From NCBI GenBank assembly GCA_027347985.1, contig DAIEQH010000004.1, positions 1 through 33,143 on the forward strand: DNA of 33,143 nucleotides, written 5' to 3'. Below are positions 1 through 33,143 of the stretch, one piece after another; within the stretch, counting starts at the first letter, position 1; each line of letters opens with the position of its first letter. The notes beneath the pieces are model-generated. The model did no database searches. It saw nothing but the letters and a program-made list of their open reading frames with translations, and was not told the origin of the DNA. A program made the translations under genes and the position numbers. The DNA is from Candidatus Nomurabacteria bacterium (GTDB lineage Bacteria; Patescibacteriota; Minisyncoccia; Phycocordibacterales; UBA9973).

Positions 1-2
1 TT

Positions 3-1652
3 ACTCAAAACGGAATTGTACAAGACCAAGATTCAATTGAAAACACTAACAAAGAAGAAGACAAACCAAAACAAAAAAAAGAAGAAATAAAAAAAATAAA
101 AGATGAAGATGAAGAATTAGAATTTAAAAAGCTAAAGCCTAGAGCCTATGGCCTAACGCCTAGTTACATCCCTCCCCCACTTTCTCTCCTTGAGGAAGAC
201 CAAGGCAAACCAAATACTGGAGACATCAAGGCTAATGCAAATATTATCAAACGCACACTCGCAAACTTCGGTATTGAAGTTGAAATGGATGAAATAACTG
301 TCGGACCGACGGTCACACGTTATGCATTGAAACCAGCTGAAGGAGTGAAACTCTCACGCATCGTCGGATTGCAAAATGACTTGGCTCTTTCTTTAGCTGC
401 ACATCCTATCCGCATTGAAGCACCTATCCCTGGTAAATCACTCGTCGGTATTGAGATTCCAAACAAATCAAAATCAATCGTTGGGCTCGCAACAATGCTT
501 TCAGATAGCAAGTTTCAAAACTCTCAAAAACCTCTCACTATGGCGCTCGGTCGCGAGATAACAGGCAAAGCACTCTTTGGGAACCTCGCCAAAATGCCTC
601 ATTGTCTTGTGGCAGGAACGACAGGCTCTGGAAAGTCCGTCACCATTCACTCTATGATTACTTCCCTCTTATATAGAAATGGACCTGATGATTTAAAGTT
701 TATTTTGATAGATCCAAAACGTGTAGAGCTCACCCTTTACAACAATATTCCTCATCTGCTCACTCCTGTCATCACAGAAGCAAAGAAAACCATTTTAGCC
801 TTAAAATGGGCTGCTAAAGAAATGGATCGCCGTTACGACATATTGGAAGCAGAATCTGTACGAGATATTGAGTCTTATCATGCGAATATCTGGGGAAAAC
901 ACCCCCACCCCAACCTCCCCCTTGGTAAGGGGGAGGAGCAAGGAGGGGGTCCTGATCGTTTGCCATACATTGTCATCATCATAGACGAGCTCGCAGATAT
1001 CATGAGCGCCTACCCTAGAGAGCTTGAGTCTGCTATCGTTCGTCTCGCACAAATGTCTCGTGCTGTCGGTATACATTTGATACTTTCCACTCAACGCCCT
1101 GAAGTGAATGTCATCACCGGACTCATTAAGGCAAACATCCCTGCTCGTGTCGCTTTGAAAGTTTCTTCACAAATAGATTCACGTACGATACTTGATGCTG
1201 GTGGAGCAGAAAAACTTTTGGGCGCCGGAGATATGCTCTATTCATCGGGAGATGCACAGCCAGAACGTTTACAATGTGCATTCATTTCTGAAAAAGAAGT
1301 CAAAAGTGTCGTTAAATATCTCATCGATACTTATAAAGATGAAGTCTCTGATGAAATATCTTTGACCACGGGCTCTATCTCAGCTGATAAAAGTATTTTT
1401 GAAAGTACTCTCGAAGATGATGCGAGTGATGACGATGATGAAATGTATGAGGAAGCAAGGCAGTGCGTGATAGAAGCTGGAAAAGCATCTACTTCATATC
1501 TACAAAGAAAATTGAAATTGGGATATGCTCGTGCTGCAAGACTCATGGACAAGCTCGAAGAACGCGGAGTCATCAGTGCGGGCGACGGCGCAAAGCCAAG
1601 AGAAGTTTTAGAAAAAATCGAGCATACGGAAAGTGGAGAGAATGTATTATAA
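3..1652 (+). CDS. ftsK: DNA translocase FtsK/SpoIIIE, C-terminal part (5' end outside window)
   Basis: Frame is open from nt 3, upstream of the ORF-track start at 285. Walker A GTTGSGKS, Walker B YIVIIIDELADIM, STQRPEVNVITGLIKANIPARVA, and C-terminal winged-helix gamma-like domain. Confidence 0.95.
   Translation, partial: TQNGIVQDQDSIENTNKEEDKPKQKKEEIKKIKDEDEELEFKKLKPRAYGLTPSYIPPPLSLLEEDQGKPNTGDIKANANIIKRTLANFGIEVEMDEITVGPTVTRYALKPAEGVKLSRIVGLQNDLALSLAAHPIRIEAPIPGKSLVGIEIPNKSKSIVGLATMLSDSKFQNSQKPLTMALGREITGKALFGNLAKMPHCLVAGTTGSGKSVTIHSMITSLLYRNGPDDLKFILIDPKRVELTLYNNIPHLLTPVITEAKKTILALKWAAKEMDRRYDILEAESVRDIESYHANIWGKHPHPNLPLGKGEEQGGGPDRLPYIVIIIDELADIMSAYPRELESAIVRLAQMSRAVGIHLILSTQRPEVNVITGLIKANIPARVALKVSSQIDSRTILDAGGAEKLLGAGDMLYSSGDAQPERLQCAFISEKEVKSVVKYLIDTYKDEVSDEISLTTGSISADKSIFESTLEDDASDDDDEMYEEARQCVIEAGKASTSYLQRKLKLGYARAARLMDKLEERGVISAGDGAKPREVLEKIEHTESGENVL
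131..163. repeat. Degenerate heptamer repeat in the ftsK linker
   Basis: GCTAAA GCCTAGA GCCTATG GCCTAAC GCCTAG; encodes LKPRAYGLTP. Confidence 0.55.
901..950. repeat. G/C-rich coding palindrome in ftsK (DUF559-associated family)
   Basis: ACCCCCACCCCAACCTCCCCCTTGGTAAGGGGGAGGAGCAAGGAGGGGGT; encodes HPHPNLPLGKGEEQGGG. Confidence 0.9.
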
Positions 1653-1763
1653 AAATTAAAAAATGATATTTTTGCCGGTACGGAAATTTTGAAGCTTAAA
1701 ATTTCCTGAAGTTTTCGCTCCGTCGAGCTCAAAACCCCTTAAAAACATCATTTTCTAATTTTT
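1651..1763. repeat. ~113-bp element copy 1, 23-bp terminal inverted repeats
   Basis: AAAAATTAAAAAATGATATTTTT ... AAAAACATCATTTTCTAATTTTT; core GGTACGGAAATTTTGAAGCTTAAAATTTCCTGAAG shared with copy 2. Confidence 0.9.
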
Positions 1764-1774
1764 ATTCATAAATT

Positions 1775-2128
1775 ATGAAAACAGATGCAAAAAAAATATT
1801 AAAAATAGCTGGCTTGTCGGCTTTTTTGCTTTTCATTATTATTTACGCTTTCTTTAGAACCAAAGATGTGGTGCTCGGTGTAAAAATAACAGACGTGAAC
1901 ATAGTAGACGGAGCAAAAGTGACGGACAATATTCAAAAAATAACGGGAAATGCTAGAAATGCTGTGAATTTGACCTTAAATGGCAGGCCAATATCAATAG
2001 ACCAGAGAGGAAATTTTGACGAGACAATTATCCTCCTTCCGGGGTATAATATAGTGGACATTTATGCCAAAGATGAATTTGGCAATAGTGATGAGAAAAA
2101 TTATAAATTAATGTTAGAAAAAAACTAG
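1775..2128 (+). CDS. Membrane-anchored small protein with Ig-like/Glucodextranase_B-like domain
   Basis: One N-terminal TM helix (IAGLSAFLLFIIIYAFF) followed by a beta-rich ITGNARNAVNLTLNGRPISID..GNF motif. Confidence 0.6.
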   Translation: MKTDAKKILKIAGLSAFLLFIIIYAFFRTKDVVLGVKITDVNIVDGAKVTDNIQKITGNARNAVNLTLNGRPISIDQRGNFDETIILLPGYNIVDIYAKDEFGNSDEKNYKLMLEKN

Positions 2129-2233
2129 AAAATGATATTTTTGTCGGTACGGATTTTTTGAAGCTTAAAAAAGTCCTGAAGTTGCCTCGCCGTCGCTCGG
2201 CAAACCCCTTAAAAACATCATTTTCCAGTTTTT
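2120..2233. repeat. ~114-bp element copy 2, 23-bp terminal inverted repeats
   Basis: AAAAACTAGAAAATGATATTTTT ... AAAAACATCATTTTCCAGTTTTT; core GGTACGGATTTTTTGAAGCTTAAAAAAGTCCTGAAG. Confidence 0.9.
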
Positions 2234-2243
2234 AAAGTAAAAT

Positions 2244-3284
2244 ATGAAAAAAGCAAAAGAAAAAAAAGCAGATAAAACGATGGGGGTATCAATGCTTGAT
2301 GATACATTGAAAGCGATACAAGCAAAATTTGGAGAAGGCTCCATTATGAAATTTGGTGACTCACCGAAAGTAGATGTGAATGTCATCCCGACGGGGTCTA
2401 TCGGGCTAGATATGGCGCTCGGCGTCGGAGGAATTCCTCGTGGAAGAATTATTGAAATATTCGGACCTGAATCTTCAGGTAAGACTACCCTTTCCCTACA
2501 CATCGTGGCTGAAGCACAAAAGTTGGGAGGCGTTTGCGCATACATAGATGCTGAACATGCGATGGACCCTGACTATACAAAAAAACTCGGAGTAAATATT
2601 GATAACTTGCTCATCTCGCAACCAGATACAGGAGAACAAGCACTTGAAATAGTGGAATCTCTCGTCCGCACGGGGAAAATTGATGTCATCGTCGTAGACT
2701 CTGTCGCTGCCCTCACACCAAAAGATGAAATTGAGGGAGACATGGGAGCATATCATGTCGGTAAACAAGCAAGACTAATGTCGCAAGCACTTCGAAAACT
2801 CACCGCCATCGTCGCTAGAAGTAAAACTGTCGTCATCTTCATAAACCAAATCAGAATGCAGATAGGTGTGATGTTTGGCAATCCTGAAACCACCCCAGGA
2901 GGCAAGGCTCTTAAATTTTACACCTCTGTTCGCCTTGATATTCGTAAAATTGCTCAAATTAAAAAAGGTGAAGACATTGTCGGAAGCCGAACACGTGTGA
3001 AAGTGGTGAAAAATAAAGTGGCTGCGCCTTTCAAACAAACAGAATTTGATATCATTTATAATGAAGGAATCTCAAAAGAAGGAGAAATTATCGCATTGGG
3101 AGAGAAATTCAAAATTGTAGAGAAAACTGGAAATTCATATTTCTATATACCAACTGGAGAAAAAGCAGAGAAAGTAAAACTCGGCGTTGGTTATGATTCC
3201 ACTCGCACATTCTTGAAAGAAAACAAAAAAATAGCAGAGCAAATCTTGAAAGAAATCCGCAAAAAGTTTACAGAAGAAGCCTAA
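2244..3284 (+). CDS. recA: Recombinase RecA
   Basis: [13 protein letters not shown] Walker [47 protein letters not shown]. Confidence 0.98.
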
Positions 3285-3316
3285 AAACTTGTCAACCTGC
3301 CAGGTCGACAAGTTTT
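3285..3316. repeat. RAYT1-associated palindrome, copy 1 (abuts recA stop and ends the Nudix ORF)
   Basis: AAAACTTGTCAACCTGCCAGGTCGACAAGTTTT; 27-bp core identical in three copies. Confidence 0.95.
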
Positions 3317-3809
3317 ATCCTAGCCTCTTCTAAAAAAACTATATCTCTAGGAACAATATAATCTCTTCCCTCCACACTGCGTGCCTTACATTCAGTTAAG
3401 ATATTTAGTGCTTCATTAAAAGATACCCAAACTTGTTCAAAGCCATTTTCTTTTTCACTGTCTGTAAAATTAAATACTCCTTTTTCCCCTATAACCTTTG
3501 CCAAATAACAATATGAGGTCTGTTTAAGATTAAAAATCTTTCTATATTCAACAATAGAGCCAATTTCTGTTATAATTTCAACATTACAACCTATCTCTTC
3601 TAAACATTCTCTTTTTAGAGCATCTATTTTATTTTCGGTACCTTCTATACCCCCCCTGGCAGTTTATAATAATCTTCCCTAGAAACATAGAGAAGAGCGA
3701 CATTTTTATCTTCATCAAAAACAACTGCGCGTCCTGCTTCACGTGTGGAATAATTTTTTACTTCTTCCTCAGAAACATTTTCTGGATTTATTAATTTAAG
3801 CTGTCTCAT
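3292..3809 (-). pseudogene. Nudix hydrolase, frameshifted at a G7 tract (3650-3656)
   Basis: ATG at 3809 gives MRQLKLINPENVSEEEVKNYSTREAGRAVVFDEDKNVALLYVSREDYYKLPGG then V-stop. Adding one G restores GGGIEGTENKIDALKRECLEEIGC, a full Nudix box, joined to ORF 3292-3504. Confidence 0.8.
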
Positions 3810-3822
3810 AAAAAAATCCTTT

Positions 3823-3851
3823 TACTTGTCAACCTGCCAGGTCGACAAGTT
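3823..3851. repeat. RAYT1-associated palindrome, copy 2 (contains the RAYT1 stop codon)
   Basis: ACTTGTCAACCTGCCAGGTCGACAAGT. Confidence 0.95.
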
Positions 3852-4476
3852 TATCATATTCTCTTTCTTTAAAGAATCCACCAAGTTCCTTTAAATAATC
3901 CTCAGGTGTAATATCAAAATTTTCATAAAATAAATCCTCATTAATAATTCTTGAAAATTCTGAAGTATTTTTATTGAAGTAATCTCTAAAACTGGACCAT
4001 TTATAATTCTTTAAAAATTCTAATTTTTTATTCTCGGTAAAATCACTTTTTTTTATTAGATCAAAAATATTTAAGTCTATGTAAAAAGGTATATACAAAA
4101 AGTGTCTATTATTTGTTATCTGAATAATGCGTGCTGAATTTTGAAATAAATATCCACTTGCTTCTCTTTTTATGTTTATATATTTTGTAAATGAATTGCC
4201 GAGTCTTTTTACAAATTCTAGAACTCCACCATCAACTTTTTCGTATAAAAGAAGATGATAATGATTTGGCAACAAAGTCCATTTTAAAATTTCAACTATT
4301 TTATCTTGTTCAGGAAAAGAGTCTACTGATTTTCTGTGTGAATTTATTCTTAAACTTTCACCTTTATTATTCAAACGATATAAATTTAGAACAAATCTAA
4401 AATAATCAGAGTCATTATCAAAAATTTTCTCCTTTCTTACTCCCCTATTACAAATATGATAAATATCTCCAACCAT
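3829..4476 (-). CDS. REP-associated tyrosine transposase (Y1_Tnp / RAYT, HUH endonuclease)
   Basis: YHICNRGVRKEKIF N-terminus, HUH motif LPNHYHLLL, SFTKYINIKREASGYLFQ catalytic-Tyr region. Confidence 0.88.
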   Translation of the reverse strand: MVGDIYHICNRGVRKEKIFDNDSDYFRFVLNLYRLNNKGESLRINSHRKSVDSFPEQDKIVEILKWTLLPNHYHLLLYEKVDGGVLEFVKRLGNSFTKYINIKREASGYLFQNSARIIQITNNRHFLYIPFYIDLNIFDLIKKSDFTENKKLEFLKNYKWSSFRDYFNKNTSEFSRIINEDLFYENFDITPEDYLKELGGFFKEREYDKLVDLAG

Positions 4477-4501
4477 ATTTTATATTTTCTCAAAACACAC
4501 C

Positions 4502-4532
4502 AAACTTGTCAACCTGCCAGGTCGACAAGTTT
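4502..4532. repeat. RAYT1-associated palindrome, copy 3 (between RAYT1 start and efp stop)
   Basis: AAACTTGTCAACCTGCCAGGTCGACAAGTTT. Confidence 0.95.
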
Positions 4533-5103
4533 AAACACGCTCTACGTATTCTCCTGTTTCTGTATTGATACGGATGACGTCTCCTTCTTCTATAAACATC
4601 GGAGCGTTTAGGGTAGTACCATTTTCTAATGTAATTATTTTGTTACCACTCTTGGAAGTATCTCCCCTGACAGCCGGAGGTGCTTCTTTCACTTTGAATT
4701 CCATTTTGATAGGCAAAGTTATCTTGATTGTTTTTTCTTCACCATCATTATCCCAGACGAGAGCGACGACATTGCCATTCTCTTTAAAGAATTTCCCTGC
4801 ATCACCGACTAGAGCAGAATCTAATTCAAATCTATTTTTCGGATTATCTATATCACAAAACCAATATTCACCTCTGTTGTGATACAAAAATTTAACTTCT
4901 CGTTTTTCTATATCTGCTTCATCTGCTGTATCAGAAACATGGAAAGTGGCAGCTATAGTTTTGCCAGAAATTAAACTTTTTAACTTCACCTGATTTTGAG
5001 GTTTTCTCTGTTGGGTTCTCGCCACATGAGACTCTACCACCTCACAAGGTTCATCGTTATAGATAATAATTTTCTTTTCTCTTATTTCGTTATATTGAAG
5101 CAT
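4531..5103 (-). CDS. efp: Elongation factor P
   Basis: KKIIIYNDEPCEVVESHVARTQQRKPQNQVKLKSLISGKTIAATF and C-terminal OB domain ending DVIRINTETGEYVERV. Confidence 0.93.
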   Translation of the reverse strand: MLQYNEIREKKIIIYNDEPCEVVESHVARTQQRKPQNQVKLKSLISGKTIAATFHVSDTADEADIEKREVKFLYHNRGEYWFCDIDNPKNRFELDSALVGDAGKFFKENGNVVALVWDNDGEEKTIKITLPIKMEFKVKEAPPAVRGDTSKSGNKIITLENGTTLNAPMFIEEGDVIRINTETGEYVERV

Positions 5104-5157
5104 GTTTTCTATACTCCCAAATCAAATTAGGGAATTTTGTTACAATAATAATTGAAC

Positions 5158-5358
5158 TTATTTAGCGACAAATGGAAGTAGCCCCATAAATCGAGCGTGT
5201 TTGATGGCACTAGCGAGAGCGCGTTGATTTTTCATCGTCACGCCTGTACGCTTGTGATTCATGATCTTACCATTTGGATTTAGAAACTTTTTTAGAATTT
5301 CTATATCTTTATAGTCGATGTATTTTATATTGTTTGCTGAAAAATAATCTTGTTTCAT
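5158..5358 (-). CDS. rpsR: 30S ribosomal protein S18
   Basis: IDYKDIEILKKFLNPNGKIMNHKRTGVTMKNQRALASAIKHARFMGLLPFV. Confidence 0.95.
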   Translation of the reverse strand: MKQDYFSANNIKYIDYKDIEILKKFLNPNGKIMNHKRTGVTMKNQRALASAIKHARFMGLLPFVAK

Positions 5359-5474
5359 CCCGTTAGAAGTAGGTCGTGGTCTTATTTTTATAAAACCTAA
5401 TCTACTATTTTTTATATTTAATAATAATTTTTATATTTCCCGTTAATTCACTACGACCGCGACTTCTAACGGGA
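5358..5474. repeat. Inverted-repeat-bounded intergenic element (ssb-rpsR), arms TCCCGTTAGAAGT / ACTTCTAACGGGA
   Basis: 13-bp perfect terminal arms, with further GGTCGT/ACGACC pairing inside. Confidence 0.75.
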
Positions 5475-5484
5475 TTTCATTCCA

Positions 5485-5937
5485 TTAAAATGGTATGTCT
5501 TCTGGGTTAATATCTTCCTCTGGATATTCTATGGTATCTATTTCTTCAGGGCCTTTTCCTGCTGCTTTTTTAGGTTCACTATCGTTAGAACCTCCTACAC
5601 TACTTCCACTTTTAGGTCCGAATTGAGTACGATCTGCAACTATCTCCGTACGATACTTTTTTTCTCCACTTGTTTTATCATCCCAGCTTCTTGTCTGCAT
5701 TCTTCCCTCAACCAAGATGGAGCTCCCCTTTTTCATATATTGAGCGACTGTCTCTGCTTGGCGTCCAAAAACAACAACATTGTGATAATCGGTAGATTCT
5801 TGGCGTGCATTGTTTTTGTCTTTCCAGACACGATTGGTAGCTAATGAAAAACTACAAACCTTAATACCTGAGGGCAACGAACGAAGTTCTGGATCGCGAG
5901 TAAGATTTCCTATTACAATTGCTTTATTTAAGTACAT
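5485..5937 (-). CDS. ssb: Single-stranded DNA-binding protein
   Basis: MYLNKAIVIGNLTRDPELRSLPSGIKVCSFSLATNR, C-terminal acidic tip EDIPF. Confidence 0.96.
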   Translation of the reverse strand: MYLNKAIVIGNLTRDPELRSLPSGIKVCSFSLATNRVWKDKNNARQESTDYHNVVVFGRQAETVAQYMKKGSSILVEGRMQTRSWDDKTSGEKKYRTEIVADRTQFGPKSGSSVGGSNDSEPKKAAGKGPEEIDTIEYPEEDINPEDIPF

Positions 5938-5962
5938 ATATTTTTTAAATTAATACTAATAA

Positions 5963-6448
5963 TTAAGCGACCATAGCATCTATCTCTTTGTCTATCTCCT
6001 TTTCGTCTATAGGAGCGACATTTTCATTTTCTCCCTCTTTTTTGGCAGAAAATATTTTTTTCCTAGAATCTTTGTGAACAAATCTTTTAGCAGCGATAGT
6101 ATTCTCTCTAACTGTTTTTAAGATTAAAAATCTTAAAAAGTTAGGATCTAAATCGAGTTTCTTTTTCAATTCCAAAACTTTTTCCGGATTTATTTCAAAT
6201 TTAACCCAACCAAAAAATGCCGAATTAAATTTACTTCGTACGTTTTGAGTAACCTTCGACATTGTGTAAGCGAGAGTAATCATTTTAGGCATTTCGTCTG
6301 AAATGATTTCACCACCTAGAGAAACGACGAGGTCTTTCAAGTTGCCATAAAGGGCAGGTATTCCCTCTTCAGGAATAGTAGGCAACAAAAGATAGCCCAC
6401 CTCATAGATACGAGAGTTTATTTCTACATCCTCATTTGTGTCTTCCAT
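5963..6448 (-). CDS. rpsF: 30S ribosomal protein S6
   Basis: YEVGYLLLPTIPEEGI..FGWVKFEINPEKVLELKKKLDLDPNFLRFLILKT; operon order rpsF-ssb-rpsR. Confidence 0.92.
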   Translation of the reverse strand: MEDTNEDVEINSRIYEVGYLLLPTIPEEGIPALYGNLKDLVVSLGGEIISDEMPKMITLAYTMSKVTQNVRSKFNSAFFGWVKFEINPEKVLELKKKLDLDPNFLRFLILKTVRENTIAAKRFVHKDSRKKIFSAKKEGENENVAPIDEKEIDKEIDAMVA

Positions 6449-6479
6449 ACTATAAATATTTTAATTATTTTTTAATAAA

Positions 6480-6528
6480 TCTCATTATGGACCTTTGTGA
6501 ACTGGTTTCAATGCCAGCTCAAATGAGA
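6480..6528 (-). promoter_or_regulatory. Candidate structured rpsF leader (two-stem hairpin)
   Basis: Outer TCTCATT/AATGAGA and inner TGAGCTGG-CATTGAAA-CCAGTTCA (minus strand), asymmetric internal loop, just upstream of rpsF. Confidence 0.35.
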
Positions 6529-6553
6529 CTCAAACATAGTAGCAATTTTTCAT

Positions 6554-7420
6554 CTAAATGTCAAAAAGCTTTTTAGCATTTAGAACAATCGCTTCTACCA
6601 CATCAAGCTCTGGAAGACCTTTTATTTCAGCAATTTTTTTTACAATTTCTTTAACGTAAACGGGCTCATTACGCTTACCACGATGTGGCACTGGTGCTAC
6701 GTATGGAGAATCTGTATCTGCTAATATCATATCAAGCGGTGTTTCTCGTATTACACTTTCATAATCACAAATTTCTATCTTGGGAGGAAATGTTATCGGT
6801 CCGGCAAAAGAAACAAGAATGCCTATTTCTATAAATCTTTTCATGTCTTCAATACTACCTGCAAAAAAATGAGACACTCCTTTTACTTTTGAATATTTTT
6901 TTAATAATTCATAAACATCAAAATAAGCATTCCTCGTTTTGTCTTTCGGGTTATTACGAATATGAAGCATCAAGGGTAAATTTGATTCATTTGCAAGTTC
7001 TATTTGTTCTATAAAAGCTTTTCTCTGCTTTTCTATCGATTCCTCGTCCATATGAAAATAATCCAAGCCACATTCTCCTATACCGACTACTTTACCTTGT
7101 TTTATAAGTTCTCTATATTTTTCTTTATCAAAAATTTCTCCACGGGAAGTAAATTCTTTTCCTTCATCACCAAGTTCATTTTTGTCATGGTGAGAAGCAC
7201 TTGTATGTATAGGATGAAGACCAATCGTAGCAAAGACGCCTTCTTTAAATTCATTTGTCATCTCTACTGCTTTCTTGGAAGTATCTATCTGCGTACCAAC
7301 ATTTATTACCCAAATATCATCGTTTAAAGTACGATGGAGAACAGTATTTCTGTCTTCATCAAAAGCTTTGAAGTTTATATGACTATGTATATCTATGTAT
7401 TTAGGCATTTTATAATTCAA
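6554..7420 (-). CDS. TatD family metal-dependent hydrolase (probable start at ~7408, MPKYIDIHSH)
   Basis: IDIHSHINF, ATIGLHPIH, GIGECGLDYF, LPLMLHIRN, GVSHFFAG, LADTDSPYVAP. Confidence 0.93.
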   Translation of the reverse strand: MNYKMPKYIDIHSHINFKAFDEDRNTVLHRTLNDDIWVINVGTQIDTSKKAVEMTNEFKEGVFATIGLHPIHTSASHHDKNELGDEGKEFTSRGEIFDKEKYRELIKQGKVVGIGECGLDYFHMDEESIEKQRKAFIEQIELANESNLPLMLHIRNNPKDKTRNAYFDVYELLKKYSKVKGVSHFFAGSIEDMKRFIEIGILVSFAGPITFPPKIEICDYESVIRETPLDMILADTDSPYVAPVPHRGKRNEPVYVKEIVKKIAEIKGLPELDVVEAIVLNAKKLFDI

Positions 7421-7821
7421 GACCCCCTCCTCTCCTCCCCCTTAGTAAGGGGGAGGTTGGGTAGGGGTAACTTTAACTTGCTAAAAATCTTTTGGATAAC
7501 TCCATCTATGTTAATATTTATTTCTGTATTTGTAAAACGTAAAACATTTATATCTAAACCTCTAAAATAATCAGTTCGGATTTTATCATATTCTTTGTTT
7601 TCTTTTTTAGAATGTTCTTTACCGTCAATCTCAATTACTAATTTTTTTTCAGGACAATAAAAGTCAGCAATATATCCTCCAATACTATGCTGTCTTCTAA
7701 ATTTAAAACCTAACTGCTCACGACGCAAACGTGTCCATAACAAAACTTCTTGTGGAGTTTGATTGTATCTAAGATCTATACGTCTCTCTTTTAATTTTAA
7801 AATGTTATATACAACGGTCAT
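7417..7821 (-). CDS. DUF559 / endonuclease-like protein (PD-(D/E)XK-like)
   Basis: RYNQTPQEVLLWTRLRREQLGFKFRRQHSIGGYIADFYCPEKKLVIEIDGKEH..; C-terminal LPLPNLPLTKGEERRGS is encoded by a palindromic repeat. Confidence 0.88.
   Translation of the reverse strand: MTVVYNILKLKERRIDLRYNQTPQEVLLWTRLRREQLGFKFRRQHSIGGYIADFYCPEKKLVIEIDGKEHSKKENKEYDKIRTDYFRGLDINVLRFTNTEININIDGVIQKIFSKLKLPLPNLPLTKGEERRGS
7421..7468. repeat. G/C-rich palindrome forming the DUF559 3' end
   Basis: ACCCCCTCCTCTCCTCCCCCTTAGTAAGGGGGAGGTTGGGTAGGGGT; encodes LPLPNLPLTKGEERRGS. Confidence 0.92.
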
Positions 7822-7829
7822 TGTATTTT

Positions 7830-7868
7830 ACCCCTCCCCCTTACTAAGGGGGAGGTTGGGTAGGGGTC
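7830..7868. repeat. G/C-rich palindrome upstream of DUF559
   Basis: ACCCCTCCCCCTTACTAAGGGGGAGGTTGGGTAGGGGTC. Confidence 0.92.
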
Positions 7869-7872
7869 TAAA

Positions 7873-9372
7873 TTATTCTTTACGTAAAAACAAAGGCTCT
7901 GCTGGTTTTTTGTTTTCTTTAATTAATTTTTTGAGTTTTTCATTTGTCTCTGGCATGACAGGGTTTAACATTCGAGCGATTTGATATAATTCTAAAACCA
8001 TTTCTTTTATCATTTCTTTTCCTTTTTTCTCATCGGTTTTTATAACTTTGAAAGGTTCTGTCTCTTGAATCTTTTTATCAAGATCTTGTATTTTCCCCCA
8101 AATAAAATCCATCACTTTTTTAAGGTCAAATTCTTCATAGATATTAAAATATTCTGTGAAATCCGTTCGGGCTGGAATCTCTGGACACTTCTCTAAATAT
8201 TTTTCGGAAAGAGTCAAAATTCTAGAAGATAAATTCCCCAATCCATTTGCTAGGCCAGAATTATATGCATCTTTGAAACGCTTCATAGTGAAAGGGCTAT
8301 CCTCAAAATTACTTACTTCTTTCAATAAGAAAAATCTCAATGCATCTACGCTGTATTCATCTACAACGTCTTTCGGGTCAACTCCATTGCCGAGCGTTTT
8401 AGACATTCTGATTCCGCCTTCGCCTGTGATAAAGCCATTTACAACTATTTGATGAGAATTCGGTATTCCTGCCGCAAAAAGCATCGCTTGCCACATAGCT
8501 CCTTGAAAACGAGTATTATCTTTTCCACAATACTGCGTCGGGTTGCCATTCACCCAATATTTTTCAAAAAGATTTTCATCACCACCCCCTACCCCCTCCT
8601 CCACGAGGTGGGGAGTATTCTCAGGCCAGCCTAAAGTAGAAATATAATTAACCAAAGCATCAAACCAAACATACATCACATGATCTTTGTCTCCTGGTAC
8701 TTCTATTCCCCAAGGCATTTTAGACTTGAGTCTGGAGATAGAAAAATCTTGAAGACCGTTTTCTACGAATGTTTTTATTTCATTGAAACGAAAATCCGGC
8801 ACAATAAACTTTGGGTTCTTTTCATAAAAATCTAAAAGTTTTTCTCCAAAAGCAGAATATTTGAAAAAATAATTTTCTTCTTTTATCATCTCAAGCGGAC
8901 GTCCGGGATGGACAAGACATTCTCCACTGTCATTCAATTCAGAATCTGTCTTTTCGCTTTCACAACCGATACAATACTTCGCTTCGTAATTTTTTTTATA
9001 AATAAAACCGTTATCTGCCACTAATTTCCAAAAATATTGCGCTGATTTTATGTGATGCGGGTCAGTAGTACGAACAAAATGAACATCTTCACTCACTCCA
9101 AACATTTTCAATTGTTTTTTAAATGTTTCAAAGCCTTGATCTACAAAATTTTGCACTTCCTTTCCCTCTTCTTTTGCTCTTTCATAAATTTTTATTCCAT
9201 GTTCATCCGTGCCAGTATTGAAATATACATCAAATCCTGCAAGTTTTTTGGAGCGGGCTATAGCATCTGCTCGCACGAGTTCAAGTGCATGCCCCATATG
9301 AAGGGGGGCGTTTACATAAGGCAATGTCGTTGTGATATAGAAACTATTTTTCATCCCATTAGAAACCTCCAT
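7873..9372 (-). CDS. metG: Methionyl-tRNA synthetase (probable start MKNSFYITT at ~9354)
   Basis: FYITTTLPYVNAPLHMGHALE, NTGTDEHGIKI, RMSKTLGNGVDP. Confidence 0.96.
   Translation of the reverse strand: MEVSNGMKNSFYITTTLPYVNAPLHMGHALELVRADAIARSKKLAGFDVYFNTGTDEHGIKIYERAKEEGKEVQNFVDQGFETFKKQLKMFGVSEDVHFVRTTDPHHIKSAQYFWKLVADNGFIYKKNYEAKYCIGCESEKTDSELNDSGECLVHPGRPLEMIKEENYFFKYSAFGEKLLDFYEKNPKFIVPDFRFNEIKTFVENGLQDFSISRLKSKMPWGIEVPGDKDHVMYVWFDALVNYISTLGWPENTPHLVEEGVGGGDENLFEKYWVNGNPTQYCGKDNTRFQGAMWQAMLFAAGIPNSHQIVVNGFITGEGGIRMSKTLGNGVDPKDVVDEYSVDALRFFLLKEVSNFEDSPFTMKRFKDAYNSGLANGLGNLSSRILTLSEKYLEKCPEIPARTDFTEYFNIYEEFDLKKVMDFIWGKIQDLDKKIQETEPFKVIKTDEKKGKEMIKEMVLELYQIARMLNPVMPETNEKLKKLIKENKKPAEPLFLRKE
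8583..8616. repeat. G/C-rich partly palindromic insertion in metG (possible diverged relative of the DUF559 family)
   Basis: CACCCCCTACCCCCTCCTCCACGAGGTGGGGAG; encodes TPHLVEEGVGGG. Confidence 0.6.
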
Positions 9373-9431
9373 AAATATTTTAAGTAGTTAATTTTAACAC
9401 TAATATGTACATCTTATAATTTCTAACGGGA
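9355..9431. repeat. Second inverted-repeat-bounded intergenic element (AI-2E permease-metG), arms TCCCATTAGAA / TTCTAACGGGA
   Basis: Same arm sequence as 5358-5474 with one substitution. Contains the AI-2E stop codon and lies at the metG start. Confidence 0.7.
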
Positions 9432-10505
9432 TTCATTTTGTATAGCCCTAGCAAGAGTTTTATGTTTTTCAACATCACTTAATAATTCCATTAAAAATAC
9501 AGCTACGGGGATAGCGAGAACTAAACCCCAAAATCCACCTAATTCAAAACCCACCACAGCAGCAATAATCACAACAAGAGGAGAAAGACCTACTACACTC
9601 TTTATGACAAGTGGAGAAAAAAGGAAGACTTCAAATTGATGCAATATTATATAGGCTCCAGTGACCATAAGAGCGCTCGAAAAGCCACCAGAAAGATAAG
9701 AAAAAGAAAAAGCTGGAATAAGTGCGACTAAAATACCATAAGGGACAAGCTCCATTATTCCTGCAATCAAAGCCAAGAGAAGGGCGTATTGTATGCCCAT
9801 GAGAGAAAGCATGAGATAAGTCAAAATAGCAATAAGGATACCCAAGAGCATTTGTCCTTTCATCCACAATGCAATCTTTCTGCGAGAACGTTCCCAAAGA
9901 TCAACAGCATATTCTTCATACTCTATCGGCAAAATAATTCTTAGAAACTTTTCAATGCCTTTCTCTTGAATCGAAAGATAAAAAGAAATAAGAACGATAA
10001 GTATTACGTTGAAAATGCTACCGAATGCCACAGAAAGCACTTGGAAAAATCCTCCAGAAAGATTTGTGATGAAAGCTCTGGAAGTTTCTAGAAGAGTTGT
10101 CAAAGACAAACTATGAGAAAGATTGCCTATAATATCTTTAGCACCACCAAATGCACCACTTTTGAAATAATTTAAGATTGCAGAGTCTGGTATATAAGCG
10201 GATAGGAAAACAGAAAAATTATAAATTTCAGTTATTAGGAGAGGAACAAAAAGATAAAACAAAAGAGCTAAGATGGCAATGGTAAATATATATATAATGA
10301 CTACGGCCAAAACTCTGTTTATTTTAAATCTCTTGAAAAAAGGTATAGCCGACTCCACAAAAGAAGCGAGCATTATAGCAGTTAAGATTACAAGAAGAAC
10401 ATCTCGTAAAAACCAAATCAAAAAAAATCCGAGGGCCACTAGAAAAAATCGGATTATTGTGCCGGTAGTTATTGAAATAGAATTGGTATTACCTTTAGGA
10501 GGCAT
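9423..10505 (-). CDS. AI-2E family transporter (PerM/TqsA-like membrane protein)
   Basis: Multiple TM segments with typical WMKGQMLLGILIAILTYLMLSLMGIQYALLLALIAGIMELVPYGILVALIPA. Confidence 0.88.
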   Translation of the reverse strand: MPPKGNTNSISITTGTIIRFFLVALGFFLIWFLRDVLLVILTAIMLASFVESAIPFFKRFKINRVLAVVIIYIFTIAILALLFYLFVPLLITEIYNFSVFLSAYIPDSAILNYFKSGAFGGAKDIIGNLSHSLSLTTLLETSRAFITNLSGGFFQVLSVAFGSIFNVILIVLISFYLSIQEKGIEKFLRIILPIEYEEYAVDLWERSRRKIALWMKGQMLLGILIAILTYLMLSLMGIQYALLLALIAGIMELVPYGILVALIPAFSFSYLSGGFSSALMVTGAYIILHQFEVFLFSPLVIKSVVGLSPLVVIIAAVVGFELGGFWGLVLAIPVAVFLMELLSDVEKHKTLARAIQNESR

Positions 10506-10528
10506 ACGCGTATAATAACATATAATAT

Positions 10529-11797
10529 CTAAAATTTCAGTATTTTGGAAAACTTGGACTTGTCTTTAAAAGGCCCAATAAGAGCTAGGTTTAGCTTGTT
10601 GTTTTTGAAGATAGAGTTGGCTAGAAGTTTTATATCTTCTGCTTTTACTTTCCTGATCTCATTTGCTTTTTCTTCCGATTTTTTTACTTCGCGTTTCAAA
10701 ACTTCTTGTAAGCCATAAAAGCCTGCAATATCATCACTGGACTCTAGAGAGAGTTTCATATTGCCTATCAAAAATTCTTTTACTTTATTTAATTCCTCAT
10801 CACTAACTTTTTCTTTTTTTAATCTATCACATTCAAAAAGAACCGCTTTTAAAACTTCCTCTATCCTCTTATTATCTACGCCAGCAGAAACTTGTAGAAA
10901 TCCATGGTCAGTATAAGAATCGTTATAGGCACGTACATAATATCCGACTCCCATTTCTTCTCTTAATTTTTGGAAAAGTCTTGAACTCATCCCCCCTCCT
11001 AAAACTCCCGCTAAAACAGAAAGGGTGGCATTTTTTTTACTAAATAAATCCTGACTACGGACTCCTAAGACAAAATGAGTTTGATCTGTTTTTTTGAAAT
11101 TAACCAATACTTCCGGCTTCTTTTGATTTTCTTTCACTTTCAATTTTGGGGATTTTTTGCCACGCGGAACTTTAGCAAAAACTTTTTTTACTTCCTTCAA
11201 TACATCACTTTCTTTCACTTGCCCTGCGACGACTATCACTGTGGCCTCTGGTAAATAATGCGCTTTTTTATATTTCACAAAATCATCACGTTTCATGGCC
11301 AAAATATTTTTCTTTTCACCAGCAATATTCCAGCCAGCTGGTTGGTCGCCATACAAAAGCTCCATCATCAAATCTTGGACATGCCTATTGGGCATGTCTT
11401 CATACATATTTATCTCTTCTATTATCACTCCTTTTTCTTTATGCATTTCAGCTTCTGGAAAAGTGGAATTCAAATAGATGTCAGAGACCACGTCAAAAAT
11501 TTGTTTAAAGTGTTTTGCGTCAGCTTTGGCATAATATCCTGTATATTCTTGTGCGGTAAAAGCATTGTATTGAGAGCCAAGTGTATCCAACTCTTTTGAG
11601 ATATCTATTGCTTTGGGCCTTTTGACCGTCCCTTTAAAACACATATGCTCCAAAAAGTGTGATAAACCATTTATCTTTTTTGTTTCATATTTAGAACCAG
11701 CTTCTACTAATACTAAAACAGTCGCCGTCGGGTTGTCCTTCATCGGCACTGTGATGACTCGCAGACCATTTTTTAAAACTTTTTTTGTGAATTTCAT
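10529..11797 (-). CDS. M16 family zinc peptidase (processing-peptidase-like)
   Basis: HFLEHMCFKGT (HxxEH), EAGSKYE, GGGMSSRLFQKLREEMGVGYYVRAY. Confidence 0.94.
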   Translation of the reverse strand: MKFTKKVLKNGLRVITVPMKDNPTATVLVLVEAGSKYETKKINGLSHFLEHMCFKGTVKRPKAIDISKELDTLGSQYNAFTAQEYTGYYAKADAKHFKQIFDVVSDIYLNSTFPEAEMHKEKGVIIEEINMYEDMPNRHVQDLMMELLYGDQPAGWNIAGEKKNILAMKRDDFVKYKKAHYLPEATVIVVAGQVKESDVLKEVKKVFAKVPRGKKSPKLKVKENQKKPEVLVNFKKTDQTHFVLGVRSQDLFSKKNATLSVLAGVLGGGMSSRLFQKLREEMGVGYYVRAYNDSYTDHGFLQVSAGVDNKRIEEVLKAVLFECDRLKKEKVSDEELNKVKEFLIGNMKLSLESSDDIAGFYGLQEVLKREVKKSEEKANEIRKVKAEDIKLLANSIFKNNKLNLALIGPFKDKSKFSKILKF

Positions 11798-13111
11798 TTA
11801 GATTTTGTCTTGTATATATTTTTTTAAACTTTCTACTTTTATTCTCTCCTGCTCGCCTGTATCTCTGTCGCGGACGGTCACCGTATTATCCGTCAGAGTG
11901 TCAAAGTCCACAACAATACAAAATGGCGTGCCTATTTCGTCCTGACGGCGGTAACGCTTGCCGATATTACCATTGTCATCCCACATCACACGGCCAAATT
12001 CTGCTTTAAGCGGGGCAAAAACTTTTTCATTGGCATATTCTACAAGTTCGGGTTTATTTTTCAGTAACGGTGAAACAGCACAGATAACTGGCGCCATAGA
12101 AGGTTTAAACTTTAAATATGAACGTATTTCTCCATCTTTTTCATCTTCAGCATAAGAAGAAAGTAAAATAGCCAGCACCGCTCTATCGACACCAAAAGTA
12201 GGCTCTATAACGTGCGGAATAATTTTTCCGCTTTTTTCCTCATCAATATAATCTAATTTGTGATTTTTTAAATCAAAATCTGTCCTATAAGCTAGACCAA
12301 AAAGTTCTTTCTGCCCGAAAGGATATTCAAACTCAAAATCAACTGTCCTGCTAGAATAATGAGCCCTGTCTTCTTTTGGTATTTCAAGTTCATGCACTTT
12401 ACCCATATCGATACCTATCTCTTCCATCCAATCAAGCATCTCACCTTTCCAATATTCAAAATATTTTTCCCAATCTTCACTTCTGACAAAATATTCTATC
12501 TCCATCTGTTCAAATTCACGAACTCTGAAAATAAAATCTCGTGGAGTTATTTCGTTTCTAAATGCTTTACCAATTTGCGCCATGCCAAAAGGAAGTTTCG
12601 GATGAAAAGCGTCAACTGTGTTTTTGAAATTCACAAACATTCCTTGCGCTGTTTCTGGACGCAAATACGAAATCGCCGAAGAATCATCCGATGCTCCCAC
12701 TTTTGTCTGAAACATCATATTGAACTGTTGTGGGCTTTTTAGTTTTCCATCACAATCAGGACAGGTTTTTGCATGTCCGTGTATATCTAATGAAATTTGA
12801 TCAGTTCGAAAACGATGACCACAATTTATACACTCGGACATCGGGTCGGCAAAACCGGCGACATGACCGGATGCCTGCCAGACTTCCTGACGCATCAGGA
12901 TAGCTGCGTCCACCCCGTACATATCGCGTCTGTTGTCCACAAATTTTTTCCACCAATTCTGTTTAATATTATTTTTCAAAGCCACTCCGAAATGCCCCCA
13001 ATCATAGGTGCCAGCTAGCCCGCCATATATTTCAGAACCTGGGAAAATAAATCCCCGTCTTTTACAAAGTGAAACTATTTTTTCCATTAAATTATTTTCT
13101 TCTGTTTTCAT
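11798..13111 (-). CDS. glyS: Glycyl-tRNA synthetase (single-subunit dimeric type)
   Basis: RRGFIFPGSEIYGGLAGTYDWGHFGVALKNNIK, ASGHVAGFADPMSECINC, LRPETAQGMFVNFKN, IEPTFGVDRAVLAIL. Confidence 0.95.
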   Translation of the reverse strand: MKTEENNLMEKIVSLCKRRGFIFPGSEIYGGLAGTYDWGHFGVALKNNIKQNWWKKFVDNRRDMYGVDAAILMRQEVWQASGHVAGFADPMSECINCGHRFRTDQISLDIHGHAKTCPDCDGKLKSPQQFNMMFQTKVGASDDSSAISYLRPETAQGMFVNFKNTVDAFHPKLPFGMAQIGKAFRNEITPRDFIFRVREFEQMEIEYFVRSEDWEKYFEYWKGEMLDWMEEIGIDMGKVHELEIPKEDRAHYSSRTVDFEFEYPFGQKELFGLAYRTDFDLKNHKLDYIDEEKSGKIIPHVIEPTFGVDRAVLAILLSSYAEDEKDGEIRSYLKFKPSMAPVICAVSPLLKNKPELVEYANEKVFAPLKAEFGRVMWDDNGNIGKRYRRQDEIGTPFCIVVDFDTLTDNTVTVRDRDTGEQERIKVESLKKYIQDKI

Positions 13112-13115
13112 ACAA

Positions 13116-15047
13116 TTATTCTACAACCCTGCTCCCATTAGCAGGAAAATTCGGGTCGTTTAAAAGCCTAGTATCAAGCGACGCCTTATTGACTCTCACA
13201 TCCACATTAGCAAAATCATCGTGTCCGGTCAAAACTGTATCATTTAAAAGTATGGGCGTGGTGCCGACTTGGGAAAGCGAAGGAGTGAGCTCTACTTGGA
13301 AAGAAACATTTCTATCTGCATTTGTGATCCCCGTTCCTCTTTTAATTGTACCTATATTCCAAGTTATTTGTTTCGTAGTGTCATCGTAACTTAAATCTTC
13401 ACTCGATGGAGAAGATGACCCCACAAAACGGACCCATGAAGGAAGAGTAGAGGTTACCTGCCCTTTTGAAATATTATTGGCAGTATTAGAAAGAGACCAA
13501 ACTATAGTATAAGTTGTCTTTTGTTCTACTTTCGGAGGAATCGGTCCGCTGTTTGTAAAAGCACCAGAACTAAATAGCGCTTTAGTGGAAAGACCAACAT
13601 CAGAAATAATTTTTATAACTTTAGATTCTCCGCTAGTTAATTGCTTGATCGCATTACCATCTCCTTCTTGTCCCCCAGTGATAGAGACATCTATGTTAAT
13701 AGACGGAGAAGATAAGATTCCACCTGAAGCGGAGAAAAGTGAGAGGGGAGAGAAAGAAAAAGAGACAGAACCAGAATCACTAGGATTTACCTCTGCAAAA
13801 TTGCTTATAGAATTTTTATCCCAGACTATCACACCTTGCGATGAATTATAAAAACCCTGCCCTGCTGATATTGTCTTGCGATTGACTGCATTCCCAGAAA
13901 TTTTCGCACGAATCTCTAAATTACTTATTTTCGTTTCTAAATTGTTCGCCCATTGTATTTGTCCCGATATCGGAGTTTTGGTATCTATCGCATATTCGCT
14001 CTGATAAACGCCATTTACTAGTAACCTTGCTTCTATCGAGGATTTTGTTATTGAAACAGTATGTTCTAAAGAATTGAAAACGACTCCGATCTGAGATTTA
14101 TCTCCATCAGATTGAGATCCACTCCAAACACGAAATACTTTTTGCTCTCCAGCAGAAACATCAATCATTTTCCCGACTACAGAAATATTACGTTCTGCTC
14201 CGGGGGCTAAATCTCCTAAATCCCAAATATTATTGCCAAGAGTCGGAGCTGGTGTGGCAGAAGTAAACTGAAAGCCAATAGGATAATCAACTTTCAGCAA
14301 CATATTGGAAACTGGCTTGGTAGAATTGAGAGTTGCCTTCACATTAAGAGTGATATCTTGGTTTGAACTCATTTCGGTAGGAGCATCAACAGAGAGATTT
14401 ATTGGAGTAGAATTGATAGAAACATCATAGAACTTATCTTTAACAAAGATGGCGTTAGATCCTTCAACTCTGTATTCTAGAGAAATTTTTATTTGACGGG
14501 TGCTACCTTGCTCTCCAAATAAAACCAACTTAACATTTTCATTTTTTATACCTCCTGCTGGAATGGTCCCCAAAGAAATACGCATATGTTCGTTGTCTTC
14601 TCCAGAAACAGTCGCAGAGCTTTTTGGATATTCCACTACCATATCAACCAAATCTAAAGGAGAATTATTTCTATTTACTATTTCAAGCAAAAGAGGATAC
14701 TCTTCTCCCCCAGCAGTGAAAGCATTACTAAGCACAGAAATATCAATATTGTCGTTTGAAACAGTATTGCCTTTGGCAAAAAACATATAAGCAGCATATC
14801 CTACAGCCAAAACAAAAAATATTATTGAAAATATAAAAAATTTTTTAAACATAGATGTCTTTTTAAAAAAATTCTCTTCTAAATTTTTATTTGAATCTTC
14901 CCTTTTTTCCCAAGAATCCATCACTTCCCTCTTTTGAAAGTGAGGAAAACTGTCACGGTGCTCTATCTTCGTTTCGTAATTTTTATTGAAGAGCTTACTT
15001 TTCAACTCTTCTATTTTGTTTAATTTATCCTTATCGTAAGGTGGCAT
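13116..15047 (-). CDS. Large membrane-anchored extracellular protein with repeated DUF11/CARDB-like beta domains
   Basis: N-terminal cytoplasmic segment, one TM (FFIFSIIFFVLAVGYAAYMFF), then several beta-sandwich-like repeats (NNIWDLGDLAPGAERNISV; QITWNIGTIKRGTG). Confidence 0.6.
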   Translation of the reverse strand: MPPYDKDKLNKIEELKSKLFNKNYETKIEHRDSFPHFQKREVMDSWEKREDSNKNLEENFFKKTSMFKKFFIFSIIFFVLAVGYAAYMFFAKGNTVSNDNIDISVLSNAFTAGGEEYPLLLEIVNRNNSPLDLVDMVVEYPKSSATVSGEDNEHMRISLGTIPAGGIKNENVKLVLFGEQGSTRQIKISLEYRVEGSNAIFVKDKFYDVSINSTPINLSVDAPTEMSSNQDITLNVKATLNSTKPVSNMLLKVDYPIGFQFTSATPAPTLGNNIWDLGDLAPGAERNISVVGKMIDVSAGEQKVFRVWSGSQSDGDKSQIGVVFNSLEHTVSITKSSIEARLLVNGVYQSEYAIDTKTPISGQIQWANNLETKISNLEIRAKISGNAVNRKTISAGQGFYNSSQGVIVWDKNSISNFAEVNPSDSGSVSFSFSPLSLFSASGGILSSPSINIDVSITGGQEGDGNAIKQLTSGESKVIKIISDVGLSTKALFSSGAFTNSGPIPPKVEQKTTYTIVWSLSNTANNISKGQVTSTLPSWVRFVGSSSPSSEDLSYDDTTKQITWNIGTIKRGTGITNADRNVSFQVELTPSLSQVGTTPILLNDTVLTGHDDFANVDVRVNKASLDTRLLNDPNFPANGSRVVE

Positions 15048-15066
15048 TATATGATTATACCATAAT

Positions 15067-15645
15067 CTATAAATGTGTCTCCTTTAAAGCTTTGTTGATT
15101 TGGCTTAAAATTTTTGTCCTATTTTCGGAAACTTTATACATTAATTCTTCTTCAAATGGCGACTTGATAAAGTCCTTTAATGTTTCATCGCCACCTATAT
15201 ACCCCAAGTTATTCAAAATACGCAAGACGATGATAGCCTCGATATTTCTCAGTTCTTCTTTCGTTTCAGCTTTCTCTAAGACGGACAAACCATTTAACAA
15301 ATCAAGAAATAAATCTCTGTTTGGATCTTCTCCAGCCAGCAAGCGTTTTAATAATCTTGAAATACTTGAAAAAACTTCTAAAATCTTTGGGTCCGAAAGA
15401 TTTTCTAATTTATTTGTTTTAGAAGCACTCGTAATTCTCCAAAAATCTTTCCCTTTTACAAAATCAATTTTAAGATATGAAAAATCTTGTAAAACAAAAC
15501 GTAACTTTGAAGATATTTTCCGCACACCTTGCGCCGAAGCATATATCATCCCTAAGTCGCGGGTAAAAATGGAATAATATTTTCCGGTCTCTCCGAAATT
15601 ATTACTTCCTAATATCAAACCCTCTGTGTGATAAATGTGATGCAT
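15067..15645 (-). CDS. recO: DNA repair protein RecO
   Basis: EGLILGSNNFGETGKYYSIFTRDLGMIYASAQGVRKISSKLR, typical RecO N-terminal OB fold. Confidence 0.8.
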   Translation of the reverse strand: MHHIYHTEGLILGSNNFGETGKYYSIFTRDLGMIYASAQGVRKISSKLRFVLQDFSYLKIDFVKGKDFWRITSASKTNKLENLSDPKILEVFSSISRLLKRLLAGEDPNRDLFLDLLNGLSVLEKAETKEELRNIEAIIVLRILNNLGYIGGDETLKDFIKSPFEEELMYKVSENRTKILSQINKALKETHL

Positions 15646-15651
15646 ATATTA

Positions 15652-16212
15652 CTAAAACATTTTTTCCAAAGACTCCAAGAGTTGTGGCAATTGTGTACAA
15701 CCCTCCCAACCACTCAAATGTCCACCATTTGGTATGGAAATTAAACCACAAGAAAGTTTCTCTGCTAAATATTCTGCATTAGAAAACGGAACATTCATAT
15801 CATTATCTCCGTGAACTACAGCAAAATGGTTACAAACATTTTTAATCTTTTCAAAATTAAAAGGTGTGTTCAAAAATTTATCTACTAATTCATAACCATC
15901 TTTCTTTATTTCAAAAGCTGGTCCAGAGACAAGGATCGCTCCTCCAATTTTCTGACTTTTATCTAAACTTTCTAAATATCGCAAAATAGCTGGACTTCCT
16001 AAAGAGTGCCCAACTAAAAATATCTCTTTTGTTGGTTTTTCTACGGCATTTTTTATAGTCTGTATCCATTCTTCTTTTATGGGAGCTTCTGGACTAGGCA
16101 TTGGCAAAGCACATGCATAAATATCTTTTTTATTTAATTCCCCCATAAGCCAAGGCCTCCATCCCCCATTTGGCTTCCCTTCAAACCCATGTATCATAAA
16201 TACTTTTTTCAT
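15652..16212 (-). CDS. Alpha/beta hydrolase (RBBP9/YdeN-like serine hydrolase)
   Basis: FMIHGFEGKPNGGWRPWL, LVGHSLGSPAILRYL nucleophile elbow, VHGDNDMNVPF, NGGHL. Confidence 0.85.
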   Translation of the reverse strand: MKKVFMIHGFEGKPNGGWRPWLMGELNKKDIYACALPMPSPEAPIKEEWIQTIKNAVEKPTKEIFLVGHSLGSPAILRYLESLDKSQKIGGAILVSGPAFEIKKDGYELVDKFLNTPFNFEKIKNVCNHFAVVHGDNDMNVPFSNAEYLAEKLSCGLISIPNGGHLSGWEGCTQLPQLLESLEKMF

Positions 16213-16252
16213 AATTAAATTTTATCACATTTACTAGCTCAAAAAAACATTA

Positions 16253-16288
16253 CTTAACACTTTTAGACGATAGGATAAATATGTTAAG
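16253..16288. repeat. Cas2-like-1 flanking palindromic repeat (downstream copy)
   Basis: CTTAACACTTTTAGACGATAGGATAAATATGTTAAG; shares TAACACTTTTAGACGATAGGAT with the upstream copy. Confidence 0.92.
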
Positions 16289-16292
16289 AGAA

Positions 16293-16763
16293 TTATTGTT
16301 TTTTTCTAAGATTATACACCTTAACACCATCATTAACTTTTAAATATTTCAGTCTTTCAATAAATTCCTTCGGCAAGGGGCCAGAACCGATCCAGACACT
16401 CTTTTGAACCATTTCAAAATCCCATTCTTTTATTTGATTCCTGATCCATGTTCTGACTTTCCTCTTTGTTTCTGGTATATCAAATATTATGAGAACCTTG
16501 TTGTCTTTCAATGGTTTCCGTTCCACTTTTCTATATGGGTTTTGAAAAAATATCTTCCCTTTTTGAGAAAGACAAAGGGTGTCATTTTTATCTTCTAAAA
16601 TTCCGCGTTTCTTTAACCTATATATGTTTTGATAATATGCATTTTGAGAAATTTTACGCTTTTTCTGTATTCGCTCCCATAAAATCTTTTTCCTTATGGA
16701 AGTGGAACGACAAGAAAGAAGAAAAGCAATTAATTCATCGGTAAAAGTTGTTTCGTAATACAT
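16293..16763 (-). CDS. wHTH + Cas2/PaaX-C-like protein, copy 1 (no CRISPR or cas1 in window)
   Basis: N-terminal winged helix (SQNAYYQNIYRLKKRGILEDKNDTLCLSQKG) and ferredoxin-like VLIIFDIPETKRKVRTWIRNQIKEWDFEMVQKSVWIGSGPLPKEF, strongly similar to the ORF at 24564-25073. Confidence 0.75.
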   Translation of the reverse strand: MYYETTFTDELIAFLLSCRSTSIRKKILWERIQKKRKISQNAYYQNIYRLKKRGILEDKNDTLCLSQKGKIFFQNPYRKVERKPLKDNKVLIIFDIPETKRKVRTWIRNQIKEWDFEMVQKSVWIGSGPLPKEFIERLKYLKVNDGVKVYNLRKKQ

Positions 16764-16780
16764 CTTAATATTATACTACA

Positions 16781-16812
16781 TAACACTTTTAGACGATAGG
16801 ATGAAAGTGTTA
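16781..16812. repeat. Cas2-like-1 flanking palindromic repeat (upstream copy)
   Basis: TAACACTTTTAGACGATAGGATGAAAGTGTTA, 9-bp perfect arms. Confidence 0.92.
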
Positions 16813-16831
16813 AGAATGATAAAAAATCATA

Positions 16832-17446
16832 TTATTCAACTGAAAAAATACCTTCGGCTAATTTAAGAAATTGATTTTTCCTATCAATAACCCCACGTTC
16901 ATGCATTATGATAACTTTTCCTATTTTTTTAAATGTTTTTGCAAAAGCAAATGCTTCTTCTGGTCCAAAAGTATAAAAAGTTCCTACTGGTAAAAGAGCA
17001 TAATCTACTTCAAGCTTTGCCACATCTATACCTGACGGATAAAACATATCACCTGGAAAATATATTTTTTTATCGTCCACGGTAATAAGAAAACCTAGAT
17101 TTTCTTTTAAGGAGACATTTGGACCATGATCAACGTCAAAGACAGAGATAGAAACATCTTCGATTTTAATTTGATTATCTCCTTTTATTTCTATAATTTC
17201 AGACAAAAGTTTCTCTTGACCTATGGACTCATGGCATTCATGATTTATGTAAAGCTTTTTGGGAGATAATTTTTTAATTTGCTCTAATGAAAAATGGTCT
17301 CCATGAATGTGAGATACCAACATGGCATCAACTTTAATATTTTCTAATTTTTCAACCGGTGTATGACTACCAATATCCACAGCCAAACGGAAACCTTTGT
17401 CGGTTTCAAAAATAAATCCAGATTGTTCAAACTTAATGATTTTCAT
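16832..17446 (-). CDS. Metallo-beta-lactamase fold hydrolase
   Basis: SHIHGDHFS motif, YFPGDMFY, IIMHERG. Confidence 0.85.
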   Translation of the reverse strand: MKIIKFEQSGFIFETDKGFRLAVDIGSHTPVEKLENIKVDAMLVSHIHGDHFSLEQIKKLSPKKLYINHECHESIGQEKLLSEIIEIKGDNQIKIEDVSISVFDVDHGPNVSLKENLGFLITVDDKKIYFPGDMFYPSGIDVAKLEVDYALLPVGTFYTFGPEEAFAFAKTFKKIGKVIIMHERGVIDRKNQFLKLAEGIFSVE

Positions 17447-17451
17447 TTGTT

Positions 17452-18012
17452 TTATTCCGACAAACCTTTTAGCATTTGAAGAATTACTTCATACTGAGGA
17501 GTAATCTCTTTTTTTGCTATATCAAGGCTAAGAGCATTCCATTTCTCATTAGCTTTTTCATTTAATAAAGCAACTAGATCTTTAAAAGGCATGTCTCTCA
17601 AATACCTCATAGCAAAAGAAAAACCTTTAATTGAAATAAATCTATAACAGTCTGCATTACAACAAATTTCAGATTCTAAGGAATAAAATTTATCAACACC
17701 ATGATGTTCTATCACACAATGCCGAATGTTTTCCTTTTCTTCTTCAGATAAAGAAAAATTATTTAATAGATCATTAGTTTTTTCAAGAGACATTAAAACA
17801 TGCTCTTTAGGACGATTTTCTCTCAATGCTTGCCCAATCAGACAATCCATAAGTAATGTTCCTGCTTCTACAATATCAACATCTGCACCCAATTCTTTAG
17901 CAAGCCTCTTACCTGTCTCGGTAGCTAAGTCAACGTGTAACTTTACAGGCATATTCGTTTTTTCCACTTCTGAATATGCTAATTTTCGTGCTTCTATTAT
18001 AAAATCTTCCAT
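17452..18012 (-). CDS. HD-domain-like protein
   Basis: LLMDCLIGQALRENRPKEHVLMSLEKTND..ENIRHCVIEHHGVD pattern consistent with an HD phosphohydrolase. Confidence 0.55.
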   Translation of the reverse strand: MEDFIIEARKLAYSEVEKTNMPVKLHVDLATETGKRLAKELGADVDIVEAGTLLMDCLIGQALRENRPKEHVLMSLEKTNDLLNNFSLSEEEKENIRHCVIEHHGVDKFYSLESEICCNADCYRFISIKGFSFAMRYLRDMPFKDLVALLNEKANEKWNALSLDIAKKEITPQYEVILQMLKGLSE

Positions 18013-18016
18013 AGTT

Positions 18017-21000
18017 TTATTTTACTATTTTTATTTTAAAAACCAAATCATCTATTTTTATAGTTTCTCCTTCATTTGATTTAAAATCTACTTTTGAGGC
18101 AAGAATTACCTTTAGCAAATCACTTTCAAATTTTTGGATTAAGTTTTTACCTTCATCACTCGTTTCAACAGTAAGAGAAATGACGTCGCTAGGTGTGAGT
18201 CCCATCTTTTTACGCATATCTTGTATTCCACGTACTAGCTCACGATAATATCCTTCCTGTTTTAATTCTTCCGTAATACTGACATCTAGCAAAACTTCAT
18301 TCTCAATTTTTTCATCGAAAATTACTTCTTTAACATTTAATTCGTCTTTAATTAATTCCAGATATTCGTTTGATAATTTTTCACCTACTTTTATTTTAAG
18401 TGAAGCAAGTGGCTGACGGACTTTTATTCCGGCTTTTTGGCGAGCATCTAATCCGAGAGTGACAATTCCTCTGACAGTCTCCATGTCTTCAATAATTTTC
18501 TCATTCCCAAAGCTGGGTTTTAAAAATTCCCCAAAACCCAGCTTTTGCCAAAACCCTGTTTTCTTATATTCCGGCCAACTTTCTAAATGTACACTTTCTA
18601 AATCATTTTCATTTTTTAATTTTAACCAAATATCTTCAGCAGAAAGCGGAGCAAATGGCGCCATGACTTTCGCTAGAGTTTTTAAAACATAATACAAAGT
18701 TTGTCTTGCCCCGTTCCCCTTGGCAGAGTTTACTGCCTCATCTTTTATTCTGTCTCGTGAACGACGTAAATACCACGTAGAAAGGTCTCCAATAAAATCT
18801 CTTATTGCTCTCGTTGGCTCAAGTAATTTATAGTTATCAAGATTTTTTGTTGTAAGGTCTATCAATTCGTCCAAGCGAGCTAAAATCCATTGGTCGAGGA
18901 TATTAAGGTCGGACCTTTTTGAAGATTCAAGTTCCGACCTTTCTAAATCTTTATCTCTATAGAGTTCATAAAATGCTAAGACATTATAAAGTAAACCGAA
19001 AACTTGTCTGTGAAGTTCCATTACTGTTTTCTCATCAAAATTTTTAGATTCACCTGGCTGATTGATTGAGTACATCCAAAGTCTTAAAGTATCCACGCCG
19101 TATTTATCCATAGCCATCCATGGGTCAACAATATTATCTAAAGATTTGGACATTTTTTTACCTTTAGCATCAAGCAAGTGTCCTAGACATATAACGTTTT
19201 TATAGGCTTTACCACGCCCCATAAGCACTCCAACGGCGTGTAATGTGTAAAACCAACCACGAGTCTGGTCAATGGCCTCAGAGATGAAATCTGCGGGATA
19301 ACCTTTTCCTTCTACCCATTCTTTATTCTCAAAAGGATAGTGGTCTTGTGCGAAAGGCATAGCTCCAGAATCAAACCAAACATCCATGACTTCTTTCGTA
19401 CGAATTAAATTACCACCACATTTACAAACAAGATTCAAATCATCTACATAAGGTCTGTGTAAGTCTAACTCAAAATCATCATTGTGTGGAATGGGTACGA
19501 AATCTAATTCTTTTATCTCAGCATTTTTAAACATTCTTATATCATTTTCCAAATGATATATTGTTTCAGTATCATTAAGTCCTTTTGCCCCAGCGAAAAG
19601 AACTCTAGCTGGTCCTTCATGAGTAACAATTAAAATATTTTTATCTTTATATTTTTTTTCTATATCATATATAAAATCTGTAACTCTAAGTTTCAAATCT
19701 TTATGAGATTCTCCTCCCTCGGGTTTATGAAAATAACCATGTCCTCCTTTTTCACGAACTTCCCAATAATCAGTCCACGTTTTTCCATCAAAAACACCAG
19801 CACACAATTCCCAAAGCCTTTTATCAAAAACAAGACTATCATTAGACAAGTCTAATTCTTTTTTAACAATTTCCGCTGTTTCCTTCGTCCTAAAAAAATC
19901 CGATGCAATAATAAAATCGATTTTTTTATCTTTTAATATAGGGATAGCGTTTAAAACTTGTTTCTTTCCTTCTTCTGTTAGATGATCTTCGTCTTCAATC
20001 TTCGAACATATTTTACTCGTCAGATTACTTTCTGCACCGCCATGTCTCATTACAAAATATTTATTACCAGATTTTTTAGTTTTTTCTTTTATCTCTTCTA
20101 CGCTTCCAAGCACATCAACTTTTTTACAAACATCACAAACCCAGACAGGAAGCGGTGTTCCCCAATATCGCTCTCGTGAAATCGCCCAATCTTTTATATC
20201 TTTCAACCATTCGCCAAATCGTCCATCACGGATATGTATTGGTTCCCAATTTATATCTTTATTCTCCTCAATCATTTTTTCTTTAATTCTTGAGTCGGAC
20301 ATTTGTATATACCAAGAGTCACGAGCATAATAAATGAGAGCGGTATGACAACGCCAACAATGTGGATATGAGTGTTCGTATCTTTCCTTTTTAAATAAAA
20401 GTGGACCAGTAGAACGATTTGCTAAATCTTTTATAATATCTACGGCAACCTCTTCGTCTCTCACAAACCTGCCTTCTAAAAATCCTGTCCCCACTAAAAA
20501 TTTACCATCAAGACCGACAAGGTGATGTTTCGGTAAACCAATCTTTGTTCCCAATACGAAGTCATCTTGTCCATACATGACAGCAGTGTGCACTACTCCT
20601 GTACCGTCTTCTGTCGTCACAAAATCCGCAGGATAAACTTTATATGCTTTATCCATTTTATCTTTTTCTTTTCCTGAAATAGTATCTTTCAAAAATGGAT
20701 ATAGTGGTTCATATTCTAAACCGATTAAGTCTTTACCTTTTATGTTGTCATGAACTATCTCAATTTCTTTGCCTTCAAAAACACTTTTAATTCTGTCTTT
20801 TGCAACTATATAAAGTTCGGGTATGCCAACAATTCGTAATGCTGTATAAAAAATATCTTTTCCTACAGCAAGTGCAATATTTCCAGGAAGCGTCCAAGGT
20901 GTCGTTGTCCAAGCTAAAATATAAGCACTATCTTTCGTAATTTTTCCTTCTCCAAATGGTTGTCCTGACTTAAGATGAAATTTTACATACACAGATAAAT

Positions 21001-21604
21001 CTTTTATATCTTCATAACCTTGAGCAAGCTCATGTGAAGAGAGAACTGTTCCACAGCGAGGACACCAAGGAACAACTTTATAATCTTTATAAAGTAATTT
21101 CTGTTCATTAACTTTTTTCAAAATGTTCCAGACAGATTCAATATAAGTATTGTGGTAAGTAACATAAGCATTTTCTTGGTCAGCCCAGTAACCTATTCGA
21201 TTAGTAAAATTTTTCCACAATCCAATATATTCCCAGACACTCTCTTTACATTCTTGATTAAATTTTGCAATACCATATTTTTCAATAGCAATTTTTGAAT
21301 CAAGTCCAAGTTTTTTTTCTACTTGAAGTTCTACGGGCAAACCATGCGTATCCCATCCGCCTTTTCTACGTACATGATACCCTTGCATTGTCTTATACCT
21401 AGGAATAGCGTCTTTAAATGCTCTCGCCTCAAGGTGATGAATACCTGGTTTACCATTGGCTGTAGGAGGACCTTCATAAAAAACAAACTCTTTTTTGCCC
21501 TTCGTTTGACTCAGGGTCTTCGAAAAAATGTTATTTTTCTTCCAAAATTGCAAAACCGCTTCTTCGCGTAAAGCAGATTCTGATTTACCATTATTAGTAT
21601 CCAT
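18017..21604 (-). CDS. ileS: Isoleucyl-tRNA synthetase with an inserted histidine-phosphatase-like domain
   Basis: FYEGPPTANGKPGIHH, GWDTHGLPVELQVEKKLG, ISRERYWGTPLPVW, KMSKSLDNIVDP; insert FVMRHGGAESN...LIVTHEGPARVLFAG. Confidence 0.96.
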   Translation of the reverse strand: MDTNNGKSESALREEAVLQFWKKNNIFSKTLSQTKGKKEFVFYEGPPTANGKPGIHHLEARAFKDAIPRYKTMQGYHVRRKGGWDTHGLPVELQVEKKLGLDSKIAIEKYGIAKFNQECKESVWEYIGLWKNFTNRIGYWADQENAYVTYHNTYIESVWNILKKVNEQKLLYKDYKVVPWCPRCGTVLSSHELAQGYEDIKDLSVYVKFHLKSGQPFGEGKITKDSAYILAWTTTPWTLPGNIALAVGKDIFYTALRIVGIPELYIVAKDRIKSVFEGKEIEIVHDNIKGKDLIGLEYEPLYPFLKDTISGKEKDKMDKAYKVYPADFVTTEDGTGVVHTAVMYGQDDFVLGTKIGLPKHHLVGLDGKFLVGTGFLEGRFVRDEEVAVDIIKDLANRSTGPLLFKKERYEHSYPHCWRCHTALIYYARDSWYIQMSDSRIKEKMIEENKDINWEPIHIRDGRFGEWLKDIKDWAISRERYWGTPLPVWVCDVCKKVDVLGSVEEIKEKTKKSGNKYFVMRHGGAESNLTSKICSKIEDEDHLTEEGKKQVLNAIPILKDKKIDFIIASDFFRTKETAEIVKKELDLSNDSLVFDKRLWELCAGVFDGKTWTDYWEVREKGGHGYFHKPEGGESHKDLKLRVTDFIYDIEKKYKDKNILIVTHEGPARVLFAGAKGLNDTETIYHLENDIRMFKNAEIKELDFVPIPHNDDFELDLHRPYVDDLNLVCKCGGNLIRTKEVMDVWFDSGAMPFAQDHYPFENKEWVEGKGYPADFISEAIDQTRGWFYTLHAVGVLMGRGKAYKNVICLGHLLDAKGKKMSKSLDNIVDPWMAMDKYGVDTLRLWMYSINQPGESKNFDEKTVMELHRQVFGLLYNVLAFYELYRDKDLERSELESSKRSDLNILDQWILARLDELIDLTTKNLDNYKLLEPTRAIRDFIGDLSTWYLRRSRDRIKDEAVNSAKGNGARQTLYYVLKTLAKVMAPFAPLSAEDIWLKLKNENDLESVHLESWPEYKKTGFWQKLGFGEFLKPSFGNEKIIEDMETVRGIVTLGLDARQKAGIKVRQPLASLKIKVGEKLSNEYLELIKDELNVKEVIFDEKIENEVLLDVSITEELKQEGYYRELVRGIQDMRKKMGLTPSDVISLTVETSDEGKNLIQKFESDLLKVILASKVDFKSNEGETIKIDDLVFKIKIVK
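18509..18545. repeat. In-frame 37-bp coding palindrome in ileS (copy A)
   Basis: AAAGCTGGGTTTT-AAAAATTCCCC-AAAACCCAGCTTT; encodes KLGFGEFLKPSF. Confidence 0.95.
18905..18941. repeat. In-frame 37-bp coding palindrome in ileS (copy B)
   Basis: AAGGTCGGACCTT-TTTGAAGATTC-AAGTTCCGACCTT (12/13 arm match); encodes RSELESSKRSDL. Confidence 0.88.
19505..20075 (-). other. Histidine phosphatase (phosphoglycerate-mutase-like) domain inserted within IleRS
   Basis: RHG motif MRHGGAESN, LTEEGKKQVLNAIPIL, IIASDFFRTKETAEI, LWELCAGVFDGKTW, PEGGESHKDLKLRV, VTHEG. Confidence 0.85.
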
Positions 21605-21636
21605 AAGTAGATATTAACAGAAAAAATGTTTTTTTT

Positions 21637-23466
21637 CTACATCCTTTCTGGAACTTTTATGCCTAGAAGATAAAGTCCATTTTTCATAACCAGAGAAAAG
21701 GCCAAGGTTAGAGATATTTTGTATGGCGACATCAAATCGTCTTTATCTATTATTTTGGTATTGCCATAATAAGTATTGAAGGCACGAGCGATTTCTATTA
21801 AATAATTTGCAATATAATGAGGTTCGAATTCTTTTGCAGACCTGTATACGATTTCGGGAAATCTGTATAATAATTTTTCTATATCACCTAGTGGGAAAAC
21901 ACCAGAATAAAAGCCGGGCTTTTTAAAATCTTCAAAGCCCGGCTTTGAAAATAAAAATCCAGGTAAAACATTTTCTAATTTTGCTTTTTCTAAAATAGAA
22001 TTTGCGCGTGCATATGAATATTGTAAATAAGGACCAGAGTCTCCTTCAAAGGAAATGGATTTTTCAAAATCATAAATGATATTCCCTCCAATATTTTGCT
22101 TCAAAATAGAATATTTTAAAGCAGCAACACCAACTTCTCTACTTATTTGTTTCTTTTCTTCATCGCTAAAATCTCTATCTTTTATTTTCTCTAAAATTTC
22201 ATCACAAGATTCTAGAATTAAAGATTCTCCAGTGATGACATTCCCCTTTCGAGAAGACATCTTCCCTGTAGCAAGACGCATCATACCGTGGACAACGTGT
22301 CTCATTCTGGAAGCAACACTAGGGTCCATTATTTCTAGAGCTTTACTGACCACTTTCATATACTCTTCTTGTTCATTGGCGGTGATAACTATAGATAAAT
22401 CTGGATTTTCTTTTTCAAATTTTGTTTTAGTAAGCCCTAATTCTTTTGTCTCGTATGTAGGCAAACCTTTGGAATTAATAAAAACTCTGGTGTGGAGCTT
22501 CGGGTCGTATTTTTCAGCGTGGAAAACTATGGCTCCATCTGATTTTTCAAAAATCCTTCGACTATTCTCAGGACCCTCGGCTTTATTTAAATTTTCTTGA
22601 ACGATTTTTTCTCCCATAGGAGCAACGAGACTTTCAAAAAAATAATAATTGAAACTAGTGCCGAGTACTTTATAAATTTCTTCAAAAGCTTCAAGAGTTA
22701 CCCTTCTGCCCCAATCATAAATTTCATTTATCTTTTCATCACTTCTATCATAAATTTTTTGATTTATTTCATCTATTTGTTTTTTAATTTCAATACTTGC
22801 TTCATATGCGGTCGCTCCTTCGGTATAACATTCTCCTATCCAAGTAGCTAAATCAGGTGCTGATTCTCTAGAAGACATCTTTTTTTCTAAAATACCATCA
22901 GATTGTAACCATTCCATGCCATAAATCGCTTTTGCCACGTGAGGACCGACATCTCCTTGATAATTAGCTCGTACGGTCTTCGCACCAGAATGTTCCACAA
23001 TACGAGAAATGGATTCCCCTATCGTGTTACTCATCAAATGCCCAATATGAAAAGGTTTAAAAGGGTTCGGCTGGGTATATTCCACCATTACTTTTTTGCC
23101 AGTAAAAATATTATTCTGTCCAAAATTTTTATTTTCCAAAATTTCTTTTATGGAGTTAATAAAAAATTCCTGCGATAAATAGAAATTAATAAAACCATTT
23201 TTCGTTTCTATTTTTTCTAGAAAGCTGGGTTTTGGGTAATTTTTAAAACCCAGCTTTAGAGCATCCACTATTTTTTCTGCTAACTCTTTTGGATTAATTT
23301 CTAAACTTTTAGCTAAAGCCATAGCCACATTGGTAGAAAAATCTCCCATCTTTAAATCAGCAGGATGCTCAAGAGAAATATTATCAACATCAATATTGAG
23401 ATTTTCAAGAGTTTCTCTTATTAAATTTTCTATTTTTTCTTTCATTAAATTATCTTTTATCTCCAT
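21637..23466 (-). CDS. argS: Arginyl-tRNA synthetase
   Basis: VEYTQPNPFKPFHIGHLMSNTIGE, GDVGPHVAKAI, MSSRKGNVITGE, GPYLQYSYARANSIL. Confidence 0.96.
   Translation of the reverse strand: MEIKDNLMKEKIENLIRETLENLNIDVDNISLEHPADLKMGDFSTNVAMALAKSLEINPKELAEKIVDALKLGFKNYPKPSFLEKIETKNGFINFYLSQEFFINSIKEILENKNFGQNNIFTGKKVMVEYTQPNPFKPFHIGHLMSNTIGESISRIVEHSGAKTVRANYQGDVGPHVAKAIYGMEWLQSDGILEKKMSSRESAPDLATWIGECYTEGATAYEASIEIKKQIDEINQKIYDRSDEKINEIYDWGRRVTLEAFEEIYKVLGTSFNYYFFESLVAPMGEKIVQENLNKAEGPENSRRIFEKSDGAIVFHAEKYDPKLHTRVFINSKGLPTYETKELGLTKTKFEKENPDLSIVITANEQEEYMKVVSKALEIMDPSVASRMRHVVHGMMRLATGKMSSRKGNVITGESLILESCDEILEKIKDRDFSDEEKKQISREVGVAALKYSILKQNIGGNIIYDFEKSISFEGDSGPYLQYSYARANSILEKAKLENVLPGFLFSKPGFEDFKKPGFYSGVFPLGDIEKLLYRFPEIVYRSAKEFEPHYIANYLIEIARAFNTYYGNTKIIDKDDLMSPYKISLTLAFSLVMKNGLYLLGIKVPERM
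21910..21946. repeat. In-frame 37-bp coding palindrome in argS (copy B)
   Basis: AAAGCCGGGCTTT-TTAAAATCTTC-AAAGCCCGGCTTT; encodes KPGFEDFKKPGF. Confidence 0.95.
23221..23257. repeat. In-frame 37-bp coding palindrome in argS (copy A)
   Basis: AAAGCTGGGTTTT-GGGTAATTTTT-AAAACCCAGCTTT; encodes KLGFKNYPKPSF; 36/37 identical to the reverse complement of ileS copy A. Confidence 0.95.
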
Positions 23467-23782
23467 CCCCTTTCAACTTTCCTCTTTTCTTTCTTGATTG
23501 TAATTTATCTATATTGGTTTTAGCTATATCTTCAAGAGAGATACCTAGATCATAGGCTAATACAGCCAGATACCATAAAACATCCCCTAATTCTTCTTTT
23601 AAAGCTTCTCTGCGTTCCTTGCTCATTTTCCCTTCACCGTCATCTCCACGTAGCCATTTTTTTATCTTCCCCATTACCTCACCAGATTCATTCCCTAAGC
23701 CCAAAGCAGGATAAATAACTTTATATTTTTTTGGATGAAATGCTGTTGTTAGTGCTTTTTTTTGATATTCTTTTAATTCCAT
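23450..23782 (-). CDS. MazG-like nucleotide pyrophosphohydrolase
   Basis: LGLGNESGEVMGKIKKW..ALKEELGDVLWYLAVLAYDLGISLEDIA (ExxE..ExxD). Confidence 0.85.
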   Translation of the reverse strand: MELKEYQKKALTTAFHPKKYKVIYPALGLGNESGEVMGKIKKWLRGDDGEGKMSKERREALKEELGDVLWYLAVLAYDLGISLEDIAKTNIDKLQSRKKRGKLKGDGDKR

Positions 23783-23797
23783 ATCGTTTAAAATAAA

Positions 23798-24550
23798 TTA
23801 TTTAATAATCTTTTTTACCTTTTTATAAATCTCCTCATGAATTACTTCCCGAGACAAAATTTCATTTTCTGGTGCACAATCTATTTTTATGAAATTTGGA
23901 ACTTCTTTCACAAGTTTTAATGCACTCTTGCGAGAATTTATCAAAAAGTTTACATCTGCTTCGTGTACATCTTTTTTCTTTTTCAAATATGCTCTCTTCA
24001 TTTTACTACTATCTCTATCTTTTAGAAGTTTCAAAACTATTTTTATAGGTAAATCTAAATATAAAGTGATATCTGGACGAGGAATTTTGAAAATTTCATA
24101 TTCCATCTCATCAAGCCACTTCATAAAATCATTTCTTCTTTTCGTATCTTTAGTCTTTCCACCTTGGTGAATCTGGTTAGCCGAAACATAACGATTTGCA
24201 ACAACAATATATCCTTTTTTTAACCACTCCATTAGTTCCTGGCTTGATTCCCATCTATCTGCCGCATAAAGGACCGAAGCTATTTTCGGATGAACATGTA
24301 GGAATTTATAATATTGTTCACTTAAACAATGCCCAATAAATTCACCAAAGAAATTTTTATAGTATTCAGGAAAATCAACAATTTTGACTGTCTTGCCTTC
24401 TTTTTTCAATCTTTTTGCCAAAAGAGCAACCTGCGTTGCTTTTCCACTACCGTCTGTGCCATCTATAACAATCAATTTGCCTTTTTTCATATTAATAACA
24501 ATCATTATACGCTTAAAATATTTTTCTTCAAATGACACACTTTCTGCCAT
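23798..24550 (-). CDS. tmk: Thymidylate kinase (probable start MKKGKLIVIDG, ~24490)
   Basis: LIVIDGTDGSGKATQVALLAKRL P-loop, AADRWE, VANRYVSANQIHQG, PDITLYLDLP. Confidence 0.85.
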   Translation of the reverse strand: MAESVSFEEKYFKRIMIVINMKKGKLIVIDGTDGSGKATQVALLAKRLKKEGKTVKIVDFPEYYKNFFGEFIGHCLSEQYYKFLHVHPKIASVLYAADRWESSQELMEWLKKGYIVVANRYVSANQIHQGGKTKDTKRRNDFMKWLDEMEYEIFKIPRPDITLYLDLPIKIVLKLLKDRDSSKMKRAYLKKKKDVHEADVNFLINSRKSALKLVKEVPNFIKIDCAPENEILSREVIHEEIYKKVKKIIK

Positions 24551-24569
24551 GGCAGAAAGTGTGTCATTT
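24530..24569. repeat. Perfect 40-bp palindrome downstream of Cas2-like-2
   Basis: AAATGACACACTTTCTGCCATGGCAGAAAGTGTGTCATTT; overlaps the Cas2-like-2 stop codon. Confidence 0.97.
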
Positions 24570-25073
24570 TATTACATATGATTTAGCCAGTTTAAAAGTT
24601 TTTATACACTTGCTAAGTTTAATTTTTTCAAGGTATTCTTTAAACTCTTTAGGTAACGGGAAAGGACCTACCCAAACACTTTTCTGAACCATTGTGTAAT
24701 TAAATTTTTTTAAATGCCATCTTAGCCATTCTCTTTCAGCTTTTCTCTCTGTCGGAACGTCAAACATTAGAAGAAGATTCTTATCTTTAGAAATATTTTG
24801 TGGTTTATCAAATTCTTTTAAGGAATCAATTTTTGTTTTTACATATTCTTTCCCACGTTTAGAAAGTACTATTCCAGACAATTCTTTTTCTATAAGATTT
24901 TTCTTTTTCAAACGATCAATGGTGGTTCTAACACTCCTCGGTGGATATTTCTTAAAACTAGGAATACCAAAAATATTTACTCTCATACCTTTATATCTCA
25001 TTTCCGTGTTCCAAAGTTCTTTTAAAATTTCTTTTGCAATTGACATATAAATATATAATAACCTAAAAATCAA
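24564..25073 (-). CDS. wHTH + Cas2/PaaX-C-like protein, copy 2 (probable start MSIAKEIL)
   Basis: Winged-helix N-term (YPPRSVRTTIDRLKKKNLIEKELSGIVLSKRGKEYV) and LLLMFDVPTERKAEREWLRWHLKKFNYTMVQKSVWVGPFPLPKEF. Confidence 0.75.
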   Translation of the reverse strand: MIFRLLYIYMSIAKEILKELWNTEMRYKGMRVNIFGIPSFKKYPPRSVRTTIDRLKKKNLIEKELSGIVLSKRGKEYVKTKIDSLKEFDKPQNISKDKNLLLMFDVPTERKAEREWLRWHLKKFNYTMVQKSVWVGPFPLPKEFKEYLEKIKLSKCIKTFKLAKSYVIK

Positions 25074-25075
25074 AG

Positions 25076-25109
25076 TGACACAATCTCTGCCATGGCAGAA
25101 AGTGTGTCA
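25076..25109. repeat. Imperfect palindrome upstream of Cas2-like-2 (same family)
   Basis: TGACACAATCTCTGCCATGGCAGAAAGTGTGTCA, two substitutions from the downstream copy; abuts the 2H phosphoesterase stop. Confidence 0.95.
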
Positions 25110-25664
25110 TTATGATGATATTTTTTTAGGATGAAGCTTTTTAAATTCTGCTTTAGAACGAATAGGTATTCCATAATATTCCCTACCAGGACGTTCCCCT
25201 TTTGTGAAAAGTGTAATGTGTGGAACTCCTACCGGAATATGAGTTTTTAATAAAAAGTTTAATCTTTTATAAAAAATATACATATCAGGCATATCAACAA
25301 GTCTAATATAAGATTTCCTATGCTCTAAAACTTTTGGATTCCCAAAATATTTTTTCTTTTCTATAAAATAAATGCCTTTCTGCTTATATTCCCATTTTAA
25401 ATTTTTTGAAATAAACTTTAATTTAGCTACTTTCTTTTTTCTTTCTAAAACAGAAAATTTATTCAACGCTTTTTCAATTAGTAATAATGTTTTATCTCCT
25501 ACAATAGTTATGTGTCTATAAGTTTGTTCTCTAAAACCCTTCAACTCTTTTTTTGCTTCTAAATTACCATAATCTACCTGATTCTTTTTCAAAGGAATCA
25601 TAAAACCTAAAGATCCTTTAATTGATATAGGCTTATCGGGTTTAATTGCAATTTTGTTCTCCAT
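25110..25664 (-). CDS. 2H phosphoesterase-like (LigT/RNA ligase-like) protein
   Basis: Two HxTh motifs, YRHITIVG and VPHITLFTKGE, separated by about 100 aa. Confidence 0.5.
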   Translation of the reverse strand: MENKIAIKPDKPISIKGSLGFMIPLKKNQVDYGNLEAKKELKGFREQTYRHITIVGDKTLLLIEKALNKFSVLERKKKVAKLKFISKNLKWEYKQKGIYFIEKKKYFGNPKVLEHRKSYIRLVDMPDMYIFYKRLNFLLKTHIPVGVPHITLFTKGERPGREYYGIPIRSKAEFKKLHPKKISS

Positions 25665-25665
25665 G

Positions 25666-26004
25666 CTAGATTTCTAAAATTTTTAATACTCTCTTAATAG
25701 CTACAAAACCATAACCCCAAAGGAATGGGAGCCAGAGAGGCATTAATCCAAATAAAGTATTTCTAACAAAGGTTTCAACGCCTGTGCTGATAAAAACCAT
25801 TTCAGATAAAATCATTGCAAAAAATCCAAAAATCAATATAAAGGTATCTCCTTTCTCTTTTTTGATAAAGAAAGAAATTATAATAATTCCTATATATACT
25901 GCTGTCAAAACATAGTCGTTCTCTATGATTGGAATTAACCAAATCATCACAAGAATCGGTATTATATTTAAAACAATATTTATTATTTTATTTTTTAGAT
26001 TCAT
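25666..26004 (-). CDS. Small integral membrane protein
   Basis: Four hydrophobic segments; no recognised family. Confidence 0.5.
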   Translation of the reverse strand: MNLKNKIINIVLNIIPILVMIWLIPIIENDYVLTAVYIGIIIISFFIKKEKGDTFILIFGFFAMILSEMVFISTGVETFVRNTLFGLMPLWLPFLWGYGFVAIKRVLKILEI

Positions 26005-26007
26005 GAC

Positions 26008-27252
26008 TTAAACGAATTTTTTTGGTATTGGAAATTTTTTGGCGAGTTTTTTGATTTCTTTGTGGACAGATTCTTTTACTTTTTTATCATCTTTATTTTT
26101 GAGTGTCTTTATCATAAGCTCTGCGACATATTTACAGTCTTTCTCTTTGAAACCACGGGTCGTGATGGCCGGAGTGCCAAATCTGATGCCAGATGGATCC
26201 ATCGGTTTTCTAGTATCCCCTGCGATGGTATTCATATTTAAAGTAATCCCCACTTCATCGAGCACTGTCTGAGCTTCCTTGCCTGTCACCCCTAAAGAGC
26301 CGAAAACATCAGCTAAAATAAGGTGATTGTCGGTACCTCCACCTATCATACGAATTTTATTTTTACGAAAAACTTCTTCCATCGCTTTTGCATTTTTCAA
26401 AATCTGTCTAGCATATTTTTTATATTTTGGCGTTATTGCTTCTCCGAAAGCAACAGCCTTGGCGGCAATGGTATGCATATGCGGACCGCCTTGTATCCCT
26501 GGGAAAATAGCTTTATCAATTTTTTTCGCAATTTCTTCATTCTCTCTAGTGAGAATTATTCCTCCACGAGGCCCCCGAAGAGTTTTGTGAGTAGTGGAAG
26601 TGATAATATCAAAGCCATCATCAAATGGATTGCGAAGCACTCCGGCAGCGATGAGCCCTGCGATGTGTGCCATGTCTGCCATAGTGATGGCTCCGACTTC
26701 ATGCGCAATCTCTACAAACTTTTTATAATCAAGAGTGCGAGAGTAAGCAGAAAAACCAGCTAAAATTATTTTCGGTTTAAATTCTTTTGCCACACGACGC
26801 AAATCTTCATAATCAATTTCTCCTGTCTCAGGATTTTTCATCTTGTATGTGACAAATTTATAAATTTTTGCAGGTAAAGTCATCGGATGTCCATGAGTTA
26901 GATGCCCTCCATGAGAGAGGTCCATACCAAGTACAACATCTCCAGGATTCAAAAGTGCAGAATATACTGCCAAGTTTGCGGGAGCGCCAGAATGCGCTTG
27001 AACATTTGCGAATTTACATTTAAATAATTTACAAACACGCTCTATAGCTAGACGTTCCACGGCATCGGTAAATTCTTGTCCACCATAATATCTGCGGCCC
27101 GGATATCCTTCAGAATATTTATTGGTAAAGATAGAACCGTTCGCTTTCAAAACATCTTCTGAAACATAGTTCTCGGAAGGGATGAGTTCTAGCCCTTCTT
27201 TTTGCCTTTTTTCTTCAGCTTTTATTAATTTTTCTATTAGTTTATCGTGCAT
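26008..27252 (-). CDS. glyA: Serine hydroxymethyltransferase
   Basis: LELIPSENYVSEDVL, NKYSEGYPGRRYYGG, DMAHIAGLIAAG, STTHKTLRGPRGG. Confidence 0.97.
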   Translation of the reverse strand: MHDKLIEKLIKAEEKRQKEGLELIPSENYVSEDVLKANGSIFTNKYSEGYPGRRYYGGQEFTDAVERLAIERVCKLFKCKFANVQAHSGAPANLAVYSALLNPGDVVLGMDLSHGGHLTHGHPMTLPAKIYKFVTYKMKNPETGEIDYEDLRRVAKEFKPKIILAGFSAYSRTLDYKKFVEIAHEVGAITMADMAHIAGLIAAGVLRNPFDDGFDIITSTTHKTLRGPRGGIILTRENEEIAKKIDKAIFPGIQGGPHMHTIAAKAVAFGEAITPKYKKYARQILKNAKAMEEVFRKNKIRMIGGGTDNHLILADVFGSLGVTGKEAQTVLDEVGITLNMNTIAGDTRKPMDPSGIRFGTPAITTRGFKEKDCKYVAELMIKTLKNKDDKKVKESVHKEIKKLAKKFPIPKKFV

Positions 27253-28100
27253 TTATTTATTCTAGCACATTTAATAATTATTGCTCCCAATAAGTCTGTC
27301 CGAAGAATTTTAGCCTTTAATGAAGAAAGTGTGTCTAATGTGTCTTGATGTGGATGTCCATATTTATTATCTTTACCATCTGAGATGAGAGCATAGGCGG
27401 GAGAGACAGCTTCCACAAAAGGATATGAGGAAGATGTGCGTGAACCATGGTGTGCGACTTTAAGAATGGTACTTTTTAATTCTTCTTTATTATTTCCTGC
27501 TAGAATTATTTTTTCTGTTTTGATAGTCGCATCACCTGTAAGCATAATATTAGTGTCACCATACGATAATCTCCCTACTACTGAACCATCATTAGTCGCC
27601 CAAGTGGACACATCACGGTCGGGAAATAAAATATCAATAAATACTCCCCCACCTAGGTCGAGCTTCATTCCTTTTTTCGCTAAAATATCAGGTATATTAT
27701 TTTTCTTCATTTCATCTCTCAAGTTTTGATATGTTTTTGAGTCAGTCAAAGCACCAGATTCAAAAACTTTACCAACTTTGTAAGTTTTCAAAACATCTAG
27801 AAAGCCACTAATATGGTCAGCATCCGGATTGGTGATAATGAGTGCATCAATATTTCTATCAAAAGGAGACATCACGCGAGTAAGTTGGTTTAAAATTTTT
27901 TTCGGTGGACCACCATCAACCAATATTTGTGTCCCTGTCGGAGATTCAATAAAGAGAGCATCCCCTTGCCCGACATCTAGCATCGCAAAAGTAAAACCTC
28001 GATGAGAATTTTGCCAATCAATATAAAAAATAAAAATATTCACTACAAAAAGCAAAAGAGTGAAGAAAAATAACCAATATTTCTTATAATTTTTGAACAT
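27237..28100 (-). CDS. ComEC-type metallo-beta-lactamase domain protein (MBL half of a split ComEC)
   Basis: N-terminal TM, FAMLDVGQGDALFIESPTGTQILVDGG, TNPDADHISG, LSYGDTNIMLTGDA, LKVAHHGSRTSSS. Confidence 0.92.
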   Translation of the reverse strand: MFKNYKKYWLFFFTLLLFVVNIFIFYIDWQNSHRGFTFAMLDVGQGDALFIESPTGTQILVDGGPPKKILNQLTRVMSPFDRNIDALIITNPDADHISGFLDVLKTYKVGKVFESGALTDSKTYQNLRDEMKKNNIPDILAKKGMKLDLGGGVFIDILFPDRDVSTWATNDGSVVGRLSYGDTNIMLTGDATIKTEKIILAGNNKEELKSTILKVAHHGSRTSSSYPFVEAVSPAYALISDGKDNKYGHPHQDTLDTLSSLKAKILRTDLLGAIIIKCARINKCTIN

Positions 28101-28140
28101 AAATTTCAGGAAAACTTCATGATAACTTCACCTGATAATA

Positions 28141-28149
28141 TGCTATAAT
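28141..28149 (+). promoter_or_regulatory. Possible extended -10 promoter of the SOD gene
   Basis: TGCTATAAT about 130 nt upstream of the SOD ATG; no clear -35 seen. Confidence 0.4.
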
Positions 28150-28190
28150 ATTAACACGAATAAACCTCCAATTATCAATTTAATAATGCA

Positions 28191-28273
28191 ACAGGGATTT
28201 ACTTTTTTGAGCTGGTCTGGCCGGGGTTCGGGGCCCCGGGAAACCGAGGACCCGAAAAAAAGTAAATCCCTGT
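28191..28273 (+). promoter_or_regulatory. 83-nt strong hairpin element directly upstream of the SOD ATG
   Basis: ACAGGGATTTACTTTTTT ... AAAAAAGTAAATCCCTGT (18-bp perfect stem) with G/C-rich interior CCGGGG-TTCGGGG-CCCCGG. Confidence 0.8.
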
Positions 28274-28276
28274 GAA

Positions 28277-28879
28277 ATGAATATTATGAAAAAATTTGAA
28301 GAACAAAAATTTAATATAGGTGAATTAAAAGGTATTTCAGCAAAAAACATAGAAGAGCATTTGAAACTCTATGCTGGCTATGTGAAACACACCAATTTAA
28401 TTTGGGAGAAAATGGGAGAATATATGGCTGATGCTGAAAAAAATGCTTATGTCATAGGAGAATTACAAAGAAGATTTGGTTTTGAATTCAATGGCATGAG
28501 AAATCATGAATATTATTTCGAATCCTTGGAGGGAGGAGCAAAAGCACTACCTTTAAACTCTCAATTTAAGAAGGCTATAGAAAAAATAGTTCCTTCTTTT
28601 GATATTTGGCTTACTGCTTTCAAAACCCTAGCTATGACCCGCGGCATAGGTTGGGCAATATTGTATTGGGATAAAAAGACAGAACAATTAGTAGCCACTT
28701 GGGTGGATGAACAACATTTAGGACAACTAAACGGCCTAAATTGGGTTCTCGGTATTGATATGTGGGAACATGCTTTTGTCTATGATTACCCAACTTCAGA
28801 AAAGAAAAAGTATGTTGAAGCTTTTTTTGACAACCTAAACTGGGAAGTCATTGAAGAAAACTTTAAAAAGGCTCAGTAA
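28277..28879 (+). CDS. Fe/Mn-type superoxide dismutase
   Basis: EEHLKLYAGYVKHTN, RNHEYYFESL, MTRGIGWAILYWDK, LGIDMWEHAFVYDYPTSEKKKYVEAFFDNLNWEVIEENF (DxWEH ligand motif). Confidence 0.85.
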   Translation: MNIMKKFEEQKFNIGELKGISAKNIEEHLKLYAGYVKHTNLIWEKMGEYMADAEKNAYVIGELQRRFGFEFNGMRNHEYYFESLEGGAKALPLNSQFKKAIEKIVPSFDIWLTAFKTLAMTRGIGWAILYWDKKTEQLVATWVDEQHLGQLNGLNWVLGIDMWEHAFVYDYPTSEKKKYVEAFFDNLNWEVIEENFKKAQ

Positions 28880-30371
28880 AAAAACTCTTTATATTTTTTC
28901 CAAAAAGCTTATAAATAAAATAAGCATAAATCGCTATGACAAAAACAAGCGGAAAATTTGGAATAGACAAAGCAGCAAATGGAATATGAGAGAAAAAATT
29001 TATTATGATAAGTTCGTATTGGAGAAAAAGTTGCGAGAGTAAACCGAAAGGGACAGAAAGAAAGTAAGAAACAATCCCAGCGAAACCAGTTAAAAATCCT
29101 AAAATCATAGTTGGAGGAATAAAAGGCAAAACTAAAACATTTGCCGGTAAAGCAACTAAAGAAAGATTGCCCATTTTATACAAAATAAAAGGCATAACAA
29201 AAATATAACAAGCAAAAGTGATTGAAATAATCTCCCTTAATTCAAAACGCTCTGTCACCCACAAAAAATATTTCTCAATTTTAGGTGTAAAAAATATGAG
29301 AGCCACTGTGGCAATAAAAGAAAGTTGAAAAGAAACATCAAAAACTAAAACAAAAGGATTTATCAAAACCATAAACACACCAGCTATAATCAAAGCCCGC
29401 ATTACATCATAGTTTCTTCCTATAAGACGTGCTGCCAACGCTAGTGTCGCCATTATCCCAGCCCGGATAGCGGTAGAAGAACCACCTGTCATTAAAACAA
29501 AAAGTAAAATTGTAAATATTCCAGCTCCAATTCCAATATTTTTAGGAAAAGGTGAAAGAACTTTCATAATCCACTCAGCGACAATTGTCACATTATATCC
29601 AGAAAGGGCGACTATATGTATAGTACCCGTGTCCACAAAACTCTGCCTTAAAGATTGGTTAAAAGAAGATTTCTCTCCCAAAATAAGCCCACCCATGAGC
29701 AATGACTCAGGCTCTCTAATAACCAAATTCATTTTAGACAAAAAGACATTTTTAACGTAAAACAACGTACTTTTTATTTTATTTCCATTCCCTTCTGAGA
29801 CAACTTCAATTTTCGGATAAGTCATGACATAGAAAATTCCGTCTTTTCGTAAGTAATTTACATAATCAAATTCTTTATCTTGATCCGTCATAAAATTGTC
29901 TGGTTTTTTTAGTGTACCTTCAAAATTAATCTCATCTCCATATTTAAACTCTTGGTCTAAATTGGTTGATACTAAAATTTTTGTGGCGAAAAAAGGCCTT
30001 GCCTTAAGAGGATCCAAGGCAAGGCCTTGGGGGGCCACTTCCACCGTCAATTTCTGATTATTTTCTGCAATGCTTGGCTCGTCTATAATTTTTCCAGACA
30101 AAATAATTTTTTGTCCAACGGAAGATTCAAAAATTTGAGGTGCGGGAACATCAACATTATTAAATCTAAAAATACCAAAAGATATAGCCAAAATAAAAAC
30201 TCCTGCAAATATTCCCCATTTGTTTTTTGAGATAAAAGTGTGAAAAAATACAATCGCAACAGCAATTATCCCAATTAAAATAATGGTATAAAAATTTACA
30301 AAAACAAAAGAGCGCAAAAGCACCCCAAAAATAAAACCAAAACAAGAAGCATAAAAAATTCTGTCTTGCAT
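28863..30371 (-). CDS. comEC: ComEC/Rec2 competence channel protein (DUF4131 + Competence domain)
   Basis: EPESLLMGGLILGEKSSFNQSLRQSFVDTGTIHIVALSGYNVTIV, multiple TMs, ALAARLIGRNYDVMRALIIAGVFM. Confidence 0.93.
   Translation of the reverse strand: MQDRIFYASCFGFIFGVLLRSFVFVNFYTIILIGIIAVAIVFFHTFISKNKWGIFAGVFILAISFGIFRFNNVDVPAPQIFESSVGQKIILSGKIIDEPSIAENNQKLTVEVAPQGLALDPLKARPFFATKILVSTNLDQEFKYGDEINFEGTLKKPDNFMTDQDKEFDYVNYLRKDGIFYVMTYPKIEVVSEGNGNKIKSTLFYVKNVFLSKMNLVIREPESLLMGGLILGEKSSFNQSLRQSFVDTGTIHIVALSGYNVTIVAEWIMKVLSPFPKNIGIGAGIFTILLFVLMTGGSSTAIRAGIMATLALAARLIGRNYDVMRALIIAGVFMVLINPFVLVFDVSFQLSFIATVALIFFTPKIEKYFLWVTERFELREIISITFACYIFVMPFILYKMGNLSLVALPANVLVLPFIPPTMILGFLTGFAGIVSYFLSVPFGLLSQLFLQYELIIINFFSHIPFAALSIPNFPLVFVIAIYAYFIYKLFGKNIKSFFTEPF
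29993..30028. repeat. In-frame 36-bp coding palindrome in comEC
   Basis: AAGGCCTTGCCTT-AAGAGGATCC-AAGGCAAGGCCTT; encodes (Q)GLALDPLKARP(F). Confidence 0.93.
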
Positions 30372-30389
30372 TGAAAAATTTAAATAAAA

Positions 30390-30884
30390 TTATTTTCCTT
30401 TTTTAAGTTCTATCTTGTTGCCATCTGCAAAATTGGTGGCTATTTCATCCACACGGTCATTATATTTATCTCCGCTGTGCCCTTCTACATAAGTCCATTT
30501 GATTTTAAAATCTTGAGAAAGTTTATAAAGTTCTTCCCAGAGTTCTTTGTTTAAAACTGGTTTTTTAGCAGCATTTCGCCAATTATTTTTTTGCCAATTG
30601 AAAATCCACTCTGTTATTCCTAAAATAACATATTTTGAATCAGAAAAAATTTCTACGGGTATATTTATTTTCATCTTTTTAAGATTTTTTAATGCTTCTA
30701 TGGGTGCAGTGAGCTCCATTTGATTATTCGTCGCATGTTTTGAGCCTCCACCAAATTCAAAAACACTTTTTCCATTAATTAAAACCACCCCCCAACCAGC
30801 CGGACCAGGATTTCCTCTCGCCGCCCCATCTGTATAAATTATTATTTTACCTACCCCTTTTAAATTTTTACTTTTTTTTATCAT
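30390..30884 (-). CDS. rnhA: Ribonuclease HI (ORF track extends to a TTG at 30896)
   Basis: IIYTDGAARGNPGPAGWGVVL, MELTAPIEAL, IFSDSKYVILGITEWIFNWQKNNW, VEGHSGDKYNDRVDEIA. Confidence 0.95.
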   Translation of the reverse strand: MIKKSKNLKGVGKIIIYTDGAARGNPGPAGWGVVLINGKSVFEFGGGSKHATNNQMELTAPIEALKNLKKMKINIPVEIFSDSKYVILGITEWIFNWQKNNWRNAAKKPVLNKELWEELYKLSQDFKIKWTYVEGHSGDKYNDRVDEIATNFADGNKIELKKGK

Positions 30885-30889
30885 AAATT

Positions 30890-31298
30890 TTACCAAATTT
30901 TCGCTCTTATTAAATCAGGAATAATTTTTTCTTCTGTAATAGTAATCATTGGATATCTTTTTGTTTTAAAATCTTTTTTGGTTAACCAAATAAAATCTTC
31001 AATCTCCATATCTGGTTTTATGCCCCCCCCCTACAGTTGCAATATATACTCTTTGATTATAAATCACTTCAGGGTTATAAAATGACATTCCTTTATATTC
31101 ACCAAAAAATTTTGACTCAATTAAATCAACTCCGATTTCCTCTTTTAATTCTCTTTTTAAACAATCTTCATCTGATTCTCCTTCTTCAATCTTACCTCCT
31201 GGCGTCCAAAGTTCTTTGTACCCCTTACCTTTGAGCATTAAAATTTTTTTGTCCTGAATTATTATTCCAGCAATTCTAGTTTTTAGTTTAATTTCCAT
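30890..31298 (-). pseudogene. Nudix hydrolase (MutT-like), frameshifted at a G9 tract (31023-31031)
   Basis: WTPGGKIEEGESDEDCLKRELKEEIGV Nudix box; ORF diverts at GTAGGGGGGGGGCAT. With one G removed it continues GGGIKPDMEIEDFIWLTKKDFKTKRYPMITITEEKIIPDLIRAKIW-stop, ending 6 nt before the rnhA ATG. Confidence 0.75.
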
Positions 31299-31341
31299 AT
31301 CTAAAGTATATCAAAATATATAAATATTTACTATATTTCCT

Positions 31342-31364
31342 ACTTGGGAGCTCGGCTCCCAAGT
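31342..31364. repeat. RAYT2-associated palindrome, copy 1 (3' of RAYT2)
   Basis: ACTTGGGAGCTCGGCTCCCAAGT, 10-bp arms, TCG loop. Confidence 0.95.
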
Positions 31365-31366
31365 GA

Positions 31367-32041
31367 TTAATCTAATAACAAATACTTTAATTCTTTTTCT
31401 TTCTTTTTTCTCTTTACAATATCTGGTAATGAAGAATTACAAAAAGATCTATATTCCCTCTCATCAGAAAACTGTTCCAAAATAATATTTTTAGAACAAA
31501 TATTTCTTTTACTTTTATCAACATATTCTTTAAAACTTGATACTGGTAAATTTTCCATCCATTTTTTATTTAAACCTTCATGTACTTTATAATTTAAATT
31601 TACATAAACACTCAAATGTAAAAGATATTCATTTGAATCTATGTGTATAGCTTTATATTTTCCTTGAAACAAAGAACCACCGCGTTTATATTTTTCGTTA
31701 AAATAATTAGTATATCCTGTTGATAATCTATGCATAAATTTTTGTATACCATCACCAACAAGAGGTTCTAAAATAAAATGATAATGATTTTGGTTCAAAC
31801 AATAAGCAATAAAATTTACTAATTTCCCTGACTTGGGAGCTCGGCTCCCAAGTTGATTAAAAGAGTTTTCAAAAATACTACCTATGGGGTCTTTAACATT
31901 AAAATCGTTCATGCTTTTTAAAAAACGATGAAAATCTTCTACATCCATAAAGATATCTCTCTTATCCACTCCCCTATTATAAATATGATAAAATTCTCCA
32001 GTGGTAAATTTAATGTTTCGCATATAGATATAGTATAGCAC
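31367..32041 (-). CDS. REP-associated tyrosine transposase (Y1_Tnp / RAYT), second and distinct copy (probable start MRNIKF, ~32023)
   Basis: GEFYHIYNRGVDKRDIF, HUH motif LNQNHYHFILEP, GYTNYFNEKYKRGGSLFQGKYK. Confidence 0.92.
   Translation of the reverse strand: MLYYIYMRNIKFTTGEFYHIYNRGVDKRDIFMDVEDFHRFLKSMNDFNVKDPIGSIFENSFNQLGSRAPKSGKLVNFIAYCLNQNHYHFILEPLVGDGIQKFMHRLSTGYTNYFNEKYKRGGSLFQGKYKAIHIDSNEYLLHLSVYVNLNYKVHEGLNKKWMENLPVSSFKEYVDKSKRNICSKNIILEQFSDEREYRSFCNSSLPDIVKRKKKEKELKYLLLD
31831..31853. repeat. RAYT2-associated palindrome, copy 2 (inside the RAYT2 CDS)
   Basis: ACTTGGGAGCTCGGCTCCCAAGT; encodes LGSRAPK in frame. Confidence 0.95.
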
Positions 32042-32046
32042 AAAAC

Positions 32047-32069
32047 ACTTGGGAGCTCGGCTCCCAAGT
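32047..32069. repeat. RAYT2-associated palindrome, copy 3 (between recJ stop and RAYT2 start)
   Basis: ACTTGGGAGCTCGGCTCCCAAGT, extends to AACACTTG...CAAGTGTT. Confidence 0.95.
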
Positions 32070-32070
32070 G

Positions 32071-33143
32071 TTAATAGATATTTTCAATTCTTAATCTCAA
32101 TTCTTCCCTGCCTCGGAATCTAGATAAATCAAAGGTTGCTAGAAGATTCACTTTCAAACCTTCCAATAGCGGCACATCAAATGAATCATTGTTAGAAAAG
32201 AAAGAAATTGCTTTCACTTTATTTTTGTCAGAATCGGAAAAAGTAATCTCCAAATGCTCACCAGAACCATTTTTGCCAAATTTTTTAATATTTTCTATCT
32301 TCACATTTTGAAAAAGAAAAATCGGTTTCGGATTAGCGAGCCCGAAAGGAGCCATTTTTTCTACTTCACGCCAATTTTTCATATTTACAGCACTTAAGTC
32401 AGTTTTTATATCATAAATAATTTCTCTGTCTTTTTTTTCTCTCTTTACTTTGTGAAAAGATTTAGAAAGAGCCTCTTCTAGAAAATGAATCTTTTCTCCA
32501 CTGACAGTGAAACCACCTGCAAATTCATGCCCGCCAAATTCTGTGAAAAATTCACTAGTTTCTGTCATCAACTCAACCAGAGAAACTGAACCATCAGAAC
32601 GACAAGAACCTTTTATTAAATCATTTTCATCTTTTCCCCAGACAAACACGGGCCTTTTGTGTTCATCTGATATTTTGCCTGCGATAAGCCCTAGTACGCC
32701 TATACGCCATTCTGGATTTCCTATGACAATTACTTCTCTTATTTCGCGTTTCTCAAATTTTTTATTTACTTCCCGCATTATAGAAGTCACCATTGTTTTT
32801 CTGTCATCGTTTATTTTTGATAAGTGATCTGCAATTGTTCCCGCTTTTATTTCATCATTTGTAGAAAGAAGTTCATAAGCTCTCATTGGGTCGTCTATAC
32901 GTGAAGCAGCATTGAGCCGTGGCGTCACCATAAAACCAATGTCATCTTCTGAAAGATATTTCTGGTCAATTTTCATTTTACTAAGAAGTTTTTGCAAGCC
33001 AGGACGCGGAGACTTCCTTAAGACTTTCATCCCATAATAAGCAATAGCTCTATTTTCTCCCAAAAGCGGAACCAAATCTGAAAGAGTAGCAAGCCCTGCC
33101 ATATCTAGCAACCACTTTTCCCAACCTTCATTTATTTTGTAAT
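32071..33143 (-). CDS. recJ: Single-stranded-DNA exonuclease RecJ, C-terminal part (5' end outside window)
   Basis: LDMAGLATLSDLVPLLGENRAIAYYG, PRLNAASRIDDPMRAYELL, SDGSVSLVELM, EFGGHEFAGGFTV. Confidence 0.95.
   Translation of the reverse strand, partial: YKINEGWEKWLLDMAGLATLSDLVPLLGENRAIAYYGMKVLRKSPRPGLQKLLSKMKIDQKYLSEDDIGFMVTPRLNAASRIDDPMRAYELLSTNDEIKAGTIADHLSKINDDRKTMVTSIMREVNKKFEKREIREVIVIGNPEWRIGVLGLIAGKISDEHKRPVFVWGKDENDLIKGSCRSDGSVSLVELMTETSEFFTEFGGHEFAGGFTVSGEKIHFLEEALSKSFHKVKREKKDREIIYDIKTDLSAVNMKNWREVEKMAPFGLANPKPIFLFQNVKIENIKKFGKNGSGEHLEITFSDSDKNKVKAISFFSNNDSFDVPLLEGLKVNLLATFDLSRFRGREELRLRIENIY

Follow-up and report, generated by a model that had tools for sequence, protein, structure and literature searches.

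Why should a small gene for a transposase-like protein carry, within its own reading frame, a copy of the palindrome that flanks it? The question is raised by a 33,143-nucleotide stretch of DNA from a tiny-genome patescibacterium, Candidatus Nomurabacteria (contig DAIEQH010000004.1; hereafter the window), in which the 23-mer ACTTGGGAGCTCGGCTCCCAAGT occurs three times within 0.73 kb, identically and in a single orientation. The first copy (31342–31364) lies 2 nt past the stop codon of a RAYT gene (RAYT2), the second (32047–32069; stem of up to 13 bp, 32044–32072) lies 23 nt upstream of its ATG, and the third (31831–31853) lies inside the gene at a position that we call site A. The gene occupies 31367–32023 on the minus strand, with its ATG at 32023–32021, 218 codons and a stop codon at 31369–31367. 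The internal palindrome encodes LGSRAPK and is read in frame as QLGSRAPKS, about 15 residues ahead of the HUH motif. Chance matches to ACTTGGGAGCTCGGCTCCCAAGT numbered 0 in 100 dinucleotide shuffles of the window, with up to three mismatches allowed. An earlier note on this DNA had reported both the identical copies on either side of and within the gene and the in-frame reading of the gene's own flanking palindrome. That part of its interpretation stands; the recent mobilisation that it suggested is not supported, as detailed below.

The protein is a RAYT, that is, a Y1_Tnp/TnpA_REP-like HUH transposase, as judged by its HUH fold, its motifs and its cognate flanking palindromes, with an activity that is predicted from sequence and model. 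It matches the Pfam family Y1_Tnp (PF01797) with an E-value of 9.5e-7, and its AlphaFold model (mean pLDDT 83.5) has as best fold match in the PDB the entry 4ER8, the REP-bound E. coli enzyme (E = 2.2e-6), which bears out the assignment made in the earlier note. The kinship came from the fold, as a PDB sequence search with the RAYT profile returned just two weak, unrelated ribosomal matches. Residues H80, H82 and Y140 align with H59, H61 and Y115 of E. coli RayT, the last of which we take to be the catalytic tyrosine of TnpA_REP. This alignment places the HUH codons (H80-Y81-H82) at 31778–31786 and the predicted catalytic tyrosine codon at 31604–31606, both on the minus strand. Site A falls in a disordered loop leading from helix 50–59 to the HUH strand (69–76), and is the only internal segment of the model with a pLDDT below 50. 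A second position, site B (amino acids 148–158; 31550–31582, minus strand), lies between short helices and starts 8 residues after Y140; it is palindrome-free in RAYT2, but 34 of 69 close relatives have their cognate palindrome there.

Three exact copies within 0.73 kb could mean that a self-targeted insertion has only just taken place, the main reading of the earlier note, but comparison with relatives makes this very improbable. RAYT2 and a NUDIX hydrolase ORF (30999–31298, minus strand) together separate recJ from rnhA, two genes that are adjacent in most of the same-genus relatives examined. The NUDIX ORF has an apparent frameshift at a C homopolymer (~31023–31031), which reflects either a mistake in the assembly or decay of the gene. 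The order recJ-RAYT-NUDIX recurs in G062, the genome of another species. As recJ is directly followed by rnhA in most other relatives of the genus that were examined, the block was probably acquired by an ancestor common to G062 and the present genome (G000). The two RAYT orthologues differ at 122 of 654 bases and at 71 of 218 third codon positions, yet their internal palindromes show 0 differences, with all 8 third positions identical, and lie in the longest identical run, of 29 nt. Both flanking palindromes differ between the syntenic orthologues (L264 and the window) only by a reversed loop, TCG versus CGA, whereas the internal copy has the same orientation in both. A recent, private insertion is rejected by this orthologue and by the clade-wide pattern, in which the equivalent position is filled by cognate palindromes and most RAYTs hold a copy of their own palindrome in the same codon phase.

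The clade-wide pattern emerged from 160 complete, distinct RAYTs taken from relatives and from named GTDB genomes (Parcubacteria, Moranbacteria, Giovannonibacteria, Nomurabacteria, Yanofskybacteria, Daviesbacteria and others). Kinship among these genes makes the survey counts non-independent, and the cut-offs (12-nt G+C-containing words; local score of 14) were chosen after seeing the data and applied identically to mismatched-flank controls. The gene body shares a word of at least 12 nt with its own flanks in 91 of the 160 genes, compared with 31 of 1592 mismatched gene/flank pairs, and the own-flank copies cluster at RAYT2 residues 55–67 (site A) and 148–158 (site B). A palindrome search that was blind to the flanks, run on 161 ORFs, gave 80 strong palindromes: site A accounts for 47, site B for 25 and the C terminus for 7, leaving a single one in another position. 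When identity is scored outside the loops, 69 RAYTs reach 50% or more; of these, 61 have a cognate copy in at least one of the two sites and 24 in both, and in the remaining 8 no recognisable internal cognate copy was found. The corresponding fractions in more distant identity tiers are 18/35, 15/44 and 0/12. The RAYTs of this patescibacterial clade share a common arrangement, in which one palindrome family lies 5′ and 3′ of the gene and also within it, read in frame in one or both of two fixed surface loops; these loops adjoin the two catalytic motifs, and the family varies between genes while being common within a locus. An assembly artefact is ruled out, given that two genome collections show the same pattern in many independent genomes, some of them named GTDB genomes. 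No clean pair with and without the insertion at site A, which would reveal how the first insertion arose, was found among the relatives. In one sub-clade (L140, L147, L149, L150, L154, L156, L163, L164 and L165), the site-A insert is a REPIN-like palindrome doublet of 34–46 bp in opposite orientation.

The earlier note had also proposed to test by alignment whether QLGSRAPKSG is an insertion that homologues lack. It is not, as homologues carry other palindrome-encoded peptides at that place: those 50–72% identical encode GSSAPK, GGKTSK, RGPTSQ, GSRTTK and others at site A, in each case from a palindrome matching that homologue's own flanks. The note had named as contrary evidence the same amino acids beside unrelated flanking palindromes, and this is not what is found, as peptide and flanks change together. 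Mere inheritance would predict that an internal copy resembles that of the nearest relative at the same site, but the closer match is usually the gene's own flank, at site A in 59 of 83 comparisons (20 worse, 4 ties) and at site B in 26 of 37 (8 worse, 3 ties). Even RAYTs with ~78% identity, such as the pairs L148/L149 and L030/L051, can have wholly unrelated palindromes, each matching its own flanks. We also built a tree from the sequences with the loops removed, a quick tree in which many forks have weak support; on it, at least 33 changes of palindrome family stand against 7 changes of site-A phase. As far as these comparisons go, the hairpin seems to change along with its enzyme, a pattern that does not look like one recent accident.

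The codon phase of the palindrome centre, the detection of which is not independent of palindromicity, is constant in 37 of 44 genes at site A and in 28 of 29 at site B. Stop-codon avoidance was considered as the cause and rejected for most palindromes, given that the lock holds where all three frames are open (21/23 at site A and 16/16 at site B). Acidic residues in the frame used amount to 1/222 at site A and 1/168 at site B, compared with 16–25 in the other frames. Since the families share outer stem bases (CTTGG...CCAAG), the phase and acidity counts are not independent events, and the phase lock itself could come partly from these bases. The similar peptides at both sites and the avoidance of acidic residues would also suit selection of the loop motif xLGxxTSK purely as protein, with the DNA palindrome being incidental. 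This we find barely credible, because the internal copies covary with non-coding flanks: the peptides vary widely (IAPKALS, VDVRRLQ, DCGGPTAT and others) while the DNA copies match their own flanks, and the 8 of 8 identical third positions in the palindrome of G000 and G062 stand against 71 of 218 differing overall.

Genome comparison shows the position, phase, own-flank matching, turnover and age of the internal copy. Our preferred reading, to which we assign a probability of roughly one half, is that the internal palindrome is no fresh insertion but has long been maintained within a self-homogenising RAYT/palindrome unit, with an exchange mechanism proposed by analogy. TnpA_REP binds folded single-stranded REPs, and it catalyzes REP cleavage and recombination in vitro (PMC8266576). 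By analogy with the E. coli enzyme, RAYT would recognise its family's hairpin in single-stranded DNA and would copy or exchange hairpins by cleavage and strand transfer between them. Such exchange may keep the copies of a RAYT locus alike and, now and then, place new in-frame copies in other genes. Copies within the RAYT gene would survive only in loops that can accommodate the peptide, and only when read in a frame devoid of acidic residues; the surviving internal copies would then be overwritten in place at each family turnover. Several points weigh against this scheme: RAYT-mediated exchange rests on analogy, neither a GTAG-like foot nor a cleavage dinucleotide was found beside the palindromes, 8 of the 69 close relatives show no recognisable internal copy, the phase lock may come partly from the shared stem bases, and the search gave no clean pair with and without the insertion. 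The main alternative is that the copies could be homogenised without the enzyme, by replication template switching between nearby hairpins. In several internal copies (L077, L071, L054, L022, L119 and L127) the stems extend into locus-specific complementary arms of up to 19 bp, and these arms beyond the family core look as if they had been extended by hairpin template switching.

A more far-reaching version of the self-homogenising unit is that the internal palindrome is dual-coded, the DNA being a substrate and the translated loops beside the HUH and tyrosine motifs helping to read that substrate. If this were true, overwriting the internal copy would change the enzyme and its recognition site in one step, and the transposase would automatically co-evolve with its target. 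Dual coding predicts a fixed, acid-free frame at both sites across the ~30 palindrome families, which is what we find, but we nevertheless regard it as quite unlikely.

The genome as a whole, a 646-kb draft MAG in 133 contigs, was covered by pattern searches, which located four exact copies of the 23-mer and one with a single mismatch. Three lie at the RAYT locus; a fourth is in an FtsQ-like ORF and the fifth, the single-mismatch copy, is within a doublet in RsmH, both of these being in frame. In an RsmH alignment of 25 genomes, the NLGAELPSRSSAPK segment is confined to this genome; a few relatives have other inserts in that loop, one of them similar. Within the genus, the palindrome family of this locus is present in 10 of 80 genomes, with 5 copies in the present genome and 1–5 in the others with a match. 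Of the 18 copies located away from RAYT loci, 17 by our count are read in frame within long ORFs, whose translations we read as LeuRS, NifS-like, Fmt, LigA, FolD, LepA and IF-2 proteins, among others. Four genomes (G069, G089, G102 and G014) have the TTGGGAGC family in genes and no exact copies flanking a RAYT; these may be relic copies, or the enzyme may have been lost or left unassembled.

Such a distribution could also arise if the palindromes were tolerated selfish insertions without function, which spread in the manner of Rickettsia palindromic elements (RPEs) with a strong bias to the neighbourhood of RAYT, were accepted solely by the loops at sites A and B, and were kept identical by template switching. 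The occurrence of one family in frame in many unrelated housekeeping genes agrees with this, as do the RsmH insert that is not present in relatives, the location of both sites in loops (with site A modelled at the lowest confidence), and the stems that run on into locus-specific arms, as expected of template switching. However, 4 of the 21 in-ORF copies of this family, by our count, sit in the ~0.65-kb RAYT gene, which makes up ~0.1% of the genome, and 61 of 69 close RAYTs have a copy, a frequency that neutral hits would reach only under an extreme cis bias. The phase, moreover, is nearly fixed in RAYTs, whereas all phases are used in other genes. Taking both sides together, we consider functionless insertion possible but rather unlikely.

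The region upstream of the gene bears on a different proposal. A predicted −10 hexamer, TATACT (32032–32037, minus strand; extended form TGCTATACT), lies 8 nt before the ATG of RAYT2, with the 5′ palindrome directly upstream of it. A −10-like hexamer, called by consensus match alone and without a matched control, lies between palindrome and ATG in 43 of the 69 loci with a 5′ palindrome. As this box is mostly 6 nt from the ATG, the sequences suggest a near-leaderless RAYT mRNA that would omit the 5′ hairpin but include the internal ones. RAYT might then limit its own expression by binding its palindromes at the promoter and in the gene or near-leaderless mRNA, in which case the internal copies would be operators or mRNA hairpins, held identical to the flanks by binding specificity. 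The 5′ palindrome ends 2–49 nt (mostly 9–30) before the ATG, directly upstream of the predicted −10 box and near-leaderless start in the present case, and the internal copies track the flank family, which would fit such autoregulation. The promoter, however, is a consensus match only, the copies in unrelated genes are left unexplained, and TnpA_REP binds folded single-stranded DNA, with no binding of double-stranded DNA or RNA being known (PMC8266576). Autoregulation, the other possibility raised in the earlier note, is compatible with the preferred reading but doubtful as the reason for the internal copies.

Other palindromes occur in the window as well. A second in-frame family, AAGC[TC]GGG[TC]TTT..AAA[AG]CCC[AG]GCTT with a loop of ~11 nt, is found at 18510–18544, 21911–21945 and 23222–23256 in the window and at 7282 and 7659 of contig C22 of the same genome (L283 and L284). 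All five genome copies lie inside ORFs, one in IleS, two in ArgS and two in UvrB (the last by our own reading), and no cognate RAYT was found for this family. A second RAYT-like gene lies downstream of recA (3829–4532) and has palindromes of the form AAACTTGTC[AG]ACCTG..CAGGT[CT]GACAAGTTT on its 5′ side (4502–4532) and near the 3′ end of recA (3284–3316); part of the AAACTTGTC/GACAAGTTT palindrome also matches near the gene's own C terminus. The CCTCCCCCTTA and TAAGGGGGAGG palindromes (~860–930, 7422–7468 and 7833–7855) are a candidate in-frame family, with one member apparently in frame in an FtsK-like ORF (HPHPNLPLGKGEEQGGG) and the others at gene ends. Finally, two related long inverted repeats (TGGCAGAAAGTGTGTCAT), at 24514–24585 and 25069–25116, bracket a short ORF resembling a PaaX-type regulator.

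Among known systems, the RAYT/TnpA_REP proteins and their REPs (REPtrons; PMC2817692, PMC8266576) share with this clade a Y1 HUH protein, cognate flanking palindromes and covariation of palindrome and enzyme. The co-evolution of RAYT and REP was already known (PMC2817692), as were intragenic REPs (PMC3733652). The clade differs in that the cognate palindrome also sits in the ORF at fixed loops; a palindrome search found no internal copy in E. coli rayT. A REPtron has two inverted flanking REPs (Nunvar 2010, PMC2817692), whereas the flanks here have the same orientation; over the clade, 23 loci have flanks in the same orientation, 12 inverted and 12 otherwise arranged. REPs number at least ~100 copies per genome and are extragenic, in contrast to ~5 copies here and a mostly intragenic location (17/18 outside RAYT loci). 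The GT(A/G)G head was sought beside 124 flanking palindromes, with GTAG near 4 and GTGG near 3, which is not above chance. Although the protein is a RAYT, its palindromes thus fall outside the definition of a REP: they lack a GT(A/G)G head, are low in copy number, are not consistently inverted and are largely intragenic.

With the RPEs and intragenic REPs (PMC3733652, PMC2229807), the palindromes share insertion in frame into genes for conserved proteins, where loops apparently accommodate them. They are perfect and 19–25 bp long, with doublets of ~40 bp, compared with 105–146 bp for RPEs; the CGTC tag of RPE-4/6 was near 2 of the 124 flanking palindromes. CGTC repeats apparently have no dedicated transposase (PMC3733652), whereas the present loci include a gene for a cognate transposase, within which the element is also found. 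Single-tnpA elements of the IS200/IS605 family likewise combine an HUH tyrosine transposase with bordering hairpins and resemble this locus in its presence or absence at the recJ-rnhA junction among relatives; unlike them, this locus has internal palindromes and a NUDIX gene in the inserted block, and neither defined ends nor a target tetranucleotide were seen in it. TIRYTs and their TIRtrons (PMC3733652) are also RAYT-like genes with flanking repeats other than GTAG REPs, but their flanks are long terminal inverted repeats, as opposed to the short hairpins seen here.

In the open-access literature, where a missing report does not prove absence, we found no account of a cognate palindrome at fixed, phase-locked sites in a RAYT. 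To our knowledge, how RAYTs and their flanking repeats stay matched has not been explained so far, and we know of no mobilising enzyme identified for the RPEs, which have been known since 2000. The present clade links these two questions, since its candidate enzyme comes in dozens of naturally occurring specificity variants and the internal copy holds a fixed position and frame. RAYTs that are ~78% identical and have unrelated palindromes provide testable pairs for locating specificity residues, and RAYT itself is a candidate agent for the in-frame palindromes of essential genes.
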